Below are positions 1 to 64,000 of a stretch of 64,000 bases of DNA, in pieces. The DNA is from Treponema sp. (GTDB lineage: Bacteria > Spirochaetota > Spirochaetia > Treponematales > Treponemataceae). The translations under genes were made by a program, and so were the position numbers. How positions within the stretch are numbered: the first letter of the stretch is position 1; each line of letters begins with the position of its first letter. The stretch spans positions 1 through 64,000 of the forward strand of contig JAEEVR010000012.1 in NCBI GenBank assembly GCA_016290995.1. Reading direction: 5' to 3'. The notes beneath the pieces were generated by a model. It was not told the origin of the DNA and did not search any database. It saw only the letters and a list, made by a program, of their open reading frames with translations.

Positions 1-203
1 TACATTGTAACGAAAATGACGTTTTCGATAGTGTTGAGTTTTAGCGCGTCGGGGTCGGTGTAATTCGTCCCGTTGAGGACGTTGTACAAGTCCAGTCTCC
101 AGCGCTTGCTTCGTTCCGTGTCCTTTCCGAAGATTGCGATGAAAAGCCTGTCGCGGAACTTGGGCTGCGGCTGGCCTTGGATGGTGTTTTGATATTCTGC
201 CAT
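1..203 (-). CDS. Rpn / PD-(D/E)XK family nuclease-transposase-like protein, N-terminal part only (runs off window start)
   Basis: Reverse complement from ATG at 203 reads MAEYQNTIQGQPQPKFRDRLFIAIFGKDTERSKRWRLDLYNVLNGTNYTDPDALKLNTIENVIF, typical of the Rpn/PDDEXK nuclease family N-terminus; GAGG upstream. Confidence 0.75.
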   Translation of the reverse strand, partial: MAEYQNTIQGQPQPKFRDRLFIAIFGKDTERSKRWRLDLYNVLNGTNYTDPDALKLNTIENVIFVTM

Positions 204-230
204 TTTTTTTGTACCTCACAAAAAAAGTTT

Positions 231-350
231 TACATATATATCATTCACCTGTTTGCGCTTTTTTTAGCTTTTTTTGACGGGATTACGGAAAAAAGTTGCG
301 CGGTTTTTGCGCGAATTGGAGTTTGTTGGTTTGGTTCTATTAATTGCGAG
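231..350. repeat. 120-bp direct repeat copy 1 (upstream of the Rpn gene starting at 203)
   Basis: tacatatatatcattcacctgtttgcgc...ggttctattaattgcgag; differs from 1316-1435 at only 2 positions. Confidence 0.93.
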
Positions 351-455
351 ACGACGGGGGCGTCGCGGGGAACTCCCCGCGGAGGGGGCAGGCGGAAATG
401 AGGAGCCCAGCGACGAATTGAAGCCGCGGGGGAGACATCCTCCGCAAGATGGCGG

Positions 456-1292
456 TTAGTTGGCGGGAGTGGGTTCTTTTTGCAGTTCTAGGACTTGCTC
501 TAGGGGAAGGCCGACTGCTTGCGCGATTTGTTCTGGATTTCCAAGATTCATTTTTAGAAGCTTTCGCGCGGTTTCTAGGGCTTTTTGCTGCGCGCCTTCC
601 GCAAGACCTTCTTCCTTTGCTTCGGTCATAATGTCAAAATCGTGCAAATTCATGTCGGCGTACTCCTTTCGGAATTTTTCGTTTTCCTTGGCTTTTGCCA
701 CGAACTCGGAAAGGCGCTTTGAAAAGTCGTCCTCGCCCGGCTCGTCAGTCTGGATAAAGCGCAAAAGCGCGCGGACTTTTGGATCCTCCACGCTTTCGTA
801 TGCTTTAGCATTGTATACCACTTTTACGGTTTTGTCATCCAAATTCACCGAATTATTTTCCACGCACATATTTTGGAATGTGTAGCGCGGCAGGCCGTAC
901 CCTTTTTTCTTTTCGTCGTGGAAAGGATCAAATTTGCAAATGAACAGAATATAGCTTTCCTTTAGCTTTGTGTATGGCTGGCCTTTCATAAGAGAGTCGC
1001 AATCTGCCATGCTTTGGTAGTAGCGCATTCGCTTTCCCAGGGCCTTTTGCGGATAGGATTGCAGCTCCACGTCAATCACCTTGTCCTCATCCTTTAGGTA
1101 AACGTCCAACCGTACGCCATGAGTTGTGTAGTAGGGCTCAATGGCTTTTTCAAGTTCCGGGTATTTAACTTGCTTGACGCGAACGCCTAGCAAGCGCTCC
1201 ACCAGCTCCGCGGAAATATCCGGATCTTTCATGACGGTCTGAAACATTCCGTCGTCGGCAAAGGTGAGCTCGTCAAAAGGTTTTCTTTTCAT
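456..1292 (-). CDS. Rpn family / PD-(D/E)XK nuclease family transposase-like protein
   Basis: 278 aa; MKRKPFDELTFADDGMFQTVMKD...RLDVYLKDEDKVIDVELQ; AAGGAG upstream. Confidence 0.85.
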   Translation of the reverse strand: MKRKPFDELTFADDGMFQTVMKDPDISAELVERLLGVRVKQVKYPELEKAIEPYYTTHGVRLDVYLKDEDKVIDVELQSYPQKALGKRMRYYQSMADCDSLMKGQPYTKLKESYILFICKFDPFHDEKKKGYGLPRYTFQNMCVENNSVNLDDKTVKVVYNAKAYESVEDPKVRALLRFIQTDEPGEDDFSKRLSEFVAKAKENEKFRKEYADMNLHDFDIMTEAKEEGLAEGAQQKALETARKLLKMNLGNPEQIAQAVGLPLEQVLELQKEPTPAN

Positions 1293-1315
1293 AAAAACTC
1301 CTTATTGGTTTTGGA

Positions 1316-1435
1316 TACATATATATCATTCACCTGTTTGCGCTTTTTTTATCTTTTTTTGACGGGATTACGGAAAAAAGTTGCGTGGTTTTTGCGCGAA
1401 TTGGAGTTTGTTGGTTTGGTTCTATTAATTGCGAG
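1316..1435. repeat. 120-bp direct repeat copy 2 (upstream of the Rpn gene starting at 1292)
   Basis: 118/120 identical to 231-350 by eye. Confidence 0.93.
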
Positions 1436-1449
1436 CGGGGCTGCGGCTC

Positions 1450-1479
1450 TTGACGCGTAAAAGTTTTATCCGCTAGAAT
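1450..1479 (+). promoter_or_regulatory. Sigma70-type promoter, predicted leaderless start at ATG 1487
   Basis: TTGACG (1450-1455)-N18-TAGAAT (1474-1479)-7 nt-ATG 1487. Confidence 0.65.
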
Positions 1480-1486
1480 GGCAAAA

Positions 1487-2905
1487 ATGCGCGTTGTTTT
1501 TTACAGTTCATGCTCAAACTACTTTGACCCAAAAATCGTTCACATAAAAACGCTGCCGTCTTGGAAGGACGAATGGAGCGCGGTGGCGGCCGCGTTCCCG
1601 CAGCACAAGTTTGCGATCGCCACGATGCTGCCCGCGATGTTTTTGCTGGACTACGAGGGAGCGGAAATTTCAAAGCCGGACGGAATCGACGTTTGCCTTT
1701 TGCAGGCGGGTGGAGCGGAAAAAATCGCCCGGCAGATTTTGGCGCTAAAGCCCGACGTCGCCGTCGCGGCAAGCTTTTGGATTACGCCCTACGATTGGCT
1801 TGGCTTGCAGGACGCGATGGTCGCCGACATTTTGCGCCAGAATGGAGTCCGCGTCGTAAGCCACAGGGCGGATACGCAGGCCGTTTGCTTTGACAAGGCG
1901 CGGACCCACGATTTTTTGGAGCGGAACGGCTTTAACTGCGCCAAGGCGGTTTACGTTGACTACGACATGTTTTGGGCGGAACGCAAAAAGCCCGAGGCGC
2001 GCGAAAACGTTTACCGCGAATATATCTTGCGACAAATCGAGCGGCTTAATTTTCCCGTCATCATAAAGGACACGGTGGGCCTTAGTTCCTACGGAATGGA
2101 AGTTGTTCACACGATGGGAGCGGTACGCAATTACTTGGAGTCAAAAAAGTTCAACAGCTCCCGCTTGGTGGAAGAATTTTTGGACGGCCCCCAGTTTGGA
2201 ACGGAAGTGCATGTCACAAAGCGCGGCCAAGACGGGTCGCAAGCCCAAGACGCGACCGTGGACGTTTTTCCGCCGCTTTTGTACAGCGTAAACCAATACG
2301 GCATTTGCAGCCCCAAGCAGTCGGTAAAGCTGGGCCCGCTTACTTTGCCGCGCTACAAGTGCCATGAGCTAAAGTCAGAGCTGGAGCGGTTGGCGCGGCT
2401 TTTGGACTTTGAGGGAATCGCGCAAGTTGACTTGGCCTTTCACAATGACAAATGGCACATCATAGAAATAAATCCGCGCCTTAGCGGGTCCAGCGCCGCC
2501 ATCGCTCTGATTAAGGGAAAGACCTTGCCGCGCATTCTTACGGACTTTGCGCTAGAGGCCGTTCAAGACCAAGCGGCGGGCCCCAATCTTGGTCAGGAAG
2601 GCGGTTCCGGCCTCTGGCAAGAAAATCCGCCCCTGTACCTAAACATAAAGTTCCCCAATCTGACGCCGGAACAAATGACGGCCCTTTACCAGCTGGATTT
2701 TGTCCATTACCTCTGCCAAACCGACAACGACGCCGCCAAGCAAAGGCGCGAGATGGGCTTTTGCGAGATTTTAATCGGCGGCTCGCCCGTTCCCAAAGAG
2801 CTTTTGGCCCAACTTAAAGAAATTGAGGAAAAATTCCCGCAAATAATCGAGCCGGCCTTTTTTGACACGGCAAAAAAAATGATCTCCCTTCTATTGAAAG
2901 AATAA
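1487..2905 (+). CDS. ATP-grasp domain protein (D-Ala-D-Ala ligase / carboxylate-amine ligase-like)
   Basis: ORF 1478-2905; ATP-grasp style segments FPVIIKDTVGLSSYGMEVV and WHIIEINPRLSGSS; the ATG at 1478 lies inside the -10, so 1487 is preferred. Confidence 0.72.
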   Translation: MRVVFYSSCSNYFDPKIVHIKTLPSWKDEWSAVAAAFPQHKFAIATMLPAMFLLDYEGAEISKPDGIDVCLLQAGGAEKIARQILALKPDVAVAASFWITPYDWLGLQDAMVADILRQNGVRVVSHRADTQAVCFDKARTHDFLERNGFNCAKAVYVDYDMFWAERKKPEARENVYREYILRQIERLNFPVIIKDTVGLSSYGMEVVHTMGAVRNYLESKKFNSSRLVEEFLDGPQFGTEVHVTKRGQDGSQAQDATVDVFPPLLYSVNQYGICSPKQSVKLGPLTLPRYKCHELKSELERLARLLDFEGIAQVDLAFHNDKWHIIEINPRLSGSSAAIALIKGKTLPRILTDFALEAVQDQAAGPNLGQEGGSGLWQENPPLYLNIKFPNLTPEQMTALYQLDFVHYLCQTDNDAAKQRREMGFCEILIGGSPVPKELLAQLKEIEEKFPQIIEPAFFDTAKKMISLLLKE

Positions 2906-2949
2906 ACCTTGCGCGCTATAATAAAACGCATCGTAATTCGGAGAAAAAA

Positions 2950-3360
2950 GTGCTTGGACGCAACCTATTTTCGCTCTTTTCGGGCAAGACAGTTTTAGTC
3001 GTTGACGACAGCGACATGAGCAACTCAGTCACAAAGGCCATTTTGGAACGTTACGGAATGAACGTGCTTGTGGCCCAAAACGGCAACGAGGCTCTTACCC
3101 AGTTTTCCGAAAGCAAGCCTTTTAGCATTTGCGCCGTTCTTATGGATATCGCAATGCCGGTTATGGACGGCTTTGAGGCCACCAAGCGCATTAGAAACTT
3201 GGACAGGCCTGATTCCGCCACAACTCCGATAATCGCAGTCACAGCCACAGTCGAACCCAGCGACAAAAAACGAACTTTCGAATGCGGAATGACAGACTTT
3301 TTGACAAAGCCTATCGTTCCCGAAACCCTTTGCCAAACAATCGGCCGCTATTTGGAATAG
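2950..3360 (+). CDS. CheY-like response regulator receiver protein
   Basis: VLVVDDSDMSNSVTKAIL, MDIAMPVMDGFEATKRIR, TPIIAVTA, FLTKPI; GTG start with GGAG. Confidence 0.88.
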   Translation: MLGRNLFSLFSGKTVLVVDDSDMSNSVTKAILERYGMNVLVAQNGNEALTQFSESKPFSICAVLMDIAMPVMDGFEATKRIRNLDRPDSATTPIIAVTATVEPSDKKRTFECGMTDFLTKPIVPETLCQTIGRYLE

Positions 3361-3370
3361 CCTAAAAAAA

Positions 3371-4294
3371 ATGAAAAAATTTTTTGCGATTTTTCTCTTA
3401 GCCTTGTCTTGTTTTTTGCTGAACGGTTCCGCTCAAGAAGAAGACAAGAATTGGCCCCGCCTTTCAAACTTGACTCCAAAAGAGGAATTGGAAATTTTCC
3501 GCCAGGCTTATCCTTGGTGCCAGTTTGAATTGGACTACGACAAAGAGGTCAAGGACTGGGCTCTAAAGGTCACCGCCTATAAAAAAACTTCGGTCTATTA
3601 CCGGGCTGAGGGCTTGTACCTTCCCAAGGAACAGTTGGCCAACCGCGACCATTATTGGCGCGTGATTTACAGGTACAACCAAGTCTTGGAAGACCCCGCG
3701 GATTTTAGCGAAGAAAAAAAGCAAATGATACGCGAGTATTCCTCCAACGAAAACCGCAAAAAAGGAGCGGTGTCCTCTAAATTTATTTTTGACGCGATTT
3801 ACGATTGCAAGACCCGCGCCTCCACCGAAACGCACTTGCGCAGCATGACCTTGTGGAACAGGCCGCTGAACGTTCATCGGCAAATCGGAAAAAAGCTTGA
3901 CAAGATAGAGGCAAAGGTTTGGGCGCTTGCAAAGACCGACAAGGAAGTCTCGCTTTTTTTAAAAACCTTAAGCTCGTGCTCCGGCTACAATTGGCGCGAA
4001 ATCCGCGACAGCCCCACGCGCTCTTTTCACAGCTACGGAATCGCGATTGACATTTTGCCAAAAGGCTGGGGCAAGAAAATCGTTTATTGGGGTTACGAAA
4101 AGCAAAAGGGAAACAAGAACTGGATGCTGATTCCGTTAAAGTCGCGCTGGATGCCGCCGCCCGCCGTAATAAAGGCCTTTGAAGACGAAGGCTTTATTTG
4201 GGGCGGCCGCTGGGCCATTTGGGACAACATGCACTTTGAGTATCATCCAGAGCTTTATGTCGCCAAACAACTTTACGGCGACAAATTAAGGTAG
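3371..4294 (+). CDS. Secreted M15-family (VanY/D-Ala-D-Ala carboxypeptidase-like) peptidase
   Basis: Signal peptide; SFHSYGIAIDILP and DNMHFEYHPEL motifs of M15 peptidases. Confidence 0.75.
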   Translation: MKKFFAIFLLALSCFLLNGSAQEEDKNWPRLSNLTPKEELEIFRQAYPWCQFELDYDKEVKDWALKVTAYKKTSVYYRAEGLYLPKEQLANRDHYWRVIYRYNQVLEDPADFSEEKKQMIREYSSNENRKKGAVSSKFIFDAIYDCKTRASTETHLRSMTLWNRPLNVHRQIGKKLDKIEAKVWALAKTDKEVSLFLKTLSSCSGYNWREIRDSPTRSFHSYGIAIDILPKGWGKKIVYWGYEKQKGNKNWMLIPLKSRWMPPPAVIKAFEDEGFIWGGRWAIWDNMHFEYHPELYVAKQLYGDKLR

Positions 4295-5551
4295 TTGCTT
4301 GGCGGAGACTTTGGCGTAGGGCTGGCCCATCAAGACATGCTTGTAGCCGCCGTGGTCGTTTGGCTGGCAAACAAGCGAAACGTCAGCCGTTGATTGGAAG
4401 ACCATCACGATGTCGCTTCCGCCAAAAAGAAAGTAGCCCATCGGGTCGCCCTTCTTTACTGTTAGGCCAACCTTAAGGTTTTCTTCCCAGTTGCATGAAC
4501 AAATCTGCGACATTCCAATCGGCAAAATGGCGACAAGGCCAAATTCTTTTGTGTCGATTACGACACAGTCGCGCGTCTCAATCATTTGCCAGCCGGGAAT
4601 CGCGTCTTCAAGAACGTATCGCTTGTTCTTTGCGTCCCAAACTGTGATTCCGCCGGCGGCGTTTGTTCCTTTGATTTTTCGAAGCTCTTTTATCGTTCCG
4701 CTGACGGGAAAGTGGTAGCGGTGGTAGTCGTTTACGTCAAGGAATGTGTGCGTCAAAGTTCCGCCTTTGAACGCGTCTTTGTAGGCGGAGTCGGGGCCAA
4801 GCAATTGCGCCGTAGAAGTGAAGTTGGCTGACTTAATCGCAACGCCTTCTTTTTGAACCAAATCGCCGTTCGCGTCAACCTTCCAAATTCCTTGCGGAGT
4901 AGAGTCGGCGGGAGCGACGACATCTGAGTCGCTAATAGGCCGAACGGACGGATCTACAAGATGGCGCGAGAACCATTCGTTGAAGGTTTTCCAAACATTC
5001 GTGTCGGCGTACCAACCGTACTGCATGTTCATGCTGGGGTCGTTTTTTATGTTCTGGTAATAGTCGTCGTTCCAGCTTGCCTCGGTGGAAAGAAAGCTTC
5101 CCCAGTTGTCGGAATATTCGCGGCACCATGTTGCGATCGGCTCATGGTATTGCAATGTGGGGTAGTAGTAGCCGCGGCCTTCAAGCTCTTCAAGCGGCTG
5201 GTCGATGACGAACCAAAAGTAGTCCACGCTTTGGTCGATGCGGTCGTAGAGCGCGGGCTGCTTTCCTTTTGACAAAACGTTCCAGGGCATGCAAAAGTCG
5301 GCCCAGTCCAAAAAGTCGTAAAGCTCAGCGATGTTGCCAACGGGATTTGTTTCGGGGTCGGGATTTATCGCCCGCGCTTTTTTGATGGACTTTTCCATAA
5401 GCGCCATAAGGGCCGGGTCGGCGGAAAGGCATTTTTCCATTGCAAGCGATGAGGCGGAGCGGGGAAGCTTGCTATGGGCCGCGCGCGGTTTGCATGAAAT
5501 CGCGCAAAGGGCGGCGAGGATTAATAAAAGCGTGAATGATTTCTTTAACAT
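4286..5551 (-). CDS. Lipoprotein with phosphatidylserine decarboxylase (PSD/PsiD-like) domain
   Basis: Lipobox LAALCAISC; DVNDYHRYHFPVSG and C-terminal FGGSDIVMVF with the processing Ser retained. Confidence 0.72.
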   Translation of the reverse strand: MLKKSFTLLLILAALCAISCKPRAAHSKLPRSASSLAMEKCLSADPALMALMEKSIKKARAINPDPETNPVGNIAELYDFLDWADFCMPWNVLSKGKQPALYDRIDQSVDYFWFVIDQPLEELEGRGYYYPTLQYHEPIATWCREYSDNWGSFLSTEASWNDDYYQNIKNDPSMNMQYGWYADTNVWKTFNEWFSRHLVDPSVRPISDSDVVAPADSTPQGIWKVDANGDLVQKEGVAIKSANFTSTAQLLGPDSAYKDAFKGGTLTHTFLDVNDYHRYHFPVSGTIKELRKIKGTNAAGGITVWDAKNKRYVLEDAIPGWQMIETRDCVVIDTKEFGLVAILPIGMSQICSCNWEENLKVGLTVKKGDPMGYFLFGGSDIVMVFQSTADVSLVCQPNDHGGYKHVLMGQPYAKVSAKQLP

Positions 5552-5561
5552 AAAAATTGTC

Positions 5562-6278
5562 CTATTCGTTCTTGTTTACGATGCGCGATTCGAATTTGCC
5601 GGTGGCGATTTCGATCCAGCGGGTCCAAAGCGAAACTTTGTTGTCGGCGTTGAGCGCGGACCAAATTTCGTTTGTCCATTCGTCGATGTTGGCGCAAGGA
5701 GCGTCAAGCAAGGCCGGCTCTCCTTCAAAGCTGGGAAGCGGGTTTCCGTCGCCCATGTAGGTGTGGATAAAGCGCGCCTTTCCGTTTTGCGGATTTGAGT
5801 ACTTGTATGTAAAGCGGTTGCAGCTGTCCGCGTTTCCGTTGTCGCTTTTAAGGATCGAAAGGCCAAAGTTGTAGGCTCCGCCTTTTACTTCCATTACGCC
5901 TGAGATGCGCGGGGTGTAGTTGGGAGCGTCCGGCTCAAACTCGCGGCCGCGAAGCGACTCTTCAAAAGTTTTTCCTTTTGACATTTCGTCGTAAACGGTG
6001 TCGGTTTGGTCGCCGTTTGTGACGATTGTCTTGTCGCCCAAGACGCGGACAGGCGCGTAAATGATAAGGCTGGGGTCCGTCAATTTTGACGGGTCAAAGG
6101 CTTGCGTTCGGATTCCGTCTCCGTCTTGAACAAAGACGCGGTTCCGGCTGTTTTCGCTTCGGCCCATGATAAAGTAGGCGGCGATCGCGTATTTTCCGCA
6201 GGCGGATTTTCCAAGGATAATTCCGCGTCCAGGATAGCTTGTTGAAGAAAGTTCTTCTTTAATGGAAAGTGTTTTCAT
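5562..6278 (-). CDS. IMP cyclohydrolase, PurO-like family
   Basis: MKTLSIKEELSSTSYPGRGIILG...AYFIMGRSENSRNRVFV; start MKT at 6278. Confidence 0.78.
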   Translation of the reverse strand: MKTLSIKEELSSTSYPGRGIILGKSACGKYAIAAYFIMGRSENSRNRVFVQDGDGIRTQAFDPSKLTDPSLIIYAPVRVLGDKTIVTNGDQTDTVYDEMSKGKTFEESLRGREFEPDAPNYTPRISGVMEVKGGAYNFGLSILKSDNGNADSCNRFTYKYSNPQNGKARFIHTYMGDGNPLPSFEGEPALLDAPCANIDEWTNEIWSALNADNKVSLWTRWIEIATGKFESRIVNKNE

Positions 6279-6285
6279 GTGGAAC

Positions 6286-6314
6286 AGTATGGCAGATTTT
6301 TTGAAAAAATTCAA
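6286..6314 (-). promoter_or_regulatory. Promoter of IMP cyclohydrolase gene, predicted leaderless
   Basis: TTGAAT (6314-6309)-N17-CATACT (6291-6286)-7 nt-ATG 6278. Confidence 0.55.
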
Positions 6315-6394
6315 TGCGCGCGAAATTCAAGGCTGAACGTTTGACAAAAAGCCGTTCTAATTGTAGAATGGTAGCATTAACAATAGGAGAAAAA

Positions 6395-7369
6395 ATGAGC
6401 ATTCAAAAAAAGCCCTTGGTCAACGACCTTTACACAGCCGACCCTTCGGCCCACGTCTTTAACGGAAAGATTTACATTTATCCTTCGCACGACGAAGACA
6501 TTGACGTGGCCAGCAACGACAACGGCGACCAATACGATATGGTGGACTACCACGTTTACGAAATGAAAGACGCGGAAACCTTGCCGCGCGACTGCGGCTG
6601 CGTCCTTAAATTGGAAGATGTAAAGTGGGCCTCAAAGCAATTGTGGGCTCCCGACTGCGCCGAAAAAGACGGCAAGTATTACTTTTATTTTCCCGCCCGC
6701 GACAAAAAGGGAATGTTCCGCGTAGGCGTTGCCGTCGGCGACAAGCCCCAAGGACCTTTCACCCCGGAAGACGACTACATTCAGGGAACATACAGCATTG
6801 ACCCCTGCTGCTTCCAAGACGACGACGGAAAGTACTACCTTACGATGGGCGGCTTGTGGGGCGGTCAGCTTGACCAGTACCGAAACAACAAGTGGAGCGC
6901 TGACAACAAGGAGCCGCAGGGAGCCGAGCCCGCCTGCACTCCAAAAATCGCTTTGCTCAAAGACAATATGAAAGAGCTTTCCGAGGACTTGCGCGACTTG
7001 GTCATCGTTGACGAAAAAGGCCAGCCGCTCAAGGGTGGAGACGACGTTCGTCGCTATTTTGAGGATCCCTGGCTTTTCAAAAAAGACGGAACTTACTACT
7101 TTACATACTCAACCGGAACAAGCCACCTTTTGTGCTACGCCACAAGCAAGAATGTTTACGGCCCTTACACTTACGGCGGCTGCATTTTGACTCCGGTTTT
7201 GGGCTGGACTACGCACCATTCGATTTTGGAATTCAACGGCAAGTGGTACTTGTTCTACCACGACTGCGAGCGCTCCAACGGCGTAAACCAAAAGCGCAAC
7301 GTAAAGTTCCGCGAGCTTACATTCAAGGCCGACGGAAAAATCCAGACAATGGACGGCTTTGATCGCTAG
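6395..7369 (+). CDS. Glycoside hydrolase family 43 (xylosidase/arabinofuranosidase-like)
   Basis: MSIQKKPLVNDLYTADPSAHVFNGKIYIYPSHDEDID...FEDPWLFKKDGTYYFTYS; AGGAG before 6395. Confidence 0.85.
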   Translation: MSIQKKPLVNDLYTADPSAHVFNGKIYIYPSHDEDIDVASNDNGDQYDMVDYHVYEMKDAETLPRDCGCVLKLEDVKWASKQLWAPDCAEKDGKYYFYFPARDKKGMFRVGVAVGDKPQGPFTPEDDYIQGTYSIDPCCFQDDDGKYYLTMGGLWGGQLDQYRNNKWSADNKEPQGAEPACTPKIALLKDNMKELSEDLRDLVIVDEKGQPLKGGDDVRRYFEDPWLFKKDGTYYFTYSTGTSHLLCYATSKNVYGPYTYGGCILTPVLGWTTHHSILEFNGKWYLFYHDCERSNGVNQKRNVKFRELTFKADGKIQTMDGFDR

Positions 7370-7380
7370 ATAAATAAAAA

Positions 7381-7464
7381 ACAAGGGAGCTGGAAAAATC
7401 CGGCTGAGAGTAGGCTGCCTGCCTTGACCTTTGAACTTGATTTGGGTAATTCCAACGTAAGGAG
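7381..7464 (+). ncRNA. TPP (THI-element) riboswitch
   Basis: GGGAGCTGG...CTGAGAG...TTGACCTTTGAACTTGATTTGGGTAATTCCAACGTAAGGAG, directly upstream of thiM. Confidence 0.93.
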
Positions 7465-7470
7465 AAAAAT

Positions 7471-8292
7471 ATGTTCAAAACTTGTTTGGACAACGTCCGC
7501 GCGCGTTGTCCTCTAATCCACAACATCACAAACTATGTAACGGTAAACGACGTGGCAAATGTTTTGTTGGCCATTGGCGCTAGTCCCATCATGGCCGACG
7601 AGCCCAGCGACGCCGCGGAGATTACAAAAATCTGCGGCGGCCTTAACGTCAACATCGGAACGTTAAACAAGCGGACTATCAAGGCGATGTTCGCAAGCGC
7701 CAAAGTCGCGCAAGGGTTGGGCCACAAGATTTTGCTTGACCCGGTCGGAGCGGGAGCCAGCGCGCTTAGAACGAATACCGCCGTAAAGCTTTTGAATAAA
7801 TTCCGCTTTGACATTGTTCGCGGAAATATCAGCGAAATAAAAACTTTGGCGCTAGGAAGCGGAACGACAAAGGGCGTTGACGCCGACATCGCCGACGCGG
7901 TGACGGAAAGCAATTTGGAAAAGTCCGTCGCCTTTGCAAAAGATTTTGCCGCGAAAAAAAATTGCGTCGTCGCGATTACTGGCGCTATTGACTTGGTTTC
8001 CGCCGCCGACCGCTGCTACGTTATCCGAAACGGCCGCGCCGAAATGAGCCGCATTACAGGAACCGGCTGCCAGCTTAGCGCGGTGACCGCGGCCTACGCC
8101 GTCGCAAATCCCGACAATATTTTGGAGTCTACAGCAGCGGCTGTTTGCTTAATGGGCTTGGCCGGCGAGCTTGCTTGGGAACGAATGCAGGCCGGCGACG
8201 GCAATTCCACTTACCGCAACCGCATCATCGACGCGCTGTTCAACATGACGGGCGACGACCTGGAAAAAGGCGCCAAGTATGAAATTAGATAG
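7471..8292 (+). CDS. thiM: Hydroxyethylthiazole kinase
   Basis: CPLIHNITNYVTVNDVANVLLAIGASPIMADEPSDAAEI; follows TPP riboswitch. Confidence 0.95.
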   Translation: MFKTCLDNVRARCPLIHNITNYVTVNDVANVLLAIGASPIMADEPSDAAEITKICGGLNVNIGTLNKRTIKAMFASAKVAQGLGHKILLDPVGAGASALRTNTAVKLLNKFRFDIVRGNISEIKTLALGSGTTKGVDADIADAVTESNLEKSVAFAKDFAAKKNCVVAITGAIDLVSAADRCYVIRNGRAEMSRITGTGCQLSAVTAAYAVANPDNILESTAAAVCLMGLAGELAWERMQAGDGNSTYRNRIIDALFNMTGDDLEKGAKYEIR

Positions 8293-8986
8293 CGCGAGTG
8301 ATAGTAAGGCCAAAATGCGCGGCGAAAAACAAGAATCGTTTGCAAGCCTAAAAAGCGGCGGCCTGCGCGACGCCCTGCGACTCTACGCCGTCACCGACCG
8401 TCACTGGCTTAACGGAAGAACGCTTGCAGAATGCGTCGCGCAAGCGATTGACGGCGGCGCGACTTTTGTCCAATTGCGCGAAAAAGATTTGGGCGAGGAA
8501 GAGTTTTTGAACGAAGCCCGCGCGCTAAAAAAACTTTGCGCCAGCCGCGGCGTTCCCTTTGTGGTCAACGACAACGTAATGATTGCAAAAGAGGCCCACG
8601 CGGACGGAGTTCACGTCGGCCAATCCGACATGGCTTGCCTAGAGGCGCGCCGCCTTTTGGGGCCTGACAGCATTATCGGGGTAAGCGCGCAGACCGTTGA
8701 GCAAGCGGTCTTGGCGGAAAAACAAGGCGCCGACTATCTTGGCGTTGGAGCGGTGTTCGCAACCGGAAGCAAGGCCGACGCGGATAGCGTTCCGATAGAG
8801 ACGCTAAAAGAAATTTGCGCGGCGGTAAAAATTCCTGTTGTTGCCATCGGCGGAATCAACGCGGGCAATGTCCACGAGTTAAAGGGAAGCGGAATCGCGG
8901 GCGTAAGCGTCATCAGCGCGATTTTTGCCAACGATGACATTCGCGCCGCGACAAAAAAATTAGCGGAGAAAGCCGCGGATCTTTGA
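8279..8986 (+). CDS. thiE: Thiamine-phosphate synthase
   Basis: LRLYAVTDRHWLNGRTL...GATFVQLREKDL...VNDNVMIAKEAHADGVHVGQSD; overlaps thiM by 14 bp. Confidence 0.94.
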   Translation: MKLDSASDSKAKMRGEKQESFASLKSGGLRDALRLYAVTDRHWLNGRTLAECVAQAIDGGATFVQLREKDLGEEEFLNEARALKKLCASRGVPFVVNDNVMIAKEAHADGVHVGQSDMACLEARRLLGPDSIIGVSAQTVEQAVLAEKQGADYLGVGAVFATGSKADADSVPIETLKEICAAVKIPVVAIGGINAGNVHELKGSGIAGVSVISAIFANDDIRAATKKLAEKAADL

Positions 8987-9063
8987 AAGACCAAAAGGCG
9001 GCGAAAAAATAAAATGCCTTGGGGGCACCACTTGGCATAAAGCAGAATCCTAGGAGGACAAAA

Positions 9064-9870
9064 ATGAAAACTGCTTTAACGATCGCTGGAAGCGATTCCA
9101 GCGGAGGCGCCGGCATTCAAGCGGACATCAAGACTATGACGGCAAACGGCGTGTTTGCCATGAGCGCCGTCACAGCCTTGACCGCCCAGAACACGACCGG
9201 CGTAACTAGCATTATGGAATCCACGCCGGAATTTTTGCGCGAGCAAATCCGCGCGGTAGTCACCGACATTTTTCCCGACGCGGTAAAAGTCGGAATGGTA
9301 TCTTCATCGGCGCTCATTCAAGTCATCGCCGATTCAATCAAAGAATTTAATTTGAAGAACATCGTAGTCGACCCTGTCATGGTCGCCACAAGCGGCGCAA
9401 AATTGATAAGCGACGACGCGATTGGCGCTTTGAAGGAACGCTTGCTGCCGCTTGCGACAGTTATAACGCCTAACATTCCCGAAGCGGAAGTTCTTTGCGG
9501 AAATCCTATCCACAGCCCGGCCGACATGGAAGCCGCTGCCCAAGAAATCTATCAGTCGTTTGGCGTTGCGGTTTTAATAAAGGGCGGCCACAACCTCAAT
9601 GACGCCAACGATTATCTTTTCGGCAACATAGCCGGCGGCGAGCGCATGGGCCAATGGATTAACGGAAAACGAATCCAAAATCCCAACACTCACGGAACCG
9701 GTTGCACCCTATCCAGCGCGATCGCAAGCAATTTGGCCAAGGGCAAAAGTTTAGTCGAGTCCGTCCAGTCCGCCAAAAACTATCTTACAGGCGCGCTCGC
9801 CGCCATGCTCGATTTGGGAAAGGGTTCTGGGCCTATGAACCATGCATTTGCGATTGGCGGAGACTTTTAG
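9064..9870 (+). CDS. thiD: Hydroxymethylpyrimidine/phosphomethylpyrimidine kinase
   Basis: MKTALTIAGSDSSGGAGIQADIKTM...NTHGTGCTLSSAIA; AGGAGG upstream. Confidence 0.95.
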   Translation: MKTALTIAGSDSSGGAGIQADIKTMTANGVFAMSAVTALTAQNTTGVTSIMESTPEFLREQIRAVVTDIFPDAVKVGMVSSSALIQVIADSIKEFNLKNIVVDPVMVATSGAKLISDDAIGALKERLLPLATVITPNIPEAEVLCGNPIHSPADMEAAAQEIYQSFGVAVLIKGGHNLNDANDYLFGNIAGGERMGQWINGKRIQNPNTHGTGCTLSSAIASNLAKGKSLVESVQSAKNYLTGALAAMLDLGKGSGPMNHAFAIGGDF

Positions 9871-9933
9871 TATCGGTCGCAAGACCAAAACTGCCGGGCC
9901 CCTTCAATTTGGGCCGGCCTATAGGAGATTTAT

Positions 9934-11148
9934 ATGAGCGCTTTTTCATCAGCGTTGATTTGGTTTGGAGCGGGCGTCTCCATTGCCGAAATTATTACCG
10001 GAACTTATTTCGCGCCGCTAGGCTTTGCAAAAGGATTGGCGGCTATTGTAATCGGCCATGTTCTTGGCTGCGCGCTTTTGTTTTTGACCGGCGTTATTGG
10101 GGCCAAAAAAAAGATGGCCGCCATGCAGACGACCGCTTTGTCGTTTGGAAAATTTGGCGCCAAGTTTTTTGGCCTTTTGAACGCGGCGCAGCTTTTGGGC
10201 TGGACTGGAATTATGATTTACGACGGCTCCCTCTGCGCAAACACAATCATTAACGGCGCTAAAGATTATTCCAAGTTCGCCGCGCTCGCGATTGGCGTCT
10301 TGATTGTTGTTTGGATTTTGGCTGGCGTCCGTAATTTGGACAAGCTCAACTTCGCCGCGGCTGTGGCTCTTTTTTGCCTTACGATTTTGCTTTGCATGAA
10401 AATTTTTGGCGGCCTTTTTGGCGGGGCGGATTCTGGCGCTGCGATGGCGGCCGGCGCGGCGGGCGAAGGAATGGCGGACCAGACTCTTTCGTTTGGCGCG
10501 GCGATAGAGCTTTCTGTCGCGATGCCGCTTTCTTGGCTTCCTGTGATCAGCGACTACACAAAGGACGCAAAACGGCCTGTCGCAGTTTCGCTGGCCGCGG
10601 CTGTCGTTTATTTTTTTGTCAGCGTTTGGATGTACATGATTGGAATGGGAGCCGCGCTTGTGGCCGGCCAAAGCGAAATCGACGTTGTCATGCTAAAGAC
10701 TGGCTTGGGAATCGCCGCGCTTGTGATTGTCGTTCTTTCAACCGTGACAACGACTTACCTTGACGCGTATTCCGCGGGCGTTTCAAGCCAAAGCGTTCAC
10801 TCAAAAATCAACATAAAGGTCGCGGCGATTATAGTCGCTGTCTTGGGAACGGTTGGCGCGATTTTATTTAACATGGACAACATCACGGACTTTTTGTATT
10901 TGATTGGAAGCGTGTTCGCTCCGATGACGGCGATCCTGCTCGCAGACTTTTTTGTTCTTAAAAACGATTTCTCCAGCAAAACGATTGACGGAAAGCGCGT
11001 CGCCTTGTGGATTTTGGGCTTTATAATCTACAGGCTTTTTATGCGCTGTGACTTTGCCTTTGGCTGCACGCTCCCCGCGATGGCCGCCACGTTCGTTTTG
11101 TCGATCTTTTTGTCGGACTTTGGATTTTTGAGAAAAAAGAATTCTTGA
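9934..11148 (+). CDS. cytX: NCS1-family transporter, probable hydroxymethylpyrimidine transporter CytX
   Basis: Polytopic protein; IWFGAGVSIAEIITGTYFAPLGF; position in the thi operon. Confidence 0.82.
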   Translation: MSAFSSALIWFGAGVSIAEIITGTYFAPLGFAKGLAAIVIGHVLGCALLFLTGVIGAKKKMAAMQTTALSFGKFGAKFFGLLNAAQLLGWTGIMIYDGSLCANTIINGAKDYSKFAALAIGVLIVVWILAGVRNLDKLNFAAAVALFCLTILLCMKIFGGLFGGADSGAAMAAGAAGEGMADQTLSFGAAIELSVAMPLSWLPVISDYTKDAKRPVAVSLAAAVVYFFVSVWMYMIGMGAALVAGQSEIDVVMLKTGLGIAALVIVVLSTVTTTYLDAYSAGVSSQSVHSKINIKVAAIIVAVLGTVGAILFNMDNITDFLYLIGSVFAPMTAILLADFFVLKNDFSSKTIDGKRVALWILGFIIYRLFMRCDFAFGCTLPAMAATFVLSIFLSDFGFLRKKNS

Positions 11149-11173
11149 CCCAAAAAGGGCGCGTCGTTATAAT
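11145..11173 (+). promoter_or_regulatory. Near-consensus promoter of the DNA methyltransferase gene, predicted leaderless
   Basis: TTGACC (11145-11150)-N17-TATAAT (11168-11173)-6 nt-ATG 11180; -35 overlaps the cytX stop codon. Confidence 0.8.
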
Positions 11174-11179
11174 CTAAGA

Positions 11180-12187
11180 ATGGTAGAAGTAGAGAACAAA
11201 GCGTTAGCCGATTGCCAGTTTATAGATTTGTTTGCGGGCTTGGGCGGCTTTCGCTTGGCTCTTGAATCCTTGGGGGCCTCTTGCGTTTATTCAAGTGAAT
11301 GGGACAAGCAGGCGCAAAAAGTTTACCAAGAAAACTTTGGCGAGTGCCCCAACGGCGACATCACTCAAGTAGACGAAAAATCAATTCCAGCCCATGACAT
11401 TTGTTGCGCCGGTTTTCCTTGCCAGGCTTTTTCGATTAGCGGAAAAATGCGCGGTTTTGAGGACAGCCGCGGAACTTTGTTCTTTGACGTGGCGCGCATC
11501 GTAAAAGAAAAAAAGCCAAAAGTTGTCTTTATGGAAAACGTGCGGAACTTCGCGCGCCACGACGGCGGCCGCACGCTGCAAGTCGTTCAAAAAACGATGG
11601 AAGATTTGGGCTACGCTTTTTATTGGAAAGTTTTGAGCGCGCGGGATTACGGCGTTCCCCAAAAACGCGAGCGCGTTTATATGGTTTGCTTTAGAAAGGA
11701 TTTATTTTCTTGCGCGGACGACGGTTCCCGCAGAATCAATTTTGAGTTTCCAAAGCCGTTTCCTTTGACGCGCCACGTGGAAGATTTTTTGCTCCCCGAA
11801 TCCGACGAAACCCGCGCCCTTTATGACGAGCGCTATCCGATGATCTTAAATCCAAAGAAAAAAGAAAAGTACAGCTCAAAGGCTATCAAGCTTGCGATCG
11901 TAAACAAGGGCGGCCAGGGCGAGCGCGTCTATTCAACAAAAGGAATCGCGGTAACCTTAAGCGCTTACGGCGGAGGAGTCTTTGCAAAGACCGGAGGCTA
12001 TTTGGTCAACGGAAAGCCGCGCCGTTTGCATCCGCGCGAGTGCGCTCGTTTGATGGGCTACCCTGATTCCTACAAAATTTCAAAAAGGCCCAACCAAGCC
12101 TACAAGCAATTCGGCAACTCAGTCGTGGTTGACGTGCTTCAGTTGATCGCCGTTCAAATCGCAAAGGCGCTAAAGAGCGCGAATTAA
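11180..12187 (+). CDS. DNA (cytosine-5)-methyltransferase
   Basis: FIDLFAGLGGFRLAL, CCAGFPCQAFSISGKMRGFEDSRG, FMENVRNF, QKRERVYMV, QFGNSVV. Confidence 0.95.
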   Translation: MVEVENKALADCQFIDLFAGLGGFRLALESLGASCVYSSEWDKQAQKVYQENFGECPNGDITQVDEKSIPAHDICCAGFPCQAFSISGKMRGFEDSRGTLFFDVARIVKEKKPKVVFMENVRNFARHDGGRTLQVVQKTMEDLGYAFYWKVLSARDYGVPQKRERVYMVCFRKDLFSCADDGSRRINFEFPKPFPLTRHVEDFLLPESDETRALYDERYPMILNPKKKEKYSSKAIKLAIVNKGGQGERVYSTKGIAVTLSAYGGGVFAKTGGYLVNGKPRRLHPRECARLMGYPDSYKISKRPNQAYKQFGNSVVVDVLQLIAVQIAKALKSAN

Positions 12188-12188
12188 G

Positions 12189-12641
12189 ATGGACACGCTG
12201 ACAAAAGAGCAACGGCATTTTGTAATGTCCCAAATTAAAAGCAGCGACACCAAGCCTGAGCTTTTGGTCCGTTCCTACTTGCACAGACTGGGCTTTAGGT
12301 TCAGGAAAAACGACAAGCGCTTGACTGGAAAGCCCGACCTTTATTTTCCGCGCTACTACGCGGTGATTTTTGTCAACGGCTGTTTTTGGCACGGCCACCG
12401 TTCCTGCCGCAAAGTAAGAATTCCAAAGAGCAACACGGAGTATTGGACGCAAAAAATCGAGCGCAACAAAGAGCGCGACAAGGAAGAAGTCAAAAGCCTT
12501 TTGGAGCAAGGCCACAGAGTCGGCGTTGTTTGGGAATGTTCGATTACCGGAAAGAACCGCGCTCAAAAAATACAAGCCCTCTCCGAAAGCGTAGCGCTTT
12601 GGCTGGAAGAGGGCTTTGACCAAAACTACAAAGAATTCTAA
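12189..12641 (+). CDS. vsr: Very-short-patch-repair (Vsr) endonuclease
   Basis: SQIKSSDTKPELLVRSYLHRLGFRFR...LTGKPDLYFPRYYAVIFVNGCFWHGH. Confidence 0.93.
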   Translation: MDTLTKEQRHFVMSQIKSSDTKPELLVRSYLHRLGFRFRKNDKRLTGKPDLYFPRYYAVIFVNGCFWHGHRSCRKVRIPKSNTEYWTQKIERNKERDKEEVKSLLEQGHRVGVVWECSITGKNRAQKIQALSESVALWLEEGFDQNYKEF

Positions 12642-13837
12642 AGGCCCTTTGCCCAAATGTAAGTGCTAAGGTAGGGGTCCGGCTTGATCGCGCTTGGGCT
12701 TTCCCAAACTTCGTCAATCAAGCCTTTTGAATTTATGCGGCCAATGCGGACTCGTTTTTGCAAGTGTTGGTTTTCGCCGTCGATTTTTACGATTCCTTCG
12801 GGCGCGTCGTAGCTTAAGCCTTTGGCGGCGATTCTGACTTTTTCGGTGTCAAAGGAGCCGGCTTTTTCGCAAGCCAAGGCCCACAGTTGGACGGCGATAT
12901 ATGCCGCCTCCATCGGGTCTCCGATAATTTTGTCTTGTCCGTACAACTCCTTGTAGCGCTGGACAAAAGTTTTGTTTTGGAACGACGCGATGGTTTGGAA
13001 GTAACACCATGTTGCCAGATGGCCTTCGACAAACTGGGGGCCGATGTAAAGCGCCTCTCTTTCTGAAACGGAAAAGCTCATTACAGGAATGTCTTTGGGC
13101 GTCACGCCGGCCTCCCGGAGCTGGATAAAAAAGGCTTTGTTGGACGCGCCGTTGATTGTGTTGATTATGACGTCTGGCTTTTTGGCGACTATGTCTTGAA
13201 TTACGTCCCTAAAATTGTCGGCGTCAAGCGGCTTGTATTCCTCTCCGACTACAACGCCCCCCAAATAATTCAAGTGCGCCTTTGCGATTTTGTTTGCCGT
13301 TCGCGGAAAGATGTAGTCCGAGCCGACTAAGTACATGCGTTTTCCAAAATTGTCAAAGCAGAATTCAACGCCTGGAGCGACTTGCTGGTTTGGCGCGCTG
13401 CCTGTGTACATTATGTTTGGGCTTGCTTCCATTCCTTCATATTGCAAGGGGTACCAAAGCAAGCCGTAAATGTCGGGCGACTCGACGACGTTGAGGACTT
13501 CTTTTCTTGAAGCGGATGTCCAGCAGCCGAAAATTGTCGCGACCTTGTCTTCCTCGAACATCTTTCTCGCTTGTTTTTTAAACACGGCTGGATCGCTTTG
13601 GCCGTCAAGCTGAACGATTTGGATTTGCTTTCCAAGTACGCCGCCCCTTGCGTTTATTTCGCTAATCGCCATTTTCTCCGCGTTGGCCAAGCCTTCTTCG
13701 CTTTTTGCCATCGCTCCTGTCAGCGAATGCAAGATTCCCACTTTTACGACGTTTTGATTTTTTTTGTTTGAGCAAGCCGCCGTTAATGCAACTAAAATGC
13801 TTGCGGCCGCAAGTGCCAAGAATTTACTGGCTTTCAT
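12638..13837 (-). CDS. UrtA/AmiC-like branched-chain amino acid/urea-type substrate-binding lipoprotein
   Basis: Lipobox LTAACSNKK; VVKVGILHSLTGAMAKSEEGLANAEKMAISEINARGGVLGKQIQ...; 4-bp overlap with upstream cyclase gene. Confidence 0.85.
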   Translation of the reverse strand: MKASKFLALAAASILVALTAACSNKKNQNVVKVGILHSLTGAMAKSEEGLANAEKMAISEINARGGVLGKQIQIVQLDGQSDPAVFKKQARKMFEEDKVATIFGCWTSASRKEVLNVVESPDIYGLLWYPLQYEGMEASPNIMYTGSAPNQQVAPGVEFCFDNFGKRMYLVGSDYIFPRTANKIAKAHLNYLGGVVVGEEYKPLDADNFRDVIQDIVAKKPDVIINTINGASNKAFFIQLREAGVTPKDIPVMSFSVSEREALYIGPQFVEGHLATWCYFQTIASFQNKTFVQRYKELYGQDKIIGDPMEAAYIAVQLWALACEKAGSFDTEKVRIAAKGLSYDAPEGIVKIDGENQHLQKRVRIGRINSKGLIDEVWESPSAIKPDPYLSTYIWAKGL

Positions 13838-16800
13838 TTTGTTCCTCCCGGCAGAATGTCGTAAGTTGTCATAATGCCTTTGCCTTTAATGTCGCATTCA
13901 ATCGGTTCGCTAAAGTTAAAGTTCGACATGCCCTTGATTCTTTCGTAAACCGCTTCTGAAATTTTTATTTCGCCGGGCGTCGCCGCGCTTTCCATGCGGC
14001 TTGCGACATTGACTGTGTTTCCCCAAACGTCGTAGATGAATTTTGTCTTTCCGATGACGCCGGCGTTGGCGGGGCCTGAGTTCAAGCCGATTCTGATGTT
14101 GAATTTTATCATCGCCTTTTCGTTGTAGGCCGCCAAGTCTTCCATCATTCCAAGCGCGAACTTTACCATTATTTCGGCATGGCGTTCGTTGGGTTCCGGC
14201 AAGCCGCAGCCGGCCATGTAAGCGTCTCCGATTGTCTTGATTTTTTCAACGCCCATGTTTTTGGCGCGTTCGTCAAAGCGGCTGAACAAGTCGTTGAGCG
14301 CGAAGGCGATTTCTTCCGCCGTGTGCTCGCTTGAAGTCTTTGTGAAGTTTTGGATGTCGGAGAACAAAATCGTCACGTCAGAGAAGTTTTCGCCGATTGA
14401 GTGAATGTTGTCGCGCAATTCGTTGGCAATCTTGTGCGGCAAAATGGCGTGCAGCAATTGGTCTGATTTTTCTTTCTCGATTTCCAACTGCTTTGTGCGC
14501 TTTTTCACCAAGTTTTCCAAGCGAAGGTTTTCTAGCTTGATTCGCCTTTGCTTTAAGTAAAAAATTGTCACGATCGTTCCAAAGAAAGCGATTGTGGCCA
14601 AAACCCAAAACCATTTTGTTTGGTAAAAGTAGGGCTTTTGGACAAAGAGCATTGTCTCGGCTTTTGGAGAAATCAAGCCCTCGCCGTTAATCGCGTTGAC
14701 CATGAATGTGTGGCGGCCAGGCTTTAAGTTGGTGTATGAAATCGTCCTTATTGAGCTTGCTTCCGAAAAATCGTCTTCAAAGCCGGTCAGCCTGTGCGTG
14801 AATTTTATTTTTTCAGGAGCGTTAAAGCTAAGGCCCGTGTATTTGATTTCGACGCGCTTTGTTCCCGGCTTTAGCTCGATAAAGTTGGTCGGCTGCTTTT
14901 GTTCCACAGAGTCAATTTTTATGGTTTCGATGCAGACCAATGGAAGGACTGGATTTGCGCGAACTTTTTGCGGGTCGTAAATCGCAAAGCCGTCAACGGT
15001 CGCAAACCACAAGCGGCCAAGGCGGTCGCACATGCTCAATGAAGTTGACGTTGGACCGTCAGAATCAAAGCCTTCGTTTTTGTTGTAATACTTGATCGCG
15101 ATTTTTCCTCTTGTTCCTTCCGCCGCCGCGACAAAGTCCTCAAAGGGAGCGCATGCGATTCCGTAATTGCTGGTTATCCAAGCCTGGTTCATTTTGTCAA
15201 AGAAAATTTGGAAGACGGAATCCGTTTCCAAGCCGTTGACTGAATTCACTGTTTGGAATTTTGTTGGCAGGCGCTGCTGGGAACTGTCGTACGACGGGCA
15301 GCGGGCAAGCCCTGTTCCTGTGCTGATCCAATAAGAGCCCTGCTTGTCTTGGCAAATCTTGAATATGATGTTTCCCGGCAAGCCGTGCTCGGATGTTTGC
15401 CGGCCAAGAATCGTTTCGTCTTTCATGTAGTAAACGCCGCCGCCGTCGGTTCCGATCCAGAACAAGTCGTTCTTGTCCTTGTAAATGCACATGACGTATT
15501 CGTTTGTGAGTCCGTTGACTTGGCGGAAATTTTTTATGCTTCCGTCCCGGTGAATCACGCTAAGGCCATTTGTCGTTCCAACGTATATTTCGCCGGGCTG
15601 GCTTTCTATCGCGACGCGGATTTTGTTTCCCGCAAGTCCGTCGTCCGTAGACCAGGTTTTTATTTGGCCGGAGCGGACGTTGTACCTGATGAGTCCCGGC
15701 TTTGAATAGCAACAGGCCAGGATGTCTCCGTTTGAGACGATTTCTACGTGGCGGACGCGAATCTCTTTTGTAAAATCCGTAAGGCGGTTGTAAAACGGCT
15801 TTCCGTTTTTGTATGCAAGAACTCCTTCGTCGGTCGCAAGCCAAACTGTTCCGTCGCGCCCTTCGGCAATGGCGTTTGTTGTGTTTGAGCTTTTTACCAT
15901 TTTAAAGCGGCCTTGCGTCAGTTTTCCGACTCCGTTCCTGTCTGTCGAAATCCAAATGTTTCCTTCGCGGTCGCAAATTATTTTATTGATTTTGGCGCCT
16001 TCTATTCCCTTTATGCGGCATTCATAGAATTTTCCGCCGCTATATGCGACAAGGCCTTCGTTCGTTCCAAACCAAATGTTTCCGTCGGGAGCGGGGTAAA
16101 TCGTTCCTGTGGCCGTGTAGTCCAAAAAGGTTCCTGTCAAAACTCGCGTGGCCTTACCGTTCTTTATTTGGTAGATGCCCTTTGTTCCAAGCGCTATCCA
16201 ATAGTTTCCTTGCTTGTCTTGCGTTATCGCCGTTGCTGTGTATTCTTCGAAAGAGTTCATAAAGGGAACGGATCGGAAAAGTCCGTTGATGAAAATGAAA
16301 AGTCCTTTTTCGTTTTCTGTCGTAAGCCAAACACAGCCCGCGGTGTCGCAGTAAAGGCTTGTGCAAAGAATTCCCTTCGCAACCGTTCCCGGCTCAAACT
16401 GCGGATTTATTAAATGCTTTTCGTGGGTCAAGCAAACAACGCCAGCCGACGTTCCAACCCAAATGTTTTGCTTTTTGTCCTCGACAATCGCGCGGACTGA
16501 ATTGTTCGGAAGGCCGTTTTGCGTTGTGAAGGACAAGTTGTTTCCGTCGTGGGAAAGCATTTGCAAGCCTTCGTCGTTTGAGCAAACCCAAGTGTTTCCG
16601 TCAATGTCCTGCAAGAGCGCCCTGGCCGAAGCGAACGTTATGTTGTTGTCTTTTCCCCGCCTCAGCGTGGTGAATTCCAAGCCGTCAAAGCGGACAAGGC
16701 CTTCGTAAGTTCCGATATTGATAAAGCCGTCGCGAGTCTGTATTACGTCGGTGGCGGTGGTTCCTTTAAGCCCGCCAAAGGAATTCCACGATTGGTAGAC

Positions 16801-16884
16801 ATAATTGTCAAAAAATGAGTCTTCCGCAAAAGAAGCGCCCGCAAGAACAAGGCCCGCGAGAATGAACGAAAACGATCTTTTCAT
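13834..16884 (-). CDS. Periplasmic two-component-regulator-type propeller + Y_Y_Y domain + TM + class III adenylate cyclase
   Basis: Repeated (I/V)W(I/V)(G/A/S)T-type propeller blades; TM WFWVLATIAFFGTIVTIFYL; cyclase VTILFSDIQNFT, KIKTIGDAYMA, YDVWGNTVNVASRMES. Confidence 0.88.
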   Translation of the reverse strand: MKRSFSFILAGLVLAGASFAEDSFFDNYVYQSWNSFGGLKGTTATDVIQTRDGFINIGTYEGLVRFDGLEFTTLRRGKDNNITFASARALLQDIDGNTWVCSNDEGLQMLSHDGNNLSFTTQNGLPNNSVRAIVEDKKQNIWVGTSAGVVCLTHEKHLINPQFEPGTVAKGILCTSLYCDTAGCVWLTTENEKGLFIFINGLFRSVPFMNSFEEYTATAITQDKQGNYWIALGTKGIYQIKNGKATRVLTGTFLDYTATGTIYPAPDGNIWFGTNEGLVAYSGGKFYECRIKGIEGAKINKIICDREGNIWISTDRNGVGKLTQGRFKMVKSSNTTNAIAEGRDGTVWLATDEGVLAYKNGKPFYNRLTDFTKEIRVRHVEIVSNGDILACCYSKPGLIRYNVRSGQIKTWSTDDGLAGNKIRVAIESQPGEIYVGTTNGLSVIHRDGSIKNFRQVNGLTNEYVMCIYKDKNDLFWIGTDGGGVYYMKDETILGRQTSEHGLPGNIIFKICQDKQGSYWISTGTGLARCPSYDSSQQRLPTKFQTVNSVNGLETDSVFQIFFDKMNQAWITSNYGIACAPFEDFVAAAEGTRGKIAIKYYNKNEGFDSDGPTSTSLSMCDRLGRLWFATVDGFAIYDPQKVRANPVLPLVCIETIKIDSVEQKQPTNFIELKPGTKRVEIKYTGLSFNAPEKIKFTHRLTGFEDDFSEASSIRTISYTNLKPGRHTFMVNAINGEGLISPKAETMLFVQKPYFYQTKWFWVLATIAFFGTIVTIFYLKQRRIKLENLRLENLVKKRTKQLEIEKEKSDQLLHAILPHKIANELRDNIHSIGENFSDVTILFSDIQNFTKTSSEHTAEEIAFALNDLFSRFDERAKNMGVEKIKTIGDAYMAGCGLPEPNERHAEIMVKFALGMMEDLAAYNEKAMIKFNIRIGLNSGPANAGVIGKTKFIYDVWGNTVNVASRMESAATPGEIKISEAVYERIKGMSNFNFSEPIECDIKGKGIMTTYDILPGGTK

Positions 16885-16891
16885 GCCGTAT

Positions 16892-16920
16892 ATTGTAAAC
16901 CCAAAAGGCGAAATTTGCAA
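16892..16920 (-). promoter_or_regulatory. Promoter of propeller-cyclase gene, predicted leaderless
   Basis: TTGCAA (16920-16915)-N17-TACAAT (16897-16892)-7 nt-ATG 16884. Confidence 0.65.
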
Positions 16921-16975
16921 TAATTCAGCGATTCAGCCGTCTAAAGGCCGCCGCTTACAAGTGCGTTGGCTCCGC

Positions 16976-17614
16976 TTAAAAGCCCCGCCTGTTTGCCGCC
17001 GCGCGCCTTGTCGTCTCGGCCTTTTGAAGCATCGCTAGCAATAGCGCTTGAAGTTCCCGCAAAAAAAACGCGGCCGCCCTTATTGGATTTTTCCTTGCCT
17101 TTGCGCTTGTTCTTGCGCGCGCCGCAAGCTTTATCTTTTCCCATTCGCTAAAAATTTGCGGAATGAAATTTATCGCCAGCGTTACAAAAAGAGGCAGTCG
17201 CAGCGCTTCTTGGATTTGGACCATCGTCGTCGTTTCAAAAACGCATTGCGCTGCAAGCGCGCTTGTCAAAAAGCGAACGCTGTACAAAAGCGCGTAAGAA
17301 GCGCCGTCAACCCAAGATGCGGCGGGCGATCCGACGATTTTTAGCGCGGCGACCATAAGGCCAAGAATTAGGACAAAGCGCAGGTCCGCGAGGCTTTTCC
17401 AATTGGCGCCCGACAAAAAAAACAGCGCGGCGCTCGCCGCAAAACAAAGAGCCGTTCGCGCGATTGTCTGGCCGCTAAAAATTTCCTTTGCGCTTTCGGG
17501 CGTCTTTCCCCAAAAGACAAAGACGCTAAAGGCGAGCAGAAAAATTATTTTAAGGCCGGCGTTCGTCCTGTGCAAAAAAGACGCGCCGCGCCGGTATGAG
17601 AACAAGGCCGCTAC
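16976..17614 (-). CDS. bioN: ECF transporter transmembrane subunit (EcfT/BioN-like)
   Basis: FLHRTNAGLKIIFLLAFSVFVF; ARTSAKARKNP-type coupling helix; next to bioM/bioY. Confidence 0.8.
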   Translation of the reverse strand, partial: VAALFSYRRGASFLHRTNAGLKIIFLLAFSVFVFWGKTPESAKEIFSGQTIARTALCFAASAALFFLSGANWKSLADLRFVLILGLMVAALKIVGSPAASWVDGASYALLYSVRFLTSALAAQCVFETTTMVQIQEALRLPLFVTLAINFIPQIFSEWEKIKLAARARTSAKARKNPIRAAAFFLRELQALLLAMLQKAETTRRAAANRRGF

Positions 17615-18363
17615 CATTGCAAGTCCTCTAGCGTTTTGTAGGAGTTGAGCGGATTTTTTATTCCGCATTCTTCAAGCGGAAATTTAAGGCCGTCGGCAGG
17701 GCTTCCGTCAAAGCGAATCTTTCCCTTGTCCAAAACTATCATGCGGTTTGCCAAAGCCAAAACTTTTTCTATCTCGTGGGTCAAAACGATGACGGTCTTC
17801 TTTTGCTCTTTTAGGCTTCGCATTATAAAAGTCGTTTGCTTTACGCCAGGCCAGTCAAGGTTTGCGAAGGGCTCGTCAAAGATTATAAGCTTGCGGCCCA
17901 GTGCCAAAATTCCGGCCACGGCAAGGCGGCGCTTTTCTCCGCCGCTTAAAGTCCGCGCGTTAAAATCTTTTTTTTCAAAAAGGCCGACTTTTTCCAAGGC
18001 TTCGCGACAAAGCGCCGCCGCCTGCGTTTTGGCCAGGCCCAAGCCCTTCGCGCCGAACATAACGTCTTCGTACGGCGTTTCTCCAAGGATTTGCGCGTCG
18101 GCGTCTTGAAAGACAAGGCCCGCTTCAAAGCCTTTTTGGATTTGAACATTGCCGCTTGTAGGCTCGTCAAGTCCGGCAATCAACGACATCAAGACGCTTT
18201 TTCCGCTTCCGTTGGAACCGGCCAGGACAATGAAGTCGCCTTGGCTTGCGCAAAAAGAAACGCCGTCAAGCGCTTTTGTTCCGTCGGAAAAAACGCGGGT
18301 TAAGTTTTTTACCTCTAAAATTTTTCGCTCGCCATCAGATGTTTGCGCCGCTTCTAAATCCAT
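17611..18363 (-). CDS. bioM: ECF transporter ATPase (BioM/EcfA-like)
   Basis: Walker A GSNGSGKS, LSGGEKRRLAVAGILALGRKLIIFDEPFANLD. Confidence 0.87.
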   Translation of the reverse strand: MDLEAAQTSDGERKILEVKNLTRVFSDGTKALDGVSFCASQGDFIVLAGSNGSGKSVLMSLIAGLDEPTSGNVQIQKGFEAGLVFQDADAQILGETPYEDVMFGAKGLGLAKTQAAALCREALEKVGLFEKKDFNARTLSGGEKRRLAVAGILALGRKLIIFDEPFANLDWPGVKQTTFIMRSLKEQKKTVIVLTHEIEKVLALANRMIVLDKGKIRFDGSPADGLKFPLEECGIKNPLNSYKTLEDLQW

Positions 18364-18375
18364 CTGGCTGGCCGC

Positions 18376-19005
18376 CTAATTTGTGTAGGCCAAAATCGTC
18401 GGCCTGAATTTCTTTGTCAATAAAACCATAAGGACAAGCTTTATAAGGTTGCCCGGAATGAAGGGGAGAACGTAAAGCGGCAAGGCTTTTTCTAGCGGCA
18501 AATGCATTACGATGATTCCGCCGGCGACTCCGCACGCGAACGCTGTGATTGTCGCAACGAGCGCGGCCAAGGTTATTATTGCGATGCGCGCGATGTTTAT
18601 CGAGCGGCTTTTTTTTGCCTGCGGCTCAGGGCTGGCCTCGTCATGGCCGCTTTTATCCGCGGCGTCTTTTTGCGTCAATTCAAAGAGCGCGAGAATCGTT
18701 CCGCCAATGACAGCCGCAAAAAAGTAGCCCCACAAAAAACCGCTTGTCGGCCCCGCCAGCAAAACATGAAGGCCAGCCTTTCCTGTAAAAACCGGAATGC
18801 CTATCGCTCCCAAAAGCAAAAAGAGCAGGACGGCAAGGCCTCCAAAAACTGGCCCCAGCAAAAGGCCGCTTAGCATCGCCATCATGTCTTGGATTACAAT
18901 CGGAACTCCGCCCGGAAGCGGAATTTGGATAAAGCAGCCCGCGCAAATGAGAGCGGCGAACAAGGCGCTGAGCGTGAGCTTTTTTTGAACTTTAACGCTT
19001 TTCAT
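18376..19005 (-). CDS. bioY: Biotin transporter S component BioY
   Basis: LTLSALFAALICAGCFIQIPLPGGVPIVIQDMMAMLSGLLLGPVFGGLAVLLFLLLGAIGIPVF. Confidence 0.93.
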   Translation of the reverse strand: MKSVKVQKKLTLSALFAALICAGCFIQIPLPGGVPIVIQDMMAMLSGLLLGPVFGGLAVLLFLLLGAIGIPVFTGKAGLHVLLAGPTSGFLWGYFFAAVIGGTILALFELTQKDAADKSGHDEASPEPQAKKSRSINIARIAIITLAALVATITAFACGVAGGIIVMHLPLEKALPLYVLPFIPGNLIKLVLMVLLTKKFRPTILAYTN

Positions 19006-19945
19006 AACTTATGCTCCCCGGCGCGAAAATTTTCTTCGCGCCGCTTAATGTATTGAATGTGGCCCAGCCATAGGGGTTGATTCCAGAAAAAATCAATTTC
19101 TCTCCGTTTTCGGCGCGGACTGTTTTTTGCGCGTCGAAATTTTTTTTGTCCCAGATTTTTTGCAAGTCGTTCGCGTCGGAAAAAACCATGCCTTCCATCA
19201 ATGAGTATTCCTTTAAGAAGGCTTCGAGAATTTCTTTTCTGGCGGAAGGCCGCTTTTTGTCAAGGGCTTTGTCCACGCCTTGGATTTTTGGGCATTTGTT
19301 AATGTTCGCGCCGATTCCAAGGTTTAAGTATGAGCAAAGGCCACCGACGTTTAGCGATTCGTCAAGTATGCCTGAAACCTTTCCATTGGCGCTCCATATG
19401 TCGTTGGGCCAGCGGACGAAAAATCTTTTGCCGCTGGTTTTTTCAAGCGCGTATGCCATAGCGATTTGGGCCGCCATCAAGGCGCGGCCGTTTTGATGGG
19501 CCAAGAGCTTTGGGTAAGTCACAAGCGTAAAGGCCAAGGAGCCGTCCGTCGTTTTCCAAAGGTGTTTTCCGCGGCCCTTTCCTTGGCTTTGCTCGTCGGC
19601 GGTTACGACTTTCGCGCTAAGGTCGCCCGCTTCAAGGCCCTTTAGAGCGATTTTTCTAGCCTCGTCCATAGTCGATCCGATTGTCTTAAAGTGGACAAAG
19701 CGGCTTTCGTCTTTTCCAAACTCAAAGGGGCATAGGCTGTCGGAATTGTTTTCTTTTAATAAATAGCCGCTTTTTTGCGCGTCGATTTGGTAGCCGGCCT
19801 TTTGCAAGCTTTGGACGGCTTTCCAAACGGAAGTTCTGGAAATTTCCAAGGCGGAGGAAAGCTCTTCGCCGGAAACTCTTTTGTCTGTTTGCCGTAAAGT
19901 TTCCAAAAGCCGCGCTTTTGTGGAGGCGTTTTCGTTACCCAACAT
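18992..19945 (-). CDS. birA: Bifunctional biotin-protein ligase / biotin operon repressor
   Basis: N-terminal HTH (GEELSSALEISRTSVWKAVQSLQKAGYQI); DEQSQGKGRGKHLW; FVRWPNDI. Confidence 0.93.
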   Translation of the reverse strand: MLGNENASTKARLLETLRQTDKRVSGEELSSALEISRTSVWKAVQSLQKAGYQIDAQKSGYLLKENNSDSLCPFEFGKDESRFVHFKTIGSTMDEARKIALKGLEAGDLSAKVVTADEQSQGKGRGKHLWKTTDGSLAFTLVTYPKLLAHQNGRALMAAQIAMAYALEKTSGKRFFVRWPNDIWSANGKVSGILDESLNVGGLCSYLNLGIGANINKCPKIQGVDKALDKKRPSARKEILEAFLKEYSLMEGMVFSDANDLQKIWDKKNFDAQKTVRAENGEKLIFSGINPYGWATFNTLSGAKKIFAPGSISYEKR

Positions 19946-19965
19946 GTTTTATAGGGTAACGAAAA
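19929..19965. promoter_or_regulatory. Candidate BirA operator: perfect 12-bp inverted repeat, 13-nt spacer
   Basis: ttttcgttaccc-N13-gggtaacgaaaa spanning the birA start codon and the -10 (19953-19958) of a TTGACA (19976-19981)-N17-TACCCT promoter. Confidence 0.8.
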
Positions 19966-19969
19966 TCCG

Positions 19970-21388
19970 TTATTCTGTCAACTCCGCGTAGATGTCAACG
20001 CCACTAACGGCGATCGCGCGGACGCGAACGACCGCGCCGGACTTTATTTTAGCCGCAGCCTTTTTGTCATCCGCGTCGTATTCAATGACAATGTTTCCGT
20101 CGACTTCGGGGGCTTGGAACCAGGCGCGGCCAATCGCGTAGGCGGCTTCTTGGCCTTGCGAGCCCTTGCGGGGATTGTCTACGATTTCCTCAACCAAAAC
20201 GTTGTATTCCAAACGCTTTCCGCCTTTGCGGACTCTGCCAGCCAAGCGCTTTTGGGTTATTTTTTCCTGCGCGTCTTGCAAGGCCTTAACCCGCGCGGCG
20301 GCGATTTTTTTTGTCACTTGCTTTTTCATCAAGGCCGCGGGCGTGTCGTCTTCGCGGCTGTAGGCAAAGGCTCCGCTCCAGTCGGGCTGAATCGCGTCCA
20401 AAAATTGCAAAGTGTTTTGCGCGGCCTCTTCCGTTTCGCCGGGAAAGCCCGCCAAAAAGGTTGTGCGCAAGGCCGCGGCCGGAAATTGGGCGCGAATGTT
20501 CTTTACAAGGTCCTTGTAGCAGGCCGCGGAATTTTTTCTGTTCATCGCGCGGATTACGCCGTCGTCTCCGCTTTGGAAGGGAATGTCAAAGTAGGGCAAA
20601 ATGCGCGCGTCGTTTTTTAGGACTTGCAAAATGTCCGGGTTAAAGTGGTCGGGGTGGATGTAAAGCAAGCGGATCCAAAAGTCGCCCTTTAGCGCGCTGA
20701 TTTTTTTTAGCAAGGCCGCGAGAGGGGAGAGGCCGCGCTTCTTGGTCTTGCTTTCGTTTGCCGTCGCGCCTTCCGTTCCGTAGGCCGCAAGGTCTTGGCC
20801 GATAAGGTTTATCTCAAAGATGCCGCGCTTTAAAAGCGCTTTTATCTCGGCGACGATGTCGGCGGCCGGGCGGCTTCTCAGTTCCCCGCGGATAAGGGGA
20901 ATCGCGCAAAAGCTGCAATGGTTTGAGCAGCCTTCGGTTATTTTTACGTAGGCGGAATTTTTGTAGGACAAAAGCTTAAGCCGCTCTCCGCAAGAAACTC
21001 CGGCTTGCGGCGGAGTGTCCACCGCGCGTTTTCCTTTTACGATTTTTTTAGCGAAGGCCGCCACGCGGCTTAAGTCGCCGTTCCCAAAAATGCCGTCCGC
21101 CTCAGGAAGCTCGTCCTTAAAAATTTTCGCGTAGCGTTGCGCGAGGCAGCCTGCCAAAATTATTTTTTTGTCCGCGTATTTTTTTCTCGCTCCCAAAAGA
21201 GCGTCCAATGATTCTTTCTTGGCGCTTTCGATAAAGCCGCAGGAATTGATGATGATTAAGTCGGCCTCGTCGGCGGTCTCCGCCTGCTTCCAGCCTTCTT
21301 TGATTAGATTGGAGATGATTACTTCGCCGTCGACTTGATTTTTGGCGCAACCGCGCTGGTCAAGAAAAAATTTAGTCAAGGCCTTCAA
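19970..21388 (-). CDS. rimO: Ribosomal protein uS12 methylthiotransferase
   Basis: DQRGCAKNQVDGEVI, INSCGFIESAKKESLD, ITEGCSNHCSFCAIPLIRGELRSR. Confidence 0.93.
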   Translation of the reverse strand: MKALTKFFLDQRGCAKNQVDGEVIISNLIKEGWKQAETADEADLIIINSCGFIESAKKESLDALLGARKKYADKKIILAGCLAQRYAKIFKDELPEADGIFGNGDLSRVAAFAKKIVKGKRAVDTPPQAGVSCGERLKLLSYKNSAYVKITEGCSNHCSFCAIPLIRGELRSRPAADIVAEIKALLKRGIFEINLIGQDLAAYGTEGATANESKTKKRGLSPLAALLKKISALKGDFWIRLLYIHPDHFNPDILQVLKNDARILPYFDIPFQSGDDGVIRAMNRKNSAACYKDLVKNIRAQFPAAALRTTFLAGFPGETEEAAQNTLQFLDAIQPDWSGAFAYSREDDTPAALMKKQVTKKIAAARVKALQDAQEKITQKRLAGRVRKGGKRLEYNVLVEEIVDNPRKGSQGQEAAYAIGRAWFQAPEVDGNIVIEYDADDKKAAAKIKSGAVVRVRAIAVSGVDIYAELTE

Positions 21389-22460
21389 CTACCAAACGAT
21401 AGCGGTTGTCGTCGGTGCGAATCCACTTGATGTCTTCTACAACGACTTCGCCCGCCTTTGCGATTTCCAAATCTTGGGCGCGGCCGCCTGCGATTACTTG
21501 GAACTTTACGGTGTTTCCGTTGCTAATCCAAATGCGAGTTTTGTTGTTGGCGGTCATTGTTACAGCGTCGCCGTTGGTGTAGTAATTTTCTACAGAATCC
21601 TTTCTGTCAACTTCGTAGCGGAAAACGCAGGGGTTTCTAAAGCTGGCGTTAAGAGTAAAGGGATAAGCCCTGTTGTCTTCAAGAATGATTGTTTGGTTGG
21701 CCTGCTGCGACGCAAGCAAAGGAATTGAAGTTTCGTCAACGTTTTCGGTTACGGCGCTTCCGTCCTTGAGCATGATGTAAACTTCCGCTCCGCGAGAATT
21801 CTTGTTTGAAGAAACTTCCCAAACGTCAATCACAAGGTCAACCGCGCTGTCGCCGTCAATGTCAAGCTCGCGCGTTTCGCTAAGGTCAAAGTACTGGAGT
21901 CCAACCGGAGTTTGCAAGCCAAGGCGCGAGTCCGTGTCGCTTGCGACGGTAAGCATGATGTTTCCGTCGTGGCTGGGAACCAAGATTTGGTCGCCAACGT
22001 AAAGGCGTTCGTTCAAGGGCTTGGAGTCAAGCTCGTAAGTTTTTTGCTGAACCTTGTTGGAAACCGCGTACTCGTTTTGCTTTGCGATTTGCTTGGGTCT
22101 GTAAACGGCAAAATAAAGGATCAACAAAATCACGGTTGTGGCGACGATGATGGAACTTGTCACGATGGCTGGAACAAAGTATGTCGGTTTTGGCTTTTCA
22201 AACAAGCCCTCGGGAACGGGAGACTCCTGCACCAAGGCGGCGTGGTAAAGTTTTGTCAAGCGCGCGGCGTCAACGTTTAGGTATTCTGAATAGTTTCTCA
22301 AAAAGCCTACGACATAGGCTTCGCCGTGAAAGACCGAAGTGTTTTCGCTTTCCAAAGCCTCTATGTAGCGCTGCGAGATTGAAGTTTCTTTTGCGGCTGT
22401 CTCAACCGATACTTTTTTTTGTTCGCGAGCTTGTCGCAGAATGGCGCCGTAACTGTCCAT
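21372..22460 (-). CDS. RodZ-like membrane protein with N-terminal HTH and C-terminal DUF4115-like domain
   Basis: GAILRQAREQKKVSVETAAKETSISQRYIEALE...VVGFLRNYSEYL; single TM IVATTVILLILYFAVY. Confidence 0.82.
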   Translation of the reverse strand: MDSYGAILRQAREQKKVSVETAAKETSISQRYIEALESENTSVFHGEAYVVGFLRNYSEYLNVDAARLTKLYHAALVQESPVPEGLFEKPKPTYFVPAIVTSSIIVATTVILLILYFAVYRPKQIAKQNEYAVSNKVQQKTYELDSKPLNERLYVGDQILVPSHDGNIMLTVASDTDSRLGLQTPVGLQYFDLSETRELDIDGDSAVDLVIDVWEVSSNKNSRGAEVYIMLKDGSAVTENVDETSIPLLASQQANQTIILEDNRAYPFTLNASFRNPCVFRYEVDRKDSVENYYTNGDAVTMTANNKTRIWISNGNTVKFQVIAGGRAQDLEIAKAGEVVVEDIKWIRTDDNRYRLVVEGLD

Positions 22461-22472
22461 CGTATTTTCCTA

Positions 22473-23171
22473 TTAAAACATAAAATTGTCGTAACTGTTC
22501 GCCGCCGAAGGAATGTCGTAGCTAAAGCGCTGGGCGGTCAAGCCTTGGTTGATCTCGTAGTCGGAAAAATCAATCTTGTATGTTACGTCCGAAGGCGTGA
22601 CCGCTTCGATGCGACGAATCAATTTTGTTTTAGGAGTGATAGAAAGCTTGATGTAGCGGAACGCTTCGCTTGTAGTGCGGCGCCACAAAACCAAGCGCAC
22701 GACTTTTTCGTCCGAGCCTTCGTCAAGCGGAACGGCTTCCTGGCTTGTCTCGTAGCTGACTGTGTAATAGCGGCGCATCAAAGAAAGGCCCTCGCTTGTG
22801 GCAAGGTTGGCCGCGTTTCCCTTTGCGTCGGAATCTTCGGCGTTGGCGTTTTGAGTCAAAACAGCCTGATGGCCGGGCAAGTAAATCGTGAGAGTTTCGC
22901 CGTTAAAGACGATGACTTGGTCTTCCGGCTTTGAAAAGTCAAAGCGGACTTTGTCGGGCTGAAGGTAAGTGATCTTTGCCTTCATGTCTTCTTTGTCTAT
23001 CGTGATGTTGGAGTTGGCTTGGTAGTCTTTTATTTTTCCGTATTCTTCAGAAACGCTTTTAAAGTATTCGTTTGCTGTGATGATTGTCTCCGGGCCTTGG
23101 GCAAAGACGCCCGCTGACAAAATGGCCGCGGCAAAAGCGCTCAAAATCGATTTCTTAACTGACAATTTCAT
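22473..23171 (-). CDS. lolA: Outer-membrane lipoprotein carrier LolA-like protein
   Basis: Signal peptide; KDYQANSNITIDKEDMKAKITYLQPDKVRFDFSKPEDQVIVFNGETLTIYLPG; start MKLSVKK at 23171. Confidence 0.8.
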   Translation of the reverse strand: MKLSVKKSILSAFAAAILSAGVFAQGPETIITANEYFKSVSEEYGKIKDYQANSNITIDKEDMKAKITYLQPDKVRFDFSKPEDQVIVFNGETLTIYLPGHQAVLTQNANAEDSDAKGNAANLATSEGLSLMRRYYTVSYETSQEAVPLDEGSDEKVVRLVLWRRTTSEAFRYIKLSITPKTKLIRRIEAVTPSDVTYKIDFSDYEINQGLTAQRFSYDIPSAANSYDNFMF

Positions 23172-23178
23172 GCCGTCT

Positions 23179-23207
23179 ATTATAGAAGAAACGCGCTCAA
23201 CTGTCAA
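23179..23207 (-). promoter_or_regulatory. Perfect-consensus promoter of lolA, predicted leaderless
   Basis: TTGACA (23207-23202)-N17-TATAAT (23184-23179)-7 nt-ATG 23171. Confidence 0.85.
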
Positions 23208-23289
23208 TTGCCGCCCGTATTTACGAAAGCAAGGCAATAATCGTATGTTCGGGCGGTTTTGCCGCGTCCTAAGGACGCTGCCTGGTACT

Positions 23290-24468
23290 TTACAATAGGT
23301 AGGCTAGCGTTCCGATGACAAGGAGGAGGGCCGCGTTCCACAAAGTGAAGATGGACATGTAGTTGGGAGCGTTTGGAGATTTTGCCTCGTCGGATGTTGA
23401 GTAAAGCTTGAACGAGATGACGCTTGCCATCGAGGCGATCAAAGTTCCCAAGCCGCCCGCGTTGACCGCAAGCAGGAGGGCCGCTCCGTCCTGGGCAAAG
23501 GCGCTTAGCAAGAGCGCCGCCGGAACGTTGCTGATAACCTGGCTTGCCGCGATTCCCGCGATGTAAGTCGAAAGGCGGCTTTTTAACGCTCCCTGCAAAA
23601 AGTCAGAAAACGCCGGAACGGTAGAAAGCGTCTTTGTAAAGATGAAAAATCCCGCGAAAGTAAAGAGCAGGCTGTAGTCGACTTTTTTAAGCAAGCGAGC
23701 GTCGCAAACGACGGCAAGAACTAGCGTGACGGCCAGCATGATCCGCCAGTCCAAGGCGCGGAAGACCGTCAAAAGGCAGATGACAAAATTGGCCGCGTAA
23801 AGGAAAGTTTTGAAATTCCATTTGACAAAAACGCGGTGGTTTTGCAATTCTTCAGGATTGATTTTGTCGATTTGGCCCGGGGCCTTTTTGGTAAATAAGA
23901 CCGCCAGCGCCAATAGCGCGAATAACGAGGGAACGGCAATCCTTGCGGTGAGGCCAAAGAACTCCGCCGCGGAAAATTCGTATTTTGAAAATAGGTAGAG
24001 GTTTTGCGGGTTTCCCATCGGGGTGGCGCAGGAGCCAAGGTTGGCCGCGAGCGTTTCCAATACGATTAAGTTGGCGCAAGGAAAGCCAAGGTTTTTGAAT
24101 ATCAATATCGATATCGGAACGAAAGTCAAAAGCGCCACGTCGTTTGTGACCAGCATCGAGCTGAAAAACACGATGCTGGTAAGCAAAAAGTAAAGGGAGC
24201 GGCGGCTTTTGCAAAGACGCGTAAGGCGGGCTGCCGCAAAGTCCAAATAGTTTTGGCTTTGAAAGGCTTTTATCACAAGCATAAGGCAAAACAGAATGGC
24301 GAGCGTCCTAAAGTCAATCGCTTGGACGTAAAGGCTAGGCTGGGGCCTTACAAGCGCCGCCGCGACGGCCGCCAAAAAAATCGCCGCGAACAATACCGGC
24401 TCGCGCTTTACAAAGGCCAAGAATCCCCTTCCCAGCCGCGCGAAAAACCGTTCCTCCAAATTTTTCAT
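23290..24468 (-). CDS. SLC13/ArsB-type anion permease
   Basis: Polytopic; LVTNDVALLTFVPISILI, LGSCATPMGNPQNLYLFSKY; start at 24468. Confidence 0.8.
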   Translation of the reverse strand: MKNLEERFFARLGRGFLAFVKREPVLFAAIFLAAVAAALVRPQPSLYVQAIDFRTLAILFCLMLVIKAFQSQNYLDFAAARLTRLCKSRRSLYFLLTSIVFFSSMLVTNDVALLTFVPISILIFKNLGFPCANLIVLETLAANLGSCATPMGNPQNLYLFSKYEFSAAEFFGLTARIAVPSLFALLALAVLFTKKAPGQIDKINPEELQNHRVFVKWNFKTFLYAANFVICLLTVFRALDWRIMLAVTLVLAVVCDARLLKKVDYSLLFTFAGFFIFTKTLSTVPAFSDFLQGALKSRLSTYIAGIAASQVISNVPAALLLSAFAQDGAALLLAVNAGGLGTLIASMASVISFKLYSTSDEAKSPNAPNYMSIFTLWNAALLLVIGTLAYLL

Positions 24469-24474
24469 GCCGCT

Positions 24475-24504
24475 AGTATAGCGAAAAGCGCCGCGCGATT
24501 GCAA
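24475..24504 (-). promoter_or_regulatory. Promoter of SLC13-like permease gene, predicted leaderless
   Basis: TTGCAA (24504-24499)-N18-TATACT (24480-24475)-6 nt-ATG 24468. Confidence 0.6.
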
Positions 24505-24568
24505 GCCAAAAAATCCATTCGCGCCACTTGAACAAATGGCCCAAAATGCGCTAGAATAATCGTCACTT

Positions 24569-24641
24569 GGGGTATTAGCTCATCTGGTAGAGCGATAGGT
24601 TCGCAATCTATAGGTGGTCGGTTCGAGTCCGATATACTCCA
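24569..24641 (+). tRNA. tRNA-Ala (anticodon CGC)
   Basis: Cloverleaf: acceptor GGGGTAT/ATACTCC with G3:U70; anticodon loop TTCGCAA; T-arm GTCGGTTCGAGTCCGAT; CCA not encoded. Confidence 0.93.
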
Positions 24642-24645
24642 CAAG

Positions 24646-24674
24646 ACGCGGTTCCACACGGGCCGCGTTTTTTT
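24646..24674 (+). terminator. Intrinsic terminator after tRNA-Ala
   Basis: acgcgg...ccgcgt followed by T-run. Confidence 0.8.
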
Positions 24675-24710
24675 ATTTTAGGAGGAAGTCTTTCTCCAAT
24701 CGAGGGCAGC

Positions 24711-24992
24711 CTATTGCAGTTTTAACACCAGCTTTTTTCCAAGAACATTGGCGGCTTTTGTTAAAGTGCCCAGCGTGACGGAATCGTTGTCTGGATTTAG
24801 AAGCCTGTTTAGCGCCGCGCGCGAGGTTGACATTTTTTTAGCCATGTCGCTTTTTGTGATTTTTTGGCGCTTCATCTCGTCAAGCAAGTTGCAAGCGAGG
24901 ACGCGCTTTACGGCCTCGTTTCTTGTTTCGGAAGCGATGTTTTCTTCTTTGAGAAAATCTTCAAAAGAACTTCCAACATAAGCCTTGTTCAT
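24711..24992 (-). CDS. XRE-family HTH protein (antitoxin-like), no adjacent toxin
   Basis: LLDEMKRQKITKSDMAKKMSTSRAALNRLLNPDNDSVTLGTLTKAANVLGKKLVLKL. Confidence 0.85.
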   Translation of the reverse strand: MNKAYVGSSFEDFLKEENIASETRNEAVKRVLACNLLDEMKRQKITKSDMAKKMSTSRAALNRLLNPDNDSVTLGTLTKAANVLGKKLVLKLQ

Positions 24993-24998
24993 TTTTTT

Positions 24999-25027
24999 AA
25001 TGTATCATTATTGATACGTTTTGTCAA
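24999..25027 (-). promoter_or_regulatory. XRE gene promoter with embedded palindromic operator
   Basis: TTGACA (25027-25022)-N17-TACATT (25004-24999)-6 nt-ATG 24992; gtatca-ttat-tgatac palindrome at 25002-25017 between/over -35 and -10. Confidence 0.75.
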
Positions 25028-25116
25028 GTCTTTTGTTAATTTCATTTTTTCTCCAGTATTAAGATAGACATTTTTATCGAAAAATTCGCGCGTTTTTAAA
25101 AAATTCGTAAAAAAAA

Positions 25117-25145
25117 TTGAATTTTCTCCCCATTTTTGCTACAAT
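25117..25145 (+). promoter_or_regulatory. Promoter of ilvB, predicted leaderless
   Basis: TTGAAT (25117-25122)-N17-TACAAT (25140-25145)-7 nt-ATG 25153. Confidence 0.65.
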
Positions 25146-25152
25146 GCTCCCC

Positions 25153-26856
25153 ATGAAAAAGACAGGCTCACAGATAATTTGCGAACTTTTAAAGGCGTAT
25201 AAAATCACGACAGTGGCGGGTATTCCGGGCGGATCGATTTTGCCGCTTTACGACGAATTGGCCCGAAGCGGAATCAAGCACGTCCTTGTCCGCCAGGAAC
25301 AGGCCGCGGGCTTTATCGCGCAGGGCTTTGCCCGCACTACGGGAAAGCCTGCCGTTTGCATGGCCACAAGCGGCCCCGGCGCGATGAATCTTTTGACGGC
25401 CATCGCCGACGCTCGCTGCGACTCGATTCCGATAATCGCGATTACGGGGCAAGTGAACCTTTCTATGATCGGAACGGACGCCTTCCAAGAGGCCGACACC
25501 TTTGGCCTTTCGTTCCCGATTACAAAGCACAGCATGATGGTAAAGAGCGCGGCGGAACTTTTGACCGCGATTCCCAAGGCCTTTGAAATCGCCACGACCG
25601 GCCGCCCTGGCCCGGTTTTGATTGACGTTCCGCGAAACGTTCAGCTTGAGGAAGTTGAATTTTCCTCGTGGCCAAAAATCTCTGGCGCAAAAAAAGAAGT
25701 GCGCTTTCATACAAACAAAAAAGAAATTCCCGCGCGCCTCAAGGCGATTTTTGGAGCGATGGACAAAAGCAAAAAGCCTGTCGCCTATTTGGGAGGAGGC
25801 TGCAATTCCGTCGAGGTGGCTAAATACCTTAAGGCGCTTTTTGGCCTTTACAAAATTCCCGCAATCTCTAGCCTTATGGGAATCGGAGCCGTTCCAGCGA
25901 CCGACTCTTCTTACTTGGGAATGGTTGGAATGCACGGCTCCGTCGCGGCCAACCAAGCGATGCACGACGCGGACTTAGTTCTCGCGCTTGGCGTTCGCTT
26001 TGACGACCGCGCGATTGGACTTGCAAAAGAATTTTGCCCCAACGCGAAAATCGTCCACATCGACATCGACGCCGCCGAAGTGAACAAGATTTTTGCCGCC
26101 GACATTTCTTTGGTTTGCGACTTGGAAAGCTCCCTGGCCGCGCTGGCCGAGCTTGTCCGCGAAAAGAAAGATTCGTTCAACAAAGAAAACGCAACGGCTC
26201 GAAAAGCATGGCTAGAAAAAATGTCGGCCCTGCGAAAGAAAACTTTTACGGTCGAATGCGGCCGCAACAAAAAGACCGGTTTGGAAAACCCGCGCGCCTT
26301 TATCGCCGCTCTTCCAAGCAAAAACGTAATCGTGACGACAGACGTCGGCCAGCACCAAATGTGGGCCGCGCAATATTATCCCGTCCAAGAGCCGCGGACT
26401 TTCTTGACTTCCGGCTCGCTTGGAACGATGGGCTTTGGACTTCCCGCCGCTATCGGAGCGGCTTTGGCCAATCCGCAAAAGCGCGTCGTTTGCATTTCCG
26501 GCGACGGCTCGATTATGATGAACGTGCAGGAGCTTGCAACTTTGGCCGAGCAAAACTTGAACGTGGTCGTAATCGTTTTTGAAAACGGAACGCTTGGAAT
26601 GGTTCGTCAGCAGCAAAAGTATATTTTTAAGAACAACTTTAGCGCCAGCGTTTTTGCAAAAAAGCCTGACTTGCTTAACATCGCGCGCGGCTTTGGAATC
26701 GAAACCTTTGACTCAGGGCTAGACAAGGATTGGGCAAAAAAAGTTTTTGACCCGGCCAGAAAAGTGCCCGCCTTTGTCCGCGTTAAGATTGACGCAGACG
26801 AAGACGTTCTTCCGTATGTAATGGCCGGCAAGGCCAATATCGATTCAATTAATTAG
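25153..26856 (+). CDS. ilvB: Acetolactate synthase large subunit (TPP enzyme)
   Basis: IICELLKAYKITTVAGIPGGSILPLYDEL, RQEQAAGFIAQGFARTTG, GDGSIMMNVQELATLAEQNLNVVVIVFENGTLGMVRQQQ. Confidence 0.92.
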   Translation: MKKTGSQIICELLKAYKITTVAGIPGGSILPLYDELARSGIKHVLVRQEQAAGFIAQGFARTTGKPAVCMATSGPGAMNLLTAIADARCDSIPIIAITGQVNLSMIGTDAFQEADTFGLSFPITKHSMMVKSAAELLTAIPKAFEIATTGRPGPVLIDVPRNVQLEEVEFSSWPKISGAKKEVRFHTNKKEIPARLKAIFGAMDKSKKPVAYLGGGCNSVEVAKYLKALFGLYKIPAISSLMGIGAVPATDSSYLGMVGMHGSVAANQAMHDADLVLALGVRFDDRAIGLAKEFCPNAKIVHIDIDAAEVNKIFAADISLVCDLESSLAALAELVREKKDSFNKENATARKAWLEKMSALRKKTFTVECGRNKKTGLENPRAFIAALPSKNVIVTTDVGQHQMWAAQYYPVQEPRTFLTSGSLGTMGFGLPAAIGAALANPQKRVVCISGDGSIMMNVQELATLAEQNLNVVVIVFENGTLGMVRQQQKYIFKNNFSASVFAKKPDLLNIARGFGIETFDSGLDKDWAKKVFDPARKVPAFVRVKIDADEDVLPYVMAGKANIDSIN

Positions 26857-26864
26857 GAGTAAAT

Positions 26865-28139
26865 ATGAAACTTAACACAAAGTGCGTGCAGGCGGGCTAC
26901 ACGCCCAAAAACGGAGAGCCGCGCCAAATCCCAATCGTTCAGTCAACCACTTTTAAATACGACACAAGCGAGGACATGGGCGCCTTGTTTGACTTGGAGG
27001 CGTCGGGATATTTTTATTCGCGCTTGCAAAACCCCACCTGCGATTTTGTCGCCGCAAAGATTGCCGCGCTCGAAGGCGGAGCGGCCGCCATGCTTACTTC
27101 CAGCGGACAGGCGGCGAACTTTTTCGCGCTCTTTAACATTTGCGAAAACGGCGGCCATATCGTAGCCTCGTCTTCGATCTACGGCGGAACATTCAACTTG
27201 ATTAGCGTGACTATGGCCAAGATGGGAATTCAAACCACTTTCGTTTCGCCCGACGCTAGCGAAGAGGAACTCTCCGCCGCCTTTAGGCCAAACACAAAGG
27301 CGCTTTTTGGCGAGACAATCGCAAACCCGGCGCTCACAGTTTTGGACATAGAAAAGTTCGCCAAAGTCGCGCACGCGCATGGCGTTCCGCTTATCGTTGA
27401 CAACACCTTTCCGACGCCGGTTCACTGCAGGCCGATAGAGTGGGGCGCGGACATCGTAACCCATTCCACCACAAAATACATGGACGGCCACGGTTCCTGC
27501 GTTGGCGGAGCGATTGTTGACTCAGGAAATTTTGATTGGTTGGCCCACGCGGACAAGTTCCCCGGCCTTTGCGAGCCCGACGAATCTTACCACGGAATCG
27601 CCTACGCCAAAAAGTTTGGCCAAGCGGGCGCCTTTATCACAAAGGCGACGGCGCAATTGATGCGAGACTTTGGCTGCAGCCAATCGCCGCAAAGCGCCTT
27701 TATCCTTAACCTTGGCTTGGAGTCCTTGCACGTCCGAATGGCGCGCCACGCGGAAAACGGCCAAGCCGTCGCCGAATTTTTGTCATCAAGCGACAAAGTG
27801 GCCGCGGTTAACTATTCGGGCTTGCCTGGCGACAAGTATCACGCGCTTGCCCAAAAGTATTTGCCAAACGGTGGATGCGGCGTAGTAAGCTTTGAGCTTA
27901 AGGGAGGCCGAGAAGCCGCCGGAAAGTTTATGAAGGCTCTTAAAGTTTTTGCAATAGAAACGCATGTCGCCGACGCGCGCTCCTGCTGCCTTAATCCGGC
28001 GACCAGCACCCACCGCCAAATGTCCGACGAGCAGCTTGCCGCCGCCGGAATCCCAGCCGGCCTCATCCGCCTTTCTTGCGGCCTTGAAGACAAGGAAGAC
28101 TTGGTTTCCGATCTTAAGCAGGCGCTTGAAGCGGTGTGA
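26865..28139 (+). CDS. metY: O-acetylhomoserine sulfhydrylase / aminocarboxypropyltransferase
   Basis: PIVQSTTFKYDTSEDMG...YSRLQNPTCD...LIVDNTFPTPVHCRPIEWGADIVTHSTTKYMDGHG. Confidence 0.92.
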   Translation: MKLNTKCVQAGYTPKNGEPRQIPIVQSTTFKYDTSEDMGALFDLEASGYFYSRLQNPTCDFVAAKIAALEGGAAAMLTSSGQAANFFALFNICENGGHIVASSSIYGGTFNLISVTMAKMGIQTTFVSPDASEEELSAAFRPNTKALFGETIANPALTVLDIEKFAKVAHAHGVPLIVDNTFPTPVHCRPIEWGADIVTHSTTKYMDGHGSCVGGAIVDSGNFDWLAHADKFPGLCEPDESYHGIAYAKKFGQAGAFITKATAQLMRDFGCSQSPQSAFILNLGLESLHVRMARHAENGQAVAEFLSSSDKVAAVNYSGLPGDKYHALAQKYLPNGGCGVVSFELKGGREAAGKFMKALKVFAIETHVADARSCCLNPATSTHRQMSDEQLAAAGIPAGLIRLSCGLEDKEDLVSDLKQALEAV

Positions 28140-28164
28140 TAAAATTTTGGTAGATAACAAAAAG

Positions 28165-28191
28165 GCCCGCGAACGACGCGGGCTTTTTTTT
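28165..28191 (+). terminator. Intrinsic terminator after metY
   Basis: gcccgcg-aacga-cgcgggc-TTTTTTTT. Confidence 0.9.
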
Positions 28192-28205
28192 GTTGCGCGA
28201 TAATT

Positions 28206-29066
28206 TTAAAACTTTCCGTGAATAAGGTTCCACGCCACCGAGCCGCGGATTATTTCCAAGGGCGGAAGGTCGTCGCGTTTGAACCAGCGGGCTTCGGCGA
28301 TTTCTTCTTCTTGCAAGACCAAGTCGCCGCTTTGCCAGTCTGCCGTATAGGCCAGCATCAATTGGTCGGGAAAGGGCCAGCTTTGGCTTCCGACAGCCTT
28401 TATGTTTTTGATTTCAAGCCCGACTTCTTCTTTAACTTCGCGCCTGACCGCTTCGACCGCGGATTCGCCAAGCTCCATAAAGCCTGCCACACAGGAAAAA
28501 AAGTCTCTGGCAGCGCGCTTGTTCCTTACCAAAAGAATTTCGTCGCCGCGGCTTATCAATACGATCACGCACGGCTCGATTCGCGGATAAAGCTTAAAGG
28601 AACACGCGGGACAGTTTAGAGCCGTTTCCGCCTTGTCGTTTTGGAATGCCGCGCCGCATTTGGGACAGTGGCGGTATGTGTCGCGCCAAAACAAAATGCC
28701 TTTTGCGCGCAAGGCCATTTTGGCTTGCACAGGATTTTGATAGCAGAATTCCCGCAGGGTGATAAAGCTGGCGCCGCTATCGCCAAAAGTGTTTGCAAGA
28801 CCAGAAGGCGCGGCCGCGTTTTGGCCGTCCAAAGATTCGGGTTTCTTCGCGATTTTTGCGGCAAGATAATTTTGCGGCTGTTCAATTATTTGGCAGTCAA
28901 GGTTGAACTCTTCTGTTTGCGCGGCGACAAAGGCGTCATAAAAATTTTTGTCGGGAAGCGTTCCGCCGACAAGAAGAAGTTCCCTGTCGCAAAAAATGTA
29001 TCGCGCGGTCGCGCCGTTTTTGGCGTTTTCAAAGTCCGCGCCGTTGGATTGGTCTAGAATTGGCAT
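28206..29066 (-). CDS. nudC: NADH pyrophosphatase (NUDIX, zinc ribbon)
   Basis: CPKCGAAF...CPACSFKLYPRIEPCVIVLI; Nudix box GFMELGESAVEAVRREVKEEVGLEI. Confidence 0.92.
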   Translation of the reverse strand: MPILDQSNGADFENAKNGATARYIFCDRELLLVGGTLPDKNFYDAFVAAQTEEFNLDCQIIEQPQNYLAAKIAKKPESLDGQNAAAPSGLANTFGDSGASFITLREFCYQNPVQAKMALRAKGILFWRDTYRHCPKCGAAFQNDKAETALNCPACSFKLYPRIEPCVIVLISRGDEILLVRNKRAARDFFSCVAGFMELGESAVEAVRREVKEEVGLEIKNIKAVGSQSWPFPDQLMLAYTADWQSGDLVLQEEEIAEARWFKRDDLPPLEIIRGSVAWNLIHGKF

Positions 29067-29072
29067 GTTGTT

Positions 29073-29102
29073 ATTCTAGCGCTATTGCCGCGATTCTTGC
29101 AA
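29073..29102 (-). promoter_or_regulatory. Promoter of nudC, predicted leaderless
   Basis: TTGCAA (29102-29097)-N18-TAGAAT (29078-29073)-6 nt-ATG 29066. Confidence 0.6.
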
Positions 29103-29268
29103 GAGAGTCATTTTCTTATATATCTTTTAGCGTTATTCTTGTAGAATTTTTATCAAAACGATAATATAGTGTTGATGTAAAAACAAATACGTAGGAGAAA
29201 GCCTGATTCAAACGGGGTGAATCTTATTTATAAAAAGGAATAGATATGGTAACGATTGCGAAAACAAA

Positions 29269-29751
29269 ATGCTGGAGCTGGGCGCGGATTCTTTTTGGAA
29301 CTGGGATGTAGGCAAAAATCTTATGCATAAAATATTCGGAACAAAGGAAAACTCGGACTATGTTGACCGTGAAGGCTCTTACCTGATTCCTGTAAAAGAC
29401 GGCAGGGTTGGAATTGTAAAAACACCCAAGGGATTTTTCTTTCTCGGGGGTGGCATCGAAAAATGTGAAAGCCACATCGAATGCATAAAACGCGAGTGCC
29501 TGGAAGAAGCGGGCTATGAAGCTACTGTCGGCGAAGAAATCTGTTCCGCGGAATCGTATTTTTTGCATGAAACAATCGGCTATTTCCATCCGATTCAAAC
29601 ATATTATGCAGGAAGTCTGACTGAAAAAAAATCTGAGCCTACGGACAACGACCATAAATTCATGTGGATTGACTGCGGAGAACTTCGCGGCAAAATGTAT
29701 CTTGAAATGCAGAACTGGGCTCTGGAAAGGGCATTGGTTCAACAGGAGTAA
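29269..29751 (+). CDS. NUDIX hydrolase (start uncertain)
   Basis: GGGIEKCESHIECIKRECLEEAGYEATVGEEI Nudix box; local region AT-richer than neighbours. Confidence 0.8.
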   Translation: MLELGADSFWNWDVGKNLMHKIFGTKENSDYVDREGSYLIPVKDGRVGIVKTPKGFFFLGGGIEKCESHIECIKRECLEEAGYEATVGEEICSAESYFLHETIGYFHPIQTYYAGSLTEKKSEPTDNDHKFMWIDCGELRGKMYLEMQNWALERALVQQE

Positions 29752-29753
29752 AA

Positions 29754-30013
29754 ATGCTTTTGTTAGTTGTAGACACGCAAAAGGGATGTTTTAACGAAAA
29801 TCTTTTTGCTTTTGAGACTGTAAAGGAAAACATCAAGCGCCTGATTGCGGAGGCTCGCAAAAATGGCATAGAGGTCTGCTATGTTCAGCATGACGACGGA
29901 CCCGGCGAGGATTTGAACATGGCTTTAACATCATCATTCCCTCTTATGCAAAAGTAATTTCTGTTGAACAGGCAATCGAACTTTTAAAATCTGAAATAAC
30001 AATAGAGGGATAG
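29754..30013 (+). pseudogene. Decayed isochorismatase-like cysteine hydrolase (internal deletions plus frameshift)
   Basis: Intact N-terminus MLLLVVDTQKGCFNENLFAFETVKENIKRLIAEARKNGIEVCYVQHDDGPGEDL, then out-of-frame remnant FNIIIPSYAKVISVEQAIELLKSEITIEG* (29924-30013). Confidence 0.8.
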
Positions 30014-30016
30014 ATT

Positions 30017-30466
30017 ATGGAAATTCGTGAATTGAACGAAGACGATTTGGAGTCGCTGGTAAAATTGTACGAGCAGCTTGACGGCTCAAACGAAGGCTTT
30101 ACGGCGGAAGCCGCGCGCTCGGTTTGGAAAAGCGAAATCGAGGGCAACAAAAACATAAAATATTTTGGCGCGATTGAGGACGGAAAAGTCGTTTCAACTT
30201 GCTTTTGTCTTATAATCCCAAATCTTACGCGGCTTGGAAGCTCGGCTTGCTTTGTCGAGAACGTCGTTACCGACAAGGATCACAGGGGACAAGGGCTTGG
30301 CAAAAAAATCATGGAAAGGGCGATCGCTTTTGCCCGCGAAAGAGACTGCTACAAAGTGATTTTGGAAAGCGCCAGCTTTAGGAAAGAAGCCCATCAGTTT
30401 TACAAGAACTTGGGCTTTGACGGCGACTCCAAAAAGGCGTTCATAATGAAGCTTAAGGATTACTAG
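30017..30466 (+). CDS. GNAT family N-acetyltransferase
   Basis: MEIRELNEDDLESLVKLYEQ...FVENVVTDKDHRGQGLGKKIMERAIAFARERDCYKVIL. Confidence 0.9.
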   Translation: MEIRELNEDDLESLVKLYEQLDGSNEGFTAEAARSVWKSEIEGNKNIKYFGAIEDGKVVSTCFCLIIPNLTRLGSSACFVENVVTDKDHRGQGLGKKIMERAIAFARERDCYKVILESASFRKEAHQFYKNLGFDGDSKKAFIMKLKDY

Positions 30467-30500
30467 AAAAGCGATGACAAGACGAGTTTAATGCCGCCGC

Positions 30501-31373
30501 TTATTCTTCCAGCGCCTCGCGCAGCCAGCCTGTGATTCCTTGCGGCAGGCTGGGGTCCATCGGCTTTCCGTTGTCAAAGGTCAAGTTGCAGTGCATTGGA
30601 TTGACAAGACAGTGCTGGCCCATTTCCATTCCAAAGTTGATTGACGCTATTCCGCCGTCGCCGTTGTAAACCCATTCTGGGGTAAAGACTCGGCTTCCTT
30701 TCATTTTGCTTATGCGGTCAAGGCGGGGCGCTATGTCTTTTTCAAAGTCCACAAGCTCGTCATGCTTTCCGATTGCAAAGAAGGTTTTTATTCCGTTCCG
30801 CTCGTAGAGGTCCAGTGTCGCGTCGTCGGGAATGTGGCCGCCTCCGATTGGAACGATGATGTCAAAAAAATCAGGGTAGGCCGCGGCCAGCTTAAAGCAC
30901 ATTGTGGCGCCGCTGGAATTTCCGTAGAGGACTTTTTTGGAGACGCGTCCGGCCGCGCGCGTTTTTTCGAAATTGCAAACCAAGTCGCGGACGCGCGGAA
31001 GGTATGAGTCGTCCCAGCTGTCCACGCATTGTCCTTTTTCATCGCGGCGTTCGGCTGCAAGCGGAACGAGTATGTACGCGCCGCCAAGCGCTTTTTGATA
31101 TTCCTCTTTTGAATAGAATTCCGCGCCTGCGTAGTTTATGCATACGTCGCCTTCAAGGGCGTTTCCGTAACCGTGCATAAAAATCAAGACTGGATATTTT
31201 TTGTCCTTGGCCCAGCCGTGTTCCGTGGGGTCGTAAAAGTAGTAGTCCATGCCGCCAAAATTTTCTTTGTGAAAGCGGTCAAAGTATTCTCCAACCTTGT
31301 AGGTCGGCTCGTATGACACAAAGGCGCCTTCCGGCATCTGGTCCGCCCACGGCGGCAAAATCTTTTCGCTCAT
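30501..31373 (-). CDS. Alpha/beta hydrolase, esterase/PHB-depolymerase-like
   Basis: YPVLIFMHGYGN, VLYGNSSGATMCFKLAAAYPD. Confidence 0.75.
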   Translation of the reverse strand: MSEKILPPWADQMPEGAFVSYEPTYKVGEYFDRFHKENFGGMDYYFYDPTEHGWAKDKKYPVLIFMHGYGNALEGDVCINYAGAEFYSKEEYQKALGGAYILVPLAAERRDEKGQCVDSWDDSYLPRVRDLVCNFEKTRAAGRVSKKVLYGNSSGATMCFKLAAAYPDFFDIIVPIGGGHIPDDATLDLYERNGIKTFFAIGKHDELVDFEKDIAPRLDRISKMKGSRVFTPEWVYNGDGGIASINFGMEMGQHCLVNPMHCNLTFDNGKPMDPSLPQGITGWLREALEE

Positions 31374-31394
31374 GATTTTCTTCCTTTTTTGTTT

Positions 31395-32207
31395 TCACGC
31401 TCCCGCGCTCCCATAATGTTTTAAGCCATTTTTCCAAAAAGCGCAAGAAGCCGTTCCCGCGATTAACGCGACAAGGGGAGCGGCGAAGCGCAAGGCCGGG
31501 AATGGCACGTCCTTTTCCAAAAGCAGCGCGACCGGGTAAAAGCCCGTAAAAGCGTAGGGCACAATAAAGGTCAAAAGTGTTTGCATTCCCTTGGAATAAA
31601 TTCCAAGCGGGTAGTCGGTGTAGTTCTTTAGGCCGTAATTGTTGTTGGTCAAAAGCGAAACTATTTCTTCGCTCTTAATCGCCCAAAAGCTTATCGTTCC
31701 CGTAAAAATCGTTATCGCGCTGAATATCACAAAGGCGCTGATCATGTTGAGCGCGTAAAACAAAAGCGACGCGGCCGTCCAGCTAATGTTCAACTGCCTC
31801 ATGCTGTAAATCCAAAAGAAGGCGGCAAAGCCCAGCCGCGGAAGAAATGTGTACTCAAACTGCTGCAAGACCAAGTACAAAAGCGGATTGATCGGCCGCG
31901 TCAAATACAAGTCAAACTTTCCCGTGCGGACAAGCTCTCCCATTTGCTTCATCGGCTTCCAAAACAAAAAGCAGCTGAGGCTGTAGGTAAGCCAGCTGGT
32001 CGTGAACATGAACAAAACTTCGTCGCGACTCCAGCCAGCTATTCCGTCAAAGTTGTGGAAGATAACCATAAAGCCCGCGATGTACACGCCGATCAAAATT
32101 ATGTTCGCCACCATCTCGAACAAGAGCGCGCAATGGTAGGCCATCTTTCCCTTTACGTATATCGCGACAAAATGCTTGTACATCTTGAACAAATTCTTAG
32201 CGCTCAT
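31395..32207 (-). CDS. ABC-2 type exporter permease
   Basis: Polytopic; VRTGKFDLYLTRPINPLLYL. Confidence 0.82.
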   Translation of the reverse strand: MSAKNLFKMYKHFVAIYVKGKMAYHCALLFEMVANIILIGVYIAGFMVIFHNFDGIAGWSRDEVLFMFTTSWLTYSLSCFLFWKPMKQMGELVRTGKFDLYLTRPINPLLYLVLQQFEYTFLPRLGFAAFFWIYSMRQLNISWTAASLLFYALNMISAFVIFSAITIFTGTISFWAIKSEEIVSLLTNNNYGLKNYTDYPLGIYSKGMQTLLTFIVPYAFTGFYPVALLLEKDVPFPALRFAAPLVALIAGTASCAFWKNGLKHYGSAGA

Positions 32208-32208
32208 A

Positions 32209-33000
32209 TCAGCCTCCTTGGACAACCAACTTCTTTGTTCCGACCGCCCAAGTTATTTTTGTAAGGCCGAACAAAATCAAAAGCCAAAAAATCTGGACAG
32301 CCAGTTTTGCGTAAATCGTCTTTGCGTCCATCGGGCTTGTGATTATCGTAACGGGAATTTCGTACATCGCCCGGAAGGGCAAAAAGGCGTTGAGCGTTTT
32401 TAGAAAGTCCGGGAACATCGCGCAGGGAATCCACGAGCCCGAAAGCAATTTGTAAAACGCTCCCATCAACATGTTGAGCGGCCAAGTGACGATAAGCCAA
32501 AAGGCCATCAAGCCGATGACAAGCGAATACAAAAATTGTATCGCGTATGAAAGCAAAACCGACGCGGCCGCAAAGGGAAGCTGTTCCGCGCAAACAAGCG
32601 GCATCCTAAAAAAGAGCGCTGCTGCGATTGCCAGCGGAAGGCAGCAAGACAAAAATCGCACTACGCTCGCTCCGACGTGCTTGGCGAATACAAGAGCGTT
32701 AAAGTTTATCGGCCTTATAAGCTGAACGGCAATGTCGCCCGTGTGGATTTGTTCGTTTATCCACAAAATCGCGTCGCACTCCATAAAGCTAGAGATGATT
32801 GTTGCCACAATCACGTAGCGCAAGGTTCCTTCCTTTGTCATCGCAAGCGGAACTTTTGCCTGCGACATAAAGAGCGCGGACCACAAGCAGTACTGCATGT
32901 AAAGGTAGACGACCTTTGACAAAAAGCCCGCCCAAATTGAGCTCTTGTATGCGACGCGCTCCTTTATTCCAATTATTATGTAATCAAGATACTTGCGCAT
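32209..33000 (-). CDS. ABC-2 type exporter permease
   Basis: Polytopic; INEQIHTGDIAVQLIRPINFNALVF; operon with ATPase. Confidence 0.82.
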   Translation of the reverse strand: MRKYLDYIIIGIKERVAYKSSIWAGFLSKVVYLYMQYCLWSALFMSQAKVPLAMTKEGTLRYVIVATIISSFMECDAILWINEQIHTGDIAVQLIRPINFNALVFAKHVGASVVRFLSCCLPLAIAAALFFRMPLVCAEQLPFAAASVLLSYAIQFLYSLVIGLMAFWLIVTWPLNMLMGAFYKLLSGSWIPCAMFPDFLKTLNAFLPFRAMYEIPVTIITSPMDAKTIYAKLAVQIFWLLILFGLTKITWAVGTKKLVVQGG

Positions 33001-33766
33001 TGTCCACGTCTCCCTGTCTGATGATTCCGTTCAAATAAATCTTCTTGATGATTTCCTCAAGGTCTGTCGTCTTGTACAGCGCCTTGAGTTCTGTCAAGTT
33101 TCCGTCGTAAAGCAAAACGCCCTTGTCGATTACCATCATTTTTTCGCAGAGCGTTTCAATGTCCGAAACGTCGTGGGTCGTCAAAATGACGGTCGTCTTT
33201 CGCTCCTTGTTGACTTGCAAAATAAAGTTTCGGATTCGTTCCTTGGAAAGGACGTCGATTCCGATTGTCGGTTCGTCCAAGAACAAAATCTCCGGGTTGT
33301 GGAGGAGCGACGCCGCAAGGTCGGCCTTCATTCTTTGGCCAAGGCTCAAAAGGCGCGGCGGCTGGCCTATGAATTCGTCAAGGCCAAGAATGTCGGTGAA
33401 CATTTCCATGTTGCGCTTGTAGTCCGCCTCGGGAACGCCGTACATGTCCTTAAAAAGCTTTAGCGTGTCCAGTACCGGAATGTCCCAGCACAAAACGCTC
33501 TTTTGTCCGAATACCGTTCCGATTTTGAGCATTATCTTTTTGCGGTCCTTGGGGTAGGCCAAGCCGTTTATGCTGACGCTTCCGCCGTCTGGCGTGAGAA
33601 TGCCGGTGAGCATTTTTATCGTCGTGGACTTTCCCGCGCCGTTGGGGCCCACAAAGGCCGTGATTTTTCCGTCCGGGATTTCAAACGAAACCTTGTCCAC
33701 GGCGGTCTTGAAGGACTTTTTCTTTAGCCTGTAAATTTTTGTCAAATTGTTTGCGATTACGCTCAT
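32984..33766 (-). CDS. ABC transporter ATP-binding protein
   Basis: FVGPNGAGKSTTIKML, LSLGQRMKADLAASLLHNPEILFLDEPTIGID; start MSVIANN at 33766 with GGAGG. Confidence 0.92.
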   Translation of the reverse strand: MSVIANNLTKIYRLKKKSFKTAVDKVSFEIPDGKITAFVGPNGAGKSTTIKMLTGILTPDGGSVSINGLAYPKDRKKIMLKIGTVFGQKSVLCWDIPVLDTLKLFKDMYGVPEADYKRNMEMFTDILGLDEFIGQPPRLLSLGQRMKADLAASLLHNPEILFLDEPTIGIDVLSKERIRNFILQVNKERKTTVILTTHDVSDIETLCEKMMVIDKGVLLYDGNLTELKALYKTTDLEEIIKKIYLNGIIRQGDVDNAQVS

Positions 33767-33880
33767 TTTTGCTTGAACCTCCGTTTGTTTTTCTGTATAA
33801 TAGCGAAAAATTAACAATTAGTAAAATGAATTGTTTAGATTAAAATAATCGAAAATATCGATACTATAAAGGAGGCGGAT

Positions 33881-34765
33881 ATGAACATCTTTCAACTGGA
33901 AACCTTTCTAAAAATCGCGGAGACAAAAAACTTCACCACGGCGGGAAACATTTTGGGCTACGCGCAGTCAACCGTCACGGCGCAAATAAAGGGCCTGGAA
34001 GACGAGCTGGGCTGCCTCTTGTTCGAGCGGCTTGGAAAGTCCATCGTCCTTACCGCGGAAGGCGAAAAGCTTTGCGGCTACGCCGAAAAGATGCTGCAAC
34101 TAAAGCGCGAGATTTTTTTGGAAGTTCCGCCGTCAAAGGAGCCTTGCGGAATCATAAAGCTTGGCGTTTCCGAGTCGATGTGCTACGACTTGCTTCCAAA
34201 AATTCTTTTAAAGTACCGCAAAAAGTACCCCAAGGTTGACATACAAATTTCTTTTATAAACCACGACACTTTTCCGCAAATGTTAAAAAATGGCGCCTTG
34301 GATTTGGTTTACACGCTCAACCCGATTATAGAAGAGGAAGGCCTTTTGCTTTTGCAAAAAAAGCGCGAAGAGCTGGCATTTTTCGCCAACCCCAACCATC
34401 CGCTTGCAAAGAAGGCGAGCGTGGCCGAAAAAGACCTTGCGGACGTTCCGCTTTTGCTTACAGGGCACAACTGCAACTTTAGGCATATGCTTTTGGAAGA
34501 CCTAAAGCGGAGCGGAATCGCTCCCCGCGTCGCGCTGGAAACCAGCAGCAAGGAAGTGCTAAAGCAGTTCGCGATCAACCAGCTGGGCGTGGCCTTTATG
34601 CCCGAGATGGCCGCCCGCGCCGAAGTCAAGGCAAAAAAACTAAAGCGCCTTGCTTGGAAGGGCGCCGACTTTGAGATTTATTCCCAGCTTATTGTCTGCA
34701 AAGACAAGCGCATCGGCGCCCCAATCGAGGCCCTGGAAAAGATGGTGATAGAAGGGGATGCGTAA
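33881..34765 (+). CDS. LysR-family transcriptional regulator
   Basis: MNIFQLETFLKIAETKNFTTAGNILGYAQSTVTAQIKGLEDELGCLLFERLGKSIVLTAEGE. Confidence 0.93.
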   Translation: MNIFQLETFLKIAETKNFTTAGNILGYAQSTVTAQIKGLEDELGCLLFERLGKSIVLTAEGEKLCGYAEKMLQLKREIFLEVPPSKEPCGIIKLGVSESMCYDLLPKILLKYRKKYPKVDIQISFINHDTFPQMLKNGALDLVYTLNPIIEEEGLLLLQKKREELAFFANPNHPLAKKASVAEKDLADVPLLLTGHNCNFRHMLLEDLKRSGIAPRVALETSSKEVLKQFAINQLGVAFMPEMAARAEVKAKKLKRLAWKGADFEIYSQLIVCKDKRIGAPIEALEKMVIEGDA

Positions 34766-34839
34766 AAAAAGCGTGACATTTTCCTCAATATGTGATAGAA
34801 TAATTACATTCATTTGAAAAAAGTGGTGGGGAAATCAAA

Positions 34840-35622
34840 ATGAGCGGCAGCGCAAGGCAAATCGCGATTATTACTGGAGCGGCGGGCGGACTTGGAAAAG
34901 AGTTTGTCCGACAAGTTATTGACGACGTTGACGAACTTTGGGCGATTGGCCGCAACGTGGAAAAACTTGAAGGCTTGAAGTCCGAATTTGGCGCGAAAAT
35001 CGTTCCGCTTAAAATGGACTTGTCCGACATAAAATCCTTTTCAAAACTCAGCGACAAATTAAAGGCGGAAGAAAAGAAATCCGCGCTTCAAATCCGTTGG
35101 CTTATCAACAACGCCGGCGTGGGCCGTTTTGGCGCGTCAAAGGATTTTACGACAGAAGAAATTTCCGTCAGCGTAACAACGCATTGCACGGCAATCGCGG
35201 CAATCTGCAACATTTGCATTCCTTATATGAAGGCCGGCGACCATCTTGTGAACGTCGCCTCGCAGTCCGCCTTTAGCCCGCTTCCTTACATGAACCTATA
35301 CGCGGCCACAAAGGCCTTTGTTTACAGCTACACCCGCGCTCTTGGCGAAGAGCTTCGCGAGTCGGGAATTGTCGTAACCGCCGTTTGTCCGGGCTGGATT
35401 CAAACCGCGCTTTTGCCCGAAAACCTAAACGGCCGTAAGGTAAAATTCCCGCTGATTGTCACCGCCGACAAGGTTGCCGCAAAAGCCATAAAAGACGCGC
35501 GGCGCGGAAAGGCCGTTTCGATTTACCGCTTTGCCGTCCGCGTCGTTGCCTGGCTCCAGCGCCATCTTCCCAACAGCTTGTCGGTAAAAATTTGGGCCGG
35601 TTCGGTCAAGCAGTACGTGTAA
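34840..35622 (+). CDS. Short-chain dehydrogenase/reductase
   Basis: IAIITGAAGGLGKEFVRQ, WLINNAGVGRFG, YAATKAFVYSYTRAL. Confidence 0.92.
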   Translation: MSGSARQIAIITGAAGGLGKEFVRQVIDDVDELWAIGRNVEKLEGLKSEFGAKIVPLKMDLSDIKSFSKLSDKLKAEEKKSALQIRWLINNAGVGRFGASKDFTTEEISVSVTTHCTAIAAICNICIPYMKAGDHLVNVASQSAFSPLPYMNLYAATKAFVYSYTRALGEELRESGIVVTAVCPGWIQTALLPENLNGRKVKFPLIVTADKVAAKAIKDARRGKAVSIYRFAVRVVAWLQRHLPNSLSVKIWAGSVKQYV

Positions 35623-35636
35623 AAAAGCGGCTGTAC

Positions 35637-35665
35637 TTGATTTTAAAGCCCAAATCTGATAGTAT
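35637..35665 (+). promoter_or_regulatory. Promoter of the pur operon, predicted leaderless purE
   Basis: TTGATT (35637-35642)-N17-TAGTAT (35660-35665)-6 nt-ATG 35672. Confidence 0.6.
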
Positions 35666-35671
35666 CCTTTT

Positions 35672-36163
35672 ATGAAAGTCGCTATCTTTTTTGGGTCAAA
35701 ATCCGACACTGAATCTATGAAAAAAGCCGCCGCCGTATTGAAGGAATTTGGCGTTGAATACAAGGCTTTTGTTATTTCCGCGCACAGGGCCGGCGAACTT
35801 TTAAGAAAGACCGTAAGCCAAGTTGAGGCCGACGGCTTTGAAGTGATTGTCGCCGGAGCGGGATTGGCGGCGGCGCTTCCAGGCGTTATCGCCGGAATGA
35901 CTACGCTCCCCGTAATCGGAGTGCCGCTTGAGTGCGTGTCGGACAAGTCCAACGGTTTGGGCGGAATGGACGCGCTTCTTTCTATCGTTCAAATGCCCCC
36001 GCAAATTCCCGTGGCGACAGTCGGAATCGGAAACGCAAAGAACGCCGCTTATTTGGCCGTTCAAATTCTTTCAATCAAATATCCTGAACTTAAAGAAAAG
36101 CTTTTGGCCTTTAGAAAAAAATTGGCCGACGACGCTCAATCCAACAAGGACATCGAACTATGA
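35672..36163 (+). CDS. purE: PurE, 5-(carboxyamino)imidazole ribonucleotide mutase / AIR carboxylase family
   Basis: FFGSKSDTESMKKAA, VISAHRAGELL, VIGVPLE, LLSIVQMPPQIPVATVGIGNAKNAAYLA. Confidence 0.92.
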   Translation: MKVAIFFGSKSDTESMKKAAAVLKEFGVEYKAFVISAHRAGELLRKTVSQVEADGFEVIVAGAGLAAALPGVIAGMTTLPVIGVPLECVSDKSNGLGGMDALLSIVQMPPQIPVATVGIGNAKNAAYLAVQILSIKYPELKEKLLAFRKKLADDAQSNKDIEL

Positions 36164-36168
36164 TTCAA

Positions 36169-37617
36169 ATGGAAGAGAACTTTGACGACAAGCTGCATGA
36201 CGAATGCGGCGTTTACGGCGTTTACATAAACAAGGGCGAGGACGGCCAGCTTCCAAAAGACGCCAATCCCGCCGCCACTTGTTACTTTGGCCTTTACTCT
36301 TTGCAGCACCGCGGCCAGGAATCCGCCGGCATCGCTGTCTACGACGGAACGGAAATCAAAGTAAAAAAAGACGTTGGCCTTGTCGGCGACGTTTTTAGCA
36401 AAGACGACATAAAAAATCTTTCGGGCTACGCGGCGGTAGGCCACGTTCGCTACTCAACCGCCGGCGGAAAGGGCGTGGAAAACGCTCAGCCTATGGTAAG
36501 CCAAATGAAGTTGGGAAGCGTCGCCGTGGCGCACAACGGCCAGCTTGTCAACTACGAGCAGCTCCGCGAAATGCTTGAAGAAACAGGAAGCACTTTCAAT
36601 TCCTCAAGCGACACGGAAGTCATCGTAAAGCTCATCGCAAAAAGCTACAAAAAAGGCTTGGAGCGCGCGTTGACCGACACAATCCAAATGATTAAGGGCT
36701 CCTTCGCGCTTTGCGTCTTGACCGAAAACGGCCTTGTCGGAGCGCGCGACCCCAACGGCATCCGTCCCCTTTGCCTTGGAAAGTTGGAAAACGGAAAAGG
36801 CTGGATTTTGTCCAGCGAGTCTTGCGCGATCGACGCCGTCAACGGAACTTTTGTCCGCGACATTCTTCCCGGCGAAATCGTAATCATAAACGACGACGGA
36901 GTTCTTTCGTTTGAGTTTGGAGAAAAGACTTCCAAGAGAAGCTGCATTTTTGAATACATTTACTTTGGCCGCCCTGATTCAGTTATGGACGGAATTTCAA
37001 TCGAGGAAGCGCGCCATAGAATGGGAGCGACGCTCGCAAAGGAAAGCCCCGCAAAGGCCGACTTGGTTGTAGGCGTTCCCGACAGCGGCTTGGGCGCGGC
37101 GCTTGGATACTCGCGCGCGGCAGGCATTCCTTACTCAAACGCTATTGTAAAGAACAAGTACATCGGCCGCACCTTTATCGCTCCGACGCAAAAAGAGCGC
37201 GAGAACATGGTTTACGTAAAGCTTAACGCGCTTAAGTCCGAGTTGAACGGAAAGAGCGTCGTTGTCATCGACGACTCGATTGTTCGCGGAACGACAAGCC
37301 GCCGCTTGATTCAAATCTTGCGCCGCGCGGGCGCCAAGGAAGTTCACTTTAGAGTTTCAAGCCCGCCGGTAAAATTTCCCTGCTACTTTGGAATTGACAC
37401 GCCAAGCCGCGCCGAGCTTATTTCCAGCGCGCACGACGTTGACGAAATCCGCAAGGAAATCGGAGCGGATTCTTTGGCCTTTATTTCTGTCGAAGGAATG
37501 TTAGAGGCTTTGCGCTCGTGCAGTCCCGAAAACTTTGGCTACTGCAAGGGCTGCTTTACCGGCGAATACCCGATGAGCGTTCCCGGCGAATTGAACGGAA
37601 AGAAAATTAGCGAATAG
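36169..37617 (+). CDS. purF: Amidophosphoribosyltransferase
   Basis: HDECGVYGVY; YFGLYSLQHRGQESAGIAVYDG; VVVIDDSIVRGTTSRRLIQILRRAGAKEVHFRVSSPP; start within ORF 36160-37617. Confidence 0.95.
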   Translation: MEENFDDKLHDECGVYGVYINKGEDGQLPKDANPAATCYFGLYSLQHRGQESAGIAVYDGTEIKVKKDVGLVGDVFSKDDIKNLSGYAAVGHVRYSTAGGKGVENAQPMVSQMKLGSVAVAHNGQLVNYEQLREMLEETGSTFNSSSDTEVIVKLIAKSYKKGLERALTDTIQMIKGSFALCVLTENGLVGARDPNGIRPLCLGKLENGKGWILSSESCAIDAVNGTFVRDILPGEIVIINDDGVLSFEFGEKTSKRSCIFEYIYFGRPDSVMDGISIEEARHRMGATLAKESPAKADLVVGVPDSGLGAALGYSRAAGIPYSNAIVKNKYIGRTFIAPTQKERENMVYVKLNALKSELNGKSVVVIDDSIVRGTTSRRLIQILRRAGAKEVHFRVSSPPVKFPCYFGIDTPSRAELISSAHDVDEIRKEIGADSLAFISVEGMLEALRSCSPENFGYCKGCFTGEYPMSVPGELNGKKISE

Positions 37618-37626
37618 GAGAACAAT

Positions 37627-38718
37627 ATGGACTACAAACAATCTGGCGTTGACGTTGAAGAAGGCTACCGCGCGGTAAGCGAGTATAAAAAATACGCAAA
37701 GCAGACGGCCATTCCCGGCTTGCTTAGCGACTTGGGAAGCTTTAACGGAATGTTCTCCGTTCCCAAAGGAATAAAAAATCCTGTAATGGTAAGCGGCACC
37801 GACGGCGTCGGAACAAAGCTTGACGTCGCTTTCCAAATGAAAAAATATGACACGGTCGGAATCGACTGCGTCGCCATGAGCGTAAACGACATTTTGTGCT
37901 CGGGCGTGCAAACCTTGTTCTTCTTGGATTACGTCGCCTGCGGAAAGCTTGAAGCGCCCGTGGCCGCCGAACTTGTAAAGGGCGTGGCGGAAGGTTGCCT
38001 TCAAACCGGCTGCGCTTTGCTTGGCGGCGAGACTGCCGAAATGCCCGGCTTTTACGACGTAGGAAAATACGACCTTGCAGGTTTTGGCGTTGGCGTCGGC
38101 GACAAGTCCGAGATGATTACCGGAAAGGACATCAAAGAAGGCGACGTTTTGATCGGCCTTTCTTCCACCGGCGTCCACTCAAACGGCTTTTCCCTTGTCC
38201 GCAAATTGGTTCCCGATTTTAACGAGCCTTTTGTGTTGAACGGAAAGGAAACCGGAAAAACTATTGGCGAAGTTTTGCTCACTCCGACCCGCATTTACGT
38301 AAAGCCTGTAATGCAGGTTCTTAAAAAATACCGTAAGAGCGTTCACGGAATGGTGCATGTAACAGGCGGCGGCTTTTACGAGAACATTCCCCGAATGTAT
38401 CCAAAAGCCGAGGATCCCAAAAAGCAGTTGATTTCTGTAATCAACCGCGGCTCTTGGGACATCCCGCCGGTCTTTGGCGAATTAATCCGCCGCGGCGCAG
38501 ACGTTGAAAAAGTTTACAACACTTTCAATATGGGAATCGGTTTTGTTCTTGCCGTGGCCAACAAGGACGCGGACAAGATAATCGAAATGTTCAACAAGAA
38601 CGCTTCGCAATACTCAAAGCCCGGCATTCCTGATATGAAGGCCTACAAGATTGGCCGCGTGGCAAAAGCCGCGGGTCCTGTCGAAAGCCAAAAAGACGCG
38701 CTCTTGTTTGAGGACTAA
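37627..38718 (+). CDS. purM: Phosphoribosylformylglycinamidine cyclo-ligase
   Basis: SGTDGVGTKLDVAF, IDCVAMSVNDILCSGVQTLFFLDYVACGK, HVTGGGFYENIPRM. Confidence 0.95.
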   Translation: MDYKQSGVDVEEGYRAVSEYKKYAKQTAIPGLLSDLGSFNGMFSVPKGIKNPVMVSGTDGVGTKLDVAFQMKKYDTVGIDCVAMSVNDILCSGVQTLFFLDYVACGKLEAPVAAELVKGVAEGCLQTGCALLGGETAEMPGFYDVGKYDLAGFGVGVGDKSEMITGKDIKEGDVLIGLSSTGVHSNGFSLVRKLVPDFNEPFVLNGKETGKTIGEVLLTPTRIYVKPVMQVLKKYRKSVHGMVHVTGGGFYENIPRMYPKAEDPKKQLISVINRGSWDIPPVFGELIRRGADVEKVYNTFNMGIGFVLAVANKDADKIIEMFNKNASQYSKPGIPDMKAYKIGRVAKAAGPVESQKDALLFED

Positions 38719-38723
38719 GACTG

Positions 38724-39347
38724 ATGGACGGACTTAAGCGCGTCGCGGTCTTGGTGTCCGGCGGCGGAACGAATTTGCAGGCCCTGATTGACTACCAAAA
38801 ATCTGCGGCTGATTGTCCTTACAAAATAGTCCTTGTCGCCTCCAACACAAAAAGCGCCTACGCCTTGGAACGCGCGGCGGCCGCGGACATCCCCGCGTTT
38901 GTAAACAGTCCCGTCAGCGTTTTGGGAAAGGACAAGGCCGCCGCTTCCAGCCGCGAAGAAAAAATGCTTGCCGTTAGCGACGCGATGCTTGCGCTTTGCA
39001 AAGAGCATAAGGCCGACATAATTGTTTTGGCCGGCTACCTCAGCGTTTTGAGCGGCGCGATTGTGCAAGAATATTCAGGCCGCATAATCAATTTGCATCC
39101 GGCGCTTTTGCCAAAGTTTGGCGGCGTCGGCATGTGGGGCGAGAACGTTCACAAGGCTGTTCTTGCCGCCGGCGAAAAAGAAAGCGGCTGCACGATCCAC
39201 TTGGTTGACGCGGGCTGCGACACCGGAAAAATTTTAGTCCAGAAAAAAGTTCCTGTAATGCCGGACGACACGGTTGAGACTTTGTACGCCCGCATCGCTC
39301 CCAAAGAGCACGAGGCGATTGTCGAAGGTTTGCTTTCGCTATGTTAA
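38724..39347 (+). CDS. purN: Phosphoribosylglycinamide formyltransferase
   Basis: VAVLVSGGGTNLQALI, INLHPALLPKFGGVGMWG, SGCTIHLVDAGCDTG. Confidence 0.95.
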   Translation: MDGLKRVAVLVSGGGTNLQALIDYQKSAADCPYKIVLVASNTKSAYALERAAAADIPAFVNSPVSVLGKDKAAASSREEKMLAVSDAMLALCKEHKADIIVLAGYLSVLSGAIVQEYSGRIINLHPALLPKFGGVGMWGENVHKAVLAAGEKESGCTIHLVDAGCDTGKILVQKKVPVMPDDTVETLYARIAPKEHEAIVEGLLSLC

Positions 39348-40294
39348 CGAATATGAAAAGTTTTATGCATAAAAATGGCGGCGCTAATTTCGCGCCGCGC
39401 GTGCTTCATGCCGCGCTTGTAATTTCTGTCGCTTTGCTCGCTTCCTGCCGTTCCACCAAATTTGTGGACGAACGGACGCAGATAATGAGCGACGGTTTGG
39501 AAATAAACGCGAGCGACGATTACTTTAAGATTTACGACGCGGATTTTGACGACGGAAAAACAAGCGCCGCAAACAGCGAAGCCGCTTCCGGCAAAAGCGA
39601 ATATATTTTTATGCGCCTTTATTATCCTGAATACGACAACAAGGCTTCTAGCGTAAACATGTTAAAGAACCTTATAATTATGGCCGACCCCAATCCCGAA
39701 CTTGCAAGCCATTCTTCAATCGGCTTTGGACTTGAGGACGACTTTTACGGCTTGACTTTATATTCAAGAAAGGACTTGAAAAAAGAAAAGTGCTTGCTTC
39801 CCGAAGAAAATTTATACATGAAGCTTTGCAATCCCTACAAGTCAACGCAGACGACGCTTGCGATTGAAGTCACTCCCGAAGAATACGATGCCGCCAAAAA
39901 AATGTTGGAAAAAGATTTTGCCGAACAAAAGGTAAAGTATTGGGCCACAAAAAATTTGGTTGTCGGAGTTGAAGGCTTTAAGCGAAAGAAAATGCCGCGC
40001 GAAAAATCAAGGTTGGGCGGCCGCGATTTAAAGAAGGGCTATATCAGTTCCGCAAAAAAGCAAAAGCACTTTGTATGCTCCACTTACTTGGCCTACGTTT
40101 TGCAGACATGCGTAAAAAAGGTTGACGAATTCTTTAAGGCTAGGAACGTGGCTTACGACAAAGTTTCGCCGACGGACTTGTATTACATTCCCGGCTTTAA
40201 GGTTTTGTTCACTTCGTCTTGGGTGGATTACAAAATCGCGGCTAAGGAATTCGTTAATTCCAAGCCGCGTTTTTCAAAGTATCTTACTGATTAG
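39341..40294 (+). CDS. Lipoprotein, possible circularly permuted papain-like (NlpC/P60/YiiX-type) protein; start uncertain
   Basis: Lipobox VALLASCRS; His in ASHSSIGFG precedes Cys in HFVCSTYLAYVLQ, the order seen in permuted papain folds. Confidence 0.5.
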   Translation: MLTNMKSFMHKNGGANFAPRVLHAALVISVALLASCRSTKFVDERTQIMSDGLEINASDDYFKIYDADFDDGKTSAANSEAASGKSEYIFMRLYYPEYDNKASSVNMLKNLIIMADPNPELASHSSIGFGLEDDFYGLTLYSRKDLKKEKCLLPEENLYMKLCNPYKSTQTTLAIEVTPEEYDAAKKMLEKDFAEQKVKYWATKNLVVGVEGFKRKKMPREKSRLGGRDLKKGYISSAKKQKHFVCSTYLAYVLQTCVKKVDEFFKARNVAYDKVSPTDLYYIPGFKVLFTSSWVDYKIAAKEFVNSKPRFSKYLTD

Positions 40295-41126
40295 GATAAT
40301 CGTATTCAAAGTCTGACTGGCCGACCATCTCGTTTACGGTGTTGCCAAACTTTTGGGCGATGTTGTAAGTGGTTTGCTTGATTACGTTCTTTTTGTCGTC
40401 ATACTTGTAGAAAATTCTAGAGCGGCGCTTTCCGTCCGAGCCGTAAACCGCGTATTCCGTAAGAAGGCCTTCCGCGTTGTAGATGTTCACTTCGCGGGCG
40501 ATTTGCTCGTTCAACTGATTGTATGAATTGATTTCCGCAAGCTTTCCGTCAGTGGAGTAAACAAAAATTTTCTTTATGTCCAACGTTCCGTTTGAAAAAT
40601 AAGAGCAGTTTTCAACCAATTTTTGCTCGCTGTTGTACTTGTAGGTGTTTTTCCAAATCAAGTCGCCGCGGGAATTGTAGTAAGTTTCGTCTATTGAGTC
40701 TGGGCCGTCGTACTTGTAAATTGTCTTTCCAAGCAAGGCGCCTTTTGAATCGTATTCGTTTTCTTCGGTTTTTTTTCCGTTCTTGTCAAAAACCGCGCTG
40801 ACTTTCCAAAAAAGGTTTCCGTCCGCGTCGTAGCAGCTTTGAGAGGCGATCTGCTTGTCCGGACCGTATTCGTAAACGATTTTGCTGGCCAGCTGGCCCG
40901 CGATTGAATATTCGGCGGACTCGATTTCCAAGCCAGCCTCGTTAAATGTATGCTTGTATTTTACGGCGGGGGTTCTAAAATAGTCGCCAAACTTTGTACT
41001 GATGGTAAATTCAGTCTGGGTGTAGCTTTTTGGGGCTCCGTTGGGTTTCATAAAAGGCGAATCGTCAAAAGCGAAGGCGAGAAAACCTGCGGCAAAAAAC
41101 AATGCTGAAATCAAAACTTTTTTCAT
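40284..41126 (-). CDS. Secreted YD/antitoxin-YwqK-like repeat protein of unknown function
   Basis: Signal peptide MKKVLISALFFAAGFLAFA; repeated Y-x-x-x-G-x-L-x-x-K-x-x-Y-x-Y units. Confidence 0.7.
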   Translation of the reverse strand: MKKVLISALFFAAGFLAFAFDDSPFMKPNGAPKSYTQTEFTISTKFGDYFRTPAVKYKHTFNEAGLEIESAEYSIAGQLASKIVYEYGPDKQIASQSCYDADGNLFWKVSAVFDKNGKKTEENEYDSKGALLGKTIYKYDGPDSIDETYYNSRGDLIWKNTYKYNSEQKLVENCSYFSNGTLDIKKIFVYSTDGKLAEINSYNQLNEQIAREVNIYNAEGLLTEYAVYGSDGKRRSRIFYKYDDKKNVIKQTTYNIAQKFGNTVNEMVGQSDFEYDYPNQ

Positions 41127-41236
41127 AAGATAATCTCCAAAGTGACTATATTCTATCGTAATTATCGGCTAAAAAGCGAAAAAAGTCTAGTGTCACGGGC
41201 TTGACCGTTCAATCTTTTTTACACTAATATGCTTTT

Positions 41237-42214
41237 ATGTATTTAACCGTTGCCCGCCAGCTTATAGTGATGGCGATTATCGTCGTTATAAGTTTTTTCT
41301 TTTCGCGAAAGAATAAATTTGGCTCCAAAGAGTCCCAGTACCTTAGCCGCATTCTTTTATACGTTATAAATCCCTGCATGATCGTTTCCACTTTTGACGT
41401 GGAATTTAGCGGCCAAAAGCTGCAGTCCTTGGGCCTTGCGATTGGGGTAAGCTTTGCCTTCCACCTTATTATGATCGCCATTGCGACGCCTTTGTTCGCG
41501 CGCAAAAAGACAGGACAAGACCAAAATCGCGGCCGCGACTCGCTTAGCAAAATCGGAATCGTTTTCACCAATTCCGGCTTTATCGGCATTCCGCTCATAA
41601 ACGGCGTTTTTGGAGGCGAGGGCGTCTTTTTTCTTATGGGCTACATTTTGGTCTTTAACGTTTTGCTTTGGGTTTGGGGCGAATGGCTTATGACCGGAAC
41701 GATGAGGCCGCTAAAGATTTTGACAAATCCAAACGTTTTGGCTTGCGCCGCCGGCCTTGCGGTTTTTTGCCTGCCGTTCAAGGTTCCGTATGTGATAATC
41801 GAGCCGTTAAAAATGATCGGCGCTTGCAACGGCGCGGTCAGCATGGTTTTGCTGGGCCTTTTGTTCAGCGCTTTTGGCGAGAATTGCATGGAAGGCCAAA
41901 AACGCGCCGCGCCCGTAAAAGCGTTCGCAAAGCCTTTGGCGCGCGATGTTTTCTTGCGCCTTGTTTTTTGTCCTTTGATTTTGCTGGGCGCGACGCTTTT
42001 GGCTTTGAGCGCTTTTTCTTCCGTTCCAGAAATCAATTTGATTATGAGCGTTCTTTTTATCGCGGCTTGTTGCCCGGTCGGAATGAGCGTTTCCAGCTTT
42101 GCGGTTGTGTTCAAAAAGGACGCCGATTACGCAAGCCTTTTGGTGGCCGTTTCAAGCGCTGCTTGCGTCGTTACGATTCCCCTTTTGGTCGCGCTGCTTG
42201 AAGCGCTAGTTTAA
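41237..42214 (+). CDS. AEC (auxin efflux carrier) family transporter
   Basis: Polytopic; KIGIVFTNSGFIGIPLINGVFGGEGVFFLMGYILVFNVLLWVWGEWLM. Confidence 0.88.
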   Translation: MYLTVARQLIVMAIIVVISFFFSRKNKFGSKESQYLSRILLYVINPCMIVSTFDVEFSGQKLQSLGLAIGVSFAFHLIMIAIATPLFARKKTGQDQNRGRDSLSKIGIVFTNSGFIGIPLINGVFGGEGVFFLMGYILVFNVLLWVWGEWLMTGTMRPLKILTNPNVLACAAGLAVFCLPFKVPYVIIEPLKMIGACNGAVSMVLLGLLFSAFGENCMEGQKRAAPVKAFAKPLARDVFLRLVFCPLILLGATLLALSAFSSVPEINLIMSVLFIAACCPVGMSVSSFAVVFKKDADYASLLVAVSSAACVVTIPLLVALLEALV

Positions 42215-44133
42215 GCCTCATCCGCTAAATGCGCAATCCATTCATTATGCGCCGCGATCTCTTTTGTGGTTCCAGCCTCTTTAAGCGACTGCATTTGCGC
42301 TTCTTTTTTTTGATTGCGCTCTTGGCTTAGGCGGCGCGCTTGCATCAAGATTTCCGTGGCGGCGTCGGCCTTTACGCCAAGCGCTTGGGCGACGTCGGCC
42401 TCTTGGGCGGCGGCAAGCTTTTCCAAAGTCATGAATTTTTGGGTTAAAATCCGCTCGCGCTTGGGGCCGATTCCCGGCAGCTGCGAGAAGGCTGACACGA
42501 CGTTTTCCTTTGTCCTAAGGCGCTGGTTTCGGCTGGTGGCAAAACGGTGGGTTTCGTCGCGCACTCGCTGCAAAAGACGCAGGGCGTCGCTTCGTTTTGG
42601 AAGCGTTATCGGCGTCGAGTCGCCCGGCTTGTAAATCTCTTCGTCACGCTTGGCCAGGCCCGCCACCGGTATGTCCAAGTCCAGCGCCTTTAAGACGCCT
42701 TCCACCGCGTTGACTTGGCCGATGCCGCCGTCTATCAATATCAAGTCGGGAAGTTCCGTTCCTTCGTTTAAAAGCCTTGTGTAGCGGCGCGTCGCGGCCT
42801 CGCGCATTGAGGCAAAGTCGTCGATGATTCCGTTGGTGGTCTTTAGCCTAAAGTAGCGGTAATTCTTTTTGTCGGGGTTTCCGTTGTAAAAGCTGATTAG
42901 CGACGCGACGGGGAATTTTCCTCCGATGTGCGCGATGTCAAAGCCTTCTATTCTTACCGGCAGCGTTTTAAGGCCCAGCTGCTCCTTTAACTCTTGCAGG
43001 GCAGGTACGTCGCCGCGCTCGCGCAAGCGGCGGATTATGTCCTCGTGGGCGTTTTGCTGGGCCATGTCCAGGGCGGCCTTGTGGCGTTTGTAGTTTTCCA
43101 TCGGTTCCGCCACCAAAACTATTTTTGTCTGGGTGGTGAAACGCTCCTTGAGCCAGCGTTCCATAAAGTCCAAGCCCTCTTGCGTGGGAACGTAAATCGC
43201 CGGCGGAAGGTCCGTCTCTTCGGTGTAGTAGGCGTTGATGAATTCCGGCATAAGCTCGTCGTCTTCGTTAAGGCTTGTGACGCGGTAATTGTCGCGGCCC
43301 TGGACTTTTCCTTCGCGAATTTTGAGAACGGTAAAGCTGGCCAACTCGCCCTCGCGCCAAAAGGCGATGTAGTCTCGGTCCTCGGCGCTAAAGTCTTCGA
43401 CAATGTTTTGGTTTTGCATTATCATCAGGGCCTTGAGGCCGTCGCGGATTCTGGCGGCTTTTTCAAAGTTAAGTTCGGCGGCCGCGGCCTTCATTTCGTT
43501 GGAAAGCTTTTCTTCGGTTTCCTTTCCTTTTCCCTCAAGCAGTTCGGAAATTTCTCCGATATAAGCATTGTAGGAGTCTTTGTCGATTTTTTTGCAGCAG
43601 GGCGCCTTGCAGCGGCCGATGTGATAGTAAAGGCAAGGATAGTCGCGCTCCTTAAACTGCTTGCAGTGGCGCAAGGGGTACAGCTTGTACAAGGTGTCGA
43701 TAAACGTGTCCAAAGCGGCCACGTCAGGAAAAGGCCCAAAGTAGAGCGAGCCGTCTTGAACCATCATGCGGGTTTTGAAAAGGCGAGGAAATTTGTCGTT
43801 GGTTATTCGCAAAACCGGATACGATTTTCCGTCCTTTAAGTCGATGTTGTAGCGCGGCGTGTATTTTTTTATTAAATTGTTTTCCAGCAGGAACGCTTCG
43901 TATTCGTTCGCTGTTGTGATATACTCAATTGATTGGGCGCGGGAGATTAAAATGCGAGTTTTGATGTCCTTGCCTTTTGAAAAGTAAGAGCTAAGGCGGT
44001 TCTTGAGATTTTTTGCCTTGCCGACGTAAATGACGGTTCCCTGCGGATTTCTCCACAAGTAAACTCCGCTGGAAGAGGGAGCCTTTAGCGCGGTTTGGTG
44101 TAATTTTTCTCGGTCCGAATTTGTTGAATTCAT
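42211..44133 (-). CDS. uvrC: Excinuclease ABC subunit C
   Basis: GIY-YIG VYLWRNPQGTVIYVGKAKNLKNRLSSYF; GFDIAHIGG; LPDLILIDGGIGQVNA; C-terminal HhH. Confidence 0.95.
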   Translation of the reverse strand: MNSTNSDREKLHQTALKAPSSSGVYLWRNPQGTVIYVGKAKNLKNRLSSYFSKGKDIKTRILISRAQSIEYITTANEYEAFLLENNLIKKYTPRYNIDLKDGKSYPVLRITNDKFPRLFKTRMMVQDGSLYFGPFPDVAALDTFIDTLYKLYPLRHCKQFKERDYPCLYYHIGRCKAPCCKKIDKDSYNAYIGEISELLEGKGKETEEKLSNEMKAAAAELNFEKAARIRDGLKALMIMQNQNIVEDFSAEDRDYIAFWREGELASFTVLKIREGKVQGRDNYRVTSLNEDDELMPEFINAYYTEETDLPPAIYVPTQEGLDFMERWLKERFTTQTKIVLVAEPMENYKRHKAALDMAQQNAHEDIIRRLRERGDVPALQELKEQLGLKTLPVRIEGFDIAHIGGKFPVASLISFYNGNPDKKNYRYFRLKTTNGIIDDFASMREAATRRYTRLLNEGTELPDLILIDGGIGQVNAVEGVLKALDLDIPVAGLAKRDEEIYKPGDSTPITLPKRSDALRLLQRVRDETHRFATSRNQRLRTKENVVSAFSQLPGIGPKRERILTQKFMTLEKLAAAQEADVAQALGVKADAATEILMQARRLSQERNQKKEAQMQSLKEAGTTKEIAAHNEWIAHLADEA

Positions 44134-44148
44134 AGTTGGGGACAAGCG

Positions 44149-45669
44149 ATGAACGCTGATAAAAAGATAATCATTTTTCTCTGCTTTTGTCTAGCCTTTT
44201 GGCTAATCTTGGGGTGGAATTGTTTTGCGGAAAGCAAGACGATTGTGTTGGGCGGAAAAACCGGTTGGCCGGAGCTTTCAAGCAAGGAAGGCGTGACCTT
44301 TGGAACGGGCCGCTTTGGCTACGAGGCGGTGGAGCTTTCGACAAACGCGCGCTCAATTACGGGCGAAACCGACTTGCTTTTGGATTTTGAAAATTTTGAC
44401 GCCGCCCGCGATACTTTTGACGACAACAGCGGCCATTATACCGTTCAAAGCAACTCTCTCTTGCGTTCGCCAAAATCCGCGATGGGCCATTATTCCGCCT
44501 TAAGCCGCGGAAACGGAAAGGGCCTTGTCTTGCGCGGAAATTCCGAAACGATTTTTGGCCGCTCAGGCGGAACGGGTTCTTGGACAATTGAATTTTGGCT
44601 TTGTCCCGCCATTGCAGAAAACGGCGAGAAAGTTTTTGAATGGCATTCGTCAAGAATCGTGAATAATTACGTTTCGTTCCAAAGAATCGAAGCCTGCTTT
44701 TTTAACAACAGAATGCAGTGGAATTTTACAAACGTCTTTGACGGAATGACCGACAACAACGGCGAGGTCACGCTCCTTAGCTACAGCGCCTTGATTCCAA
44801 ACAAGTGGAGCCACCACGAAATTTCATACGACGAAGAGAGCGGCTTGCTTGAATGCAAAATCGACTCCCGTGTCGAAGCCTTAAAGTACATCACCGAAGG
44901 CGGCCGCGAAGGAAAGACGATTTGCCAGCCGGTTTTGGGCGAGGTGGCTTCCATCAGCATCGCGCCGGCCTACACAGGCTGCGTTGACGATTTTAGAATT
45001 TTGTCAAAGGTAACCGATTCTTCCCAGCCGCAAAATTTAAATTACGATAGGTACAAGATTGACGGCGGCCGCTTTGAAAGCTTGCCGATTATGGTCACTC
45101 CCGGCTCGGTTATGAACAGCCTTCAAGTTTTGGACAACGTTCCCGCTCAAACGGAAATTCGATATTATGTCCGCGCCGGAGACAACTTTTACAATTGGGA
45201 CGAAAAGGAGCCTAGTTGGGTTCAAGTGAAAAACTTGGAGCAAATCAAAGGCGTGCGGGGCCGTTACTTCCAAATCGCCGCCGACTTGTTCCCGGACGGA
45301 GCGGGCCGACACACGCCGTCGGTTACGGAAATTAAAATCAATTACACGCAAGTTCCTCCGCCCACAGCGCCCTTTAGAGTTAAGGCGATTCCTGGCGACG
45401 GAATAGTGGACTTGTCTTGGTCTTATTCTGTTGACGAAAACGCCGGCGGCTATTATATTTTTTACGGAAACAGGCCCGGCGAATATTTGGGAACCGACGC
45501 TGACCAAGGACCTTCGCCGATTAAGGTTGACAACATCACGTCGTTTAGATTGACGGGATTAAGGAACGGAGCTATTTACTATTTTGCCGTTTCGACTTAT
45601 TCTAAAGATGAAGAGCGGATTAGCGGAAACCTTTCGAATGAGGCTGACGCGCGTCCTGGAAGGAGATAG
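44149..45669 (+). CDS. Secreted protein with LamG/concanavalin-like and C-terminal fibronectin type III domain
   Basis: Signal peptide; GSWTIEFWLCPAI...; C-terminal VDLSWSYSVDENAGGYYIFYGNRPGEY...YYFAVSTYSK. Confidence 0.7.
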   Translation: MNADKKIIIFLCFCLAFWLILGWNCFAESKTIVLGGKTGWPELSSKEGVTFGTGRFGYEAVELSTNARSITGETDLLLDFENFDAARDTFDDNSGHYTVQSNSLLRSPKSAMGHYSALSRGNGKGLVLRGNSETIFGRSGGTGSWTIEFWLCPAIAENGEKVFEWHSSRIVNNYVSFQRIEACFFNNRMQWNFTNVFDGMTDNNGEVTLLSYSALIPNKWSHHEISYDEESGLLECKIDSRVEALKYITEGGREGKTICQPVLGEVASISIAPAYTGCVDDFRILSKVTDSSQPQNLNYDRYKIDGGRFESLPIMVTPGSVMNSLQVLDNVPAQTEIRYYVRAGDNFYNWDEKEPSWVQVKNLEQIKGVRGRYFQIAADLFPDGAGRHTPSVTEIKINYTQVPPPTAPFRVKAIPGDGIVDLSWSYSVDENAGGYYIFYGNRPGEYLGTDADQGPSPIKVDNITSFRLTGLRNGAIYYFAVSTYSKDEERISGNLSNEADARPGRR

Positions 45670-45675
45670 TTAAAA

Positions 45676-48621
45676 ATGTCTGAGAATAGTTTGATTTTAA
45701 GCAGGGCTGACTCGGCGGTTATGTCGCGCGACTACGCGCTTGCCGCCCGCCTTTATTCCACTTTGCTTAAAGACAGTCCAAGCGATTTGGAGCTTTTGAA
45801 GCGCTTGGGAAACGTTTACATAAAAAGCGGCGAGGACAAAAAAGCCCAGGACATTTACGAAACGCTTTTGACGCTTGAGCCAAAGAATCCAGACTTTCTT
45901 TTGACTTTGGGCGGAATCTACCGCCGCATAAAAATGTACGACAAGTCAATCGAGGTTTTGAACAAGGCCTTAAAGGCCGGCGCCAAGGAAGTTCAGGTTT
46001 ACTACAACCTTGGCTTTACCTACAAGTTCCAGGAAAATTTCAAGGACGCGATCGACTGTTTTGAAACTGTAGTCACGCTGAACCCCAACGACGTTTTGGC
46101 TTACAACCACATGGGTTCGATTTACGAAAAGAAAAAGGAATACGACGCGGCGATCCAAGCCTATCAAATGGGACTTAAGGTTGACCCCAACCATCCCATC
46201 TTGCACTTTAATTTGGCGCAAACCTACGAAGCGTCGGGCAACATTGACGGCTCCATCCGCGAATACGAGGCGGCCTTGCGCTACAAGCCGGGCTGGAAGG
46301 AAGCTTACGTTGAGTACGCGCGCCTTCTTTTTAAGAAGGGAAGAATCAAGGAAGCGGAGAACGTAACCGAGCAAGCGATTAAGGTAAACGGCGATAGCGC
46401 GCGCCTCCAGTCTTTGATGGGCGACATTTACATGGCCGAAGACTTTTACGAGGGAGCGGAGGAGCGATACCATCTTTCGCTTAAGTCGGATCCCAAAAGG
46501 GTCAAGGCTTTGCTTGGCTTGGCCAAGGCCTACGAAGCGCAAGGAAAGAACGCTGACGCGGTTGAAGCGATTCAAAAGGCCAAGTCAATCGCCGTTGACG
46601 ACGACCGCGTAATCAAAGATTCGGTTTCGATAAACTTAAGCGCGAAAAAGCTCGCGGCCGCCAACAAAGACATCAAGGCGCTTTTTGAAAAAGACCAGGA
46701 CGACTTGGAAACTCTTGACCTTGCCGGCCAATACTACATTTGTTCCGACGAAGAAACGCGCGCCGACGATTGCTACAAAAAGATCGAAAGTTTTGACCCT
46801 TCATATAAGATGCACCTTAAGAACGCTTCCAAGCGCTACAAGCAAAAGGGAAAGTTGGACAAAGCGCAAGACGTTTTAAAAGAGTACATCAGGCAAACCG
46901 CTCCCAGCAACGCGACCACTTACGTCGCCTTGGGAAAAATTGAAGAAGAGATGGGAAATCCCAACGAAGCTTTGGCGGCCTACAACCGCGCTTTGGAATT
47001 GGGAAGCGAAAACAAAATGGCAAAGACCGCTTCTTCAAGAATCGCGGCTTCTATCGGAAAAGAAAACATTCAGACAGACGTTGACCTTGGCTTGGACGAC
47101 GACTTGAACGCGGGCTTTGACGAAACGGACAGCGTTCAAATTGACATGGGTCAGGAAGAAAATCTTGAGGAAGAAAACGCGGAAGAAGAAGACACATTGA
47201 CAACTGACGACTTTGACTTTGACGCGTTTGGAAAGTCTCCGCTTTTGGACGACGAGCCGGAAATAGATTTTGGCGACATCGCCGACACTACAGACGAAGA
47301 GGAAGAAGAGGACGAAAAGGCCAACGACATGAACCTTTTGGACGACGAGTCCGCGCTAAAGGAAAAGCCCGAAGAAGAAGAAAAGCCGTTTGACTTTGAC
47401 TCGGCGATTCCCGACGAGCCGGCTTCTGAGGAACCGCCATATAGTTCCGAGCCGGCGCGCGAAGAAGATGAGCCGGCCTATAATTCTGAGCCCGCATACG
47501 AGCCTCCGTATGAACCGCAGCCGCAGCCCCAGCGCTATGAGCCGCCGCGCGACTATCCTCCTAGAGACTATCCGCCGCAAAATTACGCTCCTGATCCGCG
47601 CGCCGACGAACGCCTTCGCGAATTGGAAAACGCAAACCGCGACTTGATGAACAAAATGGCGCAAATCGAAGACAACGCCAAGAAGGCCAGCGACTCCGCC
47701 GAAAAGGCTTGGTACGCCGCGCAAAAGGCGGCCGACAACGCTCAGGCTATCGAACAAAGCCAAGACGAGTTGAACGAAAAGATGGCCTTGATGGCCGAGG
47801 AAGCGGCAAAGAAAGCCGCCGAAGCGCTTGAAGAATACAAGGCCGAAAAAGAGGCTGAGAAAGAAGCGGAAGAAGAAGCCGCTTCCGCCGCCGCTGAGGA
47901 AATTCCTGAAGAGCCGGAGGAGCCGTCGGAGGAAGACGATTTTGACGACTTGTTCGACGACATTCTTGGAACGACCGTTCCCGGCGAAGAGGAGCCGGAA
48001 GAAGAGCCTGCCCAAGAGCCGGTCGAAGAAGACGTGACCGACCAATTCGCCGACCCGGAGCCGGCCGAGCAAACTGAAATTACAATTGAGACCGAGCCGG
48101 AACCGGAGCCCGAGCCGGAAGTTGAAGAAGAGCCGGTAGAGGAAAGCGAGCCTGAACCAGAGCCCGAACCAGAGCCGCCGACCTTTGACAGCGCCGTGCA
48201 AAAGGCCACCGAGATGATTCCCGCGATTGAGAACATTCTAAAAAAGGACGGCTCCGACCGCGATTATTCGGCCGAGATTAAGCTTTTCAAAACCTTGCGC
48301 GCCCTTAGCGAATCCCTTCCCGAAAACGAAAGAAAGGAATTTTTGCAAAGCCGCACGCGCGTGACGTTGGACTACTTGATCGCAAAGTTGGAAGGAAGGC
48401 CCGGCCTCTTAAAGACATCGCACGCCTTGCGAAAGTCGGGCGCGCTGACGGACTACGTTCAAGAGGAAGACGTAAACACGGATTATTCCCAAGACGAGCT
48501 TGCCCGCATCGTTGTCACCGACATGAAGGCTTTGGCGGGCTTCCTTGAGGAAGACGATTTGGTCGTCGCCTTGAACAAGCTTGCCGACTCCTTTTTGGCT
48601 GGCGCTGCGGAATTAAATTGA
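45676..48621 (+). CDS. Large TPR protein with acidic, Pro/Glu-rich low-complexity region
   Basis: Tandem TPRs in N-terminal ~450 aa; Asp/Glu-rich and PPRDYPPRDYPPQNY region; no signal peptide. Confidence 0.88.
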   Translation: MSENSLILSRADSAVMSRDYALAARLYSTLLKDSPSDLELLKRLGNVYIKSGEDKKAQDIYETLLTLEPKNPDFLLTLGGIYRRIKMYDKSIEVLNKALKAGAKEVQVYYNLGFTYKFQENFKDAIDCFETVVTLNPNDVLAYNHMGSIYEKKKEYDAAIQAYQMGLKVDPNHPILHFNLAQTYEASGNIDGSIREYEAALRYKPGWKEAYVEYARLLFKKGRIKEAENVTEQAIKVNGDSARLQSLMGDIYMAEDFYEGAEERYHLSLKSDPKRVKALLGLAKAYEAQGKNADAVEAIQKAKSIAVDDDRVIKDSVSINLSAKKLAAANKDIKALFEKDQDDLETLDLAGQYYICSDEETRADDCYKKIESFDPSYKMHLKNASKRYKQKGKLDKAQDVLKEYIRQTAPSNATTYVALGKIEEEMGNPNEALAAYNRALELGSENKMAKTASSRIAASIGKENIQTDVDLGLDDDLNAGFDETDSVQIDMGQEENLEEENAEEEDTLTTDDFDFDAFGKSPLLDDEPEIDFGDIADTTDEEEEEDEKANDMNLLDDESALKEKPEEEEKPFDFDSAIPDEPASEEPPYSSEPAREEDEPAYNSEPAYEPPYEPQPQPQRYEPPRDYPPRDYPPQNYAPDPRADERLRELENANRDLMNKMAQIEDNAKKASDSAEKAWYAAQKAADNAQAIEQSQDELNEKMALMAEEAAKKAAEALEEYKAEKEAEKEAEEEAASAAAEEIPEEPEEPSEEDDFDDLFDDILGTTVPGEEEPEEEPAQEPVEEDVTDQFADPEPAEQTEITIETEPEPEPEPEVEEEPVEESEPEPEPEPEPPTFDSAVQKATEMIPAIENILKKDGSDRDYSAEIKLFKTLRALSESLPENERKEFLQSRTRVTLDYLIAKLEGRPGLLKTSHALRKSGALTDYVQEEDVNTDYSQDELARIVVTDMKALAGFLEEDDLVVALNKLADSFLAGAAELN

Positions 48622-48632
48622 ACACAATTTAC

Positions 48633-48661
48633 TTGATTTGTTTTTAATTTTACGCTATACT
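48633..48661 (+). promoter_or_regulatory. Promoter of marR-type gene, predicted leaderless
   Basis: TTGATT (48633-48638)-N17-TATACT (48656-48661)-6 nt-ATG 48668. Confidence 0.65.
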
Positions 48662-48667
48662 TTAAAA

Positions 48668-49123
48668 ATGCAAGTAGATAGGAACGATCCGGAGCTTTTG
48701 CGCCTTGACAACCAGCTTTGCTTTGCTTTGTACGCTTGCTCCAGGGAAATCATAAAAGTATACAAACCAATTCTTGATCCGCTGAACTTAACGTACACAG
48801 AGTACGTCGTCTTGATGGCCTTGTGGGAAAAGGACAAAATTCCCGTAAAGGATTTGGGCCAGAAAATTTTTTTGGATTCGGGAACGCTCACTCCGCTTTT
48901 AAAAAAGATGGCGGAAAAAAATCTTGTGGCGCGCGAACGCTCTGAAAGCGACGAGCGCAGCGTAATCATTAGCCTTACTTCAAAAGGCAAGGCGCTTGAA
49001 AAAAAGTGTCGCGACAATCCCGACAAGTTGATTTGCGCCGCAAAGCTTGAGCAAGTTGACGGCGACGCTCTTATGAAAAACCTTCACAAAATGCTTTCAA
49101 ATTTTAGGGACGCGGCGGACTAG
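48668..49123 (+). CDS. MarR/OhrR-family transcriptional regulator
   Basis: RLDNQLCFALYACSREIIKVYKPILDPLNLTYTEYVVLMALWEKDKIPVKDLGQKIFLDSGTLTPLLKKMAEKNLVARERSESDERS. Confidence 0.92.
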   Translation: MQVDRNDPELLRLDNQLCFALYACSREIIKVYKPILDPLNLTYTEYVVLMALWEKDKIPVKDLGQKIFLDSGTLTPLLKKMAEKNLVARERSESDERSVIISLTSKGKALEKKCRDNPDKLICAAKLEQVDGDALMKNLHKMLSNFRDAAD

Positions 49124-50442
49124 CGCTCGACAAAGCCGCAGCCCAAGCCGTTCATCAATTCGTAAAAGCGCGGAAAGGAAACCGCCGCGCATTCCGCTCC
49201 GACAATTTCAATCTTTTCTCCGGCAGGAAGCGCAAGGCCAAGGCAGGCCGCCGCCATCGCGATTCTGTGGTCGTCGTGGCTTTGAATTTGCGCGCCATGC
49301 ATTTTTTGGCCGCCGTAAATCGCAAGCCAGTCCGGGCCTTCTTCGATTTTGGCGCCGGCTTTTTCCAACTCAACTTTAAGCGTGGAGATGCGGTCGGTTT
49401 CCTTGCGGCGGCAAACGGCGGCGTCTTCGATAATCGTCTTTCCTTCGATAAAGCAGGCGGCCACGGCCAGAGCGCAAATCGCGTCAGGAAAGCCCGAAAT
49501 CGGAACGCGCAATGTTTGGTCGGGAAGATTGCGCGCGCTCAAGGGCTTTCCGCCGGTAACGGTAAGGGTCTTTGCTTCTTTGTCGCAAACGATGTCGGCG
49601 CCGACGGAGCGCAAAACGTCAACGATTTTGTCGTCGCCTTGGCTTCCAGAAAAGTCCACGTTTTCTATCGTGATTTTGCTGTCCGTCAAAAGCGCGGCGA
49701 TTAGCGGAAATGCGACTCCTTCCCAGTCGCTTGGAATGGCAAAGTCTTTTGCGTCAAGCCGCGCGGGCGGCGTTACGGAAATCTTTTTAAAATCGTCCGA
49801 CATTTGGACTTGCGCTCCGAATTCTTCTAGCCAAACTTTTGTCATCGTAAGGTAGGGCGTTTCCTTTGGGTCGGACAATTCGATGTTAAGGCCGCCGGGA
49901 AGGCGCAGCGCCGCCATCATCATTCCGGTTATGTATTGGCTTGAGATTGAGCCTTCTGTTTTGACCACATTTCTTCCGTCGGCTTTTCCGCGAACGATCA
50001 AGGGGCAAGTAGTCGCTCCGGGCACTGCGCACCAAGCGTCGGCTCCCATTTGCTTTATCACGTCGGCCACGTGATGCACTGGCCTTTTTCGGATGCTTGA
50101 GTCTCCGGTAAAGACAGCCGTTCCTTCAAAGGTGGAACAAATCGGAGACAAAAAGTAGAGGAGGGAGCCGGAGTTTCCTACGTTCACCACGTCGTTTGGA
50201 AGATGGATGTTTTTTCCCGCTCCGCTTACGGTCCAAACGGAACCGTCGCCAAAATCCACGCCCGCTCCCAAAAGAGGAATCGCATTGGCGGCGCTAAGGC
50301 AGTCCGCGCTGGAAAGCGGATTTGAAATCTTTGACTTGCCTTCCGCCAGAGCGGAAAGAATGAGAGCCCTTATCGTGTGGCTCTTTGAGCCCGGCACCGT
50401 GATTTTGCCGCCAAGCTTATGCGGCGTGGAAATTATATTCAT
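49120..50442 (-). CDS. aroA: 3-phosphoshikimate 1-carboxyvinyltransferase (EPSP synthase)
   Basis: PGSKSHTIRALILSALAEGKS, VGNSGSLLYFLSPI, AAVCRRKETDRISTLKVELEKAGA; start MNIISTP at 50442. Confidence 0.94.
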   Translation of the reverse strand: MNIISTPHKLGGKITVPGSKSHTIRALILSALAEGKSKISNPLSSADCLSAANAIPLLGAGVDFGDGSVWTVSGAGKNIHLPNDVVNVGNSGSLLYFLSPICSTFEGTAVFTGDSSIRKRPVHHVADVIKQMGADAWCAVPGATTCPLIVRGKADGRNVVKTEGSISSQYITGMMMAALRLPGGLNIELSDPKETPYLTMTKVWLEEFGAQVQMSDDFKKISVTPPARLDAKDFAIPSDWEGVAFPLIAALLTDSKITIENVDFSGSQGDDKIVDVLRSVGADIVCDKEAKTLTVTGGKPLSARNLPDQTLRVPISGFPDAICALAVAACFIEGKTIIEDAAVCRRKETDRISTLKVELEKAGAKIEEGPDWLAIYGGQKMHGAQIQSHDDHRIAMAAACLGLALPAGEKIEIVGAECAAVSFPRFYELMNGLGCGFVER

Positions 50443-50449
50443 GGAAATG

Positions 50450-50478
50450 ATTTTAATGAAAAGAAGCCGCGCTTGCAA
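50450..50478 (-). promoter_or_regulatory. Promoter of aroA, predicted leaderless
   Basis: TTGCAA (50478-50473)-N17-TAAAAT (50455-50450)-7 nt-ATG 50442. Confidence 0.6.
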
Positions 50479-50614
50479 GACGGGCGGCAGTTGCAAGTCG
50501 CGGTCGAAAATCGAGCGTTTTTTTCCACATTTCGCAAAACCCATGCTATAATACAACAATCGAAAAAGGTGTCCGGGTCAAGCCCGACAATCTATAAAAC
50601 TATCGGAGGTTCTT

Positions 50615-52372
50615 ATGAAAACCGCTAGATGGATGTGCTATAAACCACTCCGCAAATTAGTATTAACCGCGGCAATTCTTTTTTTGACAGGCGCGGCGTT
50701 TGCGGCGGGCGTTCCGCGTGTAAATAAGAGCATGCCCTATGCAAAAGGGCTCAACTTATCTGAATGGCTTGAAGTGGGCGGCTTTGGAAATGTAAGGAAA
50801 TGCATTTACGGAAAGCAGGACTTTGAAAATATAAAAAAACTCGGTGTTGAGATTATCCGTGTTCCGATTTGGTTTGAAGAATTCAGTTCCGGCAAGCCGG
50901 ATTATATTGTGGAAGACTGGCTCTGGGAAACTATCGATAACGCTATTGAATGGTGCGAAGAATTACAGATGTACATGATTATTGATTTTCACAATAACTG
51001 TTCAGACGGCCATCCAACAAAGCCCGATGTTGAAAAAATGCTTGTAAAAATCTGGAAGCAGATTGCGGAACGATATAAAGATAAAAGCGATTATGTCTTG
51101 TATGAGATTATGAACGAACCGCATCTTTCCAGCGGAAATCTTGAAGCTGATATACGGAAATGGGGCAAGGTACAGGGAAATGTCCTTAAAGAAATCCGGA
51201 ACATCGACAAAAAGCATACTGTAATAGTTGGCGGCGAACATTCAAATGGTCTTGACGAGATGCTGAAACTGCCTGACTACAAAGACGATAACATCATCTA
51301 TAACTTTCACGATTACACACCGTTTTTGTTCACCCATCAGGGTGCGGATTGGTGGAATCCGATGAGCTATTTTAAGCATGTTCCGTTTCCGTATGTAAAA
51401 GAAAAAATGCCGCCTGTGCCGCAAAACGCAACTGATGAAGCAAAATCGTACTATAAAAATTATGAAAAAGACGCCTCTGAAAAAAGTCTTGTAGCGCCGC
51501 TTGATAAGGCTGTGGAGTTTGCTAATAAGCGCAATTCCGCCCTTATGTGTAATGAATATGGCGTTATGATGACTTACGCGGACGAGCAGGAACGCGCGAA
51601 CTGGTACGCGATGAAATCCAAATGGATGAAAGAGCGCAATATAATAAGAGTAAGCTGGGATTATACAGGTAAATTTGGAATTTTCAATTATGCTTCTGAT
51701 ACTGGAAATCCAATGAAGGATTTGCCGCAATTCCCGCAAGACCTTAATGAAGATATTCTTGCTGCAATGGAACTGAATCATGTCAAAAAAGACGCAAAGC
51801 TTAAGCAAAAATGGTTCGCACTTTCAAAACAGAAAGGTTCTTATGATATTTACACAGATTCGCTTGCAAAGGGCATTGTTTTTGAAGGTCTTACATCTCC
51901 ATGGGATACGCCAAGAGTTGATAAGATAGATTCAAAAGGCGGTGAAAAATACATTTGGATTGAGAAACTTAATCAATACAATGTGCTGATATTCGGTTTC
52001 GATGAAGCTGTTGATTTTGCGGACTTGGTAAACAAAAATGCTGTTCTTGAATTTGAGGTCAGAACAAATCAAAAAGGCCTTGAATTTGAAACATATTTCA
52101 GAGATATGCTTGTTTCAGAATCAGATGAAAACGGCTATGAATGGCGGTGCGGAAAATCTTTTATGACCAAAGATTTTCCGCCGGACGGCAAATGGCATAA
52201 AGTAAGCGTGCCTCTAAAAGATTTAAGCCCTACAGGCGCATGGCTGACTTCAAAAGAAGAATGGGTCAACGACAAGGGGCTTTTCAGCTGGAAAAAAGTT
52301 GATGCATTGGTATTCAGTTTTACAAAAGACATAAAAGACGGCATATCAATCCGCAACATAGCGATTAGATAA
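50615..52372 (+). CDS. Secreted glycoside hydrolase family 5 endoglucanase with C-terminal CBM-like domain
   Basis: Signal peptide; AKGLNLSEWLEVGG, IIDFHNNCSDG, LYEIMNEPHL; GGAGG upstream; AT-richer than flanks. Confidence 0.88.
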   Translation: MKTARWMCYKPLRKLVLTAAILFLTGAAFAAGVPRVNKSMPYAKGLNLSEWLEVGGFGNVRKCIYGKQDFENIKKLGVEIIRVPIWFEEFSSGKPDYIVEDWLWETIDNAIEWCEELQMYMIIDFHNNCSDGHPTKPDVEKMLVKIWKQIAERYKDKSDYVLYEIMNEPHLSSGNLEADIRKWGKVQGNVLKEIRNIDKKHTVIVGGEHSNGLDEMLKLPDYKDDNIIYNFHDYTPFLFTHQGADWWNPMSYFKHVPFPYVKEKMPPVPQNATDEAKSYYKNYEKDASEKSLVAPLDKAVEFANKRNSALMCNEYGVMMTYADEQERANWYAMKSKWMKERNIIRVSWDYTGKFGIFNYASDTGNPMKDLPQFPQDLNEDILAAMELNHVKKDAKLKQKWFALSKQKGSYDIYTDSLAKGIVFEGLTSPWDTPRVDKIDSKGGEKYIWIEKLNQYNVLIFGFDEAVDFADLVNKNAVLEFEVRTNQKGLEFETYFRDMLVSESDENGYEWRCGKSFMTKDFPPDGKWHKVSVPLKDLSPTGAWLTSKEEWVNDKGLFSWKKVDALVFSFTKDIKDGISIRNIAIR

Positions 52373-52381
52373 TCCCATGCC

Positions 52382-52410
52382 TTGCGGACAAATCGCTTTG
52401 TCGCTATACT
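52382..52410 (+). promoter_or_regulatory. Promoter of pth, predicted leaderless
   Basis: TTGCGG (52382-52387)-N17-TATACT (52405-52410)-6 nt-ATG 52417. Confidence 0.6.
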
Positions 52411-52416
52411 GTTCCT

Positions 52417-53067
52417 ATGATTCGATTGGCGGCATTTTTGGGGAACATCGGTTCCAACTACGCAAAGAACAGGCACAACACGGCGTGGCAATTCGCCAGC
52501 GCCTTGCCTTTTTATGGGGAACTCAATTGGCAGCAAAAATTTAAGGGCGAATACGCGGTCCTTTCTTTTGACGATTTTGCGCAAAAGGTTGAGCGGAACT
52601 TCCCCCAGCTTTTGAACAAAGAGGGTACGCTTGTCACGCCCAAAAATCCGCCCGACAAAATTTACTTTTTAAAGCCCGGCACTTTTATGAACCTGTCCGG
52701 CGAATCGATTTTGGCCTTGGCCAACTTTTTTAAGATCGAGCCTTCCGAAATTTTGGTTTGCCACGACGAGCTTGAGCTTCCGATCGGAACCTTTAGCTTA
52801 AAGTGGTCGGGCGGTCTTGCCGGCCACAACGGCCTACGTTCCACAAAAGAAAATTTGGGCACCGCCGACTTTTGGCGCCTGCGCTTTGGCATTTCCAAGC
52901 CGGCCGGCGTAAACATAGCCGACTACGTTTTGAGCGACTTTAAGGGCGACGAGGCGATCACGATGAGCTTGGTTTACGACAAAGCCGGCGAACTTTTTTG
53001 CCGAGCCCTTTTGGCAAACGACCCCCAGCGCCTGCTTCCCCAGTGGGCCAAGGTCAAAATTGACTAG
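52417..53067 (+). CDS. pth: Peptidyl-tRNA hydrolase
   Basis: AFLGNIGSNYAKNRHNTAWQFA; KPGTFMNLSGESI; CHDELELPIGTFSLKWSGGLAGHNGLRS. Confidence 0.92.
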   Translation: MIRLAAFLGNIGSNYAKNRHNTAWQFASALPFYGELNWQQKFKGEYAVLSFDDFAQKVERNFPQLLNKEGTLVTPKNPPDKIYFLKPGTFMNLSGESILALANFFKIEPSEILVCHDELELPIGTFSLKWSGGLAGHNGLRSTKENLGTADFWRLRFGISKPAGVNIADYVLSDFKGDEAITMSLVYDKAGELFCRALLANDPQRLLPQWAKVKID

Positions 53068-53154
53068 GCCGCTCGTATTTACGCTCAACTATTCCCCTAA
53101 ATAAGCCGATAATAAAATCGATGCATTTTAAAAACCGTGATGTCAAGGGGAATT

Positions 53155-53337
53155 ATGAACAACACTGTTCGCACTTTTATTTACAAAATCGGCGACGCTC
53201 AGGCTGACAGAAAAATTTTGTCCATTATGAGAGAGGGATGGAGCATTTCGGCTGTGACGCCCAATGGCTCAGTCCGCATTACGACTTTTAGCAAAGAAGC
53301 CGCCCCAATCACGGCCGCTGTGTCCGCCCGGCGTTAA
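53155..53337 (+). CDS. Small hypothetical protein (60 aa)
   Basis: GGGGA 5 nt upstream of ATG; MNNTVRTFIYKIGDAQADRKILSIMREGWSISAVTPNGSVRITTFSK; no competing ORF. Confidence 0.45.
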   Translation: MNNTVRTFIYKIGDAQADRKILSIMREGWSISAVTPNGSVRITTFSKEAAPITAAVSARR

Positions 53338-53342
53338 TTTTG

Positions 53343-53371
53343 TTGAAAAATTCCAAATCCTATTGTATAAT
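53343..53371 (+). promoter_or_regulatory. Promoter of LRR gene, predicted near-leaderless
   Basis: TTGAAA (53343-53348)-N17-TATAAT (53366-53371)-8 nt-ATG 53380. Confidence 0.75.
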
Positions 53372-53379
53372 TGAGAGAC

Positions 53380-55239
53380 ATGCAGGCAAGCGACGTATTT
53401 TTTCTGACAAACAACAATAAAACTCTTTCCAGCGTATATGAGCAAAACTGCCCGGCAGAGCTTACCGTTCCGCAAGGGGTGGAAAAGATTGAAAGGCGCG
53501 CCCTTGCCGACGCTCCTATAAATCAGCTTGTTCTTCCTGACAGCGTGACCGAAATTGGCTACGAAGCCTTTGCCGGTTGCGACGCGCTTCAGTTTGTCCG
53601 CTTGCCAAAAGAACTTAAATCGGTGGAGCCGGGAATTTTCCGCGGCTGCCTTTCGCTAGAAAAAATCGAAATGAGCGACACGATCAAGGCTTTTTCTGAA
53701 AGCATGTTTGAGTGTTGCGCGTCGCTTAAGGACATTCCTTTTAGGAACGGAATCTTGGAATTGCCAAGGAACGTTTTTTCTGAATGCGTTTCGATTGAAT
53801 CCGCCACTTTGCCGCCGAGCGTCGCCGTTATAAGGAGCGGCGCCTTTGGCTATTGCGATAATTTGGAGACGGTCGTTTTGCCGGCCGGCCTCAAGCTTAT
53901 AGAAGACGACGCCTTTAGGAATTGCGCCAGCCTTTCGCACATTCGTTTTGCGGACGACAACCCAGCATTTTTTGTTGACGACGATGGCTGTCTCTTTGCC
54001 CGCCGCGACGACGGAAACTTGACTTTGATAAAGGTCCCAGTCACCGCGCGACAGGCTACGATTCCGCAAACGGTTGTTCAAAGCCATAGCGAAGCCTTCC
54101 AAGGCTGCGACGCTTTGGAAAAAGTTTACATAGACTGTCCGCTTGTAGAGCATCCGATTTTCGTCGCCCTTAAGACAGAAGTCGTCGCGGAGATTGTCGA
54201 CACCAGTTCCGAAGAATACCAGGAAGAAGCCGCCGCAAAAGAAAGCGCGGAGGCCGCCGCCGTTAGCGACGAAGACATTTTTGACGATGAAAACGGCGGA
54301 ATCGAAGAAAGCATTCTTGACGACGTTGAAGAGCCGATTATAAACGATGAAAGTTCCGCCTCCGACGACTTGCTCGCCGACATTCTTGGACAGAACGCTG
54401 GAAGCGGCGACGAAGACGAGGACGAAGATGACGAGATGGAAAAAGTCCGCATCAAGCCCGAAGAATTGGACGACGCCGTTGCCCGCGGAGTGCAGGAAGA
54501 AAGCGAAGAAGAATTTGCCGCCCGCATACGCGACGCGCAAGCCCACGCCCACGACGGCGAGGGCGACGAGCCGGTAGAAGAAGAGCCGCAAGCGACCGAG
54601 CCGCAGGAGCCGCGCTTTGTTTATGGCATGCAGAGCGTGTCAGAAGCCTTTGAGGTTGTTGACGAAAAGACGCTTTATCCCGACAGGCCCGAAGAAGAGC
54701 TTGACAAGCACGAACTCAACGAGATTGAAGACATAACGACATTGGTTGTCGTGACTGAAAAAGTCACCGAACAAAAAACAGTTTCGCCAGCGCTTAAAGC
54801 GTTCTGCGTTGAGTTGGCAAAAAAATACGAGCTTAAGCGCGTTTACTTCTTTGGCGGCCTTGGCTTGGACAACGACGAGTTCTTGTTTGGCTTTGGAAAA
54901 TTCGCCATGTACCGCAACGTGGTTTACGCCGCGCTTGCAAGCGACGAAAGCGGCCTAAGCAAGGAAATAAAAAACTTTGGCGAGATCGCCGAACTTATGT
55001 CGCCGGTAAGCCCCTTCCAAAAAGTGACAGAGCCCGACGCGCTTGAATTGGAAAAGCCCTTTAAGATTTACGTTCAGGATTCTTTGGACGGCGCGGCGTC
55101 AGTTGAGGTTGAACAAACAGTCGCCGTTGAGGCCGAGCCGGACGTTGATCTTTCGCAAGCCCAAGAGTCGGCCGTGGAAGAACAAAAAAAGGGCGAAGGC
55201 TTGATGGCAAAGGCCTTGCGAATTTTGAACAATGAGTGA
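53380..55239 (+). CDS. BspA-type leucine-rich repeat protein with acidic linker and unique C-terminal domain
   Basis: Repeats such as LPDSVTEIGYEAFAGCDALQFVRLPKELKSVEPGIFRGCLSLEKI; no signal peptide; the TTG at 53371 is part of the -10. Confidence 0.88.
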   Translation: MQASDVFFLTNNNKTLSSVYEQNCPAELTVPQGVEKIERRALADAPINQLVLPDSVTEIGYEAFAGCDALQFVRLPKELKSVEPGIFRGCLSLEKIEMSDTIKAFSESMFECCASLKDIPFRNGILELPRNVFSECVSIESATLPPSVAVIRSGAFGYCDNLETVVLPAGLKLIEDDAFRNCASLSHIRFADDNPAFFVDDDGCLFARRDDGNLTLIKVPVTARQATIPQTVVQSHSEAFQGCDALEKVYIDCPLVEHPIFVALKTEVVAEIVDTSSEEYQEEAAAKESAEAAAVSDEDIFDDENGGIEESILDDVEEPIINDESSASDDLLADILGQNAGSGDEDEDEDDEMEKVRIKPEELDDAVARGVQEESEEEFAARIRDAQAHAHDGEGDEPVEEEPQATEPQEPRFVYGMQSVSEAFEVVDEKTLYPDRPEEELDKHELNEIEDITTLVVVTEKVTEQKTVSPALKAFCVELAKKYELKRVYFFGGLGLDNDEFLFGFGKFAMYRNVVYAALASDESGLSKEIKNFGEIAELMSPVSPFQKVTEPDALELEKPFKIYVQDSLDGAASVEVEQTVAVEAEPDVDLSQAQESAVEEQKKGEGLMAKALRILNNE

Positions 55240-55267
55240 AAAAAAACGCCGCAGAGTTATTGCGGCG
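55239..55267 (-). terminator. Intrinsic terminator (minus strand, for the AMP-binding-like gene)
   Basis: Minus strand: cgccgca-ataact-ctgcggcg followed by T8; abuts LRR stop codon. Confidence 0.75.
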
Positions 55268-55334
55268 CGATAATTTTATTCGCGCCGCAAAAGGAACGAG
55301 TCAAGGCTTTAAGCGAAGCGTGCCTTGACTGTTC

Positions 55335-55988
55335 CTACAAATTGGCTTGAACCGCGCGGCCCTTGATAAAGGCGTTAAAGAGGTTGGCCACATATTCAAC
55401 AAGCGAGCCGTAGCTCTTCTTTTCTTTTTTTCCAATCATTTTGGCCAAGTCGTCTCTTGTAAATTCAGAGCGCTTGTTGCCGCTTGAATAGGCGACGGCC
55501 AATACTTTTCCGTTGGAATTGTCGGCGGCCTCTTGGGCGCGCTTTTGGATTTCCTCTTTGTCATGCTTTTTAAGGACGCTGTTGTTGGCGATCTCATAAA
55601 CGACGGCGTTCAAAGTTTCGGGGAGCAAATCCATTTTGGCCGCGCGGATGAATACCGCTTCGGGCTTTTCGTTTTCAAGGGCGGAAGCGACTTCGGCCTT
55701 GCTCATATCGTAGCGCAAAAGCGCGGCTTTGGAACCAATCGCAAGGACGCTGTAAAAGCTTTCGATCGCCTGCGGAGAGTCGTCGATAAAAATCGCCACG
55801 CTTTTGGGCGTTTTTCCGCCGACGCGCAAAACGTTTGAGGTCTTAAAAATGTCCCAGCGCATGTCATCGTAAGAGATTTTTTTGTCGCCGCCCAAAATCA
55901 TGGCGGGCTTTTTGGCGAACTTTTGAAAATTCTTGGCAAAAATCTCAGGCAGTGAGTATATAGTCTTAAAAAGATTTTTCTTTCCCAT
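55335..55988 (-). CDS. Short protein resembling only the N-terminal part of AMP-binding (acyl-CoA synthetase-like) enzymes
   Basis: NFQKFAKKPAMILGGDKKISYDDMRWDIFKTSNVL...VAIFIDDSPQAIESFYSVLAIGSKAALL; degenerate A3-like VAYSSGNKRSEFTRDDL; ends after 217 aa. Confidence 0.6.
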   Translation of the reverse strand: MGKKNLFKTIYSLPEIFAKNFQKFAKKPAMILGGDKKISYDDMRWDIFKTSNVLRVGGKTPKSVAIFIDDSPQAIESFYSVLAIGSKAALLRYDMSKAEVASALENEKPEAVFIRAAKMDLLPETLNAVVYEIANNSVLKKHDKEEIQKRAQEAADNSNGKVLAVAYSSGNKRSEFTRDDLAKMIGKKEKKSYGSLVEYVANLFNAFIKGRAVQANL

Positions 55989-56055
55989 TTTATTTTCCTC
56001 TAACTATTAGACAACTTAAGGGGGAATTTGTTGCGCCTAGCGGGCGTTTTTGGGC

Positions 56056-56083
56056 AAAAAAAACCGCCCGTTTTGGGCGGTTT
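56056..56083 (-). terminator. Intrinsic terminator downstream of cellobiose phosphorylase gene
   Basis: Minus strand: aaaccgccc-aaaac-gggcggttt followed by T-run. Confidence 0.85.
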
Positions 56084-56127
56084 AGCCATTCCCCAAGGGA
56101 CTGTTTTAGGCTTGCAAGGCCTTTAGA

Positions 56128-58551
56128 CTAGAGGCGCTGCCATTCGAAGGCTTTGGCGTCTTTTCCCATTACGGCTACGATTTTGTCTCCGTCCTTTAAG
56201 TCGGCGACAGGAACCGTGGCGCTGTCGTAGCGCTTTCCGTTCACTTCGATGTATTCAATTCCCTTGCAAACGTGGCTTGGGTTCTTTACCTCGATTTCAA
56301 GGTTCATTCCGCGCCAGCGGCGCTCAACCTTAAAGCCGTCCCACTTTGACGGAACGCAGGGGTCGATCAAGAGGCTGTCGTACTGGGGCCTGATTCCCAA
56401 AATGTATTGGGTGATCGAGTAATAGTTCCAAGTGGCGGCTCCGCTCAGCCAAGAAACGCGAGTGTTTCCGGCGCGGGGCGAGAATGTCGAGTAGGTTGTT
56501 TGGCCAACGACGTAGGGCTCGCTTTGGCGGATCTCGGCCTTGTTGTTGTAGGCCGGCGGAATCGAGGCCTTGCTGTATTCAAAGGCCTGGTCGCCGTTGC
56601 CCATCAAGGTTTCGGCGATTACGCCCCAGCCTTGCGTGTGGTTGAAGATTCCGGCGTTTTCTTTGATTCCCGCGTTGTAAACTACCGAGCTCATGATTGT
56701 GCGGGACGCCTTTACAAATGGCGGAGCGCAAAGCATAAGGCCGTAAGGAGTGGCAAGCTTTTCCTTTACTGTCTTCATGCATTCGCGGGCCTGGTCGGCT
56801 GTGGCCGCTTGGCTCATTACCGCCCAAACCTGGGTGTTAAAGTAAACCTGGCCTTCGTCCATAGTGTGGGTGCCGTAAACCGTTCCGTCTTCGGCGACGG
56901 CCCAGATGAACCATTTTCCGTCCCAGCATTTTTTCTGAATGTTCTTGTCCAAAGTTTCGCGCTCTTTGAGGGCCCAGTCGCTTTCGGCGTTCTTTCCAAG
57001 GCGGCGGGCGATGTCGGCGTAAGTGGTAAGGCCAAGGCGCAATTGGAAGGCGACAAACAAGGATTCGCCCTTGTAGCCCAGCTTAAGGCAGTCGTTCCAG
57101 TCGGCGAGCAAGCCGCAGGGAAGGCCGTCGGCTCCCATTCGCTCAAGGTTGAACAAGAGAGCCTGCTTTAAGTGCTCGAATACCGTCGCCTCGCCGCCGT
57201 CGGCGTAAGGAACGACCTTGTTGTAAAAGCCAAAGTCTCCGCTTTCGGCAACGTAGCAGGGAATCGAGTTGAAGAACCACTGGCAGTCGTCGCTGCGGAA
57301 TTCTTCCGGAGCGGGAGTCTTTTCGTGGCCGGCGTTAAAGTCTTTGGAAATGACGGGAACCGCGCCGCCGTTTTTGCACTGGCCGCTAATCATTCGGACA
57401 AGGCGCGCTTCCGCCTCGTCTGTGATAGCCGCGGCGACGCCCAAAATGTCCTGGACGCTGTCGCGGTAGCCCAAACCGTCGCGCTCTCCGTTGTATACCA
57501 AGCTGGCGGCGCGGCTCCAGGCGAACGTTATAAGGCAGTTGTAAAGGCCCCAAACGTTTACTGTGTGGTTAATGTCCTCGTCGGGAGTCATGGCCTTAAA
57601 GCTTCCCAACTTGGCGTGCCAATTCTTTTTAAGCTTGTCCAACTCTTCGTCGGCGCGCTTTACGCTTCCAAACTCGGCGGTGATTTTCTTTCCGGTCGTC
57701 CAAGCGTCTCCGATTCCAAAGAGAACCAAAATTTCCTTTGTCTCTCCGGGAGCCAATTCAACGTCGCTCTGGAACGAGGCGCAGAAGTTGTCGCCGTAAG
57801 CCTTTGAGCCAAAGCATTTTCCGGCGATTACCGCAGCCGGCTCCTTGTAGCTTCCGTAAGTTCCCAAGAAGGCTTCGCGGCTTGTGTCAAAGCCCGAGAC
57901 TTTTCCCTGGGCAAGCGACATCCAGCAAAGCTGGGCCTGGCCTCCGAATTCGTCGTCGGGGAACTGCTTGAACAAGTTGTCGTGGATGGCAAAGCGCAAA
58001 AGGTTGTCTTTTTGCTCTCCCTTGCAAATAAAGAGGGAGTACTGCAAGTTCACTTGGTCTTGCGTCGTGTTCCACTGGTTTGAAGGCTCGCAGTAGGTAA
58101 AGGCCGAGATTTTTCTGGCCTTTGAGGAGTTGTTTGTAAGCTTGAGGCGCCAGTATTCAAAAGTCTGTCCAAGGGGAACGTAATAAAGGGCCTCGGACTT
58201 GATTTCCGAGTACTCAGACGTGATTTTTGTATAGGCCGTTCCGTGGCGGCATTCGCTTTTGTACTGGTCCAAGGGTTTTCCGCAGGGCTGCCAGCTGGCC
58301 GACCAATAGTCGCCGCTTTCCTGGTCGCGGAGGTAAAAATATCGTCCGGGGGCGTCCATCGGAACCGAGTTAAAGCGGAGGCGCATAAAGCGGCCCTGGG
58401 CTCCTGACTTGTAAAAGCCGTAGCCGCCGGCATTGTTGGTGATTACCGCTCCGTATTCGGTGGAGCCAAGGTAGTTGCTCCAAGATGTAGGCGTGTCGGG
58501 CCTGGTGATTACATATTCTTTTTGCTCGTCGTCAAAAAAACCGTATGTCAT
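56128..58551 (-). CDS. Glycoside hydrolase family 94 cellobiose phosphorylase
   Basis: MTYGFFDDEQKEYVITRPDTPTSWSNYLGSTEYGAVITNNAGGYGFYKS...; GLPCGLLADWNDCLKLGYKGES; length 807 aa. Confidence 0.92.
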   Translation of the reverse strand: MTYGFFDDEQKEYVITRPDTPTSWSNYLGSTEYGAVITNNAGGYGFYKSGAQGRFMRLRFNSVPMDAPGRYFYLRDQESGDYWSASWQPCGKPLDQYKSECRHGTAYTKITSEYSEIKSEALYYVPLGQTFEYWRLKLTNNSSKARKISAFTYCEPSNQWNTTQDQVNLQYSLFICKGEQKDNLLRFAIHDNLFKQFPDDEFGGQAQLCWMSLAQGKVSGFDTSREAFLGTYGSYKEPAAVIAGKCFGSKAYGDNFCASFQSDVELAPGETKEILVLFGIGDAWTTGKKITAEFGSVKRADEELDKLKKNWHAKLGSFKAMTPDEDINHTVNVWGLYNCLITFAWSRAASLVYNGERDGLGYRDSVQDILGVAAAITDEAEARLVRMISGQCKNGGAVPVISKDFNAGHEKTPAPEEFRSDDCQWFFNSIPCYVAESGDFGFYNKVVPYADGGEATVFEHLKQALLFNLERMGADGLPCGLLADWNDCLKLGYKGESLFVAFQLRLGLTTYADIARRLGKNAESDWALKERETLDKNIQKKCWDGKWFIWAVAEDGTVYGTHTMDEGQVYFNTQVWAVMSQAATADQARECMKTVKEKLATPYGLMLCAPPFVKASRTIMSSVVYNAGIKENAGIFNHTQGWGVIAETLMGNGDQAFEYSKASIPPAYNNKAEIRQSEPYVVGQTTYSTFSPRAGNTRVSWLSGAATWNYYSITQYILGIRPQYDSLLIDPCVPSKWDGFKVERRWRGMNLEIEVKNPSHVCKGIEYIEVNGKRYDSATVPVADLKDGDKIVAVMGKDAKAFEWQRL

Positions 58552-58665
58552 AGTTTCTCCTGTTAAAACGAATAAGCAGAGTTTACTATAAAGGTAAAAG
58601 AAATTCTAGTCCGCCTGATCTTTCATTTTAGTTAATCTTTTCTTCTATATTCCGATAATTGAAGT

Positions 58666-59772
58666 ATGGAAATAATAAGTTATGTGGGCGGTTCGGCCGC
58701 TGTCAGGCGGGGAGGATTAAGCCGAGGGCTTGGCCTTCCTAGAATCGCTCTTCCCAAAATAAAGTTTAAGCCCTTTTATCCTCTGTTAACGCTTAAAAAA
58801 ATCGGGTCGTACTTGTGGACCCTTCCTTTGCTCGCCGCGCTTGCCTTGCTTCCTTTGGGAGCCAACAAGGCCTACGAATACTTGCAAAACCGCTCAAATC
58901 CGCTTTCGCTCAAGAATGAAGCGATTGACGAAATGAAATTCATCAACGAAGCGATGTCAAAATTCGCCTTGAGTTCCGGGGCCGCCATTGACGACGACGG
59001 AAACGTTGCCGGCGCTTCTTCCGCTCCGCTTTTCCAGGACAAAGTCACTTACCAAACATACAAGGTAAAGGCCGGCGAAACTATCGGCGGAATCACAATC
59101 AAATTTGGCCTTAAAAACATTTCGACAATCATCGCGGTGAACGGAATCGAAAACGTCCGCCAGGTTTATTCCGGACAAAAGCTTATAATTCCTTCTTGCG
59201 ACGGACTAAAGTACAAGGTCAAGGCTGGAAACACAATCCAGGGAATCTCGGCCAAGTACGGCGCCGCCGTTGAAGACATTCTTGACGCCAACGATTTGGA
59301 CACGATGACATTGACTGTCGGCCAGGAATTGTTCATTCCGGGCGCCAAGTTGGACAGAGACGCTTTGCGCCGCGCGATGGGCGAAACTTGGGCCGTTCCC
59401 CTAAAGATAAAGTGGCGCCTTACTTCAAAGTGCGGCTGGCGCGGCGACCCCTTTACCGGAGTCAAGCAGTACCATCCCGGCTTGGACATGGCTTGCCCGA
59501 CAGGCACTCCGATTTTCGCGGCGCTTGGCGGAAAAGTTTTGCAGGCAAGCTTTTCGCGCATTTACGGAAACTACATCATCATTGACCATGGAAACGGCTA
59601 CCAAACTTTGTACGGCCATATGTCAAAGAAAATCAGTTCCACCGGCGACTACGTTCAGCAAGGACAAAAAATCGGCCTTGTCGGATCGACAGGATATTCA
59701 ACAGGCCCGCACTTGCATTGGACTGTTTACAAAAACGGCAAGGTCGTTGACCCGCTTACGCTAATTAGATAG
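58666..59772 (+). CDS. Membrane-anchored LysM + M23 peptidase
   Basis: Two LysM-like units (YKVKAGETIGGITIKFGL; YKVKAGNTIQGISAKYGA); M23 HPGLDMACPTGTPIFA and GPHLHWTVYKNG. Confidence 0.93.
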   Translation: MEIISYVGGSAAVRRGGLSRGLGLPRIALPKIKFKPFYPLLTLKKIGSYLWTLPLLAALALLPLGANKAYEYLQNRSNPLSLKNEAIDEMKFINEAMSKFALSSGAAIDDDGNVAGASSAPLFQDKVTYQTYKVKAGETIGGITIKFGLKNISTIIAVNGIENVRQVYSGQKLIIPSCDGLKYKVKAGNTIQGISAKYGAAVEDILDANDLDTMTLTVGQELFIPGAKLDRDALRRAMGETWAVPLKIKWRLTSKCGWRGDPFTGVKQYHPGLDMACPTGTPIFAALGGKVLQASFSRIYGNYIIIDHGNGYQTLYGHMSKKISSTGDYVQQGQKIGLVGSTGYSTGPHLHWTVYKNGKVVDPLTLIR

Positions 59773-59782
59773 GAGTTAATAA

Positions 59783-60046
59783 ATGGAATTTCCAAAAATG
59801 ACCGCTGTGTGTGTTTGCGGCGGATGCGGCCGAACAATCGAAAAGGATTATGTTTTTTGCCCTTGGTGCGGAAGAAGCCGAGTGACTGACGAAGACTGCG
59901 AAGAGGCGATTGACTCCGCCTTTGAATGCATTGAAGAAAAGCAGTTTGAAAAATATTTCCAGCGCCTTGAAAAGATGGAAGAAAAGCTTAACGTTTTGGA
60001 AACAGATTTAAACGCTCTTGCTTTGAGCGCGGAGATGCATAAATGA
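59783..60046 (+). CDS. Small zinc-ribbon/coiled-coil protein
   Basis: CGGCGRTIEKDYVFCPWCGRSR followed by predicted coiled coil. Confidence 0.7.
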   Translation: MEFPKMTAVCVCGGCGRTIEKDYVFCPWCGRSRVTDEDCEEAIDSAFECIEEKQFEKYFQRLEKMEEKLNVLETDLNALALSAEMHK

Positions 60047-62175
60047 AATCTTTTTGTCGAATTAGAAATTTATTGTTGGCTCTTTTGGCGGCTCTTGCGT
60101 TTTGTTTCTCGGCCGCGGCGGAGATAACTTTTTCTTCTCCCAACTTGAGCGAAGATAACGAGCTTTTGTTTGGTTTGACTCATAAAATTTCCGGTTCGAC
60201 AGAATATACAACCGTATTTAAAAGCAAAATCGTAAACGGCAAGGCCGAAGCCTTTCCGCAAGCGGTGACTTGCTTTCCCGAGCGCCTTTCGGTTTACCAA
60301 GGAGCGAACAGGCTTTTGGTAAGGAACCGTTACGGCCGCGCTTATTATGACTTTTCGCAAAAAAAATTGCAGTGGCTTAGCCAAGTTTCTTCGATTCCAG
60401 AAGACGCTTCCGCTCCTTTGCCGGCCGAAATCAGCGCGACCGGCAAATGGTATTGCGCGATTGAAAGAAAAGACGTGTTTAAGGGCCGCCTTGTTGTCGT
60501 TGACACAACGACTTCAAAGAAAATCATTTTAAACGAAGACGCTCCTTTTAGCTACACAAGCGTTCCTGTAAAATGGTCGCCCGACGGAAAGAATTTTCTT
60601 TATGAAAAAAACGGGATGATTTATTTTTGCAATCCCGAAATGCTTTTTAAGAATCTTTTGATTCAAGAAGAATTTAGAAAGCTTGGCGGCGGAACCATTC
60701 AGAACGTTGTTTGGAGCGACACGGGCTTTATCACATACCTTTCAAAAGATTTGATTTTTCAAATCGACATAAAGGAACTCTATACGCTCGGCCTTTACAG
60801 CGACTTTATCCAAGTTGGAAAAATCATCGGCCGCCTTCCGCAAAAATTTGACGGAAGCTCCGACCGTTTTTGGGTCAACAAGAACGCAACGGAATTTGTC
60901 GTAATCAAGGGAGACGAAGTCGTCTCTTACTATAAAAGACAGCCGCGCGAAGAAGCCGGCGCTTTTGTCCAAATTTTGTACTCTTGCTCTTTTGCCGAAA
61001 GCGACATGGCTGTTTTGGGCTTTAACGTGTATTGGACTGATTGGGGCGAGGCGACGCTTTGCGCAAGACTTGCGCGCCGCGGAAACGGAAGCCAATGCGC
61101 TGCGATTTACACAATAAACTCAAACGGAAAGATGTCGCGCCGCATTTTTGTCAAGGACACTCACAACGGAATTTGCGTTAGTCCGGACGGAATGTTCCTT
61201 GCCATCACCAGCGGCGAAAACACATACATTTATTCCGTAAAGAATTTTGAATTGTACTATCAGATAAAGAACCAAAAGATTCACACTATGGTTTGGCGCG
61301 ACAACGGCAACTTGATTCTTGGCGGCGCGCGAAACGTTTCAAAGTTTTCGCTTGCCGATTGCTCAACTGAAAATTTGTTCGCCTCCAGCGCCCAAAAGGC
61401 TTGGTGGAACGACGCGGGCGACATTGTTTTGGACAACGGCGTTGACAAAGAAAAATTCATCGTCAACAAAAACGATTCGACTTGGAGCAGAAAAGACGTT
61501 CCGGCAAAAAAGGCTGTCGCGCAAAACGAAAGCTATCGCGTATTCTGCGGAACCACAAAGAACGCGCTTTACTCAAACGCTCTTTATGTAAGGACTCTTT
61601 CGGGCGACATCACAACCCGCGCCCTTGTCGCTCAAAGCGCCCGCGTCAACAACGGCAACAGGCAAGTGGCCTTGGTCTTTGACGCGGACGAAAATCCGGA
61701 CGGCTTGGACGTTGTGCTGGCTTTGTGCCACAGTTACGGCTTAAAATGCAACTTTTTCTTTAACGGAGAATTTGTCCGCCGTTATCCTAAAGAGACTCGC
61801 GAAATCGCAAGCAGCGGTCATGAGTGCGCGGCGATTTTCTTTAACAACATTGATTTGACAAACAAGTTTGTTTACGACGACAATAAATTCGTTTCAAAAG
61901 GCTTGGCGCGCTTGGAGGACTTGTTCTACCAATGCTCAGGCCACGAGCTTAGCCTTTACTGGCACGCTCCCAACCACAAGGCGGACGAAAAGATTCGCTC
62001 CGAGGGAGCGGCGGCCGGCTACCAATACGTTGATTTTAAGGATCCAAGAATCATCGAAATAAAGGCGGGAAAAGCAGGACTTTCCGGCCCGCGCCTTTAC
62101 GAAAAGTTCGACTTGCTGGTGAACGAAATCTTCGCCACTGGCGCCGACATTGTCACCCTTAATCGCTTGCGCTAA
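60043..62175 (+). CDS. Secreted protein with N-terminal WD/propeller-like region and C-terminal degenerate polysaccharide deacetylase (NodB-like) domain
   Basis: Signal peptide; VKWSPDGKNFLYEKNG, ICVSPDGMFLAITSGENTYIYS; C-terminal QVALVFDADENPDGLDVVLALCHSYGLKCNFFFNGEFVRRYPKETREIASSGHE. Confidence 0.72.
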   Translation: MKSFCRIRNLLLALLAALAFCFSAAAEITFSSPNLSEDNELLFGLTHKISGSTEYTTVFKSKIVNGKAEAFPQAVTCFPERLSVYQGANRLLVRNRYGRAYYDFSQKKLQWLSQVSSIPEDASAPLPAEISATGKWYCAIERKDVFKGRLVVVDTTTSKKIILNEDAPFSYTSVPVKWSPDGKNFLYEKNGMIYFCNPEMLFKNLLIQEEFRKLGGGTIQNVVWSDTGFITYLSKDLIFQIDIKELYTLGLYSDFIQVGKIIGRLPQKFDGSSDRFWVNKNATEFVVIKGDEVVSYYKRQPREEAGAFVQILYSCSFAESDMAVLGFNVYWTDWGEATLCARLARRGNGSQCAAIYTINSNGKMSRRIFVKDTHNGICVSPDGMFLAITSGENTYIYSVKNFELYYQIKNQKIHTMVWRDNGNLILGGARNVSKFSLADCSTENLFASSAQKAWWNDAGDIVLDNGVDKEKFIVNKNDSTWSRKDVPAKKAVAQNESYRVFCGTTKNALYSNALYVRTLSGDITTRALVAQSARVNNGNRQVALVFDADENPDGLDVVLALCHSYGLKCNFFFNGEFVRRYPKETREIASSGHECAAIFFNNIDLTNKFVYDDNKFVSKGLARLEDLFYQCSGHELSLYWHAPNHKADEKIRSEGAAAGYQYVDFKDPRIIEIKAGKAGLSGPRLYEKFDLLVNEIFATGADIVTLNRLR

Positions 62176-62187
62176 ATTTTGCCGCGA

Positions 62188-63291
62188 CTAAATCCGCGCC
62201 GATCGTTCTTGCAAGAGCGCGTCGGCGATGACAAGCGCGGCCATCGCTTCTACGACAGGAACAATGCGCGGACACAAGCAAACGTCGTGCCTGCCTTGAA
62301 TTTTTAGGCTTGTTTGGGCCAACTTTCCGTTTTTATTTTTTATCGTTTCTTGCTCTACAAAAATACTGGGCACGGGCTTGATTGCAAGCCTAAAAATTAT
62401 CGTGTCGCCGTTTGAGATTCCTCCCAAGACGCCGCCTGCGTTATTGGTCGAAAAGGCAGCCTTGCCGCCTTTCACTTTCATAACGTCGTTGTTCTCTGAG
62501 CCTGTCATGTCGCAGGCGGCAAAGCCCGCGCCAAATTCTATGCCTTTGACCGCTCCGATGCTGAGCATGGCGGCGGCAAGGGTGGCGTCCAATTTTTCAA
62601 AAACCGGTTCGCCGAGTCCTGCGGGAACTCCCTTTATTTGACATTCGACAACGCCGCCAGCCGAGTCTCCTGCTGCCCTAAGCTCTTCGATTTTTTTCTG
62701 CATGGCGCGGGCGGCGTTAAGGTCTGCCGCGCGCAAAGGATTTTGCTCGATTGCCTTAAGGTCGATTTTTTGGCAAGAGATTCCCGCGGCGCGCAAAGTG
62801 TAGGCGGTTACGCTGAACTTTTTGCCGAGCGTCTGCTCCAAAAATTGCTGGGCGATCGCCCCGGCCGCGACTCTGGCGCAAGTTTCCCTTCCGCTGGCGC
62901 GTCCGCCGCCCCTGTAGTCGCGGAAGCCGTACTTTTCAAAGTAAGTGTAGTCCGCGTGTCCCGGGCGGAAAGTGTCCTTTAAGTTTGAGTAGTCGCTTGA
63001 ATGCTGCGACGTGTTTCTTATTTCTATCGCGATCGGAGTTCCTTGCGCTTTTCCTTCAAAGACGCCGCTAAGGATTTCCGCTTTGTCGGCTTCGCTTCGC
63101 GCGGTGACGGCCGCGTTGAATTTTCCGCCGGCTTTTGCTCCGGGGCGGCGGCGGTCAAGGCGCTCTTGGATTTTGGCCAAGTCGATTTTTGTTCCTGCCG
63201 GAACTCCGTCCACTACCACGCCAAGCGCTGTTCCATGGCTTTCGCCAAAAGTCGTGGCCTTAAAAATTTTTCCGAATGTCGATCCGCTCAT
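62188..63291 (-). CDS. aroC: Chorismate synthase
   Basis: GSTFGKIFKATTFGESHGTALGVVVDGVPAG; RPGHADYTYFEKYGFRDYRGGGRASGRET. Confidence 0.96.
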   Translation of the reverse strand: MSGSTFGKIFKATTFGESHGTALGVVVDGVPAGTKIDLAKIQERLDRRRPGAKAGGKFNAAVTARSEADKAEILSGVFEGKAQGTPIAIEIRNTSQHSSDYSNLKDTFRPGHADYTYFEKYGFRDYRGGGRASGRETCARVAAGAIAQQFLEQTLGKKFSVTAYTLRAAGISCQKIDLKAIEQNPLRAADLNAARAMQKKIEELRAAGDSAGGVVECQIKGVPAGLGEPVFEKLDATLAAAMLSIGAVKGIEFGAGFAACDMTGSENNDVMKVKGGKAAFSTNNAGGVLGGISNGDTIIFRLAIKPVPSIFVEQETIKNKNGKLAQTSLKIQGRHDVCLCPRIVPVVEAMAALVIADALLQERSARI

Positions 63292-64000
63292 AATTTAATT
63301 CCAAATTGCACGGTTGGGAAAATGCTGAAGCTGTCGTTTATTACCCAAGGGTCGTGGCGATATTTTATGTAGTCTCCGTAAAAATAATCTTCGTTCATTT
63401 CGTGAATGTTGAAGTTCAATTCAAGGGCTGAGTAGAATTGAATGCGCTTGGCCGGCTTTATCGAAAGCATAAAGCGGGTTGCCGGAACCATGGCGAAATG
63501 CCATTTTTCGGCATAAATGGAGTCTTCTGAATATGAATAATATGATGTGTACCTTGCAAAGCGCGCGTAGGCTTCCGCGTTCAACATGACAGGTCCGCAA
63601 AGGCAGTGCTGCGTTCCGAGGCCCAAGCTGAACGACTGGGTGGCTTTTGGATCTTTGATGACAAAGCCAAAAAGGCCTACCATATAAAGTTTTTGCAGGC
63701 CGCTAGTCATTCCCACTTCCAAATAGCCGTCGGTGTCGATGTGGGCCTCAAAATTCATGTGCGAAACGTCGGTGTTCTTTAGCTTGCCGTCTTTGATCGC
63801 GATTTTTGCGTCATGGCCCTTAAGCTTTTTGTAGCTGGCCGGGCTTCCGTCTGTTTTGGCCAAAGCTTCCTTTCCGACTTCAAAACTGTAGACGTTGCCA
63901 AGGTGGGCGCCCGCGCATTTTTTGCTTATGGTTCCAAGATAGCTTCCGTCGGAATCGTAGCGGTCTATTGTCACTCTTACCGGCGTGGGGATAAGCGAGT
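63288..64000 (-). CDS. Hypothetical protein, possible envelope beta-barrel; runs off window end
   Basis: Open frame continues past the annotated GTG (…SLIPTPVRVTIDRYDSDGSYLGTISK); alternating hydrophobic strands, C-terminal FPTVQFGIKL. Confidence 0.55.
   Translation of the reverse strand, partial: SLIPTPVRVTIDRYDSDGSYLGTISKKCAGAHLGNVYSFEVGKEALAKTDGSPASYKKLKGHDAKIAIKDGKLKNTDVSHMNFEAHIDTDGYLEVGMTSGLQKLYMVGLFGFVIKDPKATQSFSLGLGTQHCLCGPVMLNAEAYARFARYTSYYSYSEDSIYAEKWHFAMVPATRFMLSIKPAKRIQFYSALELNFNIHEMNEDYFYGDYIKYRHDPWVINDSFSIFPTVQFGIKL

Follow-up and report, generated by a model that had tools for sequence, protein, structure and literature searches.

What does a binding lipoprotein of the UrtA family do when its gene lies directly behind that of a receptor adenylate cyclase? 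The question is raised by a locus in a 64,000-nucleotide stretch of a Treponema contig, which we refer to as the window. A preliminary description of this DNA proposed that the two genes form a nutrient-sensing module, in which the lipoprotein presents an amide, urea or an amino acid to the cyclase without the participation of a transporter. Our comparison of sequences across the genus, the order and the phylum makes it probable that the two genes encode a dedicated co-receptor for urea, or a very similar amide, that would drive cAMP synthesis. Both reading frames lie exactly where that description had placed them (Table 1).

Table 1. Features of the cyclase–lipoprotein locus and its immediate neighbours in the window
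Feature	Position	Strand	Details
vsr endonuclease, convergent neighbour outside the module	12189..12641	+	TIGR00632
UrtA-family (Peripla_BP_5) binding lipoprotein, proposed urea co-receptor	12638..13837	-	399 aa; lipobox LTAAC (Cys22)
ATGA stop/start overlap and GGGAGGA ribosome site	13834..13855	-	CCGGGAGGAACAAAATGA
Receptor adenylate cyclase	13834..16884	-	1016 aa; PF07494, PF07495, PF00211
Weak sigma-70-like promoter match just 5' of the cyclase gene	16892..16920	-	not above chance
Biotin ECF transporter (EcfT-like, EcfA-like, BioY), neighbour outside the module	16976..19005	-	PF02361, PF02632

The ATG start codon of the lipoprotein gene and the TGA stop codon of the cyclase gene share the letters ATGA, an overlap noted earlier and read directly in the sequence, where the junction runs ...CCGGGAGGAACAAAATGAAAGC. 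The ribosome site of the lipoprotein gene is strong and falls within the 3' end of the cyclase coding sequence. This arrangement suggests that translation of the two genes is coupled in the window's clade only; the 4-bp overlap is hardly found outside it, and the spacing elsewhere ranges from -11 to +117 bp. The promoter scan returned 3 promoter-like sites against 3.0 expected, which is no excess, and the terminator scan was only about 1 standard deviation above chance.

Downstream, the vsr stop overlaps the stop of the lipoprotein gene, and a C5 methylase lies beyond vsr. Directly upstream on the strand of the pair are genes for an EcfT-like transmembrane protein (16976-17668), an ECF-type ATPase (17611-18363) and BioY (18376-19005), followed by a BirA-like ORF. 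The ECF neighbours scored below the cut-offs of TIGR04521 and TIGR04520; by their sequences, the three proteins are a biotin ECF transporter and not a Urt/Liv transporter. The vsr and biotin neighbours were thus correctly described, whereas the statement that no permease or ATPase gene lies nearby fails literally, given the ECF T protein and ATPase, and holds for Urt/Liv transport genes. The biotin ECF genes are not conserved beside the pair in relatives. In the close relative UBA4377, whose cyclase and lipoprotein are both 99% identical to those of the window, a BioB-like radical SAM gene (L013:3920-4897(+)) lies between EcfT and the cyclase; this gene is absent from the matching interval of the window (16885-16976).

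The lipoprotein scored 486 bits against PF13433 (Peripla_BP_5) and 487.7 bits against the UrtA model TIGR03407, 5 bits short of the 492.75 cut-off of that model. Its top PDB match by sequence, 8tg1, carries no more specific name than extracellular ligand-binding receptor. The named relatives are the UrtA structures 7s6e, 8hic and 7s6f, with AmiC more distant. In the structure of UrtA from P. marinus with urea (8HIC), the pocket is lined by nine residues: W120, S122, Y141, Q144, E146, Y190, F192, N246 and S274 (PMC10392092). The window lipoprotein retains all nine (W106, S108, Y129, Q132, E134, Y175, F177, N229 and S256), and each is invariant in an alignment of 39 lipoproteins encoded beside a cyclase. 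The median pairwise identity of these 39 proteins is 64%, and 97 of 372 mature columns are invariant; that all nine pocket positions should be among them has a hypergeometric P of 4e-6. A pocket conserved in this way is what any protein that still binds its ligand should show. The lipoprotein-type cysteine was recognised by a strict motif in 36 of the 39 and by eye in the other three. Read from the alignment, AmiC has Tyr, Pro, Tyr, Val and Thr at the positions of W106, Q132, F177, N229 and S256. A pocket that resembles that of UrtA and differs from that of AmiC makes urea a likelier ligand than those of the AmiC type, and it narrows the broader ligand list proposed earlier to its urea part.

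Three positions outside the pocket set (A80, V234 and K238 in window numbering) are invariant in the 16 transporter UrtA proteins compared and have drifted in the paired lipoproteins. This drift is compatible with a lost permease contact, although it is no proof of one. Residues specific to the lipoprotein group were too weak as hints of an interface to claim. Treponema also contains further UrtA-like binding proteins (L079-L085), mostly accompanied by urtBCDE-like genes, in which the pocket is altered. W120 and N246 are lost, Q144 is mostly lost, and the proteins probably take different substrates.

The cyclase is composed of a signal peptide, a periplasmic Reg_prop propeller, a Y_Y_Y domain, one transmembrane (TM) helix, a coiled coil and a class III cyclase domain, in that order, with the signal peptide and TM helix read from the sequence. 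A kinase domain is absent, and a Guanylate_cyc domain stands in its place. The catalytic residues (D843, D887, K883, D952, N959 and R963) comprise two metal-binding Asp, a Lys/Asp ATP pair and an Asn/Arg transition-state pair. None of them varies among the 38 paired orthologues and the 14 unpaired relatives compared. Because these residues are of the ATP type, cAMP is the expected product. An AlphaFold2 model of the cyclase from seven close relatives was of low confidence (mean pLDDT 55.6, pTM 0.38). The window's genome encodes five proteins with seven cyclic-nucleotide-binding domains (L138, L139, L140, L141 and L142:1372-2742(-)), which are candidate cAMP effectors; one joins an RsbW-like ATPase domain to cNMP_binding, and Pfam places a Crp-type DNA-binding domain in none of the five. 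A 595-residue protein (L018:3019-4806(-)) combines a MatE transporter with an RsbW-like HATPase_c_2 domain. The window's genome also encodes a second propeller adenylate cyclase on contig C38 (L131:4229-7276(-), G000:C38) that is 41% identical to the first and has no binding-protein gene beside it.

Across the order, UrtA-like substrate-binding proteins (SBPs) were detected in 44 of 294 genomes at E<=1e-40. At the inspected loci their genes occur in two main contexts, either directly downstream of this cyclase or followed by urtBCDE; close relatives of the lipoprotein that have no such cyclase partner nearly all adjoin urtBCDE. Within a set of 200 congeneric genomes we defined cyclase orthologues by an identity of at least 53% (n=108). 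The lipoprotein gene lies directly downstream of 99 of these 108 by coordinates, and two more were added on inspection (G647, at a contig end, and G652, with a shortened lipoprotein ORF), which brings the count to 101 of 104 judgeable orthologues; four that lie at a contig end by coordinates are outside the 104. The remaining three orthologues come from genomes (G657, G668 and G159) that are devoid of close lipoprotein relatives. Among cyclases of the genus list that fall below 53% identity, including 12 at 45-48%, none has a lipoprotein neighbour. Thirty-two lipoprotein genes lie away from the listed cyclases. Those inspected adjoin urtBC genes or contig-end fragments of cyclases, apart from one (G590:C27) that lies too near a contig start to judge. 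The flanks of the pair are scrambled: the upstream genes of 37 loci belong to 29 families, and the downstream genes of 36 loci to 24. The pairing is far beyond chance. The module proposed in the preliminary description, which would have lost its footing had the pairing not been conserved, is in this respect supported by co-occurrence across the genus.

In the tree, the 39 paired lipoproteins form one clade (support 100/99) whose sister comprises nine Treponema UrtA proteins from urtABCDE operons, and the paired cyclases likewise group together. The simplest interpretation is that a urtA-like gene was recruited once. The cyclases of G657 and G668 fall within the paired clade, which implies at least two later losses of the lipoprotein; that of G159 is basal and its history ambiguous. 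The cyclase can therefore persist, and have a role, without the lipoprotein. Lipoprotein-less cyclases are altered at 8 sites, compared with a control mean of 1.1 and maximum of 4, a signal that is too weak given their longer branches. A UrtA-like protein from a contig labelled Mitsuokella (L020:7980-9209(+)) falls among the Treponema UrtA proteins, by transfer or mislabelling.

We surveyed transporters and urease in 36 paired genomes from the order sample. Neither true UrtB nor urease is present in 28. Eight carry true UrtB, with scores of at least 387 bits against TIGR03409 (cut-off 250), and eight have both urtBCDE and urease. Urease is present in the same eight paired genomes and in three genomes that have UrtB without the pair. 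One paired genome carries a divergent UrtB just above the TIGR03409 cut-off, beside its own divergent SBP. Eleven paired genomes that are 95-99% complete (G020, G076, G095, G110, G129, G135, G139, G145, G193, G199 and G252) yielded no UrtB/LivH-like match at E<=1e-10 with a protein query; against the permease HMM they stayed below 50 bits, compared with more than 130 bits for Liv-type permeases. The window's genome, which is 89% complete so that absence is less certain, gave no urease match and no true UrtB. It does have Liv-type permeases. Several Treponema urea transporters contain UrtB and UrtC as one fused ORF of about 650-700 residues, often adjoining urease accessory genes (G131:C55, G137:C74, G163:C62, G178:C26, G250:C29 and G266:C38, corresponding to L107, L063, L110, L109, L108 and L066; also L161, L162 and L165).

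These data bear on a rival view, in which the lipoprotein works as a conventional transport SBP for a Urt or Liv permease encoded at another locus and is placed next to the cyclase merely so that the two are co-regulated. In favor of this explanation are the close relationship of the lipoprotein to UrtA, the presence of Liv-type permeases in the window's genome and the eight paired genomes that also encode urtBCDE and urease. Where urtBCDE is present, however, it has its own urtA from the other clade, and the two Liv-type permeases that we read in the window's genome both have their own SBP genes. As a general explanation, transport is ruled out by the 11 near-complete paired genomes without a candidate permease, and we regard it as improbable overall. 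The same genomes speak for the earlier view of a two-gene receptor module free of a transporter, and they answer the concern that homologues might always be accompanied by a full ABC transporter elsewhere. Still less credible is the notion that cyclase and lipoprotein are functionally unlinked neighbours held together by translational coupling or chance. Adjacency is not always functional, as an adjacent SBP/kinase gene pair is reported in which no interaction was seen (PMC11113362). Here, however, the pair is kept genus-wide despite scrambled flanks and was never formed with related cyclases, which leaves this explanation with very little probability.

A greater share of our doubt, though still a minor one, concerns the ligand. 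A receptor module for another small amide, such as formamide, acetamide or a carbamate-like compound, would fit the absence of urease from most paired genomes, and UrtA-type transport systems, which may take other small amides, are found beside amidases (PMC3098086). Against this stand the invariant urea pocket, the five positions at which AmiC departs from it and the loss of W, N and mostly Q in the divergent Treponema UrtA-like proteins, so that a ligand other than urea appears unlikely. The lipoprotein might instead be a subunit that supports or anchors the cyclase and has no ligand role, with the propeller sensing something else directly. Bacteroides propeller sensor kinases function without an SBP, and the persistence of the cyclase in three genomes that lack the lipoprotein is in keeping with such a role. 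A completely conserved ligand pocket would be needless for a mere anchor, however, and we give the anchoring role only slightly more credence than transport.

We thus favor the urea co-receptor, which would operate as follows. The lipoprotein would be a UrtA duplicate released from its role in transport. In the periplasm it would bind and close on urea or a closely similar small amide, and the loaded protein would dock on the propeller/Y_Y_Y ectodomain of the cyclase. The signal would then cross the single TM helix and coiled coil to the class III cyclase domain in the cytoplasm, alter its dimerisation or activity and thereby change cAMP. In this scheme we infer the identity of the ligand, the contact between lipoprotein and propeller, activation, the direction of the cAMP response and the effectors. 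Because most paired species have neither urease nor UrtBCDE, urea is probably a cue of host or habitat rather than a nutrient; the sensing role assigned earlier is retained, and its nutritional character is doubtful. Whether gut and rumen treponemes use the pair as a dedicated urea receptor of the periplasm that signals through cAMP, with urea reporting on host or habitat and adenylate cyclase joining the SBP-driven receptors, seems to us an evenly balanced proposition. Such a receptor would mean that spirochaetes of the gut may keep watch on urea that they do not consume.

The pair shares features with several known systems. The lipoprotein has the fold family and nine pocket residues of UrtA of the UrtABCDE transporter (TIGR03407; 8HIC, PMC10392092) and Treponema UrtA as its nearest clade; it differs in having no urtBCDE beside it, in forming its own clade and in being paired with a cyclase. 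The lipoprotein also resembles AmiC of the Pseudomonas AmiC/AmiR system, in which a UrtA-like fold serves sensing and not transport. AmiC is cytoplasmic and controls an antiterminator; its pocket differs at five of nine positions, and no linked amiR or amidase is among the neighbour genes identified at our locus. In LuxP/LuxQ, an SBP activates a transmembrane receptor. The treponemal pair has in common with such systems a transporter-free binding-protein gene beside a transmembrane receptor gene. It combines an exported SBP with an extracytoplasmic receptor domain (signal peptide, propeller and one TM helix), and the gene linked to that of the SBP is the receptor gene rather than one for a matching transporter. 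The general mechanism of SBP-activated receptors is described in PMC9602780 and PMC11113362. The classes listed are chemoreceptors, sensor kinases, diguanylate cyclases/phosphodiesterases and Ser/Thr kinases, and adenylate cyclases are absent from the list (PMC9602780). SBP-triggered receptors are thus already known, whereas a propeller ectodomain sets the treponemal pair apart and an adenylate cyclase output appears to be new. Our search, largely confined to open papers, found nothing on this pairing, on propeller cyclases or on urea-sensing SBPs.

Hybrid two-component sensors (PDB 4a2l, 3v9f and 3ott by sequence) place the same periplasmic Reg_prop and Y_Y_Y domains before the membrane; their output is a kinase rather than a class III cyclase, and in the treponemal system a separate binding protein is co-encoded. 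Animal natriuretic peptide receptor guanylate cyclases (PDB 9bcv by sequence) also join a periplasmic-binding-like fold to a class III cyclase. They do so in one polypeptide that has a hormone ligand and produces cGMP, whereas the pair consists of two genes with a propeller and ATP-type residues, so that the likeness is an analogy only. The pair offers a clean system for how binding proteins talk to receptors, and for this receptor family it yields urea as a predicted ligand and cAMP as a predicted output. It would represent a transporter binding protein that, after a single duplication, was retained as a probable sensor in about half a genus.

A survey of 393 genomes of the phylum suggests that urea sensing through second messengers may be more general, in that UrtA-like domains have been recruited to GGDEF and GGDEF-EAL proteins. 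Two UrtA-like proteins stand out. In G319 (L145:5216-7396(+)), a protein of 726 residues with no evident signal peptide joins the UrtA-like domain to PAS and GGDEF. In G403 (L146:2169-7153(-)), the gene for a TM-anchored UrtA-like protein overlaps a HAMP-PAS-GGDEF-EAL gene, and no UrtB/LivH-like permease was found in that genome. Both proteins keep all nine pocket residues and provide independent support for the UrtA-like domain as a sensory module.
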